A DNA stretch of 64,000 bases, taken from positions 62,001 to 126,000 of the forward strand of contig REEU01000142.1 of the NCBI GenBank assembly GCA_007694905.1, in the 5' to 3' direction. The notes beneath the pieces were generated by a model. That model had not been told where the DNA came from, did not search any database, and saw only the letters and a list, made by a program, of their open reading frames with translations. Below, piece after piece: positions 1 through 64,000 of the stretch. This DNA comes from Gammaproteobacteria bacterium (GTDB lineage Bacteria; Pseudomonadota; Gammaproteobacteria; Pseudomonadales; Azotimanducaceae). How positions within the stretch are numbered: position 1 is the first letter of the stretch; each line of letters opens with the position of its first letter. A program made the position numbers and the translations under genes.

Positions 1-739
1 AGTACAGCTGATTGGCGAATTCGTCCGACTTGGCCCTGGCGGTATCGCCGCCACCACCCTTGTGGCGGTTGCCGGCGAGGAAGCCACGCGCCAGGGGACT
101 CCACGGGATCAGGCCGACGCCGTCGTCGCGGCAGAACGGATTCATTTCCCGCTCTTCTTCCCGGTAGATCAGGTTGTAATGGTTCTGCATGGACACGAAG
201 CGGCTCCAGCCCCGCTCACGGGCCAACGCCTGGTAGCGCGCGAACTGCCACGTCCACATGGACGACGCGCCCAGGTAGCGGACCTTGCCCGCACGCACCA
301 GGTCGTTCAGCGCTTCCATGGTCTCCTCGATGGGCGTGCGCGTATCGAAGCGATGAATCTGGTAGAGGTCGATGTAGTCCATGCCCAGCCGCTTCAGGGA
401 CGCATCGCATGAGGCAATGACGTTCTTGCGCGAAAGGCCGTGACGATTGCGCTTGCGGCCGTGGGTGCCGCCGAAGCACTTGGTGGCGATAACCACGTCC
501 TCGCGATCGTCCACCAGATCCTTCATGGCGCGCCCGAGCACCTCTTCGCTGACGCCGTTGGAATAGACGTCCGCGGTATCGAAGAAATTGATGCCGGCAT
601 CCAGCGCGCGCTCGTAGAAGGGTCGCGACGCTTTCTCGTCCAGCACCCACTCGCGCCACTCCGGCGCGCCGTAGCTCATGCAGCCGAGGCAGATCCGCGA
701 CACCGACAAGCCGGTGCTGCCGAGATTGGCGTATTTCAT
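1..739 (-). CDS. Aldo/keto reductase, C-terminus cut by window edge
   Basis: NAD(P)H-dependent oxidoreductase of the aldo/keto reductase superfamily, cytoplasmic; the substrate cannot be told from sequence. The first 246 residues are visible and the rest lies before base 1. The family tetrad is present: Asp54 and Tyr59 (in DTADVYS), Lys87 (ATKCFGG) and His129 (QIHR). The N-terminus MKYANLGSTGLSVSRICLG is typical, which fixes the start at 739. It follows the MDR-family dehydrogenase gene (742-1887) with a 2-base gap, so the two are almost certainly co-transcribed. It resembles the YajO/voltage-channel-beta-like branch rather than the second aldo/keto reductase at 2477. Confidence 0.9.
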   Translation of the reverse strand, partial: MKYANLGSTGLSVSRICLGCMSYGAPEWREWVLDEKASRPFYERALDAGINFFDTADVYSNGVSEEVLGRAMKDLVDDREDVVIATKCFGGTHGRKRNRHGLSRKNVIASCDASLKRLGMDYIDLYQIHRFDTRTPIEETMEALNDLVRAGKVRYLGASSMWTWQFARYQALARERGWSRFVSMQNHYNLIYREEEREMNPFCRDDGVGLIPWSPLARGFLAGNRHKGGGGDTARAKSDEFANQLY

Positions 740-741
740 GA

Positions 742-1887
742 TCAGGCCTCCATGTGGGGACGGATCAGGTACTTGGCACCGGTGGACTGCCGGGCGTAGA
801 CGGCGATGGCCTTCGGCTCCAGCGCACCGGCAAGGGAGACTTCCTGTGTGTACTGGCTCGCGAACGTGGTGGTGATCTCCGCGGCCACGCGCTCACGCAG
901 TTTCTGCGCCGCCTCGGGGCCGATCTTCTGCAGGAAGGGCGGCAGCAGCCAGCCACCGAGACTCCATGCCATCCCAAAGTCCCGGTTGAGGACCGTGGGC
1001 CCACGATCGAGGCCGCCGTAGATGTAGACCTGCTTGTGCACGGTGGAGCCGTAGCGGCTGTACCCGCTCGCAGTCTTCAACGCGGCCGCTTCCATACAGC
1101 TCAGGATGCGCCCGGCCAGCTCGCCGCCACCGGTGGCATCGAAGGCCAGGGTGGCACCGGTGTCCACCAGCGCCGCGATCAGGTCCTCGCGAAAGCCCGG
1201 GGCGCTCGAGTCACAGATGTGGGTGGCACCCTGGCTGCGCAACAGTTCTGCCTGCTCCTTGCGGCGGACGATGTTCACCAGCGGCACGTTGTCGGCGAGG
1301 CAGAGCCGATTGAGCATCTGGCCAAGGTTCGACGCCGCTGCCGTATGCACCAGCGCCTTGTGCCCCTCCAGCTGCATGGTTTCCACCATGCCCAGCGCCG
1401 TGAGCGGATTGACGAAACAGGACGCCCCCTGCACCGCCGTCGTCCCCTCGGGCAGCAGAAGACATTCCTTCGCCTTCATCGCGCGGTACTCGGCGTACAT
1501 CGCACCGCCGAGGATGGCCACGGTGCGACCGAGCAGGGCCTGCGCCTTCGGTGATGATCCCGCTGCCACCACCACGCCAGCGCCTTCGTTGCCGGCGGGC
1601 AACGCCTCACCGAGGCGCGCATCCATGGCGCGGCGCGGCTTTTCGGGAATGTCCGCCGTCACCGCAGGGCGCTTGGCGTCACCGGTGGTTCGAATCGTGG
1701 TGACGTCGGCGGTGCCGAACAGCAAACCGAGATCCGAAGGGTTGATGGGCGCGGCCTCGACCCGGACCAGGACCTCATCGTCCTTCGGCTGCGGCGTCGG
1801 CACGGTGGCCAGCGCCAACTCGAGCGTGCCGTCGTCACGCACCGTAGACTGCATCTGCAGCATGTTGGCAGGGGAGCTGTCGGTCAT
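742..1887 (-). CDS. MDR-family zinc-binding-type alcohol dehydrogenase / quinone reductase-like
   Basis: Medium-chain dehydrogenase/reductase, 381 residues. The N-terminal GroES-like part has VRVEAAPINPSDLGLL and NEGAGVVVAAG. The nucleotide-binding half has HTAAASNLGQML in place of the usual GAAGGVG-type glycine loop, followed by FDATGGG. No structural zinc Cys cluster is seen, so this is likely the zinc-free quinone reductase or enoyl reductase branch. The start is the ATG at 1887 (MTDSSPANML); the frame stays open to 2478 but runs over the divergent MAPEG gene there. The aldo/keto reductase follows 2 bases downstream, suggesting a two-gene reductase operon. Substrate unknown. Confidence 0.85.
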   Translation of the reverse strand: MTDSSPANMLQMQSTVRDDGTLELALATVPTPQPKDDEVLVRVEAAPINPSDLGLLFGTADVTTIRTTGDAKRPAVTADIPEKPRRAMDARLGEALPAGNEGAGVVVAAGSSPKAQALLGRTVAILGGAMYAEYRAMKAKECLLLPEGTTAVQGASCFVNPLTALGMVETMQLEGHKALVHTAAASNLGQMLNRLCLADNVPLVNIVRRKEQAELLRSQGATHICDSSAPGFREDLIAALVDTGATLAFDATGGGELAGRILSCMEAAALKTASGYSRYGSTVHKQVYIYGGLDRGPTVLNRDFGMAWSLGGWLLPPFLQKIGPEAAQKLRERVAAEITTTFASQYTQEVSLAGALEPKAIAVYARQSTGAKYLIRPHMEA

Positions 1888-2040
1888 GATTCGTCTCTCA
1901 CCTGAATTCGAAGAGCGCACATGGTGTGCCATTGAGCGCCACGGGGGAAGCGACGCCCACACTGGCGGACGCGACCCTTGGACTGCGCACCCGCAATCAC
2001 GCAAGCTGTCGGCCACGACTCGGGGGAGGACCACACCGTC

Positions 2041-2457
2041 ATGTATGCACACGGCATGCTCGCGCCCGTCCTGGCTCTGGTGGCCTGGACCCTGATCATG
2101 TGGCTGTGGATGTATGCCACGCGCATTCCGGCCATGCAGAAGGCCAACATCGATCTCGAAGAAGTCGGACGTACCGGCAAACTCCCGGACCTGCCGCCGA
2201 AGGTGGCGCGGGTGGCAGACAACTACAATCATCTGCACGAGCAGCCGACACTGTTCTACGCCCTGGCACTCGCTGCCCACCTGGCCGGCGTCACCGACGG
2301 CGTGTCCATCAGTCTCGCCTGGACCTACGTCATCCTGCGCATCCTGCATTCCTTCGTTCAGGCCACCGTAAACATCATTCCCGTTCGCTTCGGCTTGTTC
2401 ACGCTCGGGTCGCTGGTGCTGGTCGCGCTGCTGATCCGCACCGTTCTCGCGCTCTGA
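2041..2457 (+). CDS. MAPEG family membrane protein
   Basis: Small integral membrane protein of 138 residues with about four hydrophobic segments (near residues 5-25, 70-85, 92-110 and 117-137). It belongs to the MAPEG superfamily (membrane-associated proteins in eicosanoid and glutathione metabolism). The conserved loop NYNHLHEQPTLFYALAL is a hallmark of the bacterial group. Whether the bacterial proteins conjugate glutathione or do something else is largely unknown. The ATG at 2041 was chosen because the family begins directly with the first membrane helix; an in-frame ATG at 1978 would add a polar leader. It is divergent from the MDR dehydrogenase and 19 bases upstream of the aldo/keto reductase at 2477. 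Confidence 0.85.
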   Translation: MYAHGMLAPVLALVAWTLIMWLWMYATRIPAMQKANIDLEEVGRTGKLPDLPPKVARVADNYNHLHEQPTLFYALALAAHLAGVTDGVSISLAWTYVILRILHSFVQATVNIIPVRFGLFTLGSLVLVALLIRTVLAL

Positions 2458-2476
2458 TCTTGGGGAGCCGGTCACC

Positions 2477-3415
2477 ATGAAGTACGTGACACTCGGCCGT
2501 ACCGGGCTCGAAGTCAGCGTCGCCGGCCTCGGCTGCGGCGGTCACAGCCGCCTCGGTCTCGCCACCGGCAAGGACGAGCACCACGCCGCGCGCATCGTCA
2601 CAGCTGCGCTGGACCTGGGCATCAACTTCATCGACACGGCCCGCGCCTATGGCACGGAGCGGGCGGTCGGAGCCGCCATCAAGGGCCGCCGCGATCAGGT
2701 GATCGTGTCGAGCAAGGCCAGTCCCGGCTGGGGGGACGAACTGCTCTCCGCGGCCGGTCTGCGCGAGAGTCTGGAGAAGAGTCTCGTCCGCCTCGGCACC
2801 GACTGCATAGACGTCTTCCACTTGCACGGCGTCACCGCTGCCCAGTACCCCCATTGCGTGGCCGAACTCGTTCCGGAACTCAAGCGCCAGCGCGATGCAG
2901 GCAAGATCCGCTTTCTCGGCATCACCGAGCGCTTCGTCAGCGACACGAGCCACGAGATGCTGGCAGCCGCGCTGCCCGACGATCACTTCGACGTCGTGAT
3001 GGTCGGCCACAATCTGCTGAACCCCTCGGCAAGGAAGCGGGTGTTCCCGCTCACCATGCGCCATAACGTCGGCACCCTGATCATGTTCGCCGTCCGGCGT
3101 GCGTTGACGCACTCCGATGCCGCGCGAGCCGTCCTCGAGCAACTGATCGAAGCCGGGCAGGTGGCTGCCGCCGACACTGACGCGCAGGCGCCCCTCGCCT
3201 TCCTGGTCGATCACCCCGAGGTGGCCTCGTTGATCGAAGCGGCCTATCGTTTCTGCCGCCACGAGGCCGGGGCCCACGTGGTCCTCACGGGTACCGGCAG
3301 CGTGGCGCACCTCGAGGAGAACGTGGCGGCGATACTCGCGCCGCCCCTGCCGCCGGATCTCACCAATCGCCTCGGGCAGATCTTCGGCCGCGTCGACTCC
3401 GTGTCCGGCAACTGA
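2477..3415 (+). CDS. Aldo/keto reductase
   Basis: Full-length (312 residues) aldo/keto reductase, distinct from the partial one at the window start. The tetrad is visible: Asp53 and Tyr58 (FIDTARAYG), Lys80 (VSSKAS) and His117 (HLHG). The C-terminal region is longer and less conserved than in classical members and resembles the L-galactose dehydrogenase/YdbC-like oxidoreductases. The start ATG at 2477 is preceded by TTGGGGAG, a reasonable Shine-Dalgarno sequence. It probably shares a transcript with the MAPEG gene 19 bases upstream. Substrate unknown; a carbonyl or sugar reductase role is inference. Confidence 0.88.
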   Translation: MKYVTLGRTGLEVSVAGLGCGGHSRLGLATGKDEHHAARIVTAALDLGINFIDTARAYGTERAVGAAIKGRRDQVIVSSKASPGWGDELLSAAGLRESLEKSLVRLGTDCIDVFHLHGVTAAQYPHCVAELVPELKRQRDAGKIRFLGITERFVSDTSHEMLAAALPDDHFDVVMVGHNLLNPSARKRVFPLTMRHNVGTLIMFAVRRALTHSDAARAVLEQLIEAGQVAAADTDAQAPLAFLVDHPEVASLIEAAYRFCRHEAGAHVVLTGTGSVAHLEENVAAILAPPLPPDLTNRLGQIFGRVDSVSGN

Positions 3416-3488
3416 ACCCGCCTTCTTGTCGCCGCCATGCGTCGGAGGCAGACTCATGGGCCCATGCATCCATGCACGGGAGGAAGCC

Positions 3489-4094
3489 ATGCCGCCCCTG
3501 CTGCGATTCAGCCTGCCTGCTCTGGCCGTGATCGGTCTCGCGCTGTTCGGAGTCCATCAGCTGCGCTCGGGCGGCGTTGACGAAGAACTGACGCTGGCCA
3601 CGGGAACCGTGCTCAAGCAGCGCGCGGCGGTTGCGGACTTCGAACTCGTGGATCAGACCGGTCGCCCGTTCACCCGCAACGACCTCAAGAACCGCTGGAG
3701 CCTGCTGTTTGCTGGCTTCACGCACTGCCCCGACATCTGCCCCACCACCCTGGCGCTGCTGGCACGACTCGAGCACAGACTGCAGGAGGCCGGCGCGCCG
3801 CTGCAGGTGGTGTTCCTGAGCGTCGACCCGGAACGGGATACGCCTGATCAGATGGCCGAGTACCTCGGCTACTTCAGCCCGAGTCTGCGTGGCGCGACCG
3901 GGGACGCGGCACAGATCAGGGCGCTGAGTGACAGCTTGGGCCTCGCATACGTGCGGGTGCCGGAAAGCAGAGGGCACTACAGCGTGGATCACTCGTCCGC
4001 GCTGGTGCTGATCGATCCTGACGCGCGCATGGCAGGCCACTTCAGACCGCCGCTGGATCTCGACGGCCTGACCCGGGACTTAGCGCGGCTCTAG
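3489..4094 (+). CDS. SCO1/SenC family copper chaperone
   Basis: Thioredoxin-fold protein of 201 residues, anchored by one N-terminal hydrophobic segment (about residues 5-23) with its domain in the periplasm. The copper-binding set of the SCO family is present: Cys80 and Cys84 in FTHCPDICPTT, and His168 in VDHSS. Family members deliver Cu(I) to the CuA centre of cytochrome c oxidase or act as a thiol-disulfide reductase there. The ATG at 3489 follows a strong GGAGG at 3479-3483, so I prefer it over the in-frame ATG at 3426. No cytochrome oxidase gene is adjacent, so the partner lies elsewhere. Confidence 0.92.
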   Translation: MPPLLRFSLPALAVIGLALFGVHQLRSGGVDEELTLATGTVLKQRAAVADFELVDQTGRPFTRNDLKNRWSLLFAGFTHCPDICPTTLALLARLEHRLQEAGAPLQVVFLSVDPERDTPDQMAEYLGYFSPSLRGATGDAAQIRALSDSLGLAYVRVPESRGHYSVDHSSALVLIDPDARMAGHFRPPLDLDGLTRDLARL

Positions 4095-4106
4095 AACAGC
4101 TGTGGA

Positions 4107-5801
4107 CTAGAACCGCGACCCGGTGAGTGCGATGTCCGCGTGGGCCCAGGCCTCCTGGAAGCGCTCGCCCACATCGTCCGCCTCGTCCGCGCGCTCCTGA
4201 GCCAGCAGCGCCTGCTGCAGACCGAGCAACGACCAGCCATTTTCCGGATTACGTCGCAGTTCAGCCCGGTAGGCGGCTTCCGCCGCTTCCGGATGATCAG
4301 CCTCGAGCAGCACGGCACCGAGCGTCTGGCGCACGGGCGCATGCCAGGCCGGAGGCTCGTCGTAGGGCAGCGCATCCTCGTCTGCAGCGGCGTGTTCCAG
4401 CATCGCGATGGCGGCATCGTGGTCGCCAGCGGCCAGGGCCAGCTCTGCGGCCACCATGCGTTCTGCAATCCCCAGCGCGTAAGTCATGGGATAACGGTCG
4501 AACCACAGCGCCTGCTCGAGCTCCGGATCGGACGCGAGTGCCGAAAGCGCGTCATGGTGCTCGACTGCCCCATCCACATCACTGTCGCTGCGCAGGGCCG
4601 CCAAGGCCTGCGCGTAGTGCCACACACCGCGCAGGAACGGCAGATCCGCCTCCGGTTCCGGCACTGCTCCGATCGCGCCCCACTGACCGAACCGGACCTT
4701 GGCGAAGATGGGGGTGGCGACGAAATTCTGGAGAAACCCCAGACCCGGCGCACGCAGCAGATTCGGGTCGCCTGCGCGTTCCGCCGTTGCCTCGGCAGCC
4801 TTCATCGCCGTTTCACTGTCACCGGCCATGGTGGCGGCGAACCAGAGAAAGTGATGGTTGTGGGGCACATAACCCAGGGGATAGACACCCGGCGCGGGCC
4901 GGCAGGCGGCCAGGTAATCGTCATCGGCCAGAATCGCGGCCTGATTCACTTCCATGGCGTCGTGCCAGCGGCCCACGCGGGCGTATATGTGCGACGGCAT
5001 GTGCACCAGATGACCGGAACCCGGAATCAGATCCCGCAGCTGATCAGCCGCCGCTGCTCCGAGCTCGGGTTCGTCGGAGGCTTCCACTGCGTGAATGTAC
5101 AGATGCAGCGCGCCGGCATGTTCAGCATCACGCCCCATGACCGACTCCAGGACGGACTTGATCTCAGGCGTACGGCCCTTGGGGCGGCCGTCGTCGTGCC
5201 AGAAGTCCCAGGGCTGCAGATTCATCATCGACTCCGCGTACAGGGTGGCCGCATCGAGGTCGTCCGGATACTGCTCCACCAGCGCGCCCATGGCCGTCGC
5301 ATAGGCCTCATCGAGGGGCGTCCGGTCGGCCGGCGGCTCCGCTGCGTAACGGGTCGCCAGCGCAGCGATGTAAGCCTGCTCCCGTTCGCTGGCGTTTCCG
5401 GCCACCGCCTTCGCAGCCTGAATCCGCTCCCACGCCGCTTCATTGTTGGCCGGATCCATGCCGGCGTTGACGTGGGGGCCGAGCACGAGCGCCGCACCCC
5501 ACCAGCACATGGCGCACTCGGGATCGAGTTCCAGCGCCTTGAGGTAGGAACGCTCCGCCGCGTCGTGGTTGAAACCGTAGGTGAGCATCAGCGCCTGATC
5601 GAACCAGCGCTGCACCTCGGGGTAGTCACTGCTGACAGGCATGCTGTAGTCCCCGAGACCTTCGAGCAGCGTTGCGCCCACAGGCCCGAGGTCCGGCAGA
5701 TCAGCTGCCGGCTGCTCGGCCGTGGTCTCACGATTGGGAATCAGGTAGCCACCCGCCGCGACGACGATGGCGGCGAGCAGGATGACGATGGTGCGGTTCA
5801 T
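4107..5801 (-). CDS. Exported tetratricopeptide-repeat protein
   Basis: A 564-residue protein with an N-terminal signal or anchor (residues 1-20, MNRTIVILLAAIVVAAGGYL). TPR-like helical pairs follow, for example DAAERSYLKALELDPECAMC near residue 75 and PEAAEAAYRAELRRNPENGW near residue 515. Similar long TPR proteins in proteobacteria have no assigned biochemical role; they are presumed periplasmic scaffolds. Conserved tracts include HMPSHIYARVGRWHDA and NHHFLWFAA. The start at 5801 is chosen because it begins the signal sequence. It converges on the SCO gene with 12 bases between stops. Function not recognised. Confidence 0.85.
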   Translation of the reverse strand: MNRTIVILLAAIVVAAGGYLIPNRETTAEQPAADLPDLGPVGATLLEGLGDYSMPVSSDYPEVQRWFDQALMLTYGFNHDAAERSYLKALELDPECAMCWWGAALVLGPHVNAGMDPANNEAAWERIQAAKAVAGNASEREQAYIAALATRYAAEPPADRTPLDEAYATAMGALVEQYPDDLDAATLYAESMMNLQPWDFWHDDGRPKGRTPEIKSVLESVMGRDAEHAGALHLYIHAVEASDEPELGAAAADQLRDLIPGSGHLVHMPSHIYARVGRWHDAMEVNQAAILADDDYLAACRPAPGVYPLGYVPHNHHFLWFAATMAGDSETAMKAAEATAERAGDPNLLRAPGLGFLQNFVATPIFAKVRFGQWGAIGAVPEPEADLPFLRGVWHYAQALAALRSDSDVDGAVEHHDALSALASDPELEQALWFDRYPMTYALGIAERMVAAELALAAGDHDAAIAMLEHAAADEDALPYDEPPAWHAPVRQTLGAVLLEADHPEAAEAAYRAELRRNPENGWSLLGLQQALLAQERADEADDVGERFQEAWAHADIALTGSRF

Positions 5802-6486
5802 GGCAGGCCCTCCCGCCAGGGAGATCGACCTGGTGATCCATACTACTCGACAGGAGCGCCCGGTCAGACCCTCCCCGTTCAGCCATTGTGAGCGTAAATT
5901 CAAACGCGTTCAGAATCGCGATGTCAAACGAGGACCCCTGAGCTGGCGGGACTCATGGCGCTGCGTGCTCATGAGCGGCAGCACGGTGGAGATCGAACCA
6001 AGCGCCCTCCGGCCGCTCGGCGATCTGGAACAGCAGACGCTCGTGCATAACCCAATCTGCTCGGACAATCAGACCATCGGCGCGGGAAAGATCATAGCGA
6101 ACAGTCATGACCGGCCTCCGTTCTGGTCCATATCCCCATTACTGTAATTCGGACAAGACGGCGAATCCCGCTTGTCATCGATCTCGCACACGATGAAATG
6201 AGGGAAATCTCGGGTTGACAGCCTCCATCGCCTGCGGTCTCCTCGGTTCGGGGGCGGGAAGGGCCGGCAGCGATCGGATAGCGCAGCATAGCGGTGCCGA
6301 TCAGCACAGGTAGGCCACACCAGGAATCATCCCAGACAGTATCCCTTCCCTGATGGGCGGAACAGTATCGTTCCGCGACGGCTGCGGCTCGCCGGGCGCT
6401 GCATCCACAGTGGCGGTTATGTGTCGGGCGTCCTCGACCGGACTTCCCGACGAATCGCTGATTCGTATTTCGGGGAGGGACAGAAC
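5802..6486. other. 685-base intergenic region between divergent TPR and TonB-receptor genes
   Basis: This gap must hold the promoters of both flanking genes, which are divergent. Apart from the possible small gene at 5953-6108 I see no convincing ORF; a longer minus-strand frame at 6092-6499 has an arginine/cysteine-rich shadow-like composition. No clear sigma-70 promoter, Fur box or riboswitch could be picked out by eye. Confidence 0.5.
5953..6108 (-). CDS. Possible 51-residue small protein
   Basis: A short frame on the minus strand begins with ATG at 6108, preceded by GGAGG with about 5 bases of spacing. It encodes 51 residues (MTVRYDLSRADGLIVRADWV... ending EHAAP), with no signal or membrane segment. 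It sits inside an otherwise empty 685-base gap upstream of the TPR gene, in the same orientation. The ribosome-binding site and a plausible amino-acid composition argue for a gene; the shortness and lack of any recognised family argue against. No function is proposed. Confidence 0.3.
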   Translation of the reverse strand: MTVRYDLSRADGLIVRADWVMHERLLFQIAERPEGAWFDLHRAAAHEHAAP

Positions 6487-9400
6487 ATGAACCCAGCACG
6501 CCTGTGCCAGGCCATTGCTGCCTGCGCGATACCCATCGTCAGTTTATCCGGCTCGATCTCCACAGCTTCCGCGCAACAGCCCACCGTAATCGAAGAAATT
6601 GTCGTCACCGGCTCGCTCATCCGACGCGACAGCTTCGACTCCGCCTCGCCATTGACCGTGGTGGGGCAGGCGGACATCGCCAACAACGCGACGCCCAATC
6701 TCGGTGAGGTCCTGGTCAATCAGACGTTCAACTACGGCAGTGATTTCCAGACCAATACGTTCGCCGCCCGGCCGCAGATCGGCACGACGACGGCCGCCAA
6801 CCTGCGCGGGCTCGGGGCGGCCGCTACGCTGAATCTGATCGACGGACGGCGGGCCGGAGGCAACCTCAACAACTCCCTGCCGCAGATCGCCATCGAGCGC
6901 ATCGAGATCCTCAAGGACGGCGCGTCGGCCATCTACGGGACCGACGCGGTGGCCGGCGTGGTCAACCTCATCACCCGGCAGGACTACAGAGGCGCCGAGT
7001 TTTCCGTCTTCCAACAGCAGGACAAGGGCGGTGATCTGCGCGAGCAGCAATACGAGTTCATCGCCGGCGCCGAAACGGAGAATGGCCACATCACCATGGC
7101 CATGGGCTACAAGACCCGCTCGACGCTCGAACACCTCGACCGGCCGCGATTCACCCGCGAAGGCTTCCAGACCTCCGGGACCGGCAACCCAGGGGTATGG
7201 CTGGTACCGACCCGGGACGAAGACGGCAACCTCACCGGCCAATCGGCGCGCCTGCGTGATCCGGGCTGCGGTGCCGCGACGGCCCAGAGCCCGGGCGGCG
7301 GCGACATCGGCCAGAAAGGAAACTTCCTCTCCGGTGATCCCCGCAACGCAATCGAGTTCGCCCTCGGCCTGCCTCCAGGCGCCGCCGGCCCACAGACCTG
7401 CAGCCTGCATTTCGGCGAGTTCTGGAATTACGTCAACCCCAACGATCAGCTCAGCGGCTGGGTCAACTTCCGCCATCAGCTCACCGACAATCTGAGCAAC
7501 GAGATCGACTTCCAGGCCAATCGCCTGAAGACCGACAGCCGCGGCACGCCGCAGAACCCTGGCGGCCGGATCGAAGAGTTTCCGACCGTCCTCGGCGATC
7601 ACCCGGGCAACCCGTTCCGGGCCCTGAATGCCGACGGCGAACCGCTGTACGCCATGGACGATGGCAGCGGTAACCCCGCCCGCGACGACAGTGGCAACGT
7701 CATCCTCAGCGCTGCGCCCACCGATCCGTCCTCCGGCGTGCCCTTCAACGAGGACGTCAACGTGGTGGAACTGCGTGCACTGGGCAAGCTCGGGCTTCTG
7801 CCGGGAGCCAATCAGCCGCGCAACCTCAATCCGGACGGCTCCAACACCGGCAACGCCACGTTCGATTCCACCACCTACAGGCTCGTCAACAGCCTGCGCT
7901 ACACGGTGCCTGACTCGACCTGGGAAGTGGGGCTGACCGGCATCCTGTCGAACACGCGGACCGTGCTCGAGGCCAAGAACTCCAGCCAAAGTGCACTGGT
8001 GGCAGGACTTCGTGGTGAACTCTCCGTGGCACCAGAGTCGGATCCGACCGGCGCCGAGGGCCTGCGTTTCTGGAACCCCTTCTCGACCCAGGCGCTGAAC
8101 TGTGAAAATCGTGTCTGCGAGCACACCGGGACGCCGGACTTCGCCAACGAGGTCGCGGTCCTCGATGCCATCGACATCCAGACCAACAACGTCACGGACA
8201 CCCTGTTCTGGTCAGCGAACCTGCTCGCCACCGGGGATATCATGGAAATGCCCGCGGGAACGCTGCAGGGCGCATTCGGGGTCGAGTACCGCAGAACCCG
8301 GATCGATGAAGACATCGACGACGCCCGCAACCGCTGCGACTGGCATGAAGGGGGTTGCGGCTTCGACTGGCGCGCCGACCAGGATATCTACTCCGGGTAC
8401 TTCGAACTGGCCGTTCCGGTCATCGACCGGCTCGACCTGACCCTCGCCGGCCGCTACGAGGACTACGGCGGCGGCATCGGGAGTTCCTTCGACCCGAAAG
8501 TCTCCTTCCTCTGGCAGCCCATGGACATGCTCTCCGTCCGTGGATCCTGGAGCTCCGCCTTCATCGCGCCATCGCTCACCCAGCAGTTCGAGTCGGAGAA
8601 CTGCGGCCTGGAGACCATGGAGGACGAGCTGACCGCAGACTTCTCGGGATCGTTCCGCGTCGCCTGCGTCAGAGGCAATCCCGATCTGTCACCGGAGTCG
8701 GCCGATGTCTACAACATCGGTGCCTCCATCCGCCTGCTCGACGGCGATCTCACGCTCGGCGTCGACTATGCCGTCTACGACTTCGAGGATCGTATCTCTC
8801 AGGAGACCGGGAACAACGTCCTGCGCGCGAACTTCAACGACTTTCTCGCGGCCGGCAATGATCCCGACAGCCAAGCCGACATCGACGCCTGGATCGCCAC
8901 CATGGAGCCGCGGATCTTCCGGGATCCCACCGGCGTCGTCTCGCGAGTCCTGGTGAACCGGGTCAATGCCCAGGAGATGAAGCACAAAGCCTGGGACTTC
9001 TTCGGCCGCTACAACCTGTCGCTGAACGGCTGGGGTGATTTCAACTTCACCCTCAATGCGACCTATATCGATCAGTTCAGCTTCGATCTGGGAACTGGAG
9101 ATCCCCAGGACCGCGGCGACGGCGCGGGCAAGCAGAACGAGCAGGTAGCGGAAATCCCGCCGCTGCCCAAGTGGCGCGTCAATGGCACCGTGAACTACTT
9201 CCTCGGCAATCACGCAGCGACCCTGCGCGTGCGCTGGATCGACAGCTTCGAGCTGCAGTTCAACTCCGCCGGCCTGCAGACGCTGCATGGCCTGCGCGGC
9301 GGCAGCGACTCGGTCAGTTCCATCACCTACGTGGACGCGAACTACAGATACACGTTCGATCGCCTGCTCGGTGACCGTTCGACGACGCTCGAAATCGGTG

Positions 9401-9516
9401 CGAACAACATCTTCAATGAGTTTCCCGATCCATTCTTCAACCTTGGCGGCATCGAGACCTTCGTTCACGACGTGCGGGGCCGGATGGCCTATCTGAGACT
9501 CAGTCAGGAACTCTGA
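6487..9516 (+). CDS. TonB-dependent outer-membrane receptor
   Basis: A 1009-residue outer-membrane active transporter. A signal peptide ends near ASAQQ (residue 31). A TonB-box-like segment VIEEIVVTGS follows, then a plug domain (about residues 45-165, with LRGLGAAATLNLIDGRR and IEILKDGASAIYGTDAVAGV). A long beta barrel closes with the terminal strand GRMAYLRLSQEL. Family members import siderophores, cobalamin, glycans or peptides using TonB energy. Several extracellular-loop cysteines occur in near pairs (CENRVCEH, CDWHEGGCGFDW), suggesting loop disulfides. The ATG at 6487 follows GGGGAGGGAC. No ExbB/ExbD/TonB, sigma/anti-sigma or Fur element was seen nearby; the substrate is unknown. Confidence 0.95.
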   Translation: MNPARLCQAIAACAIPIVSLSGSISTASAQQPTVIEEIVVTGSLIRRDSFDSASPLTVVGQADIANNATPNLGEVLVNQTFNYGSDFQTNTFAARPQIGTTTAANLRGLGAAATLNLIDGRRAGGNLNNSLPQIAIERIEILKDGASAIYGTDAVAGVVNLITRQDYRGAEFSVFQQQDKGGDLREQQYEFIAGAETENGHITMAMGYKTRSTLEHLDRPRFTREGFQTSGTGNPGVWLVPTRDEDGNLTGQSARLRDPGCGAATAQSPGGGDIGQKGNFLSGDPRNAIEFALGLPPGAAGPQTCSLHFGEFWNYVNPNDQLSGWVNFRHQLTDNLSNEIDFQANRLKTDSRGTPQNPGGRIEEFPTVLGDHPGNPFRALNADGEPLYAMDDGSGNPARDDSGNVILSAAPTDPSSGVPFNEDVNVVELRALGKLGLLPGANQPRNLNPDGSNTGNATFDSTTYRLVNSLRYTVPDSTWEVGLTGILSNTRTVLEAKNSSQSALVAGLRGELSVAPESDPTGAEGLRFWNPFSTQALNCENRVCEHTGTPDFANEVAVLDAIDIQTNNVTDTLFWSANLLATGDIMEMPAGTLQGAFGVEYRRTRIDEDIDDARNRCDWHEGGCGFDWRADQDIYSGYFELAVPVIDRLDLTLAGRYEDYGGGIGSSFDPKVSFLWQPMDMLSVRGSWSSAFIAPSLTQQFESENCGLETMEDELTADFSGSFRVACVRGNPDLSPESADVYNIGASIRLLDGDLTLGVDYAVYDFEDRISQETGNNVLRANFNDFLAAGNDPDSQADIDAWIATMEPRIFRDPTGVVSRVLVNRVNAQEMKHKAWDFFGRYNLSLNGWGDFNFTLNATYIDQFSFDLGTGDPQDRGDGAGKQNEQVAEIPPLPKWRVNGTVNYFLGNHAATLRVRWIDSFELQFNSAGLQTLHGLRGGSDSVSSITYVDANYRYTFDRLLGDRSTTLEIGANNIFNEFPDPFFNLGGIETFVHDVRGRMAYLRLSQEL

Positions 9517-9530
9517 GCCAGGCCAGTTCA

Positions 9531-9570
9531 GCGGCGGCAGGGGACGAGCCCTTCGTTCTCCTGCCGTCGT
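9531..9570 (+). terminator. Strong hairpin after the TonB receptor gene
   Basis: Fifteen bases past the receptor stop lies a long stem: CGGCAGG (9535-9541) pairs perfectly with CCTGCCG (9560-9566), the stem continues inward through ACGA/TCGT with one bulge, and extends outward by G-U and G-C pairs. No T-run follows, so it may be a Rho-assisted terminator or an mRNA 3'-end stabiliser rather than a classical intrinsic terminator. Confidence 0.5.
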
Positions 9571-9597
9571 CATCGGCCGACACCTCGAGACCAACCG

Positions 9598-10119
9598 ATG
9601 ACGCGCTCCACCATGACCATTCTGCTGCTCGCAGCATCGTGCTGCCTGGTTTCGGCGGCGACGGCAGCGAGCGAGCTCGCTCGCTGTGGCGCCATCGAAA
9701 GTGCCACGGAGCGCCTCGACTGCTTCGATGCAATGGTTCGTCAGCAAGCCGACGAGCAGGAAGCGCTCGTCCAGACACCGCAGGCCCCAGAACGGGTGGC
9801 GCCTGACCAAGCCATCGAGGCTCCTGCAGTCGCCACTGCATCGACTCCCAGCACCGATCCGATTGCCCAATTCGGACAGGGGCGACAGAAGCGGCCGCAG
9901 ACGGAGATCGATTCGATCACCAGCCGTGTCGATAGCGTTCGCCGAACACCCCTCCGCCATCACGTGATGACGCTGGCCAACGGCCAAGTGTGGGTCGAGA
10001 ACGAACCCGATCGACGACGGATCGCACCGGCTCAGGACATCGTGATCAGAACGCATCGCTGGCACTTCGAGATGGAGCTGCGATCGCAACCGAATGTCGC
10101 GGTACACCGAACCGAGTAG
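9598..10119 (+). CDS. Small exported protein of unknown function
   Basis: A 173-residue protein with a signal peptide (residues 1-24, ending SAATAAS). It then has ARCGAIESATERLDCFDAMV, a Cys-x(13)-Cys element like those at the mature N-terminus of several proteobacterial exported proteins (VasI-type and related). A Pro/Ala/Gln-rich linker follows (residues 50-100). The C-terminal module has LANGQVWVEN and WHFEMEL, resembling a small beta-rich domain common in periplasmic proteins of this kind. It lies 81 bases after the TonB receptor, beyond a hairpin. Role unknown; a periplasmic helper of the receptor is only a guess. Confidence 0.75.
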   Translation: MTRSTMTILLLAASCCLVSAATAASELARCGAIESATERLDCFDAMVRQQADEQEALVQTPQAPERVAPDQAIEAPAVATASTPSTDPIAQFGQGRQKRPQTEIDSITSRVDSVRRTPLRHHVMTLANGQVWVENEPDRRRIAPAQDIVIRTHRWHFEMELRSQPNVAVHRTE

Positions 10120-10225
10120 CAACACCTGCTTCCCCACTCCACTTCCTGCCGACGACGCAGAAGGCTACAGTGCCCCTCCCTGCACGAGCCGGCGATCATT
10201 GCCCGGCTGAAGGATCGTCGAATCC

Positions 10226-12193
10226 ATGAGCACGCAAACACCCGCCGCTGAGATCGCAGCCCTGAGCGAATCCTTCGACGTTGCGCTCGCCCAGCTAACC
10301 ACCGCCCGCCAGTCCGATCCGCGGGCCCCGATAGCCGACGTGCTGGAGTCGGCGCGGGCCTTGATGGCGGTGCCAGGCGGACTCGATGCCCTGTACGCAC
10401 GCGTACCCGCCATCGAATCCGCAGCGGTCTTCGCCAACAGTGACTGGGCGCAGCCGGCCATCCTGCAACCCGCCCTGGCGGAACGTTCCCTCAGGCAGGG
10501 CGAAGCAAACATCACGCTCATCGAGGCCCTCAGCGAGATCCGGCTGCTCGCGGTGGCCATGGGCGACTACTTCCACCCTGGAGTCTCGGCAGAACGGGCC
10601 CGGAACTTCCTCACGCAGGTGATGGCGCTGAACCTCGACCTGCTGTCCGGACAGATGAACGAGGCCGACCGCGAGCGCCCTGACACTCTCGGTGAGATCG
10701 TGCTCACACTGTACCGGTATCTCCTCGACCGACTGGGTTACGAAAGCATCCTCGACAGTCTGGTCGATGAGATTCAGCGTCTGCTGGTCCAGCGGCCAAT
10801 TCAGACGGACAGCATCAAGCGGATGATCGGGCAGATCGCCCGCTGCCTGTTCGACCCGAGCATCGACACCGTGGGCATGGATAAAGCGGCGCGCCTTGTG
10901 CGTGGGCTGTTCGGGCCGAGCCCGGGATGTCGCGAGGACCCGGGCATCGAAGTCTACGCCGAGCGCCTGCTGGCGCTGGACGAAGATGGACTGACCGCGG
11001 AAGCCAGCAGCTTCGCATCTGTCATGCACGAGACGGGTCTGGTGTCGCCTTATCATCCCGTCCTGCTGCGCTATCTGCGCGGGCAACATGATCGCCTGAT
11101 CCCTGTGGCGCTTGGCCTCAGCATGACGGGCAGAGACAGCCTGGAATGCTACCGGCAGCTGGTGCATGCCCTGATCGACGAGGCCGTGTTTTCCGAGACC
11201 AGTCAGGCGGTCTACGGCCTGACCATGCTGCTGGAACGCGGCTCGCTGTTCAGCCCGCCCATGGCGGCCGGGCTGTGGCGGCAGATCAAACTGCCATTGT
11301 GCGCGCAAGCGGCAAACACGCTGAGCGCGGTGTTCAGCAGCGCGCAGCCGCCACGGGTCTTCCTGCTCGCCGGCGTACTGAGCCTCATCGGCCAGCCGCT
11401 CGGCGTCGGGCAGGGCAACAACCCAACCTGCCAGTCCGTGATCGGCATCTCCATGTGGGCCCACAACGACGCGGACTACCTGCTGCAGCTTGTGACCTGG
11501 GCGGCCCGCGACGATGAAATCATCATGCGCTTCGAAGGCCAGCAGATTTCTTCGAAGGGGCTCGAAGCGGGCCTCGCCAAGCAAGCCCCCATGGACGTGG
11601 ATCCGGTGTCACTGATTCTGGTGCCGCATCTGGATCGCATTTACGCCGAAATGGGCCGCTTGTGCGGAACGCGGGACGATGACTTGCATCGCTGGATCAA
11701 CCCGGAGATGTACGGCTGGTGGGTGGGTCACGGCTTTCGCGTGGTGGCCAATCACCAGACAGGGGCGATCGAAGGGCACGAAGACTTCCTGCGCGACTTC
11801 TACGCCCGCTACCACCCCTATTACAACGGCCACCTCCCGGTGATCCACCCCCAACCCGCAGGCATCGCCGTTACAGACAACACCGCGCGTCTCGTCGGCC
11901 GGCATGCGATCACCATCACACGAGTCGCCCTCGACCACGACGGCGAGATACGGGTTTACTTCTTCAACCCCAACAATGACAGTCGTCAGGACTGGGGACA
12001 GGGAATCCACTGCGCGATTCACGGCCATGGCGAACGCCATGGCGAGGCGTCACTGCCCATCGTGGAATTTGCCTCCCGTCTGTTCGTGTTTCACTTCGAC
12101 CCATTGGAACTCGGAGACAGGGACGCAGCCCCTGACGCTGAAGTTACGCAAGCCGTCGAGCTCGCACGCCACAGCTGGGCACCCAAGGCCTGA
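10226..12193 (+). CDS. Unrecognised 655-residue protein with Cys-His-Asn pattern (paralogue 1)
   Basis: I do not recognise the family. There is no signal peptide or obvious membrane segment, so it is likely cytoplasmic. The first 390 residues look mostly helical (for example LIEALSEIRLLAVAMGDY). The last 260 hold the motifs shared with the next gene: GVGQGNNPTCQS (Cys402), TWAARDDEIIMRFEG, HYNGHLPV-like and HPQPAGIAVTD tracts, GRHAITITRV (His560), YFFNPNNDS (Asn581 onwards) and GEASLPIVEFASRLF. A Gln before a Cys, a His about 160 residues on and an Asn/Asp about 20 after that is the order of catalytic residues in papain-like cysteine peptidases and acyl transferases; that reading is inference. 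The neighbour at 12330 is a clear tandem duplicate. Confidence 0.8.
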   Translation: MSTQTPAAEIAALSESFDVALAQLTTARQSDPRAPIADVLESARALMAVPGGLDALYARVPAIESAAVFANSDWAQPAILQPALAERSLRQGEANITLIEALSEIRLLAVAMGDYFHPGVSAERARNFLTQVMALNLDLLSGQMNEADRERPDTLGEIVLTLYRYLLDRLGYESILDSLVDEIQRLLVQRPIQTDSIKRMIGQIARCLFDPSIDTVGMDKAARLVRGLFGPSPGCREDPGIEVYAERLLALDEDGLTAEASSFASVMHETGLVSPYHPVLLRYLRGQHDRLIPVALGLSMTGRDSLECYRQLVHALIDEAVFSETSQAVYGLTMLLERGSLFSPPMAAGLWRQIKLPLCAQAANTLSAVFSSAQPPRVFLLAGVLSLIGQPLGVGQGNNPTCQSVIGISMWAHNDADYLLQLVTWAARDDEIIMRFEGQQISSKGLEAGLAKQAPMDVDPVSLILVPHLDRIYAEMGRLCGTRDDDLHRWINPEMYGWWVGHGFRVVANHQTGAIEGHEDFLRDFYARYHPYYNGHLPVIHPQPAGIAVTDNTARLVGRHAITITRVALDHDGEIRVYFFNPNNDSRQDWGQGIHCAIHGHGERHGEASLPIVEFASRLFVFHFDPLELGDRDAAPDAEVTQAVELARHSWAPKA

Positions 12194-12233
12194 CGCTCGC
12201 GCACGACGCGCATCGGTCCAGGTGCCGGCGTTT

Positions 12234-12245
12234 CGAGTCGACTCG
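12234..12245. promoter_or_regulatory. Perfect 12-base palindrome CGAGTCGACTCG
   Basis: It lies in the 136-base gap between the two paralogues, about 85 bases before the second start codon. It could be an operator for a dimeric regulator or a chance palindrome. No copy was noticed upstream of the first paralogue. Confidence 0.25.
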
Positions 12246-12329
12246 TTCGATCTGCTAGCCTGACTCGAACTGTATTCGCGCTTCCAGTCGAGGCCGCATC
12301 CTGCCCGCGCGCCTGTTGAGTAAAGAGGC

Positions 12330-14324
12330 ATGCCCGTCGACAACCCCGAGTCCGATCCTGCCCCGCATGGCAGCGAAGGTTCAGATTCCGTCGTAGCCGC
12401 ATTCGACGCTGCGATCGCCCGGCTCGCTGCCGCCAACGCCACGGCAGGCGTCTCACCCGTATTCGAGGTCCTCGAGCCGGCACGAGCCCTCCTCTTCGAC
12501 AGCGCGGGGCTGGACATGCTTTACGCGCGCGTCGAAGCACTCGAAGCAGCAGGATTTTTCCGCGGCAGTGACTGGGACGCTCCGCAGACCCTGGTGCCGT
12601 CTCTTGCCGTGCGCACGATCCGCCACGGCGAACCGGTGGCCACCCTCGTCGAGGCGATCAGCCAGATTCGCATGCTGGCCGTTGCCAGGGGCGATTCCAC
12701 CCATCCGTCGCTGTCGCCCGAGCACGCCCAGCACTTCCTGGCCCAGGTGATGGCGATGAATCTCGACCTCGTCGTCGGAGATCTCCAGGAAGCGGATCGG
12801 CTGCGGCCGGAGAACCTCGGTTACGCTGTTCAGACTCTGTATCACTACCTGCTGCGTCACCTGGGCTACGGCAACATCCTCGAGCATCTCGTCTCGGAGG
12901 TCTGGCGCATCCTCGCCCAGCGCCCGGTTCAGGTGAGCGGCGTAAAGCACATGGTGACGCAAATCGCCGCCTGCCTGAACAGCCCGGACCCCATCGCCAA
13001 CGCGGTCAGCGACGACGCCCTGCAGCTGATCAACGCTGTCTTCAGCCCAACCGAGGGCTGTCGCGAAGATCCTGGATTCGAAGTGTACGGCGAACGCCTC
13101 GCGACCATGGACGACGCGACCCTGCTTCAGGAAGCGATCGCCTTCGCACAGGCGATGCACAACACTGGCCTGGTTTCGCCCTACATGCCGGGTTTCATTC
13201 GTTACCTGCGCACGCGGTGGAATGAATTGATCCCCACCGCTCTGGGCCTCAGCCCTACCGGCGCCGATGCGTTCAACTGCTATCCGGCACTGATCCACGC
13301 GCTGATCGACGGGGCCATCTTTCCTGAAACCAATCAGGCCGCCTACGGCCTCGCGATGATGCTCGAACGCGGCATTCTCTATTCGCCGCCAGTCGCACCC
13401 TCGTTGTGGCGGCAGCTGAGGCTGACGCTATGCGATACCACAACGCGGAAAATCACCGAGGTTTTCGGCGACAGCCGCCGACCGGAATGCTTTCTGCTCG
13501 CTGACGTCCTCAATGTGCTCGGTCTTCCGCTCGGCGTCGGTCAGGGTAACTATCCCACCTGCCAGTCCACGCGAGCCATTTCCATGTGGGCCTATAGCGA
13601 ACCCGCGGATCTTCTGCGCATCGTCGCCTGGGCCGCGCGCGACGACGAAGTAATCATGCGCTTCGAAGGTGAAAACATCTCATCGAAGGAATTGGCGTCC
13701 GGTCTGGCGAAGGACCCTCCCGTGGACGTCGACGCCGTTTCCCTGGTCACTGTTCCCCATCTCGATCGTATCTATTTCGAAATGGGGCGGCGCAGCGCAG
13801 GCCGCGGCGAGGATCCACACAAGTGGGTCAACGCAGAGTTCCACGGCGATCACGTCGGTCACGGCTTTCGTATCGCCGTCGACGTCTTCACGGGCGGTCT
13901 CAAAGACTTCGAGGGCTTCCTGCGTGATTTCTACGCGGCCTATCACCCGTTCCACAACGGCAACCTTCCCGTCATAAACCCACAACCGGCAGGCATCGCG
14001 GTGACTGACAGCGGGAGTCGTTTCCTTGGCTGGCACGCCATCAGCATTCAGCGCGTCGCGCTCGATGCGAACAGGGTCATGCGCGCGTATTTCTTCAACC
14101 CCAACAACGACAGCGGCCAGGATTGGGGACAGGGAATTGTGACGTCGACTCATGGCAACGGCGAACTGTACGGCGAGGCCTCGCTACCGATGGACGAATT
14201 CGCCTCCAGACTGTACGTCTTTCACTACGACCCGCTCGAGAAAGGCAATCCAGGTTCCGTCCCAGATGCTGAAATCCGACGCGCCTCGCAGCTTGCACGC
14301 AGCAGCTGGGCCTCCGATCGGTGA
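12330..14324 (+). CDS. Unrecognised 664-residue protein with Cys-His-Asn pattern (paralogue 2)
   Basis: Tandem paralogue of the preceding gene, alike over its full length with roughly half the residues identical by eye. Shared tracts include GVGQGNYPTCQS (Cys411), AWAARDDEVIMRFEG, HPFHNGNLPVINPQPAGIAV, WHAISIQRV (His569), YFFNPNNDSGQDWGQGI (Asn590 onwards) and GEASLPMDEFASRLYVF. The Cys-to-His (158) and His-to-Asn (21) spacings match paralogue 1 exactly. No signal peptide. It is separated from paralogue 1 by 136 bases that carry a perfect 12-base palindrome. An ATP-grasp gene follows 270 bases later. I do not assign a function; a papain-like hydrolase or transferase is the hypothesis. Confidence 0.8.
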   Translation: MPVDNPESDPAPHGSEGSDSVVAAFDAAIARLAAANATAGVSPVFEVLEPARALLFDSAGLDMLYARVEALEAAGFFRGSDWDAPQTLVPSLAVRTIRHGEPVATLVEAISQIRMLAVARGDSTHPSLSPEHAQHFLAQVMAMNLDLVVGDLQEADRLRPENLGYAVQTLYHYLLRHLGYGNILEHLVSEVWRILAQRPVQVSGVKHMVTQIAACLNSPDPIANAVSDDALQLINAVFSPTEGCREDPGFEVYGERLATMDDATLLQEAIAFAQAMHNTGLVSPYMPGFIRYLRTRWNELIPTALGLSPTGADAFNCYPALIHALIDGAIFPETNQAAYGLAMMLERGILYSPPVAPSLWRQLRLTLCDTTTRKITEVFGDSRRPECFLLADVLNVLGLPLGVGQGNYPTCQSTRAISMWAYSEPADLLRIVAWAARDDEVIMRFEGENISSKELASGLAKDPPVDVDAVSLVTVPHLDRIYFEMGRRSAGRGEDPHKWVNAEFHGDHVGHGFRIAVDVFTGGLKDFEGFLRDFYAAYHPFHNGNLPVINPQPAGIAVTDSGSRFLGWHAISIQRVALDANRVMRAYFFNPNNDSGQDWGQGIVTSTHGNGELYGEASLPMDEFASRLYVFHYDPLEKGNPGSVPDAEIRRASQLARSSWASDR

Positions 14325-14335
14325 TACTGATATGA

Positions 14336-14414
14336 CCGAATGTCATGCCTGTAACGCATGAAATGCTCGGCACACAACCCCCTAATTTTTATCCAACCTC
14401 CCATGCGGTACACT
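14336..14414 (+). promoter_or_regulatory. Possible hairpin and weak promoter before the ATP-grasp gene
   Basis: After the paralogue-2 stop, CATGC (14344-14348) can pair with GCATG (14356-14360), enclosed by CCGA/TCGG, forming a modest hairpin. Downstream, TTTTTA (14386-14391) and TACACT (14409-14414), 17 bases apart, could form a weak sigma-70 promoter for the ATP-grasp gene. If real, that gene is not simply read from the paralogue transcript. Confidence 0.22.
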
Positions 14415-14594
14415 GGTCAAAAAGACGGGACGCCTATTCGGACGAATGATCCGAACAGAACCTGAGCGATCAATCGAGCATCGTTCGGGACGTCGGTCGA
14501 CTTCCTGCACGAATGCATGCTGCCTCTGACACCGCAGCATAGCCACGTATCGCTCGCGTCCACTTCATGCACAAGACACGAGGAATGCTTTCTC

Positions 14595-15902
14595 ATGGCC
14601 ACCAAAACACAAGTACAACCAGCGGTAGAGCTCGCAGCCTGGGTCGATCCGACACTGGATTCCGTTCTCGGGACGGAAACACCCAAGGATCCGAAAAAGG
14701 GCTACATCGCCCTGCTTGGATGGAGCGTCAATGCCATCAAGGCTGCGCAGCAATTCGACCGGCGGTACATCGTCGTGGCCCCCGACTGGGCCGCCGACTT
14801 CTGCGAGGCCAACAAGATCCCCTATGTTCCCTGGGATTTCGTTCGCCTCAACGACCGCTCCATGGAGATCGCTGAGGTTCTCAAGGACGAAGGCGTGGAT
14901 GTTGCGATCCCTCTGTTCGAGGAAACCGTCGAATGGTCGGGCGCGATCAACTCAGTTCTGCTCGACAATCCCCGCATGTATGGTCAGTCAATTCTTTTCC
15001 GGGACAAGGCGCTGATGAAGCGCCGCGCCCAGCTTGGCGGAATTCGCGTCGGTATCTTCGAGGAAGCGCACGAGAAGGAAGACATCATCCGCTTCATGAA
15101 GCGCGTCAACCAGACGCTTCTCAAGCTCGACGGCGACCCGGATGACCCGATCCACGTCAAGGCTTTCGACAAGGCGGGTTGCCTTGGGCACCGCATGATT
15201 CGCAAGATGGAAGAGATCGACCTGATTCCGGACGAAGAGTACCCACTGCTCATGGAAAGCCATCTGGACGGCTGGGAATTCGCCGTCGAGGCCTGGATTC
15301 ACGACGGTAAGATCAAATTTCTCAACATCTCGGAGTACGTGACGCTGGGTTACTCGGTGTTCGTGCCCGCCACCAAGGAGCTCGAAAGCTGGCGCGATGC
15401 GATCACCAAGCAGATCGAGAAGCTGATCAAGACCTTCGACATTCAGTTTGGACTCATTCATCCGGAGTACTTCGTCACCGCAGACGGCGAGATGTACTTT
15501 GGTGAAATTGCCTATCGGCCACCAGGCTTCAAGGCCTTCGAACTCATCGAGCGTGCCTACGGATTCAACGCTTACCAGGCATCCATGCTGGTGTTCGACC
15601 CCAAGAGCACCAAGGAGGAGGTGAACGCATTCTTTCCGCGCGAGGTTGTGGACGCAAAAGGCTATGCGGGTTGCTTCGGCGTTTACCCCCGGCGTCGCGT
15701 CGTCAGCAAGCTGGAGATGCCCAAGGAAACCATCGAGCACCCCTATTTCGAATCCCACGAACTGGTCGCTCCCGCAGAGGAAACGGTTCCTGACCGGTCG
15801 GCTTTCGGGACCCACTGGGGCCTGATCTTCTTCTTCGGCGATGATCCCATCGTCATGCGAGATCTGCTCAGGGCGCAGGAGGAGTTGGACTTCTACGTCT
15901 AG
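14595..15902 (+). CDS. ATP-grasp domain protein
   Basis: A 435-residue protein of the ATP-grasp superfamily, whose members join a carboxylate, activated as acyl phosphate, to an amine or thiol. An N-terminal Rossmann-like lobe (YIALLGWSVNAIKAAQQF, residues 36-53) is followed by FRDKALMKRRAQ, the usual entry to the ATP-binding lobe. The metal/ATP site follows: FAVEAWIHDGKIKFLNISEY near 230-250, GLIHPEYFVTADGEMYFGEI near 285-305, then AYRPPG. The organisation resembles carboxylate-amine ligases such as BacD/DabC-type enzymes rather than biotin carboxylase. The ATG at 14595 has GAGGAA about 10 bases upstream; the in-frame ATG at 14517 gives an uncharacteristic leader. Acceptor and donor are unknown. 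Confidence 0.85.
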   Translation: MATKTQVQPAVELAAWVDPTLDSVLGTETPKDPKKGYIALLGWSVNAIKAAQQFDRRYIVVAPDWAADFCEANKIPYVPWDFVRLNDRSMEIAEVLKDEGVDVAIPLFEETVEWSGAINSVLLDNPRMYGQSILFRDKALMKRRAQLGGIRVGIFEEAHEKEDIIRFMKRVNQTLLKLDGDPDDPIHVKAFDKAGCLGHRMIRKMEEIDLIPDEEYPLLMESHLDGWEFAVEAWIHDGKIKFLNISEYVTLGYSVFVPATKELESWRDAITKQIEKLIKTFDIQFGLIHPEYFVTADGEMYFGEIAYRPPGFKAFELIERAYGFNAYQASMLVFDPKSTKEEVNAFFPREVVDAKGYAGCFGVYPRRRVVSKLEMPKETIEHPYFESHELVAPAEETVPDRSAFGTHWGLIFFFGDDPIVMRDLLRAQEELDFYV

Positions 15903-15984
15903 CCCGGCAATCTCAGCAGCCGATCTCTAGCGGGCCGCGCGCCGCAGCTGCGACGCTTTGATCGTTACCGCACAGAGCTGGCCT

Positions 15985-16028
15985 CAGAGACCTGGGTACG
16001 CTTGTTCGACTGAACGCCCTGGTCTCTG
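15985..16028 (+). promoter_or_regulatory. Long hairpin just upstream of the small membrane protein gene
   Basis: CAGAGACC (15985-15992) pairs perfectly with GGTCTCTG (16021-16028). One T/T mismatch follows, then GGG/CCC, and an inner GTTC-GACT-GAAC stem-loop. The outer stem ends right at the TGGAG that should be the ribosome-binding site of the ATG at 16038. It could be a terminator for the ATP-grasp transcript, or a 5' leader structure that controls translation. Confidence 0.5.
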
Positions 16029-16037
16029 GAGTCACCC

Positions 16038-16187
16038 ATGCTTTACACAATCGCTGTCATTCTTCTGGTTTTCTGGCTGCTTGGACTCGTCACTTCGACG
16101 ACGATGGGTGGCTTCGTGCACCTCTTGCTGGTCGTGGCCGTGATTGTCGTACTGCTGCAGGCCCTCGGCGGCCGAAGGAGCTTATGA
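16038..16187 (+). CDS. lmo0937-family small membrane protein
   Basis: A 49-residue protein with two hydrophobic helices (about residues 2-18 and 26-43) joined by TSTTMGGFVH, ending GGRRSL. The pattern MLYTIAVILLVFWLLGL plus TMGG is that of the lmo0937 (DUF5670) family, very small membrane proteins of unknown function often linked to envelope or osmotic stress. A GGAG lies about 6 bases before the ATG, at the foot of the hairpin 15985-16028. It converges on the acyl-CoA dehydrogenase gene with 15 bases between stops. Confidence 0.8.
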   Translation: MLYTIAVILLVFWLLGLVTSTTMGGFVHLLLVVAVIVVLLQALGGRRSL

Positions 16188-16202
16188 TTCCGCTCGGGCA
16201 GG

Positions 16203-17402
16203 TCAACCGCCGTAGCGGCGGATGATCTGCTTTCCTAGCGACATCATGTGCACCTGATCAGGACCATCAGCCTGACGGCACCAGCGCGCGTAATTGAACG
16301 CTTCGGCCATCGGGTAGTCGGCCGTTAGACCACCCGCACCATGGATCTGCATGCAGCGATCGATGACCGTCTGAGCCATCAGCGGAACGGTGATCTTGGC
16401 CGCAGCGATCAGATCGCGCGCATCCTTCGGACCGACCTCGTCGATCTTCCGCGCCGTCTTCATGGTCAGCAGCCGTGCCTGCTCGATCTCGCCGAAGGAT
16501 TTGGCGATGTCCTCGAGCACGCTTTGGTGATCCGCGAGCTTCCTGCCGAAAGTTTCCCGGCTCACCGCCCTGCGGCAGGCAAACTCCAGCGCACGCTGGG
16601 CGCTACCGATCAAACGCATGCAGTGGTGGATACGTCCCGGCCCAAGACGACCCTGGGCGATTTCGAAGCCCCGGCCTTCACCAAGCAGGATGTTCGCAGC
16701 GGGCACCCGCACGTTCTCGAAGTGCACCTCGGCGTGGCCGAGCGGTGCATCGTCATAGCCCAGAGTGGTCAGCGGCCGCACCACCCTCACCCCCGGGGTA
16801 TCCTTCGGTACCAGCACCTGACTCTGCTGAAGATGCCGGTTGGGATTGTCCGGATCTGACTTGCCCATGACGATGAAGATCTTCGTCCGCTCGTAGGGCG
16901 CGTTGGTGATGAACCACTTTTTGCCGTTAATAAGATAGGAATCGCCGTCGCGGACGATGGAGGTGCGCACATTCGTAGCATCGGAAGAGGCGACGTCGGG
17001 CTCCGTCATGCAGTAGGAGGAGCGAATCTCGCCTGCGAGCAGCGGTTCAAGCCACTCACGCTTCTGCGCCTCCGTGCCGTACTTCAGGAACACCTCCATG
17101 TTGCCGGTGTCGGGCGCATTGCAGTTGAAGGCCTCCGGCGCCCACAGCACGCGCCCCATGATCTCCGCCAGCGGGCTGTAGGCCTCGTTGCTGAGGCCGC
17201 CGTGGTCTGCCGGCATCCACAGGTTCCAGAGCCCTGCGTCCCGCGCCTTCGCCTTCAATTCCTCCATCACCGGAACTGTCGAGAAACGGTCCGGCAGCGC
17301 ATTCAATTCGTCGTGGTAGCGCTGCTCGTTGGGATAGATGTGCGCATCCATGAATGCTTCGAGTTCATGACGCAGGGTTTCGGCACGATCGGTGGCGGAC
17401 AT
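16203..17402 (-). CDS. Acyl-CoA dehydrogenase
   Basis: FAD-dependent enzyme of 399 residues that introduces the alpha-beta double bond into an acyl-CoA. The FAD/substrate motifs YCMTEPDVASSDATNV and WFITNAPY lie mid-protein; the C-terminal helical domain has IHGAGGLTADYPMAEAFNYARW. It resembles ACAD10/ACAD11-like and aerobic fatty-acid dehydrogenases with the LWNLWMPADHGGLSN N-terminal element. The catalytic base was not assigned with confidence. The start at 17402 (MSATDRAETL) avoids the unlike 45-residue extension of the open frame. It is divergent from the thioesterase at 17536, so the pair probably shares a control region and acts on CoA esters. Confidence 0.93.
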   Translation of the reverse strand: MSATDRAETLRHELEAFMDAHIYPNEQRYHDELNALPDRFSTVPVMEELKAKARDAGLWNLWMPADHGGLSNEAYSPLAEIMGRVLWAPEAFNCNAPDTGNMEVFLKYGTEAQKREWLEPLLAGEIRSSYCMTEPDVASSDATNVRTSIVRDGDSYLINGKKWFITNAPYERTKIFIVMGKSDPDNPNRHLQQSQVLVPKDTPGVRVVRPLTTLGYDDAPLGHAEVHFENVRVPAANILLGEGRGFEIAQGRLGPGRIHHCMRLIGSAQRALEFACRRAVSRETFGRKLADHQSVLEDIAKSFGEIEQARLLTMKTARKIDEVGPKDARDLIAAAKITVPLMAQTVIDRCMQIHGAGGLTADYPMAEAFNYARWCRQADGPDQVHMMSLGKQIIRRYGG

Positions 17403-17535
17403 TCGGGGGCTCCTCGAGATCTTGGGCGAGGCCGATTCTACCCGAGTCGGCCTGCAGCGGGGCGCAGACCCCGAGCAGGCAGTTGGGGTAGGCTTCGCGG
17501 CCGAACCGACCTTGAGATTGACACGGAAACCTGAC

Positions 17536-18453
17536 ATGAACGGAATGATCGAAGTCGCTCGCTCCAGCGTGCAGACCTGGGAATGCGACCAGATGGGCCA
17601 TATGAACGTGCAGTTTTATCTGGACAAGGCCGATCAGGGGCTGACCACACTGGCCCTGGAACTCGGTCTCGGACCCACCCAAGCGCGCAGCTCAGGCGTG
17701 ATGCTGCGCGCGCGCGAACACCACGTGCGCTTCCTGCGCGAGCAACGTCCAGGCGCACCGTTCTTCCTTCGCGGCGGTCTCGTCGACGTCGGCGAGAGCG
17801 GCCTCACCGTCTATCAGGAGATGGTCGAGACGGTGTCCGATACGGCCGCGGCGACGTTTCTGATCGACGTGGAATGCGTGGACATCGCCAGCCGCACGCC
17901 GCAACCCCTGTCCGAGGCGCTTCGGGCGTACTCCGAACAGCGCGTCGAGGTCCCGGTCCACGGTCGCCCCCGCGGTCTCGAACTGGCGCCGCCGCGGCCG
18001 GCGCCGACGCTTGCCGACGCCGAACGCTCCGGCATGCTCCGCACCTGGCAGGGCGCCATCAGCCGCGATCAGTGTGACGACGCCGGCTTCCTCACCGTGC
18101 GTCACTTCATGGGCATCGTGTCCGACAGCATCCCGAACCTGCTCGCCCTCACTGGCGGCAGCGACCGGTCGAAGACACCCGGCGTCGGCGGCGCCGCGCT
18201 GGAGTACCGCTTCGTTTATCGCGGGCAGCCTCGCGTCGGCGACGTGCTGACGCTGCGCAGCGGCCTCAAACAGGTCGGCAGCAAGGCCTACACCTGGTGC
18301 CACTGGCTGTTCGATCTGGAGACCGGCACGGCAGTCGCCACCGCCGAGGCAGTGGCGATCGCGATGGATCTCGAGGCGCGTCGAGCCATTCCGATTCCGG
18401 AGGCGATGCGCGCCAACCTCGAGGCGAGGGTGATTCCGGGGCTCGGGGTGTGA
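17536..18453 (+). CDS. Acyl-CoA thioesterase, double hot-dog
   Basis: A 305-residue protein built of two hot-dog folds. The first has VQTWECDQMGHMNVQFYLDKAD (residues 12-33), the 4-hydroxybenzoyl-CoA thioesterase signature in which the Asp of the WxxDxxxHMNxxxY pattern is catalytic. The second has RDQCDDAGFLTVRHFMGIVSD near residue 180 and FVYRGQPRVGDVL. Family members hydrolyse acyl-CoA to free acid and CoA. The ATG at 17536 (MNGMIEVARS) was chosen at the domain boundary. It is divergent from the acyl-CoA dehydrogenase, so a shared acyl-CoA pathway is likely, though the acyl group is unknown. Confidence 0.85.
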   Translation: MNGMIEVARSSVQTWECDQMGHMNVQFYLDKADQGLTTLALELGLGPTQARSSGVMLRAREHHVRFLREQRPGAPFFLRGGLVDVGESGLTVYQEMVETVSDTAAATFLIDVECVDIASRTPQPLSEALRAYSEQRVEVPVHGRPRGLELAPPRPAPTLADAERSGMLRTWQGAISRDQCDDAGFLTVRHFMGIVSDSIPNLLALTGGSDRSKTPGVGGAALEYRFVYRGQPRVGDVLTLRSGLKQVGSKAYTWCHWLFDLETGTAVATAEAVAIAMDLEARRAIPIPEAMRANLEARVIPGLGV

Positions 18454-18570
18454 GTGCGGGATCGGGCCGCTGCAACGGTCGTCAGGATGCCAACGACTCA
18501 TAAGAGGCGCGACAGGCGGAACGAAAAGGTCTATGAATACCCTGTGATTTGCGGCGGCGCGCGGTTAATA

Positions 18571-18592
18571 TATCTGTATAAAAATACATATA
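18571..18592 (+). promoter_or_regulatory. AT-rich inverted repeat at the HNH-gene promoter
   Basis: In very GC-rich surroundings, 18565-18593 is almost pure A/T. TGTAT (18575-18579) and ATACA (18584-18588) form a perfect inverted repeat around AAAA, extended outward by TAT/ATA across one mismatch. The region also holds TATAAA- and TATACT-like -10 candidates 10-25 bases before the start codon. It could be the promoter plus an operator, or a mark of imported DNA. Confidence 0.4.
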
Positions 18593-18604
18593 CTGGAGCC
18601 GGCC

Positions 18605-20050
18605 ATGGCCCCGGAAACTACCGAACTTCCCGACTTCAGCACGCTCACCCCGGATGAACTCGACGATCAGCTTGCGCTGCTGTGCAGCCACATCTACGCC
18701 GCCGAGTATCAGCTCCTGCTCTGCATCCGGGAGTGGGACAAGCGCTGTTCGATTCACGTCTACGGCGTGAAGTCGACGGCCCACTGGCTCAATGCCCGTT
18801 GCGGCATCGCCATGGGTGCCGCCCGCGAGAAGGTCCGTGTCGCCCGCGCGCTGGAGCAGTTGCCTCGCGTCAGCGAGCTGTTCGCTCGCGGCCAGCTCAG
18901 CTACTCCAAGGTACGCGCCCTCACCCGCGTCGCCACAGCCGCCAATGAGGACTACCTGGTCGGCGTTGCGCTGCAGGGCACGGCCTCGCACCTGGAACGC
19001 CTGACCTCCGCCTACCGCAAGTTGGAGCGCCTGCATGATCCCGAGCGCTTAATGAACCAGCGCCGGTTGCGCCACGTGAAGTGGTACTGGGACGACGACG
19101 GCATGCTGGTGTTCCACGGCCGACTGCCACCCGAGGACGGCGCCCTGTTCATCAAGTGCATCGAAGCCATGCGCGACGTCATCTATCGCGAGGAAGGTCC
19201 GCGGGACAAAGGCGATGCCTTCGAGCAGGCCCAGGGCAAGGTGGAGCAGGATGTGTTCAGTCCCGCAGCCGCGCGAAACGCGGACGCACTGCTGAAACTG
19301 CTGGAGACCGGGGCCGCGAGTTAACCACGCGCCCTCGGCGGGCCGGAGCGGCTGCAGGTGATGTTGCATGTGCCGGTGACACCGGCGCAAACGGAGGCCG
19401 TTCCCGACGTTGGTGTCCCCGACAATGGTGTCCCCGACAATGGTGTCCCCGACGACCTCGCCATTGGCCTCCATGCCCATCTGGAGCCAGGCACCGTGGT
19501 CGCACCCGAGACCGCACGCCGGCTGTGTTGTGATGCTTCGCGGGTGCTGATGGTGGAGAACGACAAGGGCGAACCGCTGTCAGTCGGGCGACGCCAGCGC
19601 ACGGTGCCGTGGCCGATCCGCCGGGCGCTGATGCAGCGGGACGGTGGTTGTACGTTCCCGGGCTGCACTGAACGTCGCTACGTGGATGCCCACCACATCC
19701 AGCACTGGGCAGACGGTGGCGAAACCTCGCTTGAGAACTGCACGTTGCTCTGCCGCCACCATCACCGTCTGGTGCACGAGGAAGGTTTCGGCTGCGAACG
19801 CTCAGCCGATGGTGAAATGCTGTTCCGCTATCCGGACGGTGGCGTGTTACCGGCGAGTTTTCGCCTGGCGCCGGGCAGCTACCGGAGTCTCGCCGACCGG
19901 CACCGGAAACAGCGCATCGGCATCTCCGCAGAAACATCCATCCGCTCGACGGTCTGGGGGCGCGAGATCGACATGAGCGGATTGCTGGCGGGGCTGATTG
20001 CGGTCAGCCATGGTCCGGATTTCGAGTACCCGACGCCGCGACGCGGCTAG
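18605..20050 (+). pseudogene. DUF222/HNH endonuclease gene interrupted by an in-frame TAA
   Basis: Two frames in the same register together make one protein of the DUF222-plus-HNH family (13E12-repeat-like, often mobile-element associated). Part one, 18605-19324, 239 residues, is the helical DUF222 domain (AHWLNARCGIAMGAAREKVRV, FSYSK-like QLSYSKVRALTRVA). It ends at TAA 19322-19324, and the same frame continues at once with PRALGGPERLQVMLHVPV, the next expected segment. Part two, ending 20050, carries the HNH nuclease core: RDGGCTFPGCTERRYVDAHH, HWADGG, NCTLLCRHHHRLVHE. An internal GTG-ATG at 19358-19363 might allow re-initiation. Nuclease activity would need the second part. The start ATG 18605 follows GGAG. 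Confidence 0.8.
19411..19455 (+). repeat. Three 15-base in-frame tandem repeats
   Basis: TGGTGTCCCCGACAA is repeated at 19411-19425 and 19426-19440, with a third copy ending GA at 19441-19455. In frame it encodes GVPDN-GVPDN-GVPDD, a linker between the DUF222 and HNH parts. The number of copies may vary by slippage between strains. Confidence 0.9.
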
Positions 20051-20063
20051 CCCCGCCCGCACT

Positions 20064-20525
20064 TCAGGCCAGGGGATATCCGGCAAAGGCCTTGGATACC
20101 TTCATGCGGATGTTGGACGCGATGGTGCTGACGCCGGAGCCGCTGTCGAGCAGGCCATCGCTGAGCTCCCGATAGTGATCGATGTCGCGACAGACGAATG
20201 TCACCAGAAAGTCGAAGCGACCGCTGATCTGACAGGCCTCGATCACCTCCGGTATGGCGGCCAGCTCGGCTTCGAACGCGACGAAGTCGGCGACCTGATG
20301 TCGCTTCAGCGTGACTTCGGCGAACACGGTCACCGAGTTGCGGACACGCCCGAGGTCGAGCTCCGCGAGGTAGCGGCAAATGACGCCGGTCTGTTCGAGC
20401 CGCTTGACCCGCTTCAGGCAGGCGCTTGGACTGAGTGCCACACGCTCGGCAAGGTCCCGATTGGAGATCCGGCCGTCGAGCTGCAGCACCTTCAGGATGC
20501 GGTGGTCCGTTCGGTCGAGCTCCAT
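20064..20525 (-). CDS. Lrp/AsnC family transcriptional regulator
   Basis: A 153-residue regulator. The N-terminal winged helix-turn-helix spans residues 3-60 (MELDRTDHRILKVLQLDGRI, then SNRDLAERVALSPSACLKRV). The C-terminal RAM/ACT-like ligand domain has EACQISGRFDFLVTFVCRDI. Lrp-type proteins form octamers that sense amino acids and act at short AT-rich dyads. It is divergent from the ornithine cyclodeaminase gene with 185 bases between starts, and a perfect dyad lies in that gap at 20630-20644. The most direct inference is that it controls the arginine/ornithine genes beside it, like BkdR, PutR or ArgR-type local Lrp proteins. Confidence 0.93.
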   Translation of the reverse strand: MELDRTDHRILKVLQLDGRISNRDLAERVALSPSACLKRVKRLEQTGVICRYLAELDLGRVRNSVTVFAEVTLKRHQVADFVAFEAELAAIPEVIEACQISGRFDFLVTFVCRDIDHYRELSDGLLDSGSGVSTIASNIRMKVSKAFAGYPLA

Positions 20526-20629
20526 GCTCCCTCCCTCCTGCGGGCCGTGACAGAGGCAGTGTGCCGCCTATAGAAACTTTATGCACCAACAGGCCCGAAA
20601 AAGTGCAGCAAGTGCACGATCGAGGGCCC

Positions 20630-20644
20630 ATTTGAGCTTCAAAT
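20630..20644. promoter_or_regulatory. Candidate Lrp operator, perfect dyad
   Basis: ATTTGA-GCT-TCAAAT is a perfect inverted repeat, 15 bases long like known Lrp half-octamer sites. It lies between the divergent lrp-like gene and the ornithine cyclodeaminase gene, 67 bases before the latter's start. A nearby direct repeat AAGTGCA (20601 and 20610) may be a second contact. Confidence 0.5.
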
Positions 20645-20710
20645 CAACAAGAAATGCCCTAACGTAGCCGGGTGTAGAAAATTTCGCACAACGACTTCAG
20701 GAGTCTGTTC

Positions 20711-21736
20711 ATGGTTCGTCTCATCGACGTTCCCACGCTGCAGCGTTTCGTCGCCCAACGCGGCATCGAGCGCGTACTCGCGGAACTTGCCGATGCCATC
20801 GAAGCGGCCTACGCGCGCTGGGACGAGTTCGACAAGAGCCCCCGTCACGCGACCCACTTCGAGCATGGCGTGATCGAGCTGATGCCGGTGGCCGATGCCC
20901 GCCGCTATGCCTGCAAGTACGTCAACGGGCATCCGGGCAATCCGCAGCACGGCCGCATGACCGTCGCCGCGCTGGGCATCCTCTCCGACGTCGAGAGCGG
21001 CTATCCGATCCTGGTTTCGGAGATGACGCTGCTGACCGCGCTGCGTACCGCGGCGACCTCAGCCCTGGTCGCCCGCCACTGCGCACGGCAGGACACGAGC
21101 ACGCTGGCACTGATCGGTACCGGTGCGCAGTCCGAGTTCCAGACCCTGGCCATCGGCAACGAGCGGCCGCTGCGACAGATCCGCTTCTACGACGTAGATC
21201 CGGCAGCCATGGAGAAATACGCGCTCAACATGTCGGAGCAGAACCTGGAGCTCGTGCCCTGCGACTCCATCGAGCAGGCCGTCTCCGGCGCCGACCTGGT
21301 GTCGGTGGCCACGGCCATCAAGGACCGGCAGTCACTGCTGACGACGGCCATGCTGCGCCCGGGCATGCACATCAACGCCGTGGGCGGCGACTGTCCCGGC
21401 AAGACCGAGCTGGACTCGGCCGTGCTGCCAGAGTGCGACATCATCGTCGAATACGAGCCGCAGACCCGCATCGAAGGTGAGATTCAGGGTTCGGATCACC
21501 AAGTGACCGAATTTCATGAAATCGTTCGCGGTCGACGCCCCGGCCGTCTCAGCGAGGACAGCATCACGCTGTTCGATTCGGTGGGCTTCGCGCTGGAAGA
21601 CCATGCCGCCTTGAACTGGCTCTACGAGCATCTGACCCGCGCCACCGATGTCGACCTGATTCCGGATGCGCATGATCCGCGTGACCTGTTCGCCATGCTG
21701 CAGCCGCCGACCTACGGTCGTGCCGCCAGCTTCTGA
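20711..21736 (+). CDS. Ornithine cyclodeaminase
   Basis: A 341-residue enzyme of the ornithine cyclodeaminase/mu-crystallin family, which turns L-ornithine into L-proline and ammonia with bound NAD. N-terminal motifs include HATHFEHGVIELMPVAD and YACKYVNGHPGNPQHGRMTV (substrate Lys in YACKYVNGHP). The Rossmann domain has TLALIGTGAQSEFQ (about residues 133-146). The substrate loop INAVGGDCPGKTELD holds the catalytic Asp region of ornithine cyclodeaminases, which supports this over alanine dehydrogenase or ketimine reductase. The start ATG follows AGGAG. The arginine dihydrolase-like gene begins 30 bases after its stop: together arginine to ornithine to proline. Confidence 0.92.
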   Translation: MVRLIDVPTLQRFVAQRGIERVLAELADAIEAAYARWDEFDKSPRHATHFEHGVIELMPVADARRYACKYVNGHPGNPQHGRMTVAALGILSDVESGYPILVSEMTLLTALRTAATSALVARHCARQDTSTLALIGTGAQSEFQTLAIGNERPLRQIRFYDVDPAAMEKYALNMSEQNLELVPCDSIEQAVSGADLVSVATAIKDRQSLLTTAMLRPGMHINAVGGDCPGKTELDSAVLPECDIIVEYEPQTRIEGEIQGSDHQVTEFHEIVRGRRPGRLSEDSITLFDSVGFALEDHAALNWLYEHLTRATDVDLIPDAHDPRDLFAMLQPPTYGRAASF

Positions 21737-21766
21737 CACCCCGCTTCGAGGATTGGAGATCCACTG

Positions 21767-22588
21767 ATGACCCAACGCAATCGCCTGCTGATGTGCCCGC
21801 CGCAGCACTTCACTGTGCGCTACGAGATCAATCCGTGGATGAACGTGCAGCGCAAGCCCGATGCCGCCGCCGCGCATGATCAGTGGCAGCAGCTGGTGGC
21901 GAACCTTGAGCCCGCAGCCGACATCGTCCTCTGCGAACCGGCAGCGGACGCACCCGACATGGTGTTCACGGCCAACGCCGGCTTCGTGTTCGACGGGCGG
22001 GTGGTGGTCAGCCGCTTCCGGCATCCCGAGCGGCAGACTGAGGAACCCCACTTCGCGGACTGGTTCGAAGACGCCGGCTTCGCGCTGATGGACTGGCCGG
22101 AGGATGTCCGCTTCGAAGGGGCGGGCGACTGCCTGGTGGACCGCGGCGAGCGCCGTTTGTGGCTGGGCCATGGGCTGCGCAGCGACCCCCGCGCCGGCGC
22201 TGCCCTGGAAACCGCATTCGAAGTGCCGGTGCACACGCTGACCCTGGTGGATCCGCGCTTCTACCACCTGGACACCTGCTTTTGTCCGCTCGCGGACGGC
22301 TACACGCTGTACTACCCGACTGCGTTCAGTGCCGAGTCGCAGATGCTGATCCGATCGCTGATCCCGGCAGAGAAACGGATCGAGGTCAGCGACGGCGACG
22401 CCCAGGCCTTCGCCTGCAATGCCGTCGGGCTCGGTGAGCATGTGTTCATGAACCGGTCGTCGAAGGCGCTGCGGTCGACGCTGGCCAAGCTCGGCTTCGA
22501 GGTCCACGAATCGCCGGTCACCGAGTTCCTGCGCGCCGGCGGAGCGGTGAAGTGCCTGAGCCTGAACCTGGACGATCCCATCGTCTGA
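21767..22588 (+). CDS. Arginine dihydrolase-like guanidino-group-modifying enzyme
   Basis: A 273-residue protein of the GME/amidinotransferase superfamily (five-bladed propeller). The visible catalytic set is Glu117-Gly-x-Gly-Asp121, His167 (FYHLDTC) and Cys263 (GGAVKCLSL). The substrate loop reads PDMVFTANAG with Asn at 70, where arginine deiminases have Asp. In the cyanobacterial arginine dihydrolase (ArgZ, N-terminal half of AgrE) the equivalent Asn71 is reported as critical for releasing both ammonias. I therefore favour arginine + 2 H2O to ornithine + CO2 + 2 NH3 over a dimethylarginine hydrolase. The partner ornithine cyclodeaminase lies 30 bases upstream, the reverse of the fused cyanobacterial order. 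Confidence 0.8.
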   Translation: MTQRNRLLMCPPQHFTVRYEINPWMNVQRKPDAAAAHDQWQQLVANLEPAADIVLCEPAADAPDMVFTANAGFVFDGRVVVSRFRHPERQTEEPHFADWFEDAGFALMDWPEDVRFEGAGDCLVDRGERRLWLGHGLRSDPRAGAALETAFEVPVHTLTLVDPRFYHLDTCFCPLADGYTLYYPTAFSAESQMLIRSLIPAEKRIEVSDGDAQAFACNAVGLGEHVFMNRSSKALRSTLAKLGFEVHESPVTEFLRAGGAVKCLSLNLDDPIV

Positions 22589-23677
22589 TCAGTTCGGTCT
22601 GTCCCTCGGCACCATCACCGGGCGCTCGAGCCAACGCTCGAAGCGCTCGGTGAGGCGGTCGAGATTCGCTGCCCACCACTCAGCATCGCCCTCGATCGCC
22701 GCGACCATGTTCTCTTCCGCTGTCGGCAATTGCCGGCGAATCTCCGGATCGATCTGCTCCAGTGAGGAGCGCCGCACGGGTCCATAGGGGATATAGCGCA
22801 TCTGCCGGGCCAGGCTGTCAGTGGTGGTCGCGAAACGGACGAACTCCGCCGCCAGTTCCTGCCGGCGCCCATTGCGGGGGATGACCCACACGTCCATGAA
22901 CCAGACCTGATGGTCCCAGAGGATCGAAAACGTCTCGCCCCGCTGCACCGCATCGAACACGCGCCCATTGAACACCGACGTCATGCTCACACGGCCCGTC
23001 TCCAGCAACCGGATCGCTTCCTCGCCGCTGCGCCACCAGTCCACCCACGGCTTGACGCCGTTGAGGACGCGAAAAGCACGATCCACGCCTTCGTCCGTGT
23101 CCAGCACCCGGTAGACATCCTCCCTCGGCACCCCATCCGCGATCAGCGCCCATTCCAGATTCACCTTGGGCGAACGCCGCAGGCCGCGCCGTCCGGGGAA
23201 ACCCTGCACGTCGAAGAAATCCTCGATGCGCTGCGGTGCCCGCTCGATCCGCTCGTGGTCGTAGGCCACCACGGTGGCAGCGACCACGTTGCCGATGCCG
23301 CAGCGCAGCAGGCTGCCTTCGAGAAAGTCCTCGCGCGCCGGCGTCCCGTCCGGCGCCGGCGGCAGCGTATCGTGGTCGAAAGTAACCAGCAGGTTATCAC
23401 GGCAGGCGCGATGGGCATCGAACAGCTCCATGTCCACCACGTCCCAGCGTACGTTCCAGGCGCGCACCTGGGAGCGCACCTCATCGATGCCGCCGGTGTA
23501 CTCGAGCACGTCGACGGTGATGCCCGTCTCCTCCTCGAATGGCAGGATGAAGCCGAGCATCTGACTCTTCACGTAGGCGCCTCCCCAGGACACCACGGTC
23601 AGGCGGTCAGCCGCGGCGGCAGGGACAAGGAGCAGTACGATCAGGAACAGCAGCGTCGGTCGTCGCAAAATGCTCAC
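22589..23677 (-). CDS. PotD-like extracellular solute-binding protein
   Basis: A 362-residue periplasmic binding protein with a clean signal peptide (residues 1-23, ending PAAAA). The mature start RLTVVSWGGAYVKSQ is that of the spermidine/putrescine-binding family (SBP_bac_6/8 type). Ligand-lobe features include YDHERIERAPQRIEDFFD and NGRVFDAVQRGE. Such proteins deliver polyamines or related cations to an ABC importer. No permease or ATPase gene is adjacent, so the importer is either elsewhere or absent. It converges exactly on the arginine dihydrolase gene (stop next to stop) and overlaps the porin gene by 4 bases (ATG at 23677, porin stop 23674), so it is cotranslated with the porin. Confidence 0.88.
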   Translation of the reverse strand: MSILRRPTLLFLIVLLLVPAAAADRLTVVSWGGAYVKSQMLGFILPFEEETGITVDVLEYTGGIDEVRSQVRAWNVRWDVVDMELFDAHRACRDNLLVTFDHDTLPPAPDGTPAREDFLEGSLLRCGIGNVVAATVVAYDHERIERAPQRIEDFFDVQGFPGRRGLRRSPKVNLEWALIADGVPREDVYRVLDTDEGVDRAFRVLNGVKPWVDWWRSGEEAIRLLETGRVSMTSVFNGRVFDAVQRGETFSILWDHQVWFMDVWVIPRNGRRQELAAEFVRFATTTDSLARQMRYIPYGPVRRSSLEQIDPEIRRQLPTAEENMVAAIEGDAEWWAANLDRLTERFERWLERPVMVPRDRPN

Positions 23678-24999
23678 CAGTAGTACCCCAGATTGATGTT
23701 GAACCGGCTGCGCCAGCGGTCGTCGTCGCCGCCGGCCATGGAGCCTTCGCCGAAGAACAGCATGTTGCGCGCGAAGATGAGATCCAGATAGGCATACAGC
23801 GGACCGGCGCCGACGCTGCAGCCAACGGTGTTCAACTCCGAGTCACGACCGCCGCCAACATCTTTGATGAGGCGCGAGTAGTTGTTGTAGCAGACCACCT
23901 GATCGAACCAGGAGTCTGACAGCTCGAAGTTGTAGGCGAGATTCACCACCGCCAGCTTGCCCTTCGCGGCGAGATCGAAGCTGGTCCCGAACGCGCCGAG
24001 GCGGACGCTGTCATTGCTCACGCCCGGCGGATTGTCCGGATCATAGACGTAGCGCGCACCCTGCAGCTGCAGGTTCCAGCGGCCACAGCGGCTGTCCAAG
24101 TGGCCTGAAGCCGCCCAATGACTCCCGCGGCTGTTCGTGGTTGCGTTGAACAGGTCCGCCCGCTGACCGGAGAGTCCGAATTCGTGCTCACAGCCGGTGT
24201 CCTGCCCCAGCGTGTAGGCGACGCGGGCATTGAAACGGTTGATTTCCTCGTTCTGCTGATCCCCCTGACGCACCACGTCCGGGGCATAGCGCGCGAGCGT
24301 TCCGGCACTGCCAAGCTCCTCGTTCTTGTAGAACGCGAGCTGTGTCTCCCAGGCTCCATCGCTACGCTCATACGCGATACCGAGATCATGGTTGTCGGAG
24401 AAGCCAGCGTAGAACGGGACGCCGTCCCAGTAGTTGTGAGATGCGAACGGAAGCAAACCAAAGGGTGTCCGGTGGATGCCGATCTTGACGACGCTGTCGT
24501 CCGCGAAGCGGTAGCCGAGCCAGCCCGCGCGAATGACATCCATATCGGGCGTGAATCGGTACTCGGCGCTGAGAATGATGTCGCGGATCTCTCCGTCCAC
24601 GTTCAGGCGGAACAGATCGAAGCCGCTGTCTCCACGGCGGGTACGGGAGTCGCGCACGTCCTCGCGGAAGAAGTGATTGAAGCGCAGTGCACCGCCGATT
24701 CGAATCGGTGAAGGCTCGGGCACTGCAGTGGCGCGGGCCTCCTCGAGCCGCTCAGCGCCGATCACCGCTTCACCGAGCAGTTCGGTCTCGAATCGGGGCT
24801 CGGTCAGCTCTGGCGTCCGCGCCGGACCGCTGTCCTGGGCCGCGAGGCGACGTTCGAGAATCTCCAGACGCTGCTGCAGCGCTTCGAGCTGCTGCTGCAA
24901 ACGCGCAATCTCATTGGCCTCCGCCTTGGCCGGGAACGGCGCAAGAAGCAGCAAAGCGAGCCCAGCCATCCCGAGACCGCAGTGCATTCCACTGGCCAT
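23674..24999 (-). CDS. Phosphate-selective porin O/P-like outer-membrane protein
   Basis: A 441-residue outer-membrane channel. A signal peptide ends near PAKAEA (residue 28). A coiled coil follows (IARLQQQLEALQQRLEILERR), which in OprP-type porins trimerises in the periplasm. The remainder alternates beta strands and ends SRFNINLGYYW, with the terminal aromatic expected for Bam-dependent insertion. It has OprP/OprO-family features such as GFDLFRLNVDGEI and FGLLPFASHNYWDGVPF. The start at 24999 has GGAGGAAG about 10 bases upstream. It is the first gene of a pair with the PotD-like binding protein, suggesting joint uptake of one solute across both membranes. Confidence 0.85.
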   Translation of the reverse strand: MASGMHCGLGMAGLALLLLAPFPAKAEANEIARLQQQLEALQQRLEILERRLAAQDSGPARTPELTEPRFETELLGEAVIGAERLEEARATAVPEPSPIRIGGALRFNHFFREDVRDSRTRRGDSGFDLFRLNVDGEIRDIILSAEYRFTPDMDVIRAGWLGYRFADDSVVKIGIHRTPFGLLPFASHNYWDGVPFYAGFSDNHDLGIAYERSDGAWETQLAFYKNEELGSAGTLARYAPDVVRQGDQQNEEINRFNARVAYTLGQDTGCEHEFGLSGQRADLFNATTNSRGSHWAASGHLDSRCGRWNLQLQGARYVYDPDNPPGVSNDSVRLGAFGTSFDLAAKGKLAVVNLAYNFELSDSWFDQVVCYNNYSRLIKDVGGGRDSELNTVGCSVGAGPLYAYLDLIFARNMLFFGEGSMAGGDDDRWRSRFNINLGYYW

Positions 25000-25079
25000 G
25001 ATCAACTCGCTTCCTCCACATCCACGCACAGCGGCGCCAGCGTACCAGCGTTCCGGTGAAGGGAAGCAAGAAGGGGACA

Positions 25080-25598
25080 TCAGCCAAACAGCGACCGTTG
25101 CTGATCGGCGAGCGCCACCCCTTCGTGGCGCAGCAACCAGCGCTTGGCGCCAAGGCCACCGGCGTAGCCGGTGAGGGACCCGTCGCTGCCGACGACTCGA
25201 TGACAGGGCAGCACGATCGCGAGCGGGTTGCGGCCGTTCGCGGCACCCACCGCGCGGCTGGCCGTGGGCTGACCGAGGCGGCGGGCCATCTCCCCATAAC
25301 TGCAGGTCGTGCCGAACGGGATCTCGGCGAGCACCGCCAGCACGGCGAGCTGAAAACGTGTGCCGCGCGGTGCCAGCGGCAGGTCGAACACGCGCCGCGT
25401 GCCCGCGAAGTATTCTTCGAGCTGGACGCGCGCCATCGCGAGGGCGTCGTCGTCGCGTCGCCATCCGGGAGCGGGGATGGCCGGGTCGTTGTTCCGATCC
25501 GGCAGCAGGATCTGGCGCAGACCGTCATCTCCGGCCACCAGCAGCAGCCTCCCAAGCGGACTCGGCATCTGTGCCCACATCAATTGTTCAGCGGTCAT
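25080..25598 (-). CDS. ogt: Methylated-DNA--protein-cysteine methyltransferase
   Basis: A 172-residue suicide enzyme that moves the methyl group from O6-methylguanine or O4-methylthymine to its own Cys132 in the motif LPCHRVVG. The rest of the C-terminal domain fits: [20 protein letters not shown], then [13 protein letters not shown] with the arginine finger, and [17 protein letters not shown]. The N-terminal ribonuclease-like domain is present and short. Its ATG at 25598 overlaps the end of the upstream ada-alkA-type gene by 11 bases, so both repair genes are on one transcript. The Ada N-terminal part and the Ogt part, joined in E. coli Ada, are here two proteins. Confidence 0.95.
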
Positions 25599-27090
25599 GT
25601 TTGCGCCTCTTCTGCTTCGTACCCAATACGCGCTGCCGCGCCGCCGCCTCGGCCGCCCACAGCTGCAACACCGCGTAGGCGCGCCAGGGGCGCCAGACTT
25701 CGGCACGCTCGCGCACCGCCCGCTCCGTGGCCGGACGACCATTGCGTCCAAGCCGGGCCCGCAGCACCAGATCGCCGGCCGGAAAAGCATCCGGATCGCG
25801 ACCGGCGCGCATGCACAGGTACTCCACGGTCCACGGTCCGATGCCCGGCAGCGCCAGCAAGGACGTGCGCCAGTGATCCAGCGGTGCATCGAAATCCACC
25901 GCCTGATCAGCACACGCCGCCGCGAGATGCTGCAGGGCACGGCGTCGGGCTGCTGGAATGCCGAGGGCTTCGATGTCTGCGGCAGCGATGGCGGCTGGTT
26001 CGGGAAACACCACCAGCCCAGGTTCTGCCGCAGCCACATCCTCAGACTGCCGGCACAGGCGCAGCAGACGGGACGTGAGGGTGCGCGCAGCGGCAACGCT
26101 GACCTGCTGCCCCAGAACCGCGCGCACCGCGCCCTCGAACGGATCCCACATGCCGGGAACGCGACGGCCGGGAAGGGCGCGCACGCCGTCTGCCAGGAGC
26201 GGATCCCGCGCCAGTGCGGCATCGATCGTGCAGCTGTCCGCCGCGATGTCCGTGAGGCGGCGGGCGCGCGCCAGGAGATCCATCAGCGGCAGCGTGCCGC
26301 GACCGGAAAGCTCGAGTTCCACCCCACCCGCAGCGAAGCGGATGCCCATGCATCCGGAACCGGTCGCCGTCTGCCAGCGCCGCAGCAGCTGCCCGTCATG
26401 CATGCGCTCGAGTCCGGGCACCGCCCGCAGCGCAAAGAAGTCTGCCAGCGCGGCATGAGCGAACGGTGCTTCGGCCGCGAGCCGCAACCGTACCGGCGGG
26501 GCCTCCTCGCAGCGCCGATGCCGCCCCAGCCGGCGCAGATCGCTGGGACTGCGCTGCCAGCAGCGTGCGACAGCGGCATTGAACGTCCGCACGCTGCCGA
26601 ATCCAGCGGCCAGCGCCACTTCAGTGATCGGCGCATCCGTATCATCGAGCAGGCGTTTCGCCACCCGCAGCCGGTGGCTCGCAATCAGAGCCTGCGGACC
26701 AACACCGAAGCGCGCTTCGAAGACCCGCCGCAGATGCCGGCTCGACACACCGAGATCCGCCGCCAACGCCGCCACGCCAAAGCCATTCGTCGCTGTCTGC
26801 TCGATCCGCGCGACAGCGCGTCCCGCCAGATCCGCCTCGCCTTCCGCCACCGGCGCCCGCTCCGGCCGGCAGCGCAGACAGGGGCGATAGCCGGCCGCTT
26901 CCGCGCTCGCCGCCGTCGCGTGGAAGCGCTGATTCGACGGATCCGCCAGCGGCGCAGGACACACCGGCCGGCAATAGATCCCGGTACTCAGCACCGCAAC
27001 GAAGAAACGGCCGTCGAAGCGCGGGTCCCGGGCCCGGCGTGCCTGTTCGCATTGTTCGGGCGTGAGCCCTGAGGTTGCCAGTGCGGACAT
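25588..27090 (-). CDS. alkA: Ada-AraC-AlkA fusion: DNA-3-methyladenine glycosylase II with methyl-sensor domain
   Basis: A 500-residue three-part protein. Residues 10-80 form the Ada zinc domain with Cys40, Cys44, Cys71 and Cys74 (IYCRPVC and PCLRC), which senses methylphosphotriesters. Residues 85-190 are an AraC-type helix-turn-helix pair ([40 protein letters not shown]). The rest is AlkA, with the helix-hairpin-helix [15 protein letters not shown] and catalytic Asp in FPAGDLVL. It excises alkylated bases and probably activates its own operon. The start at 27090 was chosen because the longer frame adds unlike sequence. Ogt follows with an 11-base overlap. Confidence 0.93.
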
Positions 27091-27112
27091 CGTTCCGACC
27101 TCGATCGGTGAC

Positions 27113-27127
27113 CTCTGTACTATAGAG
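27113..27127 (-). promoter_or_regulatory. Possible promoter/dyad of the alkylation-repair operon
   Basis: CTCTGTA-C-TATAGAG is a 15-base imperfect dyad (one G-U type mismatch) 23 bases before the ada-alkA start. On the minus strand it contains TATAGT (27124-27119), a good -10 match; no matching -35 is seen, as expected of an activated promoter. It is not a LexA box and does not match the E. coli Ada box. Confidence 0.3.
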
Positions 27128-27281
27128 TGTCGGCTCCGCATCCGTCCGGCCGAAATCGGACCTGCATCCAGCATCCACGCTTCACCGGGAGATCGCTCAG
27201 CTGACCGCCGCACGCCCCGTTCCATCGCCGTTCGAGCAGGCCCTGGCGGCCGCCGGTGACGCTGCCGCGCTCAATGTCAGC

Positions 27282-28538
27282 TTGCCCGTGTGCGCCTGGT
27301 GGCTACCCGACGCGCCTCGCCGCACGCTTGCCATTCGGGCGGCCCGTAACCCGAAAGGACACTGGCATTGGTGCGCAAGCGACACGCCGCTCGAGACGCT
27401 ACAGCCCGCCGACCCGGGCAACGGCTGGCAGGACTTTCTCCGGCTGTGTCAGCGGCACAGCCTCGCGCCCATACCCATCGGCGTCCCGCTGCCGCTGCAG
27501 CCTGCCCAAGTGCCGAAACCCTGGGGCTCCGAGCACTGGTACACCGGGATCGAAGCCCGCGGGGTCGCCGGCATCGGCCCGGAGCCAACTGGTTTGCCGC
27601 TGCCGTGGCTGCTTGCCGCATTGCCCGGGCACGCCGGCGCTGTGCGCGAACCGCTGCTGCTGAAACACCTCGCGCCCCATGCCGAGCCCGTGTTCGGTGA
27701 TCTCTACTTCGAGTATCACGCCCGCAAGGAGGAACTCTATCTCGTGACCAGCGTGGATCCGAGGGCCTGGCCCGACGGTGGCCGGATCCGCATGGGTTTC
27801 CGAAAGGAACGCATCGCGACCCTCGGCGAGTCGGGCCTGCGCGCGGCCTTCGCCGCTGCCGGGCGCGCCTATGCCGACGTGCGCAGGCGCATGGACGCGC
27901 TGCTCGATCAGCGCCGGACCATGGCCGGCGTCCCCCTCGACGCGCCACTCGCCCCGGAAGTCCTCTCCGCCTGGACCGCCGAGCTGCCAGCGCCCCTCCG
28001 CGCGGAAGACGTGCAGCGACGCGAGGCCCTGGAGACGCTCATCGCCGAGCAGCCGGTCACCGCCGGAGACGTGATCCGCATCCCGCCCGGCGTTCCGCAT
28101 GGCCTGCGCCACGGTATCCGCGTCCTCGAAGTTCAGACGCCGGACTATGAGCGACGCATCCTGTACTTCGGCCAGAAAGTGCTCACAGGCCACGACGACG
28201 ACCTCGATGCGGCCTGTGCCGGTATGTGCCTGCGACCACCGTCGATGACGCCACCGGAGCCTTTGCCGGCACCGGCAGGCGTGACCCGGGAACGGCTGGC
28301 ACAGGTCGCCGGCTGGCGGGTCGAGCGCATCGAGCTCCCGCCTGGCGAAGCCTGGAGAATCCCCCCGGCAGCCTGTGCGTTGGCGATCGTAGTCACCGGA
28401 TCCGCCTGCTTCGATCACCTCCTGCGGCGGTCGGAAGAGGGCGCCTTCATTCCAGGTCCCGCCCTGGCTGCAGGCAGCCGGATCACCGCCCAGGAAGCGA
28501 CCACGGTGCTGCTGGCCACACCCGAGCCCCAAACGTGA
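27282..28538 (+). CDS. Mannose-6-phosphate isomerase-like cupin protein
   Basis: A protein of about 418 residues resembling class I phosphomannose isomerases. It has the KPWGSEHWYTG element, an EYHARKEELYLV segment in place of the usual metal-ligand motif, a long helical insert (residues 180-260) and the cupin core GDVIRIPPGVPHGL plus EVQTPDYERRILYFGQKVL. The usual enzyme interconverts mannose-6-phosphate and fructose-6-phosphate with zinc; replaced ligands leave activity uncertain. No ATG or GTG suits the start: TTG at 27282 begins this frame, yet coding-like sequence runs back to about 27126, so the true start may be a rare codon upstream (for example CTG 27201, with GGGAG before it). The stop overlaps the next gene's GTG. 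Confidence 0.7.
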   Translation: MPVCAWWLPDAPRRTLAIRAARNPKGHWHWCASDTPLETLQPADPGNGWQDFLRLCQRHSLAPIPIGVPLPLQPAQVPKPWGSEHWYTGIEARGVAGIGPEPTGLPLPWLLAALPGHAGAVREPLLLKHLAPHAEPVFGDLYFEYHARKEELYLVTSVDPRAWPDGGRIRMGFRKERIATLGESGLRAAFAAAGRAYADVRRRMDALLDQRRTMAGVPLDAPLAPEVLSAWTAELPAPLRAEDVQRREALETLIAEQPVTAGDVIRIPPGVPHGLRHGIRVLEVQTPDYERRILYFGQKVLTGHDDDLDAACAGMCLRPPSMTPPEPLPAPAGVTRERLAQVAGWRVERIELPPGEAWRIPPAACALAIVVTGSACFDHLLRRSEEGAFIPGPALAAGSRITAQEATTVLLATPEPQT

Positions 28539-29638
28539 GCCAGACGGAACCGTTTCCCAAGGTGCGTCGCCGCCGGAATATCAGGCGCTTCGCGCTACAG
28601 GCGCTGATTCTCGTTAGCGTCTACTTCGGCATGCTCATCTACCCCCCGCTAAGGGTGGCGTGGCTGATCTGGCCACAGTGGCAGCCGGGCACGCCGGAGC
28701 TGCTGGTGCTGATCGTGGTGCCCCTGCTCGGCCGGCTGGCCTACGAATGGCGCCCCGGGGCCTGGTCACGGCGGGTGGCGGCGCTGTCCATGACCTGGCT
28801 GGGCATGGCCTTCGTACTGTTCTGCCTGGTGCTGCCGTTCGAGCTGCTGAATCTCCTGCTGTCACCACCGGCCCGCGCCTCCGGCATTGCGCTGGCCCTG
28901 CTGGCGGGTGGGCTGTGTCTGGCCGGTGCCGTGAATGCCCAGGTTCTGCAGGTTCGCAGCCTTTCGATTCCGGCGCCGGGGCTGGATCGCCCGCGGCGCA
29001 TCGTGCAGATCAGCGATGTCCACATCGGCTCCCGGGAACCGGCGTTGCTGCGTCGCATCCTGGCCCGGGTCCAAGCCCTGGAGCCGGATGCAGTCATGAT
29101 CACGGGTGACCTGATCGACTTCCGCGACATTCCGGCGCAGGCCCTGGAAGGGCTCAGCGCGCTCACCTGCCCGGTCTGGTACTGCATCGGGAACCACGAG
29201 CGTTATGTGGACCTCGCGGCCATCTGTGATCGCCTGCGCAGCGTCGGTGTGCGGGTTCTCCGAGATGAGGTGGATGCGAGCGAGCCACCGCTGGTGGTGG
29301 CCGGCATCGACGATGCCGAATCACGGCGCCGGGTGGAACAGGGGCTCGCTGCCATCGGTCCGCTGCCTGAGGGATTCCGCATCCTGCTCTACCATCGCCC
29401 GGACGGCTTCGAAACGGCAGCGGATGCCGGCGTCGACCTGATGCTGTGCGGCCACACGCACAATGGTCAGATCGTGCCCTTCAACTTTCTGGTCAGGCGC
29501 GTGTTTCCGCGCATTCGCGGGCTGTACACCCATGGCAGGGCGCGGCTTTACGTCTCCCCCGGAACCGGTACCTGGGGCCCGCTGCTGCGGCTCGGTTCCC
29601 GCAACGAAATTACGCTTTTACGACTCGATCCCGGCTGA
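28535..29638 (+). CDS. Membrane-anchored metallophosphoesterase
   Basis: A 367-residue protein with about four membrane helices in residues 18-135 followed by a calcineurin-like phosphoesterase domain. The dimetal motifs are complete: DVHIGS (near 164-169), GDLIDF (near 193), GNHER (near 219) and GHTHNGQ (near 309). This is the YkuE/YpbG-like architecture; YkuE-type proteins are metal-dependent phosphoesterases of uncertain substrate at the cell envelope. It starts with GTG at 28535 inside the stop of the preceding gene (GTGA), so translation is coupled to the isomerase-like protein. Confidence 0.88.
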   Translation: MSQTEPFPKVRRRRNIRRFALQALILVSVYFGMLIYPPLRVAWLIWPQWQPGTPELLVLIVVPLLGRLAYEWRPGAWSRRVAALSMTWLGMAFVLFCLVLPFELLNLLLSPPARASGIALALLAGGLCLAGAVNAQVLQVRSLSIPAPGLDRPRRIVQISDVHIGSREPALLRRILARVQALEPDAVMITGDLIDFRDIPAQALEGLSALTCPVWYCIGNHERYVDLAAICDRLRSVGVRVLRDEVDASEPPLVVAGIDDAESRRRVEQGLAAIGPLPEGFRILLYHRPDGFETAADAGVDLMLCGHTHNGQIVPFNFLVRRVFPRIRGLYTHGRARLYVSPGTGTWGPLLRLGSRNEITLLRLDPG

Positions 29639-29682
29639 GCACAGCCGATCCTGCGCCAGGCACCAGCGCCGCGCTTCGTGAC

Positions 29683-29982
29683 TCAGTGGGGGTCACCCTC
29701 CGCCGAGAAGGCGAACGCGACGGCCTGCGCCTGGGCCAGCAGGCGGTCGAGGCGCAATCGCGCCAGCGGGCTGAAGTCTGCCGCATTGGCCATCGGGCCG
29801 GTGGGGCCAAGACGTTCGAGAAAGATCATCAGCAGATCCTCCTCTTCGCGAGCGGCTTCGAGGGCGGCGCCGATGTGACGGAACCAGTCGGCGGACTCCG
29901 CGTCGCCGTCGCTGTCGAGCTGCACGATCAGGGCATCCAGCAGCGGCATGAGCTGGCTGCGGACGTTGGCAATGGCGTTCAT
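29683..29982 (-). CDS. Hypothetical 99-residue protein
   Basis: Small acidic, mostly helical protein (LMPLLDALIVQLDSDGDAES, then HIGAALEAAREEEDLLMIFL). No signal peptide, membrane segment or known motif. It is the last gene in a minus-strand run after mdh and the DUF4404 gene, 45 bases downstream of the latter, so probably co-expressed. I do not recognise the family. Confidence 0.6.
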   Translation of the reverse strand: MNAIANVRSQLMPLLDALIVQLDSDGDAESADWFRHIGAALEAAREEEDLLMIFLERLGPTGPMANAADFSPLARLRLDRLLAQAQAVAFAFSAEGDPH

Positions 29983-30027
29983 GTCGAATCTCCGCTGCTG
30001 CCCGTGACCTGGTCGAGGCCGCTGCGG

Positions 30028-30291
30028 TCAGATCCCCATGCGCGCCAGCGCCTCGACGACTTCGTTTACGACCCGGGCCAGTCGCGGATGCTCGGCCTCG
30101 AAATCCACGGCCGCCTTTTTCATCCTGCCACGCACCGTGTCTGGCGTGGTTTCGTCCTCATCATCGAGCACGCGCTCGATGTCCTCTGCGACCTGTTCGA
30201 GCAGGGCTCGATTGCCGGCATCGACGGAGTCGGAATCAGCGAGCTCGCGCCGGATGGCTTCCAGTTGCTCCCGCAGCCTGCTGCTGGACAT
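30028..30291 (-). CDS. DUF4404 family protein
   Basis: An 87-residue all-helical soluble protein. The pattern LREQLEAIRRELADSD ... ALLEQVAEDIERVLDDE ... FEAEHPRLARVVNEVVEAL matches the DUF4404 family of small proteobacterial proteins with no known function. It lies 13 bases after the mdh stop in the same orientation, likely a transcriptional passenger. Confidence 0.75.
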   Translation of the reverse strand: MSSSRLREQLEAIRRELADSDSVDAGNRALLEQVAEDIERVLDDEDETTPDTVRGRMKKAAVDFEAEHPRLARVVNEVVEALARMGI

Positions 30292-30304
30292 CAGGGTGTC
30301 GTCC

Positions 30305-31282
30305 TCAGTCGCTGAGGAGATGAGCGACGGCGCCCTTCTCCTCCGCGAGTTCAGCTTCGGTGGCCTTCATCCGTTCACGGGAGAAGTCATTCACCTCGAT
30401 ACCGTCGACGATGGCCCAGTCACCGCCGCTGCAGGTGACCGGGAAGGAGTAGATGAGCCCTTGCTCCACGTCATAGCTGCCGTCGCTGTAGACGCCCATG
30501 CTGACGATACCGTCGCACCCCAGCGCCCAGTCGCGCATGTGATCGAGTGCCGCATTGGCCGCTGATGCGGCGCTGGACGCACCCCGCGCCTCGATGATGG
30601 CGGCGCCGCGTTGCTGCACCACCGGGATCATCTCCTTGGCGTACCAGTCCGCATCCACTAGATCCAGTGCCAGCTGACCCTTGACAGTCGCACGGTGGAT
30701 GTCCGGGTACTGGGTGGCGGAGTGGTTGCCCCAGATGCACAGGCCTTCGACATCCGTGACGTGCGCACCGGCCTTCTGCGCCAGTTGGGCAACGGCCCGG
30801 TTGTGATCGAGTCGCATCATGGCGGTGAACTGGCGCGGATCGAGATCCGGCGCATTGCGCTGGGCGATGAGGCAGTTCGTGTTCGCCGGGTTCCCGACCA
30901 CCAGGACCTTCACGCTGCGCTGGGCATGGTCGTTGAGTGCCTTGCCCTGCACCGAGAAGATCGCCGCGTTGGCCTCGATCAGATCCTTGCGTTCCATGCC
31001 CTTGCTGCGCGGCCGGGACCCGACCAAGAGGGCATAGTCCACATCCTTGAATGCCACGTTGGAATCGTCCGTCGGGACGATGCCGGCCACCAGAGGAAAC
31101 GCGCAGTCCTCGATTTCCATCACCACGCCACGCAGCGCATCCATGGCCGGGGTGATCTCGAGCAGCTGCAGGATCACGGGCTGGTCCTTGCCGAGCATCT
31201 CGCCGGACGCGATCCGGAACAGCAGGGAATAGCCGATCTGGCCGGCAGCGCCGGTCACCGCTACGCGCACGGGTTGCTTCAT
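30305..31282 (-). CDS. mdh: Malate dehydrogenase
   Basis: TCA-cycle enzyme oxidising malate to oxaloacetate with NAD, 325 residues. The N-terminal NAD fold begins [20 protein letters not shown]. The substrate motif is [17 protein letters not shown], with the mobile-loop arginines, and the catalytic site has MMRLDHNRA and [12 protein letters not shown] (catalytic His). This is the cytosolic-type (group 2) MDH found in many high-GC proteobacteria rather than the E. coli type. The start at 31282 is at the usual family position. Two small genes follow on the same strand. Confidence 0.97.
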
Positions 31283-31367
31283 GGTCGATCCTCTCGTTTT
31301 CTCATCATGTCAGGCCCCATCGGGACCGAGGCGGCGCGCATTGTAGCAGAGCCGATCGCAGCGTCGC

Positions 31368-31814
31368 TCAGGGATGCTCGACATACCAGCTACTGCCATC
31401 GAGCAGGTCGAACGCATCGTGCAGCCAGGGCACCAGCGGTGCTGGAAGGGCTGCTCGAGGCCACCAGGCCGCCGCATCGGCGTCCGTCGGGTCGAAGCGC
31501 GGCGCGGTGCGCTCCGCGAGCTCCGTGGCAAACAGCAGATTCAGACCGCCCCCGTGAGCAGCGAAGTGGATGACGCCGCACGCGACGGCCACGGAAGCGC
31601 ACAGCGCCACACCCAACTCCTCATGCGCTTCCCGCACGACGGCTTCCCGCGGCGTCTCGCCGGCCTCCAGATGCCCCCCGGGAGGCGCCCAGCATCCGTC
31701 CGCGACACCGGTCCCAGACCGCCGCAGCAGCAGAACGTCCTGGCGGCAGGTCAGCAGCAGATGAACGACGATGGCGAAGCGTTGGCGGTCGGATTCCGGC
31801 ATGACTCGGATCAT
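31368..31814 (-). CDS. Nudix hydrolase
   Basis: A 148-residue hydrolase with a full Nudix box, [23 protein letters not shown] (Gx5Ex7REUxEExGU with U as hydrophobic), which binds Mg and cleaves nucleoside diphosphates linked to another group. A PPG before the box and [17 protein letters not shown] before that fit the fold. Substrate unknown; MutT-like nucleotide sanitation is possible. The start is set at ATG 31814 (MIRVMPESD); a TTG at 31838 and an ATG at 31802 are alternatives. It lies 85 bases upstream of mdh on the same strand. Confidence 0.9.
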
Positions 31815-31838
31815 CCAGCGCCCTGCCCACTGTGACAA

Positions 31839-32189
31839 GCCAGCCGGGGGAATCTAAGGTCGCGAGCAGGCAGAATCGGTCCCGAGCCAGCCAGAAGCGC
31901 CGGTTGACTTATCTGTAGCGGGTGCTAAATTCGCCTGCCGGCCGCACTGCGGCCACGGCTTTTGCCGTCCTTTCCGGGGATTCCGCAGCCGCCGTAGGGG
32001 CGTTCCGCGCCCTCGGCGTGACCGCGACAGTAACCCGGCGCCGCATCCACTACGCTGGCGTCATTGCGCCCCCCAGCCGGGCGCCGACCGGGGTGACCTA
32101 CGGCTGACGCGCGTCGAAGACGACGCGGCCGACATATCCTCAGTTCCTAGCCTCACACCCCGGCGGGCACCGAATACGAGCGGGCAGAG
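31839..32189. other. Intergenic region upstream of gltB
   Basis: About 350 bases without a supported gene between the divergent Nudix and gltB genes. It holds a good sigma-70 promoter at 31904-31931 pointing at gltB, leaving a 5' leader of about 250 bases. A 61-codon frame in the leader (31922-32107) lacks a Shine-Dalgarno sequence and is not called. The long leader could carry regulation, but no riboswitch fold was recognised. Confidence 0.5.
31904..31931 (+). promoter_or_regulatory. Sigma-70 type promoter for gltBD
   Basis: TTGACT (31904-31909) and TAAATT (31926-31931) are separated by 16 bases, each matching 5 or 4 of 6 consensus positions. They precede gltB by about 260 bases in an A/T-richer patch. 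Confidence 0.55.
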
Positions 32190-35100
32190 ATGGAGAAGCG
32201 CATGCACAGTCTCGCAGACCAGTTGAAGCTCGGCCTACCCGAGAAACATGGCCTTTACGATCCCAGCTCCGAAAAGGACGGCTGCGGCGTCGGCTTCATC
32301 TGCGACATCAAGGGACGTGCCAGCCATCAGATCATCCTCGACGCCCAGCAGATGAATTGCTGCATGGTTCATCGGGGTGGCCAGGGCTACGAAAAGAACT
32401 CAGGCGATGGCGCCGGCATTCTGACCGGCCTTCCGCACCGCTTTTTCGCTGCAGTGGCTGCCAGCGATCTGGGCGCTGAGCTTCCGGAGCGTGGGCGCTA
32501 CGGCGTCGGCAATGTCTTCCTGCCGCGGGACGCCGCCGCCCGTGAACACTGCAAGAGCCTGATCGGGGAACAGGTCGCTGCCGCCGGCCAGACGCTCATC
32601 GGATGGCGTGAAGTGCCGGTGCAACCGGATGTGGCGGACATCGGCAAGGCCGCTCGCGCCGCCATGCCGCACGTGGAGCAGCTGTTCATCGGCGCCGCCG
32701 AAGACGCCCTCGGTGACGACTTCGAGCGCAGGCTCTACACCATCCGCAAGCACGCCACTCACCTGTTGCGGGGCGATGCAGACCTCACCGAGCGCAAGCT
32801 GTTCTACGTCTGCTCGCTGTCGTCGAAGGTCATCGTCTACAAGGGCATGCTCACGCCTGAACAGGTGTTTCCCTTCTATCCCGATCTCACCGACGACCGC
32901 TACGAGTCGCACCTGGCCATGGTCCATTCGCGGTTCTCGACCAACACCTTCCCGAGCTGGGACAGGGCGCAGCCGAATCGATTCATGAGCCACAACGGCG
33001 AGATCAATACCCTGCGCGGCAACATCAACTGGATGAATGCACGCGAAGGCGTTGCCCAGAGCCCGCTGTTCGGCGACCACATCAACAAGCTGTTCCCGAT
33101 CGTGGAGCCGGACTGTTCCGATTCGGGCACCTTCGACAACGTTCTAGAGTTCCTGCTGATGACCGGACGGACACTGCAGGAAGCCATCATCATGATGATT
33201 CCCGAGGCGTGGCAGTCCCATCCCAACATGCCGGCGGAGAAGCGCGCGTTCTACGAGTACTACTCCTGCCTGATGGAGCCCTGGGACGGCCCGGCCTCCA
33301 TCGCCTTCACCGACGGTCGCTACATCGGTGCGGTGCTCGATCGCAACGGCCTGCGGCCGTCACGCTACTACGTCACCGACGATGACAAGTGCATCATGGC
33401 GTCGGAAGTGGGCGTGGTGGACATCGACCCGGCGCGCATCGTGGAAAAGGGTCGACTGAAGCCCGGGCGTCTGTTCCTGATCGATTTCGAAGAGGGCCGC
33501 ATGATCCCCGACGAGGAGATCAAGGATGACTTCGCCCGGCAGCATCCCTTCGGCGCGTGGCTCGACCGGCAGCGCATCGATGTTCGGGATCTGTCGCCGG
33601 AGAAGGAAGCGCGCGGCTTCGACCCGGACCGACTGCTCGAGCGCATGCAAGCGTTCGGCTACACCGTCGAGACCATGCACTTCATGCTGATGCCGATGGT
33701 CCTGGAACTGCGCGACCCGCTTGGCTCCATGGGCAACGATTCGGCGCTGGCCGTCCTTTCGGACAAGCCGCGCATGCTCTACGACTACTTCAAGCAGCTC
33801 TTCGCTCAGGTCACCAACCCGGCCATCGATTCGATCCGGGAAGAGGTGATCATGGGTCTCGAGTGCTACATCGGCCCGGAAGGCAACCTTCTCGAGACCA
33901 CCGAATCCCATGCCCACCGGCTGTGGATCCCCCACCCGGTCCTGAACAATGACGAACTCGCGAGCCTCAAGCACATCAACCATCGCGGCTGGACATCACA
34001 GTCCATCGACATCACGTTCGAGAAGGGTGCCGGGCGCGACGGCCTGCTGGCCGCCCTGGATCGCATCTGTGAGGAGGCGAGCGCGGCCATTGCCGCCGGT
34101 CACAGCCTGATCGTGCTCACCGATCGAGGCATCGGTCCGGATCGGGTCCCCATCAGCACGCTGCTGGCCACCGGCGCCGTCCATCACCATCTGGTGAACA
34201 GCCATGCCCGCACCCGGATCGGCATCGTGGTGGAAACCGGCGAAGCGCGTGAGGTGCACCACCTCTGCCTGCTGATCGGCTACGGCGCCGACGCCGTGAA
34301 CCCCTACCTGGCATTCGAGGCGCTGTGGCAGGCCCGCGCGGACGGTTTGCTGGACGACGCCGAGCACATCAGTTCCGATGACGATGTGGTCTACGCCTAC
34401 CGCAAGGGCACGGCGAAGGGCATCTACAAAGTGATGGCCAAGATGGGCATCTCCACCCTGCAGTCTTACAAGGGTGCGCAGATCTTCGAGGCCGTGGGGC
34501 TCGCCGAAGAGGTGATCGCGCGCTGCTTTACCGGCACCACGAGCCGGGTTCAGGGCGCCGGGTTCGACGTGCTCGCCGAGGAAATGGAGCGCCGCCACGA
34601 GATCGGCTATCCAGCCCGCGAACAGGTGCGCCTGCCGGTGCTGCCGAATCCAGGCGAGTTCCACTGGCGCAAGAACGGCGACCGTCACATGTGGGATCCC
34701 ATTGCCATCGCCGATCTGCAAGTAGCCGCACGCAGCAACAGCGAGGACGCCTACTGGCGCTTCGCCCGTTATACCAACGAAGTGGCCACCCGGGAGGCGA
34801 CCCTCAGGGGTCTGCTCAAGTTCAAACCCGGCGCCAACGGCGGGCCCATCGATATCGCCGAGGTCGAAACCGAACAGGCCATCGTCAAACGCTTCGCCAC
34901 TGGCGCCATGAGCTTCGGCTCCATTTCGGCGGAGGCTCACGAAGGCTTGGCCATCGCCATGAATCGCATCGGCGGCAAATCCAACACCGGCGAGGGCGGC
35001 GAGGATCCGGCGCGCTTCCTGCCATTGGCGAATGGAGACTCCAAGCGGTCGGCCATCAAGCAGGTCGCGTCCGGTCGATTCGGCGTCACCATCGATTACC

Positions 35101-36794
35101 TGACCAACGCAGACGAGCTGCAGATCAAGATTGTCCAGGGCGCGAAACCTGGAGAAGGTGGCGAGCTGCCGGGTGGCAAGGTGGACGACTACATCGCCAA
35201 GATCCGCCACTCCACCCCCGGAGTAGGCCTGATCAGTCCGCCCCCTCACCACGATATCTATTCCATCGAGGACATGGCGCAGCTCATTCACGACCTCAAA
35301 AACGCCAATCCCAAAGCGAGAATCAGCGTCAAGCTCGGTGCCGAAATCGGCTGCGGGACCGTCGCTGCCGGTGTCACCAAAGCCAAGGCGGATCACATTG
35401 TAATTGCAGGGCACGACGGCGGGACCGGCGCATCACCGCTGACATCCATCAAGCATGCCGGACTGCCCTGGGAACTCGGACTCGTCGAGACGCATCAGAC
35501 GCTGGTGACGAACAATCTGCGTTCGCGCGTCGTCCTGCAGACCGATGGTCAGCTCAAGACGGGCCGTGATGTCGCCATCGCTGCCCTGCTCGGCGCCGAA
35601 GAATTCGGCTTCGCCACAGCGCCGCTGGTGGTGCTCGGCTGCATCATGATGCGCAAGTGCCATCTCAATACATGCCCGGTAGGCATTGCGACCCAGGACC
35701 CGGAATTGCGGGCCAAATTCAGTGGTCAGCCCGAGCACGTGGTGAACTACTTCTTCATGCTGGCGAGGGAGCTGCGCGAGATCATGGCAGAACTCGGCTT
35801 CCGCCGCGTGGACGAGATGGTGGGCCGGACGGACTGCCTGGAAGCGGACCTCGCCGTGGCTCACTGGAAGGCCAAGGGTCTTGATCTGACGCCGCTGCTG
35901 CTGCCCGCCCGTGAACCCGAGGATTTTCTTGGCCGCTTCGCCCAGCATCCCCAGGATCACGAACTCGAGCGCGCGCTGGACAACCAGCTCATCGAGCTTG
36001 CCGAGCCGGCGCTGGCGCGCGGCGAGAAGGTGCGCATCGACCTGCCGGTGGTCAACACCAATCGGGTGGTAGGCGGAACCCTGTCCCACACCATTATCAA
36101 GCGCGTCGGCGCCGACATGCTGCCGGACGACACCATCCACATCCGACTCACGGGCTCCGCAGGCCAGAGCCTTGGCGCCTGGCTGGCGCGCGGCGTGACC
36201 ATCGAGGTCGAGGGAGATGCCAACGACTACGTCGGCAAAGGCCTGTCCGGAGGCAAGGTGATGATCTACCCGCCTCGCAGCAGCCGCTTCAAGGCGGAGG
36301 AGAACATTCTCGTAGGCAACGTCTGCCTCTACGGCGCAACCGCCGGCGAGGCCTACTTCCGCGGCGTTGCTGCCGAGCGTTTCTGCGTGCGCAATTCCGG
36401 CGCCCGGGCCGTGGTCGAAGGCGTCGGCGATCATGGTTGCGAGTACATGACCGGTGGTCGCGTCGTGGTCCTCGGCGCCACCGGCCGCAACTTCGCCGCT
36501 GGCATGTCCGGCGGAATCGCTTACATCTGGGATCCGTTGGCGCGCTTCCGGGAAAACTGCAACATGGAGATGGTGGATCTCGATCCTGTCGTGGGCGACG
36601 ACCTCGCCGAGCTCGAAGGCCTCATCCGCAACCATGAGCAGTTCACCGGCTCCACCGTCGCGGCTTCGCTGCTCGCGCGCTGGCCGGACGCCGCGTCCGA
36701 GTTCGTCAAGGTGATGCCCCAGGACTTCAAGCGGGTGCTCGCCGAGACCGCCGGGCAGGACAAGACGTCCGACGTCGCCGCCAAGGCGGGTTGA
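32190..36794 (+). CDS. gltB: Glutamate synthase (NADPH) large subunit
   Basis: Large subunit of GOGAT, 1534 residues: takes ammonia from glutamine and adds it to 2-oxoglutarate, giving two glutamates. The class II amidotransferase nucleophile is Cys32 (DGCGVGF), exposed after removal of the 31-residue propeptide. The central FMN/synthase domain has [36 protein letters not shown] and [10 protein letters not shown]; the 3Fe-4S cluster is in [20 protein letters not shown]; the C-terminal beta-helix has [10 protein letters not shown]. The start could be ATG 32190 or 32202 (MHSLADQL), which would shift the nucleophile to Cys28. Followed by gltD. Confidence 0.97.
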
Positions 36795-36833
36795 AACCGC
36801 CCCGATTTCGAATGACGAGGAGCAGTTCTACCG

Positions 36834-38297
36834 ATGGGTAAAGCGACCGGGTTCAAGGAGTTCCCACGCCAAGCCGCACCCTACCGGGATGCGGCAGTCC
36901 GGCTGGTGGACTACAAGGAGATTTTCACTCCGCCGGACGAAGCCCGGCTTCGTACCCAGGGCGCACGCTGCATGGATTGTGGCGTGCCTTTCTGTCAGTC
37001 CGCACCTCACGGCTGCCCGATCTACAACCTGATCCCCGAGTGGAATGACCTGGTCTACCAGGGCCGCTGGCGGGAGGCGCTCGATCGGCTGCATCACACC
37101 AACAACTTCCCGGAGTTCACCGGTCGCGTCTGCCCGGCGCCCTGCGAAGGCGCCTGCGTACTCGGCATCACCGACCCGGCAGTCACCATCAAGAACATCG
37201 AGATGGCCATCATCGATCGCGGCTTTGCCGAAGGCTGGGTGGTGGCGGAACCGCCGGTCAAGCGTACCGGGCGCCGCGTCGCCGTGGTGGGCTCCGGTCC
37301 GGCAGGACTGGCAGCCGCAGCCCAGCTCAACAAGGCAGGGCACTCAGTCACCGTCTACGAGCGCGCCGACCGCATTGGCGGCCTGCTGATGTACGGCATT
37401 CCCAACATGAAACTTGGCAAGGACGTGGTCCAGCGCCGAGTGGACCTGCTCGCGGAGGAGGGCGTCGAATTCGTCACCGGCGCGCACGTCTCCGACGGCT
37501 CCGGCGGCAGCCTCGATGCGCGCAAGCTGCAGCAGGAGTTCGACGCCGTCCTGCTGTCCACTGGCGCCACCCGACCGAGGGACCTGCCGATCCCGGGACG
37601 GGAGCTCGCCGGCGTCCACTTCGCGATGGACTTCCTGCACGCCAATACCAGGAGCCTGCTCGATTCGGAGCATGCCGACGAGGCCTACATATCGGCCAAG
37701 GACAAGAACGTGATCGTCATCGGTGGTGGCGACACCGGGACCGACTGCATCGGCACCTCACTGCGCCACGGCTGCAAGTCGTTGGTCAACTTCGAAATCA
37801 TGCCGCAGCCGCCTCAGGGCCGGTCGGACAGCAATCCCTGGCCCGAGTGGCCGCGCATCTTCCGCGTCGACTACGGTCACGAGGAAGCGGCCCACAAGTT
37901 CGGCGATGACCCCAGGGTCTACTGCATCTCGGGCAAGGCCTTCGTCGACAACGGTAACGGCCACGTCAAAGGCATTCGCACGATCGAGGTGGAATGGTCC
38001 GAAGGCGGACCCAAGGAGATCCCGGGTACCGAAAAGGAATGGGGGGCGGACCTCGTGCTGTTGTCCATGGGCTTTCTTGGGCCTGAGCACCCTGTCGGCG
38101 ATGTTTTGGGGCTGGAATACGACCAGCGCTCCAATTATCAGGCAGAGCACGGTCGCTTCAAGACCAACATCGAAGGTATCTTTGCCGCGGGTGACTGCCG
38201 TCGCGGTCAATCCCTGGTGGTATGGGCCATCAACGAGGGGCGCGAGGCGGCGCGGGAAATCGACCGCCACCTGATGGGGTCCACCGACCTCCCCTGA
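36834..38297 (+). CDS. gltD: Glutamate synthase (NADPH) small subunit
   Basis: Small subunit of GOGAT, 487 residues: an FAD/NADPH oxidoreductase that passes electrons through two 4Fe-4S clusters to GltB. The N-terminal cysteine clusters are [17 protein letters not shown] (near residue 46) and [13 protein letters not shown] (near residue 100). The FAD motif is [17 protein letters not shown]; the NADPH motif is [13 protein letters not shown]. It lies 39 bases after gltB with AGGAG before the ATG, forming one operon under the promoter at 31904. Confidence 0.97.
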
Positions 38298-38319
38298 ACT
38301 GCTCGAGGCGACCCGCGCT

Positions 38320-39867
38320 TCAGTCCACCAGCTCGGCTTGGATCGACCGGAGGTCACGCAGAAACGGTGGTTGACCGGTCTGGGCGGCCAGGCGGGAAAC
38401 AGCCGCCTGGGCTGCGTCGCGGCTCGGATAGTCTCCCTCCACGATCACGTATTGCCGTGTCCCGTCGCGGCTACGGCTGTAGACCTGGTAGTCATCCGCA
38501 CGATCACGCTCCTCGATCCAGGCCTCCGCTCGGTCCCGGGCCGACAGCACGAACAGCTGCAGCGCGAAACGATTGGGATCCCGGTCCATGAGTGGATGCC
38601 GCGGGGCCTCCATGACGGGAGCCGGATCCGGTGCGGCGACCTCCGGCCTGGTGCGGGGCGGCTCAGCCGGTGCTGCGCCCGCAACTGGTTCTGATGGGAT
38701 CGGCTGCGATGGGATCGGCTGCGATGGGATCGGCGGCACTTGCCCCTGGTCCGCCGGAGGCGTCGGCGTCGCATCCACCGCATCCACCGCATCCACCGCA
38801 TCCACCGCATCGGCCGCTGAGGCTCGCTCGGCAGCGCCCGAGCGTTCGCGGTCAGGGAGCGGGAGCCAGCCACGATCGCGAACGTCTGCAGCAGGCTCCT
38901 GCCGCTGTAACATGGTGCGCGTCACATCCACGGTCACGGGTGTGCCGGGAAGCTCCACCGTTCGACGCTCCTCTGGAGCGGCCGCCGTGTCGGCCGCGGG
39001 CTCGGGCTCCAGCAGCACCGCCAGGAGGACCATCACCAGCAGCGCGACCACGCCGCCGGCGAGCATCATGTGCTGCGGCGACCAGCGCGATCCGCGCTCA
39101 AGGAGAATGCGCCGGGCGACCCCATTGGCCAGGCGCGGCAAGCCGCGCGACGCTACATAGATCTCCTGACAATCCCGCTCGGAGAACGGTGAGGCGCCGT
39201 TCAGTCCTGCGCGTTCGAGCCGAAACTGAAGATATCCGCGCAATTCATTCAGGGTGAAGGGATCAAGGCCGATCTGGTGAACGAGCGGTTCCACACGCTC
39301 GTCGCCCACCACATCGGCAACGGCGCGCGGCAGGTTCTCGCTGCCGAACAAGAGGACGCGTACGTTGGGGGACTCGGCGAACAGTTCAGCAAGGGCGACC
39401 AACTCTTTGAAGGCCTCTGCTTCGAGTTCATTGGCATCGTCCACCAGCACGGCACAAAGCGTCCGGGCCGCTCCGAGTTCCATGATCTGCTGATACAGGC
39501 GCTCACGGATGCCATCGCAGCTCTCCTCCGCATCGACTCCGATACCCATCGACCGCGCCACAGCCCGCAGCATGTTGCGCGACGAAAGAAACACGCCAGC
39601 GGTGATGCGGGCGACCCGTGCATCGTCCGGAAGCCTCCGCTGCAGGATCTGGAAGAACGTTGAGCGGCCGACGCCTTCCGGCCCTGTGACCAGCACCAAC
39701 GGCCGCCCGAGCCCCCACAGGTCCGTGAGCGTATCCATGTGTCGATCGCGCGTACCGGACGGGAAGAATTCCAGCTGCAGGTCCGTATCGGGGAAGGGGT
39801 CGCGTTCCAGCCCCATGGCCACGAAGCGCTCCGTGGCACGATCGAGATCCCGTTCCACAACACTCAC
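38320..39867 (-). CDS. damX: DamX-like AAA ATPase with SPOR domain
   Basis: A 515-residue cell-division protein. An N-terminal ExeA/AAA-like ATPase domain (residues 20-260) has [14 protein letters not shown] as P-loop, with Arg68 in place of the usual Lys, and [10 protein letters not shown] as Walker B. One membrane helix (about 270-290, [16 protein letters not shown]) leads to a Pro/Ala-rich periplasmic linker with short repeats, then a C-terminal SPOR domain (about 430-515, [20 protein letters not shown]) that binds denuded septal peptidoglycan. Position after aroK-aroB is the classic damX locus. It overlaps aroB by 4 bases (ATGA). The Lys-to-Arg change suggests weak or no ATPase activity. 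Confidence 0.85.
38693..38737 (-). repeat. Three 15-base tandem repeats in damX linker
   Basis: GATGGGATCGGCTGC occurs at 38693-38707 and 38708-38722, with a variant at 38723-38737. On the coding strand it encodes repeated IPSQP units of the periplasmic linker. Coding tandem repeats of this kind readily change copy number. Confidence 0.9.
38771..38815 (-). repeat. Four to five 9-base tandem repeats in damX linker
   Basis: GCATCCACC is repeated four times exactly (38771-38806), followed by GCATCGGCC. It encodes a DAV-DAV-DAV run in the linker of the DamX-like protein. The frame is kept by every unit. Confidence 0.9.
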
Positions 39868-40970
39868 GGCGAAGCTCCGGCCGCCGCCAGCGTCCCTGCA
39901 ATCACATCCCGCGGGATATCGTCGCGAACCACGGCCGTTCCGAGACCCTCGAGGACGATCAACCGCAGACGGCCATCGATCACCTTCTTGTCCACGGCCA
40001 TGTGGTCGAGAAATCTCTCGACTCCAAGATCGTCGGGAGGCCGGGTCGGCAGACCCGCCGCCGCCACCAGCAGACGAATACGCTCAGCATGTTCCTCGTC
40101 AAGGGTGCCGAGACGGACCGAGAGCTCTGCGGCAAGCACCATGCCGACGGCCACGGCCTCACCGTGAAGCCAGCTGCGATATCCGGTGTGCGTCTCGATG
40201 GCATGACCGAAGGTATGGCCGAAATTGAGGATGGCCCGCACCCCGGACTCGCGCTCGTCGGCGGCTACCACGCCCGCCTTGGTAATGCAGGAACGCTCGA
40301 TCGCCACCGACAACGCCCCGGCATCGCCTGCGAGCAGAGCCGGCATGGACTGCTCCAACCAGCCAAAGAAGTCCGCATCCCGGATGCAACCGTACTTGAT
40401 CACCTCGGCCAGACCGGCAGCGAGTTCACGGCGCGGCAGCGTCACCAGCACATCGGTGTCGATCAAAACTCCGCGTGGTTGGTGAAACGCGCCGATCATA
40501 TTCTTCCCGCGGGCGTGATTGACCGCCGTCTTGCCGCCAATGGACGAGTCCACCTGGGCCAGCAGCGTGGTGGGGATCTGAATGAAAGCCACCCCGCGCT
40601 GATAGCAGGCCGCGGCGAACCCGGTCATGTCCCCAATGACCCCGCCACCGAGTGCCACCAGGGTGGTGGCCCGCGAGTGGCGCCGCTCGAGAAGGGCTTC
40701 GATGATGTGTTCCAGCGTGCCGAGATGCTTGTGGGACTCACCGTCTGGGAGTATCAGCGTATCGATGCGTCGGTCACCGCAGGCAGGGAGAATGCGATCG
40801 AGATAGAGGGGCGCAACGGTTTCGTTGCTGACGATGAAAACTTCCCGGCCCGTGATCCATCGCTGCAGCTCCGGATGGCCGTCGATAAGCCCGGAGCCGA
40901 TGAGGATCGGGTAGCTGCGGTCTCCGTCAGGTCCGCCCAGATGCACGTCGATCCGCCGGACCGCAGGCAT
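39864..40970 (-). CDS. aroB: 3-dehydroquinate synthase
   Basis: Second shikimate-pathway enzyme, 368 residues: converts DAHP to 3-dehydroquinate with NAD and a divalent metal. Key tracts: [38 protein letters not shown] (NAD glycine loop), [28 protein letters not shown] and the metal-site His in [11 protein letters not shown] plus [11 protein letters not shown]. It lies 26 bases after aroK and overlaps damX by 4 bases, so aroK-aroB-damX is one transcript. Confidence 0.97.
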
Positions 40971-40996
40971 TGCAGACTCCTCGAGGCTATCCGCTT

Positions 40997-41521
40997 TCAG
41001 TCCTGGCCCTCCCGCAGCACCCGCGCAATCTCCCCTGCGAGCACTTTGGCGGAACGCCGATCGGCCGTAAAGACATGGTCGGCCACCTCACGATACAGGG
41101 GATCGCGCTCGTCCCGCAGACGCTCGAGCACCTCCCGGGGTTCGCCGCTCTGCAGCAACGGCCGATTGCGATCGTGGCTGGTGCGTTCGACCTGCTGCTC
41201 GAGGGGCGCATCGAGGTAGATCACCGTTCCGCGACTGATGAGGCGCTTGCGGTTCTCCTCGTCGATCACCGCGCCACCACCGGTTGCGACCAGCACGCCC
41301 TGCCGCGCCGTCAGCTCATCGAGCATGGCGGCTTCCCGACGCCGGAATCCCTCCTCGCCCTCCACATCGAAGATCCAGGCGATGTCGGCGCCTGTGCGTC
41401 GCTCGATCTCCCGGTCTGTATCGACGAACTCGAGCCCGAGCGCCTCGGCGAGCAATTTGCCCACCGTGGTCTTGCCCGCACCCATGGGACCGATCACGAA
41501 AACGTTGCGCGGTTTCTCCAT
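40997..41521 (-). CDS. aroK: Shikimate kinase
   Basis: A 174-residue kinase phosphorylating shikimate at the 3-hydroxyl with ATP. P-loop [18 protein letters not shown] (Lys17), shikimate-binding [11 protein letters not shown], the GGGA segment [10 protein letters not shown] and the lid arginine in NRPLL are all present. The start at 41521 ([11 protein letters not shown]) is standard for the family. It sits between pilQ and aroB as in most gammaproteobacteria. Confidence 0.97.
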
Positions 41522-41648
41522 GCCCTCTCTGAACCGAAGGATGACAATGTGGGCCGCAGGCCACCCATCCCGTGGCGCCGATGCGGAATCGGGAGCGGTG
41601 CGCGCACGTCACCGCCAACCCGGACCTCAGCAATCCCGGCCGCAGTGC

Positions 41649-43751
41649 TCAACGCCGCGTCAGGGTATCCTGAATGATACGCGGCGTGATGAAGATAAGC
41701 AGTTCCTGCTTCTCTTCAGATTGCTGATTGCGGCGGAACAAGCCCCCCACCATCGGCAGATCGCCGAGGAAGGGTGTCTTGTCCGTCGTCCGGTTGGTGC
41801 TGGTCTGGAAGACACCACCGAGCACCAGCGTCTGGCCATTATCCACCAGAACCTGGGTGGTGATCGAGTTGGTATTGATGCTCGGAATCCCGCCGAAGAC
41901 CTGACCGACAGAATCCTGGTTCACGGCGAGGTCCATGATGATCCGATCATCGGGCGTAATCTGGGGCGTGACCTCGAGGGACAGCACCGCCTCCTTGAAC
42001 TGAGTGGCGGTGGCACCGCTGGCCGCGGCCTCCTGGAAGGGAATTTCCACCCCGGACGCCACAGTCGCCGTCTGCTTGTCGGCCGTAATGACCTTAGGAC
42101 GCGCCACCACTTCGGCCTGACCGTCAGTGGCGAGTGCCGACAGTTCGAGATCGAGCAGATATTCACTGCCAGTGAGGCCAATGGCGAACGACGAGGTGGC
42201 ACCACCCGCCGGCAGGTTGACGGCCAGGGCGTCCGGGAAGCTCACCGATGCGGGACCACCGGCACGAATCTGCGAGAGACTTTCCTGGCGGCCACCGATG
42301 GAGACGAAATTGTTGCCGCCCACACTGTCCTGATAGCCACCGCCCCAGCGGATGCCCAGAGACTGCGTGAAATTGGTGTTGGCCGTGACGATCCGCGCCT
42401 CGATCTGCACCTGACGTACGGGAATGTCGAGCTGCTGCAGGACGCGGCGGATGTCACTGAGACGCTCGGACGTGTCTGTGAGGATGATGGCGTTGGTCCG
42501 ATCATCGACGATCACACTGCCACGCTCGGACAGCAGTCGCGCCTCGCCCTCACCGGCAGCCCGGAACAGCTGCACGATCTGGGAGGCATTGGCATAGCGG
42601 ACCTGAATGAACTCGGTACGCAACGGCGCCAGCTCCTGGATCTGCCGCTGGTTGTCGAGTTCTTGACGCTCCCGGGCAGCAATTTCCGCCGCCGGCCCCA
42701 CCATCAGGACATTACCCATCTCACGCTTGTCGAGACCCTTGGTGCGCAGGACGATCTCCAGCGCCTGATCCCAGGGCACGTTCTGCAGCCGGAGCGTGAT
42801 GCGACCGCTCACGGTATCGCTGGCGACCAGGTTCATATCAGTGAAGTCAGCGATCAACTGCAGCACCGAGCGCACCTCGATGTCCTGGAAGTTGAGCGAC
42901 AGCTTCTCGCCCTTGAAGCGGAACGGATCGTCGATCCGCGCTCTGTCCTCGGGACGGGAGCGGCTGACGTTGACCGTCAGCGTGTCGTCGGCCTGATAGG
43001 CCATGTACTCGTAGTCATCCCGGGGCCGAATGGTGATGACGGCCCGACCTGACTGCTCCACGGCATCGACGGTTTCCACCGGAGTCGCGAAATCGGTCAC
43101 GTCCAGGCGCCGCCGCAGGGCCTGAGGCAGGGTGGTGCCGGACACCTCGACACGAATATTGCCCGCTTCGCTGCGTACGTCGACGGGCGCGCGAGGATTG
43201 GACAGCCGAATCACCACCTGACCTTCGCCCTCCGGACCGCGCCGGAAATCGATGTCCCGAATGGTGGAGGGACCGGCATCCGAAGGCTGCGTGCGCGCCA
43301 CGCTCGGGGGCGCGGCGACCGGACCGGGATCCACACCGGCACCACCCACGTCGAGGAACAGGGAGTTGCCCCTGACGCTGCTCTCGTAGGGCACGAGGCG
43401 GGTCAGGTTGACGATCACCCGCAGCCGACCACCGGCTTCAACCACGGTCACGCTGCGCGCATTACCTGTACCGAGACTGTGGTAACGGGAATCCAGCGCA
43501 CTGACGACACCGTCCAGATCGATGGCAATACGCGCCGGCTGGTCAATGGTGTAGCCGGAGGGCTCAGGCGGCGTCGAGTCGAACTTAAGTTCGATCTGAG
43601 TGACGTCGTTGGGCAGACTCGAGAAGCGAATATCTTCCAACGTACCGGCCTGCGCGTGTGCCGCCAGCGCCATGATGCCCAGGAGCGCCAGGAAGCGGCC
43701 GATCACAGCCCCTTCCATCCACTTCCTGTCGCTTCGCATCGGTGCTCGCAT
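41649..43751 (-). CDS. pilQ: Type IV pilus secretin PilQ
   Basis: Outer-membrane secretin, 700 residues, through which type IV pili emerge. A signal peptide ends near AHAQA (residue 35). Two AMIN domains (peptidoglycan binding, about 37-280) are followed by the N0/N1 secretin-TonB region (LSLNFQDIEVRSVLQLIADF) and the secretin pore domain, with VEARIVTANTNFTQSLGIRW and the closing signature ELLIFITPRIIQD. The start could be ATG 43751, 43739 or 43718; all keep the signal peptide. Last gene of the pilMNOPQ run; aroK follows after 127 bases. Confidence 0.96.
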   Translation of the reverse strand: MRAPMRSDRKWMEGAVIGRFLALLGIMALAAHAQAGTLEDIRFSSLPNDVTQIELKFDSTPPEPSGYTIDQPARIAIDLDGVVSALDSRYHSLGTGNARSVTVVEAGGRLRVIVNLTRLVPYESSVRGNSLFLDVGGAGVDPGPVAAPPSVARTQPSDAGPSTIRDIDFRRGPEGEGQVVIRLSNPRAPVDVRSEAGNIRVEVSGTTLPQALRRRLDVTDFATPVETVDAVEQSGRAVITIRPRDDYEYMAYQADDTLTVNVSRSRPEDRARIDDPFRFKGEKLSLNFQDIEVRSVLQLIADFTDMNLVASDTVSGRITLRLQNVPWDQALEIVLRTKGLDKREMGNVLMVGPAAEIAARERQELDNQRQIQELAPLRTEFIQVRYANASQIVQLFRAAGEGEARLLSERGSVIVDDRTNAIILTDTSERLSDIRRVLQQLDIPVRQVQIEARIVTANTNFTQSLGIRWGGGYQDSVGGNNFVSIGGRQESLSQIRAGGPASVSFPDALAVNLPAGGATSSFAIGLTGSEYLLDLELSALATDGQAEVVARPKVITADKQTATVASGVEIPFQEAAASGATATQFKEAVLSLEVTPQITPDDRIIMDLAVNQDSVGQVFGGIPSINTNSITTQVLVDNGQTLVLGGVFQTSTNRTTDKTPFLGDLPMVGGLFRRNQQSEEKQELLIFITPRIIQDTLTRR

Positions 43752-43824
43752 GATGAATTCCCCGATTGATCTGCTGGATCATCCAGCACTGCGCACCGCA
43801 ATCCGGCGCGCCCCTTTGTGATGT

Positions 43825-44349
43825 TCAGCCGTCCTGCTGCAGACGGATGGAACGCGACCGCAGGAGCCAGCCGCCGGCGCCGTCCGGAACGATCTCCTCG
43901 AGTTCGATACCCGATTCGGCGACCTCCTGAATGCGACCGTGGTTCTGGCCCATAAAGTCGCCCCTCGTCACCCGATGCACGCCGCCCCGTCCATCCCTGA
44001 TCAGGGCGAACGTGTCGTCCTGACGCTCCAGCGTCCCGACCATGCGCAGTTCGTTGAGCGAGAACTGCTCCAGGAACTGCTGGACCCGATTCGGATCAGG
44101 CCTCACGTCCGGCATACCCTCAGGGCGCCGGCGCTGCTCCACGGGCGGATCGAAGGGGCTGCGCTTGCCTGCCGCGCTGTAGGCGAAGGGCTGGTAGGGC
44201 TGGAATTCAGGTACCGGCTCCGGCGGCCGCGCCGGGCGCGCGCGAACTTCATTCATGAACGCCTCGAGATCAGTAAAGCGCTGCTGACCTGAAGAGCAGC
44301 CCGCCAGAGTCACAGCGAGGACGATGAGGGTGAGCAGGCGCAGCATCAT
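43825..44349 (-). CDS. pilP: Type IV pilus assembly lipoprotein PilP
   Basis: A 174-residue inner-membrane lipoprotein that links the PilN-PilO heterodimer to PilQ. The lipobox is LAGCSS with Cys18 as the acylated residue. A disordered Pro-rich stretch (residues 35-65) leads to the small beta domain (FSLNELRMVGTLERQDDTFA, RVTRGDFMGQNHGRIQEV). Its ATG overlaps the pilO stop (ATGA). Confidence 0.95.
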   Translation of the reverse strand: MMLRLLTLIVLAVTLAGCSSGQQRFTDLEAFMNEVRARPARPPEPVPEFQPYQPFAYSAAGKRSPFDPPVEQRRRPEGMPDVRPDPNRVQQFLEQFSLNELRMVGTLERQDDTFALIRDGRGGVHRVTRGDFMGQNHGRIQEVAESGIELEEIVPDGAGGWLLRSRSIRLQQDG

Positions 44350-44987
44350 GAACCCCCATCCTGATAGCGATAGGTCCGGGCCTGAATCTGCATGGTCAGC
44401 TCGCCGTCACCTTCGCTGCGGGCGCCGCGTCCGCCGCGTGCGCGCTCCGGAGTGATGCTGAAATCGTGCAGGGTCACGATCCGGGACAGGTTGGCGACGC
44501 CACTGACGAAGGCGCCCATGCCGTGATACGTGCCCGACACTGTGATCGAGATCGGCAGCTCCCGGTAGAACTCCGCCTCCCGCTCAGCCTGCAGGTCGAT
44601 GGCGCTGAATTTCAGCCCCGAGTCGAGACCTGTCATGGTGATGTCCTCGAGCAGCCCGGGAACTTCCGTATCAGTGGGCAGCTGCCGCAACATGGCGCCG
44701 AAGGATTCCTGCATCTCCTCCTGCTGACGACGCAGAATGTCCAGATTCGCTGCATCTCGAGCCTTGGTTTCGAACTGCCCCCGCAACGTCTGTTCCTGAC
44801 GGGCCTCCCGCTCGAGCTGCTCGAGCTTGCCCGTGAGGTAGAAGAAGTAGCCGCCGGCAGCGGCCAGCGTGAACACGAGCACCAGCGCAACGACCTTCGC
44901 CGGACCCGGCCAGTCGCCGGGGTTGTTCATGTCCAGACTGTTGAAGTCGAAGTTCTGGAGCTGCTGCAGCGTGTCCTGGAACGCCAT
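44346..44987 (-). CDS. pilO: Type IV pilus inner-membrane protein PilO
   Basis: A 213-residue bitopic protein: short cytoplasmic N-terminus with NNPGDWPGP, one membrane helix (about residues 32-52), a periplasmic coiled coil (QLEREARQEQTLRGQFETKA) and a ferredoxin-like domain (ITVSGTYHGMGAFVSGVANL). It pairs with PilN in the alignment complex. It starts 3 bases after the pilN stop and overlaps pilP by 4 bases. Confidence 0.95.
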   Translation of the reverse strand: MAFQDTLQQLQNFDFNSLDMNNPGDWPGPAKVVALVLVFTLAAAGGYFFYLTGKLEQLEREARQEQTLRGQFETKARDAANLDILRRQQEEMQESFGAMLRQLPTDTEVPGLLEDITMTGLDSGLKFSAIDLQAEREAEFYRELPISITVSGTYHGMGAFVSGVANLSRIVTLHDFSITPERARGGRGARSEGDGELTMQIQARTYRYQDGGS

Positions 44988-44990
44988 GCC

Positions 44991-46645
<1,655 letters not shown>

Positions 46646-46677
46646 TTACGCCAAATTTGTAGCAAGTCACGTTAAAT

Positions 46678-46692
46678 TACATTCTAAATGTA
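46678..46692. promoter_or_regulatory. Inverted repeat between pilM and the PBP1A gene
   Basis: TACATT-CTA-AATGTA, a perfect 6-base inverted repeat with a 3-base spacer, lies in the A/T-rich 102-base gap between the two divergent genes. It could be an operator or overlap a promoter of either; no known site type is matched. Confidence 0.35.
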
Positions 46693-46720
46693 GTCGCGAC
46701 CAGCCCCTTTCGCCACCTTC

Positions 46721-49198
46721 ATGCAAAACATCGATTATCAACACAAGGTCATGAAATCCTTGGTCTTTCAAAACTACATCTGGATCGCTCGCGGACTGGC
46801 GATCATGCTCGGAACCGGCGCTGCAGCAGCGATCATGACCATCGCTGCTGTGTATCTCTATCTCGACCCCCAGATTCCCAGCGCCGCCAGCTACCGCGAA
46901 CTGCGCCTGCAAACACCCTTGCGCATCTACGCCGAGGACGGCAGCTTCATTGCCGAATACGGTGAACGGCGACGCATCCCCCTATCCATAGACCAGTTTC
47001 CGCCACTTTTCATCCATGCGGTGCTGGATACCGAGGACAAACGGTTCTACGCGCACGGCGGTATCGATTTTGTGACGCTCGTCAGGTCAACCGTGCAACT
47101 CCTTGCCAACCCTGACGAGATTCCGCCGGGGGCGAGCACGATCACGATGCAACTGGCGCGCAACATCTCCTTCACGCTGGAACAGACCTTCCTGCGCAAG
47201 TTCAAGGAAATGCTGCTGGCGGTGAAAATCGAGAATGAGCTCAGCAAGGATGAGATCCTCGAGCTCTACCTGAATGTGATTCCCTTCGGCCATCGTGCCT
47301 ACGGCGGCGAGGCGGCCGCCCGCACCTACTACGGTCGCTCGCTTACGGAGCTCGACGTGGCCGAACTGGCGATGCTTGCGGGTATTCCGCAGGCGCCGAG
47401 TATCACCAACCCGGTCAGCGGGCCGGATCGTGCCGTACGTCGACGCAACGTCATCCTGCGCAACATGTACGAGTCGGGCAGGATGGACACGGACACCTAC
47501 CGGGCTGCCCTGGCGGCGCCGAACATCGCCCGCCTGCATCAGCGCGATCGCGACCTGGAAGCCCCCTGGGTGGCTGAATGGGCGCGCCGAACGGTACTGG
47601 AGCGCTACGGCCGGGCGGCCTACGACGACAGCTTCGAGGCTTTTACCAGCGTCGACCCGGTGCTGCAGGAAAGCGCCAACCAATCCCTGCGCAACGGCCT
47701 GATCGCCTATGATCGGCGCCACGGTTACCGCGGCCCGGAGCGGACCCTGACGGCCCCGCCCGGGGACGAGCCCCTGGATGACGACACCCTGGACCGCTGG
47801 CAGCGTACCGTGGCGCAGACGCCCACGTTCGGTGATGAGGTCCCGGCGCTGGTCATTGGGCTGGATGACGAAGGGTTCGAGGCCCTGCTCGGAGACGGCA
47901 GGCGGGTGCGGGTGGAACTGGCGCAGATGCGCTGGGCACGACCCTACCTGACCGTGAACAGCCGCGGCGCCCGCCCCGATCATCCGCGCGCGGTGGTGGA
48001 CCGGGGCCATCTGGTCCGACTCAGCCCTGACGGCGAAGGGGGCTGGCGCCTGGGCCAGGTTCCCGAAGTCCAGGGTGCCCTGGTGGCGATGCGCCCGCAG
48101 GATGGCGCCATTCGTGCCATGGTCGGCGGCTTCGACTTCCGCCACTCCCAGTTCAACAACGCCAATCAGGCGGCCCGGCAGCCAGGCTCGGCATTCAAGC
48201 CGTTCATCTACTCCGCTGCGCTGGAGGCGGGGGAAACTGCTGCCAGCATCTTCAATGATGCCCCGCTCGTATTCGAGGATGCGGCGCTCGAAGCCATCTA
48301 CCGGCCGCGCAACGACAGCGGCCAGTTCGGCGGGCCCACCCGACTGCGCCCCGCTCTGTTTCGATCCGTCAATCTGGTATCCATGCGGGTCCTGATGAAG
48401 ATCGGCGCCGGCCATGCGATCGAGCACGCGGGTCGCTTCGGCTTCGATACCGCCGGGTTTCCCCGCAACCTGCAGCTTGCCATCGGCGGGGGCACCATGG
48501 GCGTGACGCCGCTGGACATGGCGCGTGCCTACGGGGTTTACGCCAATGGCGGCTATCTGGTCGAGCCCTGGCTGGTGGAGCGCATCGATCAGGCGGGTGA
48601 AACGCTGTTCACGGCAGAACCGCTGCTGGCCTGTTCCGACGAGTGCCAGCAGATCCCCAACGGCAACGGCAGGCTTGCGGTCGAAGTGGCGGACGACGCG
48701 GACGAACACCTTCCGCGCAGCGCGCCGCGGGTGCTCGACGAGCGCGTCGCCTACATCATGCATTCACTGCTAGGGGACGTTATCCAGCACGGCACGGGAC
48801 GACGGGCACGCACACTCGAGCGTGCCGATCTCGGCGGCAAGACCGGAACCACTAACGAGGCCGACACGTGGTTCGCCGGCTACCAGCACGATCTCGCCGC
48901 CGTGGTCTGGATCGGATTCGCCAACAACCAACCTCTGGGCAACAACGAATTCGGCTCCAATACCGCACTGCCCGTGTGGGTGGAGTTCATGGAAACAGCG
49001 CTGCGGGGGGTCCCGGAATTCACGTGGGACCAGCCGCCCGGCGTGGTGCGGATGCGCATCGATCCGCACACGGGCCTGCCGGTGAGCCTGGACCAGTCCG
49101 GAGCCATCTTTGAACTGTTCACGACGGAAACCGCACCTGAGGCCCGGACATCGCCAACGCCAAGGGATCCCGAAGCCAGACCCGAATCGATCTTCTGA
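46721..49198 (+). CDS. mrcA: Penicillin-binding protein 1A (bifunctional glycosyltransferase/transpeptidase)
   Basis: An 825-residue class A PBP that polymerises and cross-links peptidoglycan. One membrane helix (about residues 25-47) is followed by the GT51 domain with catalytic Glu105 in TEDKRFYAHGGID and RKFKEMLLAVKIENELSKDE. A middle OB-like domain precedes the transpeptidase, with Ser490-Ala-Phe-Lys (PGSAFKPF), SVN, and KTGT starting at Lys707 (GGKTGTTNEADTWF). The start may be ATG 46721 or 46751 (MKSLVFQNY). It is divergent from pilM. Confidence 0.95.
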   Translation: MQNIDYQHKVMKSLVFQNYIWIARGLAIMLGTGAAAAIMTIAAVYLYLDPQIPSAASYRELRLQTPLRIYAEDGSFIAEYGERRRIPLSIDQFPPLFIHAVLDTEDKRFYAHGGIDFVTLVRSTVQLLANPDEIPPGASTITMQLARNISFTLEQTFLRKFKEMLLAVKIENELSKDEILELYLNVIPFGHRAYGGEAAARTYYGRSLTELDVAELAMLAGIPQAPSITNPVSGPDRAVRRRNVILRNMYESGRMDTDTYRAALAAPNIARLHQRDRDLEAPWVAEWARRTVLERYGRAAYDDSFEAFTSVDPVLQESANQSLRNGLIAYDRRHGYRGPERTLTAPPGDEPLDDDTLDRWQRTVAQTPTFGDEVPALVIGLDDEGFEALLGDGRRVRVELAQMRWARPYLTVNSRGARPDHPRAVVDRGHLVRLSPDGEGGWRLGQVPEVQGALVAMRPQDGAIRAMVGGFDFRHSQFNNANQAARQPGSAFKPFIYSAALEAGETAASIFNDAPLVFEDAALEAIYRPRNDSGQFGGPTRLRPALFRSVNLVSMRVLMKIGAGHAIEHAGRFGFDTAGFPRNLQLAIGGGTMGVTPLDMARAYGVYANGGYLVEPWLVERIDQAGETLFTAEPLLACSDECQQIPNGNGRLAVEVADDADEHLPRSAPRVLDERVAYIMHSLLGDVIQHGTGRRARTLERADLGGKTGTTNEADTWFAGYQHDLAAVVWIGFANNQPLGNNEFGSNTALPVWVEFMETALRGVPEFTWDQPPGVVRMRIDPHTGLPVSLDQSGAIFELFTTETAPEARTSPTPRDPEARPESIF

Positions 49199-49232
49199 GA
49201 CAGGCGCCGGAACGTGGTGCCACCACCGGCGA

Positions 49233-49697
49233 TCAGCGCTTACCGAAAACGTCTTCGACCGACGTCAGGGGGTAATGGGACGGATACGGCCGGGTCGCTG
49301 CGCCGCTGTCCACGGCAGTTCGCGCCACGGTCTCCACGAAGCTTTCCACGTCCGTCGCATCCACCTCGATGTCGAAGCAGTCGATGCCCGCGAAACGCTT
49401 GAACACAAGCGCCTTGCCTTCCATGACGGGCTTGCTGGCAAGGTGGCCGAGATTGCCCAATCCGAGAATGGCCGACCCGTTGGTGACGATGCCGACGAGG
49501 TTGTCCTTGGCGGTCTAGGTATAGGCCGCTTCCGGATCTTCGGCGATCCGTCGAGCCGGCTCTGCGACGCCAGGACTTTAAGCGAGGGACAGCCGCCGCG
49601 CCGAATCAGAGGGCTTGGTGACCCCGATCGCAATCTTTCCTGGCCGCGGGCGCGCGTGATACACAAGCGCCGCCTCGTTCAGATCTTCTCCCGATAT
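49233..49697 (-). pseudogene. Decayed malic enzyme gene (N-terminal remnant)
   Basis: The minus-strand frame reads as the first 155 codons of a MaeB-type malic enzyme with several lesions. The expected start ATG is ATA (49697-49695). Then come SGEDLNEAALVYH, RPRPGKIAIGVTKP and LSLA, followed by TAA (49580-49578) where the family has Tyr before SPGVAEP. Next is AEDPEAAYT, then TAG (49517-49515) where the family again has Tyr, then [20 protein letters not shown] and [20 protein letters not shown]. The homology stops near FVETVA and the frame ends 49233, so the NAD-binding and any phosphotransacetylase parts are gone. Clearly non-functional; intact members exceed 400 residues. Confidence 0.85.
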
Positions 49698-49852
49698 GCC
49701 CCGATTCCCCGCAGATAATTGATCTCTCGCACTGTCTGCAGCGCGTCGTGACGGGGATCATGGCGTAAGCAGACGCAGACCGCATCCAGTGGATGCAGTC
49801 TGTGGATGTGAACGAGGAGCCTGATCCCGACGCGTGCCGGGAGGCGCGGCGC
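49698..49852. other. Non-coding gap between the malic enzyme remnant and rpmE
   Basis: No supported gene. A minus-strand frame in another register (ending at a TGA near 49681) reads VREINYLRGIGAYREKI and looks protein-like, so part of this stretch may be a second gene remnant. I could not identify it. Confidence 0.3.
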
Positions 49853-50065
49853 TCAGGCGGCGCCGCGGGAACCGAAACGGCGCCGGAAGCGCTCGACGCG
49901 ACCACCCTTGTCGACCATCTTCTGCTTGCCCGTGTAGAACGGGTGGCATGCCGAGCACACCTCGAGCTGGATGTCCTCGCACAGCGTGGAGCGCGTCTGA
50001 AATTCGTTGCCGCAGCTGCAGCGAACGGTAACCTCTTGGTACTGAGGATGAATGTCGGCCTTCAT
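49853..50065 (-). CDS. rpmE: Ribosomal protein L31, zinc type
   Basis: A 70-residue large-subunit protein. It begins [10 protein letters not shown] and holds four cysteines (Cys16, Cys18, Cys37, Cys40) that bind zinc, the C+ form of L31. Divergent from priA, the common arrangement in gammaproteobacteria. Its C-terminus [12 protein letters not shown] is basic as expected. Confidence 0.97.
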
Positions 50066-50195
50066 CGTGTATCCTGCCTGCGCCGCGACCTTAGGCCTCA
50101 CGCCCGAGACGCGAGGGGGTCGTCGAAAAAGGTGGCGAAGTGTACCAGAGCCGGCCAAGCAGGCAAGGGGCGACTCGACACCCGGCGAGCCACTC

Positions 50196-52400
50196 GTGAC
50201 CCGCATCATCAAGGTGGCCGTACCGGGCCCCTTCCGTACGCCTCTGGATTATCTGCCGCCGCAGGCCGAACCGTCCGCCGACGTGCCGGTCGAGCCCGGC
50301 TCCCGGGTCAGCGTTCCCCTCGGCCGGCGGCGCTTGGTGGGTGTCGTCGTCGGCGCCGAGGACCACAGCAGCCTGGATGCACATCGTCTGCGACGGGTGC
50401 AGAAAGTCCTCGATTCCGCGCCGATCCTCGACACCGATATTCTCGAGCTGGCCCATTGGGCATCCGAGTATTACCACCATCCCCTCGGTGAGGTGCTGGC
50501 TCGATGCCTGCCTCCACGCCATCGCAGGCCCGACGCAGGCACTCCACGTACACCCAGGGTCTGGCAGCTGACGGCCGCGGGGCTCAGTACGGACCTCGCG
50601 ACGCTTGCGCGCACACCGGCCCAGGCCCGAGCCGTCGAGACGCTGCGGGCGGCGACCGCGCCGCAGCGGGACGAAGACCTCCGCGCCGTCGGTATCCGCA
50701 GCGAAATCATCCGCAAGCTCGAGCAGGCAGGCCTCATCGTCGCGATGGACGCGATGGTCGCCAGCGCCCTGGAGCCCCCTGTGAGCGATGACCGGCCGCG
50801 ATTGAACGTCCATCAGGCGGCCGCTGCAGACGCCATCGTCGCCGCCATGGATAGCTTCGTTGTCTCCCTGCTCGACGGCATCACAGGCTCAGGCAAGACC
50901 GAGGTGTATCTGCACGCGATGACGTCAGCCATGGCCGCAGGACGTCAGGTTCTGCTGCTCGTGCCCGAAATCGGCCTCACGCCCCAGGCAGAGCAGCGCT
51001 TGCATCACCGCTTCGGGTCGGCCGTTGCAACGCTGCATTCGGGGATGAGCGATCTGCTGCGACTGCGCGCCTGGGAGCGTGCCCGACGCGGCGGCGCCCG
51101 CATCCTCATCGGCACCCGCTCGGCGATTTTCACGCCCCTGCCCGATCTCGGCCTGATCGTGGTGGATGAGGAGCACGACGAGTCCTTCAAGCAGCAGGAC
51201 GGACTGCGCTACTCCGCCCGGGACCTCGCCCTCGTGCGCGCTCGCAACCGCGGCATACCCGTGGTCCTCGGTTCCGCCACCCCGTCCCTGGAAACCCTGC
51301 ACAACGCCGGTGCCGGCCGCTACCGGCACCTGCTGCTTCCCGAGCGGGCGGGCGGGGCCAGCCGGCCCACCATGGGTCTGGTCGACCTGCGTCGACACCC
51401 GGCGCCAGAAGGCTTCGCGGCGCCCCTGCAGACAGCCATGAACGAGGCGCTTACGGCCGGCAATCAGGTTCTGGTGTTTCTCAATCGCCGCGGCTTCGCC
51501 CCGGTACTGCGCTGCAGCGACTGCGGCTGGATGGCCGACTGTCACCGCTGTGATGCGCGCATGACGGTACATAGCCGACCCGCGGGCCTGCGTTGTCACC
51601 ACTGCGGCGCGCGCCGTTCGCTGCCGCCGGAATGTCCGCAGTGCGGCGCGCCCGAACCCATGCCCATCGGCCAGGGTACGCAGCGTTCCGAGCATGTACT
51701 CGGGCGGCACTTCCCGGGCACCCCTGTGATCCGCATCGATCGCGACAGCACTGCGAGCCAACCTGCACTACAGGCCGCCCTGGATCGCATCGGGCGGGGC
51801 GACCCGTGCATCCTTGTCGGCACTCAGATGCTGGCCAAGGGCCACCACTTTCCCGCCGTCACCCTGGTCGCCGTGCTCGACGCCGACAGTGGTCTGTTCA
51901 GCGCCGATTTCCGCAGCAGTGAACGCTTGGCCCAGCAGATCCTGCAGGTGGCCGGACGCGCGGGGCGCGCGGAACGACCGGGCCGGGTCCTGATCCAGAC
52001 TCACGAACCGAACCATCCGCTTTGGGAAACGCTGCTACGACAGGACTACGCCGCCTTTGCTGCAGCCGCGCTCGACGAGCGCAGGCAGACCGGTCTGCCG
52101 CCATTCAGCCATCTGGCCTTGCTGCGTGCGGAGGCCCCGGACAGGGCGACGGTGTGGGCCTTCCTGGAGCGGACCGCTGCCTGCCTTGACGGCGAGCAGC
52201 CGCAGGTCGCAGTGCTCGGCCCGGTCGCCGCGCTGCGCGAACGGCTGGCGGGGCGCTATCGGGCCCAGCTGCTGCTGCAAAGCCCGACCCGGCCACCCCT
52301 GCATGCGCTCCTGCGGAACAGGCTCGCGGAGGTGGAAGCCCTGCCGGAATCGCGACGCGTGCGCTGGAGCCTGGATGTGGACCCCATCGATCTCTACTGA
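50196..52400 (+). CDS. priA: Primosomal protein N' (replication restart helicase PriA)
   Basis: A 734-residue 3'-to-5' DNA helicase that reloads the replisome at stalled forks. Order: 3'-end-binding domain ([17 protein letters not shown]), Walker A in [13 protein letters not shown] (near residue 233), DEEH box in [15 protein letters not shown], eight zinc cysteines ([13 protein letters not shown] and [18 protein letters not shown]), then the C-terminal helicase lobe [18 protein letters not shown]. The GTG at 50196 ([12 protein letters not shown]) matches the family's start; the frame is open further up but overlaps rpmE. Confidence 0.96.
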
Positions 52401-52483
52401 TGCCCAAGGGAGGCTGACGTATGATGGCGCCCGCAAAGCATTCGCCTGACCCTTGCAACATCGATAGCCCCAGAGAAGCGTCC

Positions 52484-53029
52484 ATGGCAGCCAGGAACAC
52501 CCGATCCCGCCCCACCGGCGGCCGCCGCAACCCGGCGCCCAAGTCCGGAAACGGACGCATCCCGGCCTTCGCGGCGGGCCTCGGCAGCGGGCTCGTCCTC
52601 GCGTTCGCCCTGGCGCTGATCGGTCTCTGGCCCGGTGAGCGTAAAGTGTCTGAGCCGGCCCGGGAGACCGCGACCGCAGCCGTGCCGCCCGCCGGGGTAC
52701 GCTTCGAGTTTCCTGACATGCTGCGCGATGCCCGGCTGCTGGTGCCCTACGTCGAGGAATACCTGCAGCCGGAGCAGACGGTGGAAGAGGGTGTGAACTA
52801 CCTGCTGCAGGCCGGGGCGTTCCGCCGTGAGGAGGACGCTGACCGGCGGCGGGCGCAGATCCTTCTGCTCGACCTGGACGCCCGGACCCTCAGGGTCACC
52901 CGTGAAGGCGCCACCTGGCATCGGGTCCTGGTGGGACCGTTTCCCGATCGCAATCGGGTTCGTGACGCCCAGCTCAAGCTGCTCGAGGACAGGATCGACT
53001 CCATCGTCCTGCGCTCCGACCGCACCTGA
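52484..53029 (+). CDS. SPOR-domain membrane protein, FtsN-like
   Basis: A 181-residue bitopic protein: basic cytoplasmic N-terminus ([17 protein letters not shown]), one membrane helix (about residues 30-49), a short linker, then a SPOR domain (residues 105-180, [20 protein letters not shown] and [20 protein letters not shown]) that binds septal glycan strands. Position before hslVU is the usual place for an FtsN-like gene. The start is ATG 52484; the in-frame ATG at 52421 would add 21 unlike residues. Role in division is inferred. Confidence 0.88.
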
Positions 53030-53135
53030 CCCCGCTGGCGATCAGCGCTGCCAGGGAATATGCCGCCTGAACCTTGAAATACGCAGCGCCGACCGCATTC
53101 TTTCATGTTCGCACTGCCCAGCTTCCGGAGGCTCC

Positions 53136-53681
53136 TTGGAACAGTTCCGCGGCACGACCATCCTTTCCGTGCGCCGCCACGGCCAGGTCGCCCTGGGCGG
53201 CGATGGCCAGGTATCCATGGGCGATACAGTCATGAAGGGCAACGCGCGCAAGGTCCGCCAGCTGCTCAAGGGCAAGGTCATCGCCGGCTTTGCCGGCGGC
53301 ACCGCCGACGCGTTCACCCTCTTCGAGCGCTTCGAGGGCCAGCTCGAAAAGCACTCGGGCAATCTGGTCCGGGCTGCGGTGGAACTGGCCAAGGACTGGC
53401 GCACGGACCGGGCGCTGCGACGCCTCGAGGCGCTGCTTGCAGTGGCGGATGCGGACAACTCACTCATCATCACCGGCAACGGTGACGTGATCGAGCCGGA
53501 ACACGGCATCCTGGCCATCGGCTCCGGCGGCGCCTACGCCCGCGCCGCAGCACTGGCGCTGCTGGAAAACACCGAGCTCGATGCCCGCAGCATCGTCGAG
53601 CGCTCGCTCGGCATCGCCGCGGACATCTGCGTTTACACCAATCGCTCGTTCACCGTGGAGGAAATCGGCCCAGAGGGCTGA
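53136..53681 (+). CDS. hslV: ATP-dependent protease peptidase subunit HslV
   Basis: A 181-residue proteasome-like peptidase. The catalytic N-terminal Thr is Thr7 ([13 protein letters not shown]), exposed after processing. Further signatures: [20 protein letters not shown] and [17 protein letters not shown]. The start is TTG at 53136, supported by a strong GGAGG at 53127-53131 and by homologues beginning [10 protein letters not shown]. The frame is open upstream over the SPOR gene but that is not coding here. hslU follows after 35 bases. Confidence 0.95.
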
Positions 53682-53716
53682 CCTTCAACCATCGTTCCCC
53701 GACTTCGGAACCCTTC

Positions 53717-55054
53717 ATGTCAGACATGACACCGCGCGAAATCGTCCACGAACTGGACCGGCACATCATCGGCCAGGCCGAAGCCAAACGGGCGGTGGCC
53801 ATCGCCCTGCGCAATCGCTGGCGACGGCTGAAGCTGCCGGAAGCCATGCGCGAGGAGATCACGCCGAAGAACATCCTCATGATCGGCCCCACCGGGGTCG
53901 GCAAGACCGAAATCGCGCGCCGCCTCGCGAAACTCTCCGGAGCGCCGTTCACCAAGGTGGAAGCGACCAAGTTCACCGAGGTGGGCTACGTGGGCCGCGA
54001 CGTGGAGTCCATTATCCGCGACCTCACCGAAGCCGCCGTCAAGATGCTGCGCGAAGAACAGCTGCAGCAGGTGCAGCACCGGGCCGACGACGCGGCCGAA
54101 GACCGCCTGCTCGATGCGCTGCTGCCGGAGGCCCGCTCGGCCCCCGGTTTCACGAACGAGGCGGAAAAACGCGACTCCAGCACCCGCCAGATGCTGCGCA
54201 AGAAGCTACGGGAAGGCGAGCTCGACGAGCGGGAAGTGGACGTCGACCTGTCCCAGAGCATGCTCGGGGCCGAGATCGTCGCGCCACCCGGCATGGAGGA
54301 GATGACCCAGCAGCTGCAGAGCCTGTTCTCGGGCCTGTCCCAGGGCCGCAAACGGAGCTTGAAGCTGCCGGTCAAGGAAGCCCTGCGTCGGCTGCGGGAG
54401 GAGGAAGCCGCGAAGCTGGTCAACGAGGAAGAGATCAAGTCCCGCGCCGTCACCGCAGTCGAGCAGAGCGGAATCGTCTTCATCGACGAGATCGACAAGG
54501 TGGCGCGGCGCGGCGAAACGGGTGGTGTCGACGTGTCCAGAGAGGGCGTACAACGCGACCTGTTACCTTTGATCGAAGGCTGCACCGTTTCCACGAAGTT
54601 CGGAATGGTCCGCACCGACCACATCCTGTTCATCGCCTCCGGCGCGTTTCATCTGTCACGACCCAGCGACCTGATCCCCGAACTGCAGGGCCGGTTGCCG
54701 ATCCGGGTGGAACTCGCCGCGCTGACACCGGAGGATTTCGAACGCATCCTGACTGAACCGAAGGCGTCACTCACAGAACAGTACAGCGCCCTGCTCGGCA
54801 CCGAGGGCGTCAACATCGAGTTCACGCCCGACGGCATCAAGCGCATCGCCGAGATCGCCTGGCGGGTGAACGAAACCACCGAGAACATCGGAGCGCGCCG
54901 CCTGCACACGGTGATGGAGCGACTGCTCGAAGAGATCTCTTTCGAGGCTGATCGACACAGCAGCGGCGCAGCCATCGTGATCGATGCGGACTACGTCGGA
55001 TCACGGCTCGCCGACGTCTCCGAGAACCAGGATTTGAGCCGCTACATCCTCTGA
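53717..55054 (+). CDS. hslU: ATP-dependent protease ATPase subunit HslU
   Basis: A 445-residue AAA+ unfoldase that feeds proteins to HslV. Walker [17 protein letters not shown] (near residue 57), inserted I domain (about 110-240), Walker [14 protein letters not shown], sensor region [20 protein letters not shown], and the C-terminal tail LSRYIL that docks into HslV. Start ATG 53717 ([10 protein letters not shown]) is standard. Co-transcribed with hslV. Confidence 0.97.
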
Positions 55055-55075
55055 AACCCGGAGCGCACGCGCATC

Positions 55076-55462
55076 ATGGCCGAGGCACCCAGCGACATCC
55101 TGATGCACAAAAAGTCACGCACCCTGGAGCTTCGCTACGACGACGGGCGGCGCCTTGAGCTCCCCGCCGAGCTGCTGCGGGTCTACTCGCCGTCGGCGGA
55201 GGTCCGCGGTCACGGCGAAGGCCAACGCATCCTCCAGACCGGCAAGAAGTACGTGACCGTGAGCGCCATCGAAACGGTGGGCAACTACGCGCTGCGCCTG
55301 GTGTTCGATGACGGCCACGACACCGGCATCTACACCTGGCGCCACCTGCAGGACCTCGGCCGCAATCAGCAACGCTACTGGGACGAGTACTTAGCCGAGC
55401 TGAAACAGGCGAATGCGTCCCGGCTGCCGGCCATCGGCGTCGGTCAATGGTCGCCGTCCTGA
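55076..55462 (+). CDS. DUF971 / gamma-butyrobetaine hydroxylase-like N-terminal domain protein
   Basis: A 128-residue small beta protein of the DUF971 family, similar to the N-terminal zinc domain of gamma-butyrobetaine dioxygenase. Typical tracts: [20 protein letters not shown] and [20 protein letters not shown]. In gammaproteobacteria it commonly lies between hslU and ubiE, as here. Function unknown; in some reports related proteins touch iron-sulfur assembly. The stop overlaps the long ubiE frame but not the chosen ubiE start. Confidence 0.9.
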
Positions 55463-55509
55463 GTGTGCGCCGTTATGATCCGGGCTCGACCGCCCATCCC
55501 GGATCCCAG

Positions 55510-56262
55510 ATGAAGCAAAGCGACCTCGAAGGCACCACCGATTTCGGCTACCAGCAGGTTCCGATCGGCGAGAAGGCAGAACGCGTAGCCGGCGTGTTCA
55601 AAAGCGTCGCGCCGCGCTACGACATCATGAACGACCTGATGTCTCTCGGTACCCATCGCCTGATGAAGCGCATGACCATCGAGCTCTCAGGGGTGCGTCC
55701 TGGACAACGCGTGCTCGACCTGGCCGGTGGCACCGGCGATCTCGCCGAATTGTTCGCGCCCCGGATTCTGCCGGGCGGCAGCGTCGTCCTCGCCGACATC
55801 AATCCCAGCATGCTCGGCATCGGCCGGGATCGCTTGCTCGATGCGGGCGTGGGCAACGTGCTGCCGGTGCAGGCGGACGCGGAATGCCTGCCGTTCGGCG
55901 ACGGCACTTTCGACTGCGTCAGCATCGGCTTCGGCCTGCGCAACGTCACGCGCAAGGAGCACGCCCTGGCCGAGATGCTGCGGGTGCTCGCTCCAGGTGG
56001 CAGAGTCCTGGTGCTGGAGTTTTCCCATCCGCGTCATCCGCTGCTCAATCAGGCTTTCGACGTCTGGTCCAGCCTGTGGCCCACCTTCGGCAAGATCGTC
56101 ACCGGAGATGCAGATTCCTACCGCTACCTGAACGAATCCATCCGCATGCACCCACCCCAGGAGGCGCTGTCTGACATGCTTAAGGACGCCGGTTTCGCCG
56201 CCGTCCGTTGCCACGACCTGGCCGGCGGTATCGTCGCCCTCCATCGCGGCGTCCGCCCCTGA
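55510..56262 (+). CDS. ubiE: Ubiquinone/menaquinone C-methyltransferase UbiE
   Basis: A 250-residue SAM-dependent methyltransferase acting on the benzoquinone ring in ubiquinone synthesis. The SAM motif is [15 protein letters not shown] (near residue 67); the UbiE signatures [18 protein letters not shown] and [17 protein letters not shown] are exact. The start ATG 55510 ([18 protein letters not shown]) fits the family; an upstream in-frame ATG at 55447 adds 21 unlike residues. First of ubiE-ubiJ-ubiB. Confidence 0.97.
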
Positions 56263-56276
56263 CTCGGAGCATCCAC

Positions 56277-56909
56277 GTGCCGCCCCTCTGGCTCGACCGT
56301 TTCGCCGCTCTCGCCATCGAAACCGCACTGCGACAGCTTTTCGAGCTGGATCCGGCGGGACGCGCTCAGGCGAAGGGCCTGTCCGGATCCAGCCTTGCGC
56401 TGACGCTGGAGCCGGGACCGGTGCATGTCACACTGGCATTCCACGACGCGGGCGTCAGCGCTGAGCCCGGCCATGGAGAGGCTGCCGATGCCAGCGTTCA
56501 GCTCGATCCCACTGCCCTGGCGCGCCTGCTCGCGGAAGGTGGCGAGCAGACCGGCACCGGCGGTGCCCAGATCAAGGGTGATGCGGAACTCGCCGCTGCC
56601 GTGCTTAATCTGCTGCGCGGCCTGCGTCCTGATCTGCTGGCCCCCTTGACGAAGATGTTCGGCGCCGAATCCGCCCATGTGGTGGGGGAGGCCGCGCAGC
56701 GCGCCGGCCGCGGGTTGCGCAGTGGTGTCGATGCCGGGATGCAGCGCGCGCAGACCTGGCTCACCGCCCCTGCGGAGGGCTGGCTGCCGGGACGCAGTGA
56801 GATTGCCCGCTTCCTCGACGAAGTTGACGAGCTTCGGCTCGCGACGGATCGTCTCGAGGCGCGCATCCGCCGCCTCGAGCTGCAACAGCAGACGGGAGCC
56901 GGGCCATGA
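56277..56909 (+). CDS. ubiJ: Ubiquinone biosynthesis accessory factor UbiJ
   Basis: A 210-residue protein with an SCP2-like lipid-binding domain in residues 10-105 ([20 protein letters not shown]) and a helical C-terminus ending in a coiled coil ([19 protein letters not shown]). UbiJ binds hydrophobic quinone intermediates in the soluble Ubi complex. The GTG at 56277 ([15 protein letters not shown]) is 14 bases after ubiE and has GGAG upstream. The stop overlaps the ubiB ATG (ATGA). Confidence 0.9.
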
Positions 56910-58585
56910 ACGGCCGCAGCAGGTGGGGCCAGCTTCGACGCGCCGGGCGCATCGTCCGGGTCGCGACCCGGCATCGCCTCGACCAACTGCTCGAAGTGGT
57001 CGGGTTGCCGGTGGACAGGTTGCCCTGGTTCGCACGCCTGCTGTTCCGGTTTCATCCGGGTCGGCTGCTGCCGAAGCCCGTGGACCCGCCGGCCCGGCGC
57101 CTGCGCAAAGCCCTCGAGGATCTCGGCCCGGTATTCGTCAAATTCGGCCAGATCCTCTCCACGCGTCGTGACCTCCTCGCGCCCGCGTTCGCCGATGAAC
57201 TGCGGGCGCTGCAGGATCGCGTCACGCCATTTTCCGGCGACGCGGCGCGCGCCATCGTCGAACGGGCCCTCGGCATGCCGCTTGATGAGGCCTTCGCGGC
57301 GTTCACCACCGAGCCGATGGCTTCCGCCAGCGTGGCTCAGGTGCATGCGGCGCGACTCCACGACGGTTCCGAAGTGGTGGTGAAGGTGATCCGCCCTGAC
57401 ATCGAATCGGTCATCGCCGAAGACATCGCGCTGCTCTACGGCATCGCCGGCACCCTCGAGCGCTTCTGGCCCGAGGCGCGACGCCTGCACCCAGTCGACA
57501 TCGTCCGCGACTACGAGCGGACCATCGGCGACGAACTCGATCTGCTGCACGAAGCTGCCAACACATCCCAGCTGCGCCGTAATTTCACCCGCTCGGAGCT
57601 GCTCTACGTCCCCAAGGTCCACTGGGAGCTCACCCGCCGCAACGTGCTGGTGCTCGAACGCATCCACGGCGTGCCTATCGCCGACGTGGATCATTTGCTC
57701 GCGGCCGGTACCGACATGCGAAAGCTCGCCGAGCGCGGCGTCGAGACCTTTTTCACCCAGGTCTTCGAAGACAACTTCTTCCACGCCGACATGCACCCCG
57801 GCAACATTTTCGTCGACATCACCGATCCGGCGAACCCGAGTTACATCGCCGTGGACTGCGCCATCATCGGGCGGCTCACGGAAAACGATCAGAACTATCT
57901 GGCCCGCAACCTGCTGGCCTTCTTCCATCAGGACTACTACGAAGTGGCGCGCCTGCACGTGGAGTCCGGCTGGGTGCCCCCGAACACGGACGTGCACGAG
58001 TTCGAGCGGGTGATCCGTGGCGTGTGCGAGCCCATCTTCCAGAAACCGCTGAAAGAGATCTCCTTCGGCCACTTCCTGATCACCCTGTTCCAGACCGCGC
58101 GGCGCTTCGAAATGGAGGTTCAACCTCAGCTGGTGCTGCTGCAGAAGACCCTGCTGAACATCGAGGGGCTCGGACGGCAGCTCTATCCGGATCTCGATCT
58201 CTGGCACACCGCGGCGCCCTTCATGGAACGCTGGATGGCACAACGCGCGGGGCCCGCAGCGGTGTTTCGCGACTTCGCCGATCGCGCACCGGAATTGCTC
58301 GAACAACTCCCCCGCCTGCCGGAACTCATTCTGCAGGCGGGACGAGCCGTCGACCGACTGGATGCGATGGCCCGGGACCAGCACGAGCTCCTGGCCCGTA
58401 TCGAAGCCATGCAGCACAGCCAGGCCAGAAGCCGCAGGCGGCGCCGCAATGGTGGGCTCATCGCACTGCTCGCCGGCGGCGCGCTGCTGGCGCCGAGCGT
58501 GGCGGCTGCCGACCCCACCGCGGCCATCGTGCCTGCCGGCTTTCTCGGCCTGCTCGGCGTCTGGCTGCTGCTGGGTCGCGATTGA
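56906..58585 (+). CDS. ubiB: Ubiquinone biosynthesis protein UbiB (ABC1/COQ8-like kinase fold)
   Basis: A 559-residue atypical kinase-like ATPase needed for ubiquinone synthesis. The KxGQ motif appears as [15 protein letters not shown] (near residue 78). The Ala-rich loop is [13 protein letters not shown], the ion-pair Lys is in VVVKVIRPD, and [10 protein letters not shown] holds the catalytic-loop residues. Two C-terminal membrane helices (about 510-556) anchor it. Translationally coupled to ubiJ by ATGA. Confidence 0.96.
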
Positions 58586-58685
58586 AGCCGTTTCGACCCC
58601 GCCGCGTCCATGGCCCGCATGGGGACCCATCAGGTATGCTGCAGCGCTGGACCATCCACGTCGGCTGCTGCCGAAACTTCCTGCC

Positions 58686-59021
58686 ATGTCCGTGATCGAA
58701 GAGTTGACCGGTGTTCTCGAGGCGCGGCGTGAGGCCGACCCGGAACACTCCTACGTGGCCTCCCTCTACGCCGCCGGACTGAACCGCATTCTCGAGAAGG
58801 TGGGCGAGGAAGCGACGGAAACGCTGCTCGCGGCAAAAGACGTGACCGGCGACCAGGGCCACGAAGCCCTCGTCCGCGAGACTGCGGATCTGTGGTTCCA
58901 CAGCATGGTCATGCTGGTGCACGTCGGTATTCCGCCCCAGGCGGTTCTTGACGAGCTCGGACAGCGCTTCGGCCTGTCCGGGATCGCAGAGAAAGCTGCT
59001 CGCCGCGGCACCGACTCCTGA
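58686..59021 (+). CDS. hisE: Phosphoribosyl-ATP pyrophosphatase
   Basis: A 111-residue all-helical enzyme of histidine synthesis (second step). MazG-like core: [16 protein letters not shown] (metal-binding Glu residues) and [18 protein letters not shown]. Separate from HisI, which is not in this window; usually hisI sits between ubiB and hisE in relatives. tatA begins 29 bases after its stop. Confidence 0.95.
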
Positions 59022-59050
59022 ACTGTTTTCCCTATGCGAGGTGATCACCG

Positions 59051-59308
59051 ATGTTCGGATTGAGTCTGACAGAGCTCCTGGTCATCCTGGCCATCGTTCT
59101 GCTTCTGTTCGGAACCAAGAAGCTGAAGAACCTCGGCAGCGACCTCGGCGGCGCCATCAAGGGCTTCCGGACCGCGATGACCGAAGAGGAAAAAGCCGCC
59201 GAAGCCGAGAAGAACGGCGAAGCGCCGTACATCGAGGGGGAGTCCCGCCGCGAGACGCACGACGTGGAGAAACCCAAGTCTGGCGTGGGCAGCGAGTCCA
59301 AGCACTGA
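59051..59308 (+). CDS. tatA: Sec-independent translocase subunit TatA
   Basis: An 85-residue protein: short N-terminal membrane helix (residues 4-20, [20 protein letters not shown]), the conserved FGxKKL, an amphipathic helix ([16 protein letters not shown]) and an acidic/basic tail. It oligomerises to form the Tat pore for folded proteins. GAGGTGAT precedes the ATG. First gene of tatABC. Confidence 0.96.
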
Positions 59309-59341
59309 GACGCGCCTGGCCGTACCTGCTCGGAGTGAAGC

Positions 59342-59848
59342 ATGCTCGACATCGGCTTCCCGGAACTGCTGCTCGTCACGCTGGTCATCCTGCTGGTGTT
59401 CGGACCCGAACGCCTGCCAGAGGTGCTGCGCACCCTCGGCGGCTGGATCGGCCAGGCACGGCGCAGCTTTACCAGCCTGAAGACGGAAATCGAGCGCGAG
59501 ATCGGTGCTGACGAGATTCGGCGTGAGCTGCACAATTCCCGCATCCTCGAAGAAGCGAAGAAAGTACGCGAGGAGATCGAAGGCGCAGGCGCAGAGCTGC
59601 GCGCGAGCCAGAAGGACGTGGACGATCTGATGCGCCGCCGCATGGCGGCCCTGCAGGCGGAGGATCAGGCCGTCGAGGACGCGCAGCCTGATACTACGTC
59701 ATCCGCGTCCGATCCGAAGGTGTCTGCGCCAAACGATGCGACAGGCGCTGACGCCGAGGCCCCCGAAGCAGGGCCGACCGACGCAGACGAAACCGATTCA
59801 GAAACGGAACCGTCCGCTCCGCACCCGCCCCGGGAATCGAGGTCATGA
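59342..59848 (+). CDS. tatB: Sec-independent translocase subunit TatB
   Basis: A 168-residue TatA-like protein with the TatB signature: [19 protein letters not shown], with Glu8 in the membrane helix, then [18 protein letters not shown] and a longer amphipathic region. The acidic C-terminal third (from 110) is disordered. It binds signal peptides with TatC. It overlaps tatC by 4 bases (ATGA). Confidence 0.95.
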
Positions 59849-60615
59849 GCAGCACGAATCCGTTTCCCGGCGAATCCGAGGACGACCTCAACGATCGCGA
59901 AATGCCGCTACTCGAGCACCTTGCCGAACTGCGCAGCCGATTGCTGCGCATCGTTCTCGCCGTGCTCATCGTCTTCTTCCCACTGTTCTACGTCGCGAAT
60001 GATCTCTACGCCTTCGTCAGCAAACCGCTGCGCGCCGCGCTGCCCGAGGGTTCCACCATGATCGCGACGGAAGTGGCGTCACCGTTCCTGACGCCATTCA
60101 AGCTGGCGTTCGTGACCGCGTTCTTCCTCGCTATTCCTTACGTCCTCCATCAGATCTGGAGCTTCGTGGCGCCGGGTCTCTACCGCCACGAGAAACGCTT
60201 GGCCATACCCCTGCTGGCCTCCAGCGTGGTGCTGTTCTATGCCGGCATGGCATTCGCCTATTTCGCCGTGTTCCCGGTGGTGTTTGCGTTCCTGATCGGG
60301 GTCGCCCCAACCGACGTCGCGATCATGACCGACATCAACGCCTACCTGACGTTCGTGTTGAAGATGTTCTTTGCGTTCGGTTTCGCGTTCGAGATTCCGG
60401 TGGCGACTCTGCTTCTGGTGTGGAGCGGCGCCACGACGGTTAGCGCCCTGCGCGCCAAACGCACCTACGTGCTGGTCGGCTGCTTCGTGTTCGCCATGCT
60501 GCTGACACCGCCGGACGTGATCTCCCAGGTGCTGCTGGCCATCCCCATGTGGCTGCTGTACGAGGTGGGTATCCTGTTCGCGAAGTTCGTCGAACGCGAA
60601 CCGGAAGCAACCTGA
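59845..60615 (+). CDS. tatC: Sec-independent translocase subunit TatC
   Basis: A 256-residue integral membrane protein with six helices, the twin-arginine signal receptor. Motifs: [20 protein letters not shown] at the N-terminus, the periplasmic loop [32 protein letters not shown] and [11 protein letters not shown]. Translationally coupled to tatB. It converges on dtd with 3 bases between stops. Confidence 0.97.
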
Positions 60616-60618
60616 TCC

Positions 60619-61052
60619 TCATTCCAGCAGAAAGGTGACGGGTCCATCGTTGACCAGGTGTACCTGCATGGCCGCTCCGAAACGCCCGGTCGCCACCACC
60701 ACACCGCGCTCCCGGCAGCAGCCCACGAAGTGTTCGTACAGCGGCAGCGCCTGCTCGGGCGGCGCGGCGGTCGAGAACCCGGGGCGCCGACCTCGGCTCG
60801 TGTCGGCACTGAGCGTGAACTGCGAAACCACCAGCAGCGCCCCGCCCACGTCCGTCAGGGAGCGGTTCATGGGTTTGTCCGCATCCGGGAAAATACGCAG
60901 CGCAAGCGTCCTGCGCGCGAGCCGCTCAGCATCCGCCATGACATCGTCACGGGCGACCCCGAGCAACACCAGCAGACCGCGCTCAATGGCGCCGACCACT
61001 TCACCGGCCACTTCGACCCGGGCACTGCCGGCGCGCTGCAGCAGCGCCCGCA

Positions 61053-61053
<1 letters not shown>
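60619..61053 (-). CDS. dtd: D-aminoacyl-tRNA deacylase
   Basis: A 144-residue homodimeric enzyme that frees D-amino acids (and misloaded glycine) from tRNA. Motifs: MRALLQRAGSARVEV start, LLVVSQFTLSADTSRGRRPG (with the SQFTL active-site motif) and, near the C-terminus, the cross-subunit GRFGAAMQVHLVNDGPVTF. The GP dipeptide of NDGPVTF is the family's chirality gate. Its ATG shares a base with the typA stop (TGATG), so the two are coupled. Confidence 0.96.
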
Positions 61054-62915
<1,862 letters not shown>

Positions 62916-63031
62916 GGTGAGGGGACTGCTCTGGCTACTGGCGGGGCGCGTATTATACAGACCGAAGGCTTACAACGGGGATTCATATCACGCGGGGCGA
63001 CGAAGCGTGGCACGACGGGGAGCCGCCGCAA

Positions 63032-63048
63032 CGCACCGATCGCGTGCG
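63032..63048. promoter_or_regulatory. NtrC (NRI) binding site, distal
   Basis: CGCAC-N7-GTGCG fits the NtrC pattern TGCAC-N7-GTGCA apart from symmetric outer bases. It is centred 29 bases upstream of a second such site and about 98 bases before the sigma-54 -24 element, normal enhancer spacing for glnA. Confidence 0.7.
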
Positions 63049-63060
63049 TTATGCTAGGAT

Positions 63061-63077
63061 CGCACCGACATGGTGCG
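63061..63077. promoter_or_regulatory. NtrC (NRI) binding site, proximal
   Basis: CGCAC-CGACATG-GTGCG, a perfect outer inverted repeat matching the NtrC pattern GCACC-N5-GGTGC more closely than the distal site. It is centred about 69 bases before the -24 element. Confidence 0.75.
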
Positions 63078-63137
63078 CTCCTGGTGGCCTGACTGGCCGC
63101 AGCCTAGCGGAAATCACGCATCATATTAGCGCACCGA

Positions 63138-63153
63138 CTGGCACCCATTTTGC
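63138..63153 (+). promoter_or_regulatory. Sigma-54 promoter of glnA
   Basis: TGGCAC-N5-TTGCA (TGGCAC 63138-63143, TTGCA 63149-63153) is an exact match to the -24/-12 consensus. It lies 102 bases before the glnA start, downstream of two NtrC sites, so glnA should be induced in nitrogen limitation through NtrBC. Confidence 0.88.
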
Positions 63154-63255
63154 ATCCATGCACAAGTAGTGCTCGCTCGATGCCGAACGCCAGAGCGCGA
63201 CGCAACGGCCAGGCACACCAGTCATACATTTGAGCCCAGACACCGGAGGCGTGGT

Positions 63256-64000
63256 ATGTCAGAGAAAACTCTGAAGATGATCAAGGATAACGACGTAAAG
63301 TGGGTCGATCTCCGCTTCACCGACCCGCGCGGCAAGGAGCAGCACACGACCTTCCCCGCCGCCGTCGTGGATGCGGATTTCTTCCAGAACGGCGCCATGT
63401 TCGACGGCTCCTCTGTGGCCGGCTGGAAGGGCATCAACGAGTCCGACATGATTCTCATGCCGGACGACAGCACTGCGATCCTCGACCCGTTCTCGGAAGA
63501 TGCCAGCCTCAACCTGCGCTGCGACGTGATCGAGCCGAGCACCATGCAGCCTTACGTCCGCGACCCACGCGGCACCGCCAAGATGGCCGAGGCTTACCTG
63601 AAGGAAACCGGCATCGGCGACACCTGCTTCTTCGGCCCGGAAGCCGAATTCTTCGTCTTCGATGACGTCCGCTTCAAGGTCAGCATGGGCAACTCCATGT
63701 TCGCCATCTCTGCCGAAGAGGCGGCATGGGAGTCCGGCTCCGAGTTCGAGGGCGGCAACCTGGGCCACCGGCCGAGCGTCAAGGGCGGCTACTTCCCGGT
63801 TCCGCCCGTCGACTCCGCGTACAACCTGCGCAATGCCATGTGCACGGCCATGCAGCAGATGGGGCTGACCATCGACGTGCACCACCACGAGGTGGCCACC
63901 GCCTGCCAGAACGAGATCGGCGTCAAGTTCAACACCCTCACGACGAAGGCCGACGAGGTGCAGATTTACAAGTACTGCGTGCACAACGTCGCCCACGCCT
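63256..64000 (+). CDS. glnA: Glutamine synthetase type I, N-terminal half (cut by window edge)
   Basis: First 248 residues of a class I glutamine synthetase, which joins ammonia to glutamate with ATP. Visible: [20 protein letters not shown], the latch loop [20 protein letters not shown] with the family's DGSS motif, [13 protein letters not shown] with metal-ligand Glu residues, [18 protein letters not shown], and [15 protein letters not shown] with further ligands. The adenylylation Tyr and the C-terminus lie beyond the window. Start ATG 63256 follows CGGAGG. Expected partner of GltBD; regulated by the NtrC/sigma-54 elements upstream. Confidence 0.97.

Follow-up and report, generated by a model that had tools for sequence, protein, structure and literature searches.

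The genes p1 and p2 encode putative papain-fold cysteine enzymes whose family, together with a putative ATP-grasp ligase (g) and an HDAC6-like amidohydrolase (h), probably constitutes a previously undescribed pathway of amide-bond formation and cleavage. In the genomes searched, the p1 family was seen only together with g and usually with h, and the three are therefore probably parts of one pathway. p1, p2, and g are located in the 64,000-nucleotide stretch of gammaproteobacterial DNA analyzed here (the window; Table 1). The presence of g next door and of h elsewhere in the genome, neither of which appeared in the original prediction made for this DNA, provides the strongest clues to the function of p1 and p2.

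Table 1. Features of the p1-p2-g region, with positions in the window. Row counts refer to an 88-row family set, which includes four duplicates of genes from the window itself and some incomplete rows.
Feature	Position	Strand	Description
p1	10226..12193	+	ORF, 655 aa; predicted papain-fold cysteine enzyme with N-terminal helical domain
p1 N-terminal helical part	10226..11338	+	To residue 371; all-helical in the AF2 model, helices to about residue 390; weak armadillo/HEAT-type matches
p1 papain-fold domain, predicted catalytic	11339..12190	+	Residues 372-655; AF2 pLDDT of domain alone 89.2; papain-fold structural matches
Gln396 codon (p1)	11411..11413	+	Predicted oxyanion-hole Gln; Q in 88/88 rows; low-confidence stretch of model
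Cys402 codon (p1)	11429..11431	+	Predicted nucleophile, N-terminus of helix 402-414; C in 88/88 rows
His560 codon (p1)	11903..11905	+	Predicted general base, strand 556-569; H in 87/88 rows, 1 gap
Asn581 codon (p1)	11966..11968	+	Predicted third catalytic residue just past strand 575-580; N in 86/88 rows, 2 gaps
p2	12330..14324	+	ORF, 664 aa; p1 paralog (Cys411, His569, Asn590)
g	14517..15902	+	Putative ATP-grasp ligase, next gene after p2; Pfam ATP-grasp_4 E 1.1e-5; start, judged by relatives, probably 14595

The original prediction had described two adjacent genes for 655- and 664-residue paralogs alike from end to end, with several shared sequence motifs and with identical Cys-His (158) and His-Asn (21) distances. 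Both ORFs were confirmed, and the similarity between their products was 57.9% across 620 aa, almost their full length (56% in alignment A1). The motifs were found in the p1/p2 alignment as quoted, and Cys402, His560, and Asn581 of p1 correspond at the same distances to Cys411, His569, and Asn590 of p2. A third paralog (49% identity) is encoded outside the window in the same genome (G000:C315:20350-22164). The source genome has three p1-type copies versus one g and one h, which suggests that the copies differ in acceptor or regulation. In the phylogenetic tree, most members of the p2 clade adjoin an ATP-grasp gene, and most members of the clade containing the window's p1 do not adjoin g. Inspection of the p1 and p2 N-termini by eye revealed no apparent secretion signal.

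In both p1 and p2, a Gln residue is located 6 residues ahead of the candidate catalytic Cys. In all 86 rows of the family set that have the three residues, Cys and His are 158 positions apart and His and Asn 21. In the more diverse set A2, consisting of 42 rows that, apart from p1 itself, are 42-78% identical to p1, the residues Gln396, Cys402, His560, and Asn581 were kept in 42 of 42 rows, with the 158/21 spacing in all of them. This conservation and the fixed spacing across the family indicate that the Cys-His-Asn pattern of p1 and p2 did not arise by chance.

In the published description of the superfamily (PMC10318531), the papain-like core has its Cys where a helix begins, a His on the second core strand, and a polar residue on or just after the third, and papain, calpain, staphopain, and BtrH are placed in cluster I. 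The AlphaFold2 models of full-length p1 and of its C-terminal domain alone had mean pLDDT values of 88.6 and 89.2, respectively, with lower confidence around Gln396 (about 60) and from Asn581 onward (70 in the full model). In the model, Cys402 is the first residue of the core helix (402-414); His560 lies within strand 556-569, and Asn581 lies just past strand 575-580, corresponding to the second and third core strands when these are numbered from the secondary structure. The predicted oxyanion Gln precedes the Cys in the sequence, its position in space being uncertain at that pLDDT. The model was superposed on solved papain-like members (calpain-3: Z 9.1, rmsd 4.1, 192 residues aligned), and all 50 VIA-align matches listed for the domain alone were papain-fold cysteine enzymes, including the C39 peptidase PCAT1 (Z 8.6) and phytochelatin synthase (Z 7.7). 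Foldseek yielded nothing at E 0.001 or better for the domain; its best match was calpain-1 (E 2.1e-3, probability 0.94), and the calpain TM-scores were only about 0.3-0.4. When uncut p1 was used, helical repeats occupied the top rows of the structural search. The predicted layout and the 50 of 50 listed papain-fold matches thus agree with the earlier proposal of a papain-like C-terminal domain fused to a helical domain of about 390 residues. The papain fold predicted for the C-terminal domain of the p1 family is well supported, and a papain-like arrangement of Cys402, His560, and Asn581 is predicted from the secondary structure and superposition of the model.

The same proposal held that p1 and p2 belong to no named family, and indeed neither matched any entry of Pfam, NCBIfam, PADLOC, or PHROGs. 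A Pfam search with all 42 rows of A2 gave just scattered weak matches (best E 0.011). Searching solved structures with p1 by phmmer produced three matches at noise level (E 0.3-1), all to MARTX protease entries over the His-Asn stretch, and the six matches from the profile search were designed or PPR helical proteins, taken as noise. Membership in calpain family C2 was rejected because the Peptidase_C2 profile (PF00648) matched nothing in the source genome at E 10 or better. Assignment of p1 to peptidase family C39 was likewise rejected, since its papain domain is C-terminal, behind a helical domain, and does not front an ABC exporter; the resemblance to PCAT1 is limited to the fold. Among the publications searched by title and abstract, none dealt with this papain-like family or with the p1-g-h trio.

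In the genome_contigs collection, 461 stretches related to p1 were detected, the best 80 of which were retained. The p1 family was carried by 13 of 369 genomes in a draw from the class and by 11 of 398 in a draw from the phylum, giving 22 distinct carriers in all; the 13 class carriers span 10 families. Copy numbers in these large draws are lower bounds, at most three to five candidates having been scored per genome (at most three for p1 in both draws). One p1 relative was found in a 1.8-Mb Halomonas plasmid record, and none in the phage collection or in a two-pattern scan of viral_contigs.

The product of g matched Pfam ATP-grasp_4 (PF13535) with 25.6 bits, just below the curated cut-off of 27. 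Its profile retrieved three ATP-grasp relatives from the PDB at E 2e-4 to 1e-3, namely 4dim (named phosphoribosylglycinamide synthetase; 2e-4) and the L-amino acid ligases 4wd3 and 3vot (about 1e-3). The g subfamily is highly conserved, with a mean column identity of 80%. At a presence threshold of 1e-60, which was our choice, g was found in 13 of 13 p1-family carriers versus 0 of 356 other genomes in the class draw (Fisher p 3e-24, relatedness ignored) and in 11 of 11 versus 0 of 387 in the phylum draw. It adjoins a p1-family gene in 21 of the 22 distinct carriers, including one with h between them. Adjacency was taken from the coordinates of the genome search because ORF calling had selected the antisense frame at some loci (e.g., L132). 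Two carriers (G365 and G663) had one p1-family gene but two g genes each, these numbers being lower bounds.

The h product, consisting of 365 aa in genome G181, strongly matched HDAC6, HDA1, and HDAH structures (1.9e-106 to 2.7e-104 for the HDAC6 entries). Asp189, His191, Asp277, His151-His152, and Tyr319 were invariant in five rows, and the conserved Asp and His positions correspond to the HDAC zinc ligands and tandem His. Both the match to solved HDACs and the retained zinc ligands place h in the histone deacetylase superfamily. At a threshold of 1e-90, also our choice and leaving HDAC relatives below it uncounted, h was present in 12 of 13 carriers versus 1 of 356 non-carriers in the class draw and in 7 of the 9 further carriers; it was not found at this threshold in 3 of the 22 (G160, G744, and G380). 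The class carriers scored 1.8e-142 or better, and the lone non-carrier (G214) scored 1.6e-97 with two stops. h usually lies apart from p1 and g, as in the source genome, and adjoins both in some relatives: g-p1-h are contiguous on one strand in G181, and the order is p1-h-g in G260. The linkage and co-occurrence of p1, g, and h are well supported.

Among the compared loci, p1, g, and h were the sole genes shared by more than four, and no conserved fourth gene was found around them. The TonB receptor gene and the 173-aa gene upstream of p1 had no tblastn match in any of the 80 genome_contigs loci. Other shared neighbors looked limited to relatives.

We consider it reasonably likely that p1 and p2 act as the acyl-cleaving or acyl-transferring half of an intracellular amide-bond pathway with g and h, and we infer the catalysis, reaction direction, and substrate as follows. 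g would spend ATP to join a carboxylate and an amine as an amide. p1 and p2, presumably intracellular and with a predicted complete Gln-Cys-His-Asn site on a helical scaffold, would attack this amide, or a related one, by way of a Cys-acyl intermediate, and would either hydrolyze it or hand the acyl group to another amine. h, as a zinc-dependent HDAC-like enzyme, may deacylate the amine partner. As substrate, a small amine or amino-acid conjugate is most likely.

Several other readings were weighed against this pathway. The three proteins might modify proteins, with g adding an amino acid or small group, the p1-type enzyme removing it, and h deacylating lysines in the proteins so modified. Protein binding would be a fitting role for the helical domain, the closest PDB relatives of h are HDAC6-type deacetylases, and ATP-grasp, papain-like, and HDAC folds are all found among protein-editing enzymes; however, of the three g relatives in the PDB, two ligate free amino acids, and no conserved gene that could encode a target stands beside p1, g, or h in the compared loci, so that we regard this reading as rather unlikely. 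A bacterial protein-tagging cycle, in which g writes an amino-acid-like tag on proteins, the helical-repeat papain-fold enzyme removes the tag or passes it on, and the HDAC6-like deacylase acts on the same proteins, appears less probable still. Such a cycle would resemble, in logic and not by descent, the editing of eukaryotic tubulin by sets of ligases, cysteine peptidases, and deacetylases. No more probable than this cycle is that p1 and p2 are calpain-type intracellular endopeptidases that digest or process proteins, with g and h merely retained in the same lineages. Structurally, p1 is best matched by calpain protease cores, and the helical N-terminal domain could bind proteins, but the source genome lacks a match to the calpain Pfam profile, and a general protease would not be expected to coincide exactly, genome by genome, with a single ligase subfamily that adjoins it in nearly all carriers.

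A role in polyamine conjugation, in which g would link a polyamine to an acyl group or amino acid, p1 would hydrolyze the conjugate, and the HDAC-like enzyme would deacetylate polyamines, seems similarly doubtful. In the Halomonas-type loci L010, L018, and L022, the p1-type gene has a further HDAC-superfamily gene and an FAD amine-oxidase-like gene at a distance of two to four genes, with an amino-acid permease gene adjoining p1 in L010, and in L004 FAD amine-oxidase-like and glutamine-synthetase-like genes come after the p1-type gene. These are just 4 of the 101 loci examined, none of the four has g within the examined flanks, and no NCBIfam polyamine model reached its cut-off; in L043, L046, L055, and L059, genes of this type lie several kb off. 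Maturation of a ribosomal peptide, cross-linked by g and trimmed by a C39-like papain domain, is very improbable. PCAT1 is among the top structural matches, and graspetides are made with ATP-grasp ligases (PMC8939145), but the best 40 pairs of matching short ORFs beside p1-g in 15 genomes corresponded to h shadows, the end of g, or matches between close relatives and included no precursor-like ORF, and no transporter family recurred beside p1-g across families. It is equally improbable that p1 and p2 are non-catalytic papain-fold scaffolds, given the invariance of all four active-site residues in the diverse set.

The papain-like superfamily (clan CA) gains an unnamed family with partners: in both draws g occurs in precisely the genomes that carry p1, and h nearly so. 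So close an association of three genes suggests an entire amide-bond pathway, not described before, in bacteria such as Marinobacter, Halomonas, and Salinisphaera, and three proteins of unknown role are reduced to one testable hypothesis because the papain-like enzyme would be expected to act on what g produces. p1 and p2 share with the superfamily the Gln...Cys...His...Asn order, the Gln 6 residues before the Cys, the helix-strand layout of Cys, His, and Asn, and best matches to calpain cores, and differ in having no Pfam/NCBIfam match, no apparent secretion signal, a helical N-terminal domain, and a dedicated ATP-grasp partner. Phytochelatin synthase Alr0975 (C83) likewise combines a papain fold with intracellular amide chemistry, and its substrate peptide is the product of an ATP-grasp enzyme, whereas no sequence similarity to p1 was detected and its partner genes are different. 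In butirosin biosynthesis, the ATP-grasp ligase BtrJ is paired with the papain-fold acyltransferase BtrH, resembling g and p1; unlike that pair, p1-g has no recognized carrier protein or antibiotic cluster nearby, and BtrH was not among the Pfam matches. g resembles 4dim, 4wd3, and 3vot in its putative ATP-grasp fold and represents a distinct conserved subfamily tied to p1. Similarly, h is like the HDAC6/HDAH-type deacetylases in its strong sequence match and in the HDAC zinc and tandem-His positions, but the bacterial subfamily to which it belongs is, at the 1e-90 threshold, almost limited to genomes with p1 and g.

The open reading frames of two adjacent paralogues, p1 (655 aa) and p2 (664 aa), were both confirmed to be real at the positions originally assigned to them (see the table). 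The original prediction had also placed them outside named families, and neither protein matched any family of Pfam, NCBIfam, PADLOC, or PHROGs up to an E-value of 1. The p1/p2 family is broad. A single scan of genome_contigs revealed 461 stretches coding for relatives, and the best 80 of the 461, which were kept, belonged by title mostly to Marinobacter, Halomonas and its relatives, and Salinisphaera, with Saccharospirillum, Porticoccus, Haliea, and others among the remaining titles. In a diverse alignment of 42 members, the others being 42–78% identical to p1, Gln396, Cys402, His560, Asn581, and Asn583 (p1 numbering) were invariant, and the Cys–His and His–Asn spacings of 158 and 21 recurred in all 42 rows. 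Gaps aside, Gln396, Cys402, His560, and Asn581 were never replaced by another residue in an 88-row set, which includes four copies of the window's own genes.

Features of the window and of the same genome (G000) outside it
Feature	Location	Strand	Remarks
TonB-dependent receptor	window 6421-9516	+	directly upstream of the p1/p2 pair
173-aa protein	window 9598-10119	+	between TonB receptor and p1
p1	window 10226-12193	+	655 aa
p2	window 12330-14324	+	664 aa
g, ATP-grasp protein	window 14517-15902		gene following p2; Pfam ATP-grasp_4, E 1.1e-5, slightly under cut-off
239-aa protein	window 18605-19324	+	DUF222 match, E 5e-16
Third p1 paralogue	G000:C315:20350-22164		same contig, ~50 kb upstream, outside window
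h, HDAC6-like	G000:C203:28634-29725		single copy, outside window

The AlphaFold2 model of p1, built from the 42-row alignment, had a mean pLDDT of 88.6 and a pTM of 0.84, with lower confidence at residues 391–400 (60), which contain Gln396, and 581–590 (70). Residues 1–390 were helical in the model. Cys402 was the first residue of a predicted helix (402–414), His560 lay within strand 556–569, and Asn581 came directly after strand 575–580; further strands were predicted between the Cys402 helix and the His560 strand (433–436, 439–442, and 543–550) and after Asn581 (608–611 and 619–623). In the accessible part of PMC10318531, the papain-like core is described as a helix that begins with Cys, a second strand bearing His, and a third strand bearing a polar residue; the modeled C-terminal layout is the same.

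Foldseek found nothing for the full-length model at an E-value of 0.001, and its top rows were helical repeat proteins. For the C-terminal domain (372–655) modeled alone (pLDDT 89.2), the best Foldseek match was calpain-1 (E 2.1e-3, probability 0.94), with TM values of about 0.3–0.4 for the calpain rows. VIA-align ranked calpain protease cores first for the full-length model (Z 7.6, 210 residues) and gave Z values up to 9.1, with calpain-3, for the domain; these values are moderate, and a Z under 8 can reflect a common arrangement. Calpains, PCAT1, phytochelatin synthase, staphopain, AvrPphB, bleomycin hydrolase, mite and plant C1 proteases, and ZUFSP were among the matches listed for the domain, and all of the best 50 of 372 chains with Z of 2 or more are what we take to be papain-fold enzymes. 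The unanimity of these rows and the correct placement of the invariant putative catalytic residues in the models make the case for a papain fold, and the models thus bear out the proposed papain-like C-terminal domain behind a helical N-terminal part. The fold is a known one, and no library searched has a name for the family.

The gene g, whose start is probably at 14595, showed strong conservation, with column identity averaging 80% across 18 rows. In the PDB, its profile matched 4dim, a chain named phosphoribosylglycinamide synthetase, at 2e-4 and two further chains, both L-amino acid ligases, at about 1e-3. When p1-family genes were counted at E 0.001 and g at E 1e-60, the former occurred in 13 of the 369 genomes of the class draw and g in exactly those 13 and nowhere else, the weakest g score being 1.5e-254. 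The phylum draw of 398 genomes gave 11 genomes with a p1-family gene and an identical set of 11 with g; since G000 and G365 were common to both draws, the distinct carriers numbered 22. The Fisher p for g co-occurrence was 3e-24, a value that ignores common descent, the class carriers coming from 10 families. By search coordinates, the p1-family gene adjoined g in 20 of the 22 carriers; only h stood between them in G260, and g lay ~55 kb from the p1-family gene in G288. Under the thresholds applied, none of p1, g, and h was found in G272 (f4) or G002 (f6), two genomes whose families include carriers.

A histone deacetylase superfamily gene, h, adjoined some p1–g pairs (G181, G260, G347, G544, and the Marinobacter locus L073), and in G181 the three genes follow one another closely, in the order g-p1-h and on the same strand. 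The five proteins form one subfamily, 47–75% identical, with a strong match to HDAC6-type structures, whereas Halomonas acetylpolyamine-hydrolase-like genes showed only 33–38% identity to it. With a cut-off of E 1e-90, all class carriers but one had the subfamily (12 of 13; absent from G160), against 1 of 356 non-carriers; in this lone non-carrier, G214, the hit reached just 1.6e-97 and contained two stop codons. The Fisher p was 2e-20, again ignoring common descent among class carriers from 10 families. At the same threshold, 7 of the 9 further carriers had h (G744 and G380 did not).

The 42 rows were labeled by adjacency to g (24 beside and 18 not beside, with the window p1, two genes off, among the latter) and placed on a maximum-likelihood tree, midpoint-rooted for drawing only. 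Adjacency to g was scattered over deep branches, so that pairing with g appears to be ancestral. One clade, containing the window p1, consisted mostly of copies away from g (15 of 16 rows), and p2 fell in a clade mostly beside g (6 of 7 rows). The window p1 looks like a derived extra copy adjoining p2 and g. The third paralogue, 49% identical to p1, had a long branch and did not adjoin g.

By its expected chemistry, g would form an amide bond using ATP, a papain-fold Cys enzyme of the p1 type would be suited to acyl cleavage or acyl transfer from an amide, and an HDAC-type zinc enzyme such as h would hydrolyze amides of amines. Combined, these chemistries make an intracellular amide cycle of p1, g, and h our best reading. 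Copy numbers were mixed, with three p1-type genes, one g, and one h in G000, and one p1-type gene with two g in G365 and G663. The accessible part of the literature yielded no publication on the p1/p2 family or the p1–g–h trio; Halomonas, Gammaproteobacteria, and Marinobacter do not occur in the available text of the bacterial calpain survey PMC4631099, nor Marinobacter and Halomonas in that of the papain classification PMC10318531.

Several rivals to the amide cycle were weighed. The structural rankings would suit a calpain-like protease; however, p1 and p2 are not calpains judged by the calpain family's own profile. A polyamine-conjugate pathway draws on four loci with polyamine-type genes close by. 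Short ORFs around the p1–g pair in 15 genomes were compared, and none of the best 40 matches listed pointed to a conserved one, which makes peptide maturation unlikely. The trio might also represent a protein-tagging system, or p1 and p2 might act as a non-catalytic scaffold.

Other genes were observed near these loci. The window's TonB receptor had no tblastn match in the best 80 of the 461 genome_contigs loci, and the 173-aa protein weakly resembled VasI of type VI secretion, with an E-value of 1.2e-4 that misses the cut-off. Downstream of the p1-type gene at L010, L018, and L022, at a distance of two to four genes, are an acetylpolyamine-hydrolase-like member of the HDAC superfamily, different from h, and an FAD amine-oxidase-like gene; at L010 the p1-type gene is also adjoined by an amino-acid permease. 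In G490 (L195, C11 1536825-1542307), which has several copies of both g and h, one g copy lies ~3 kb from an h copy.
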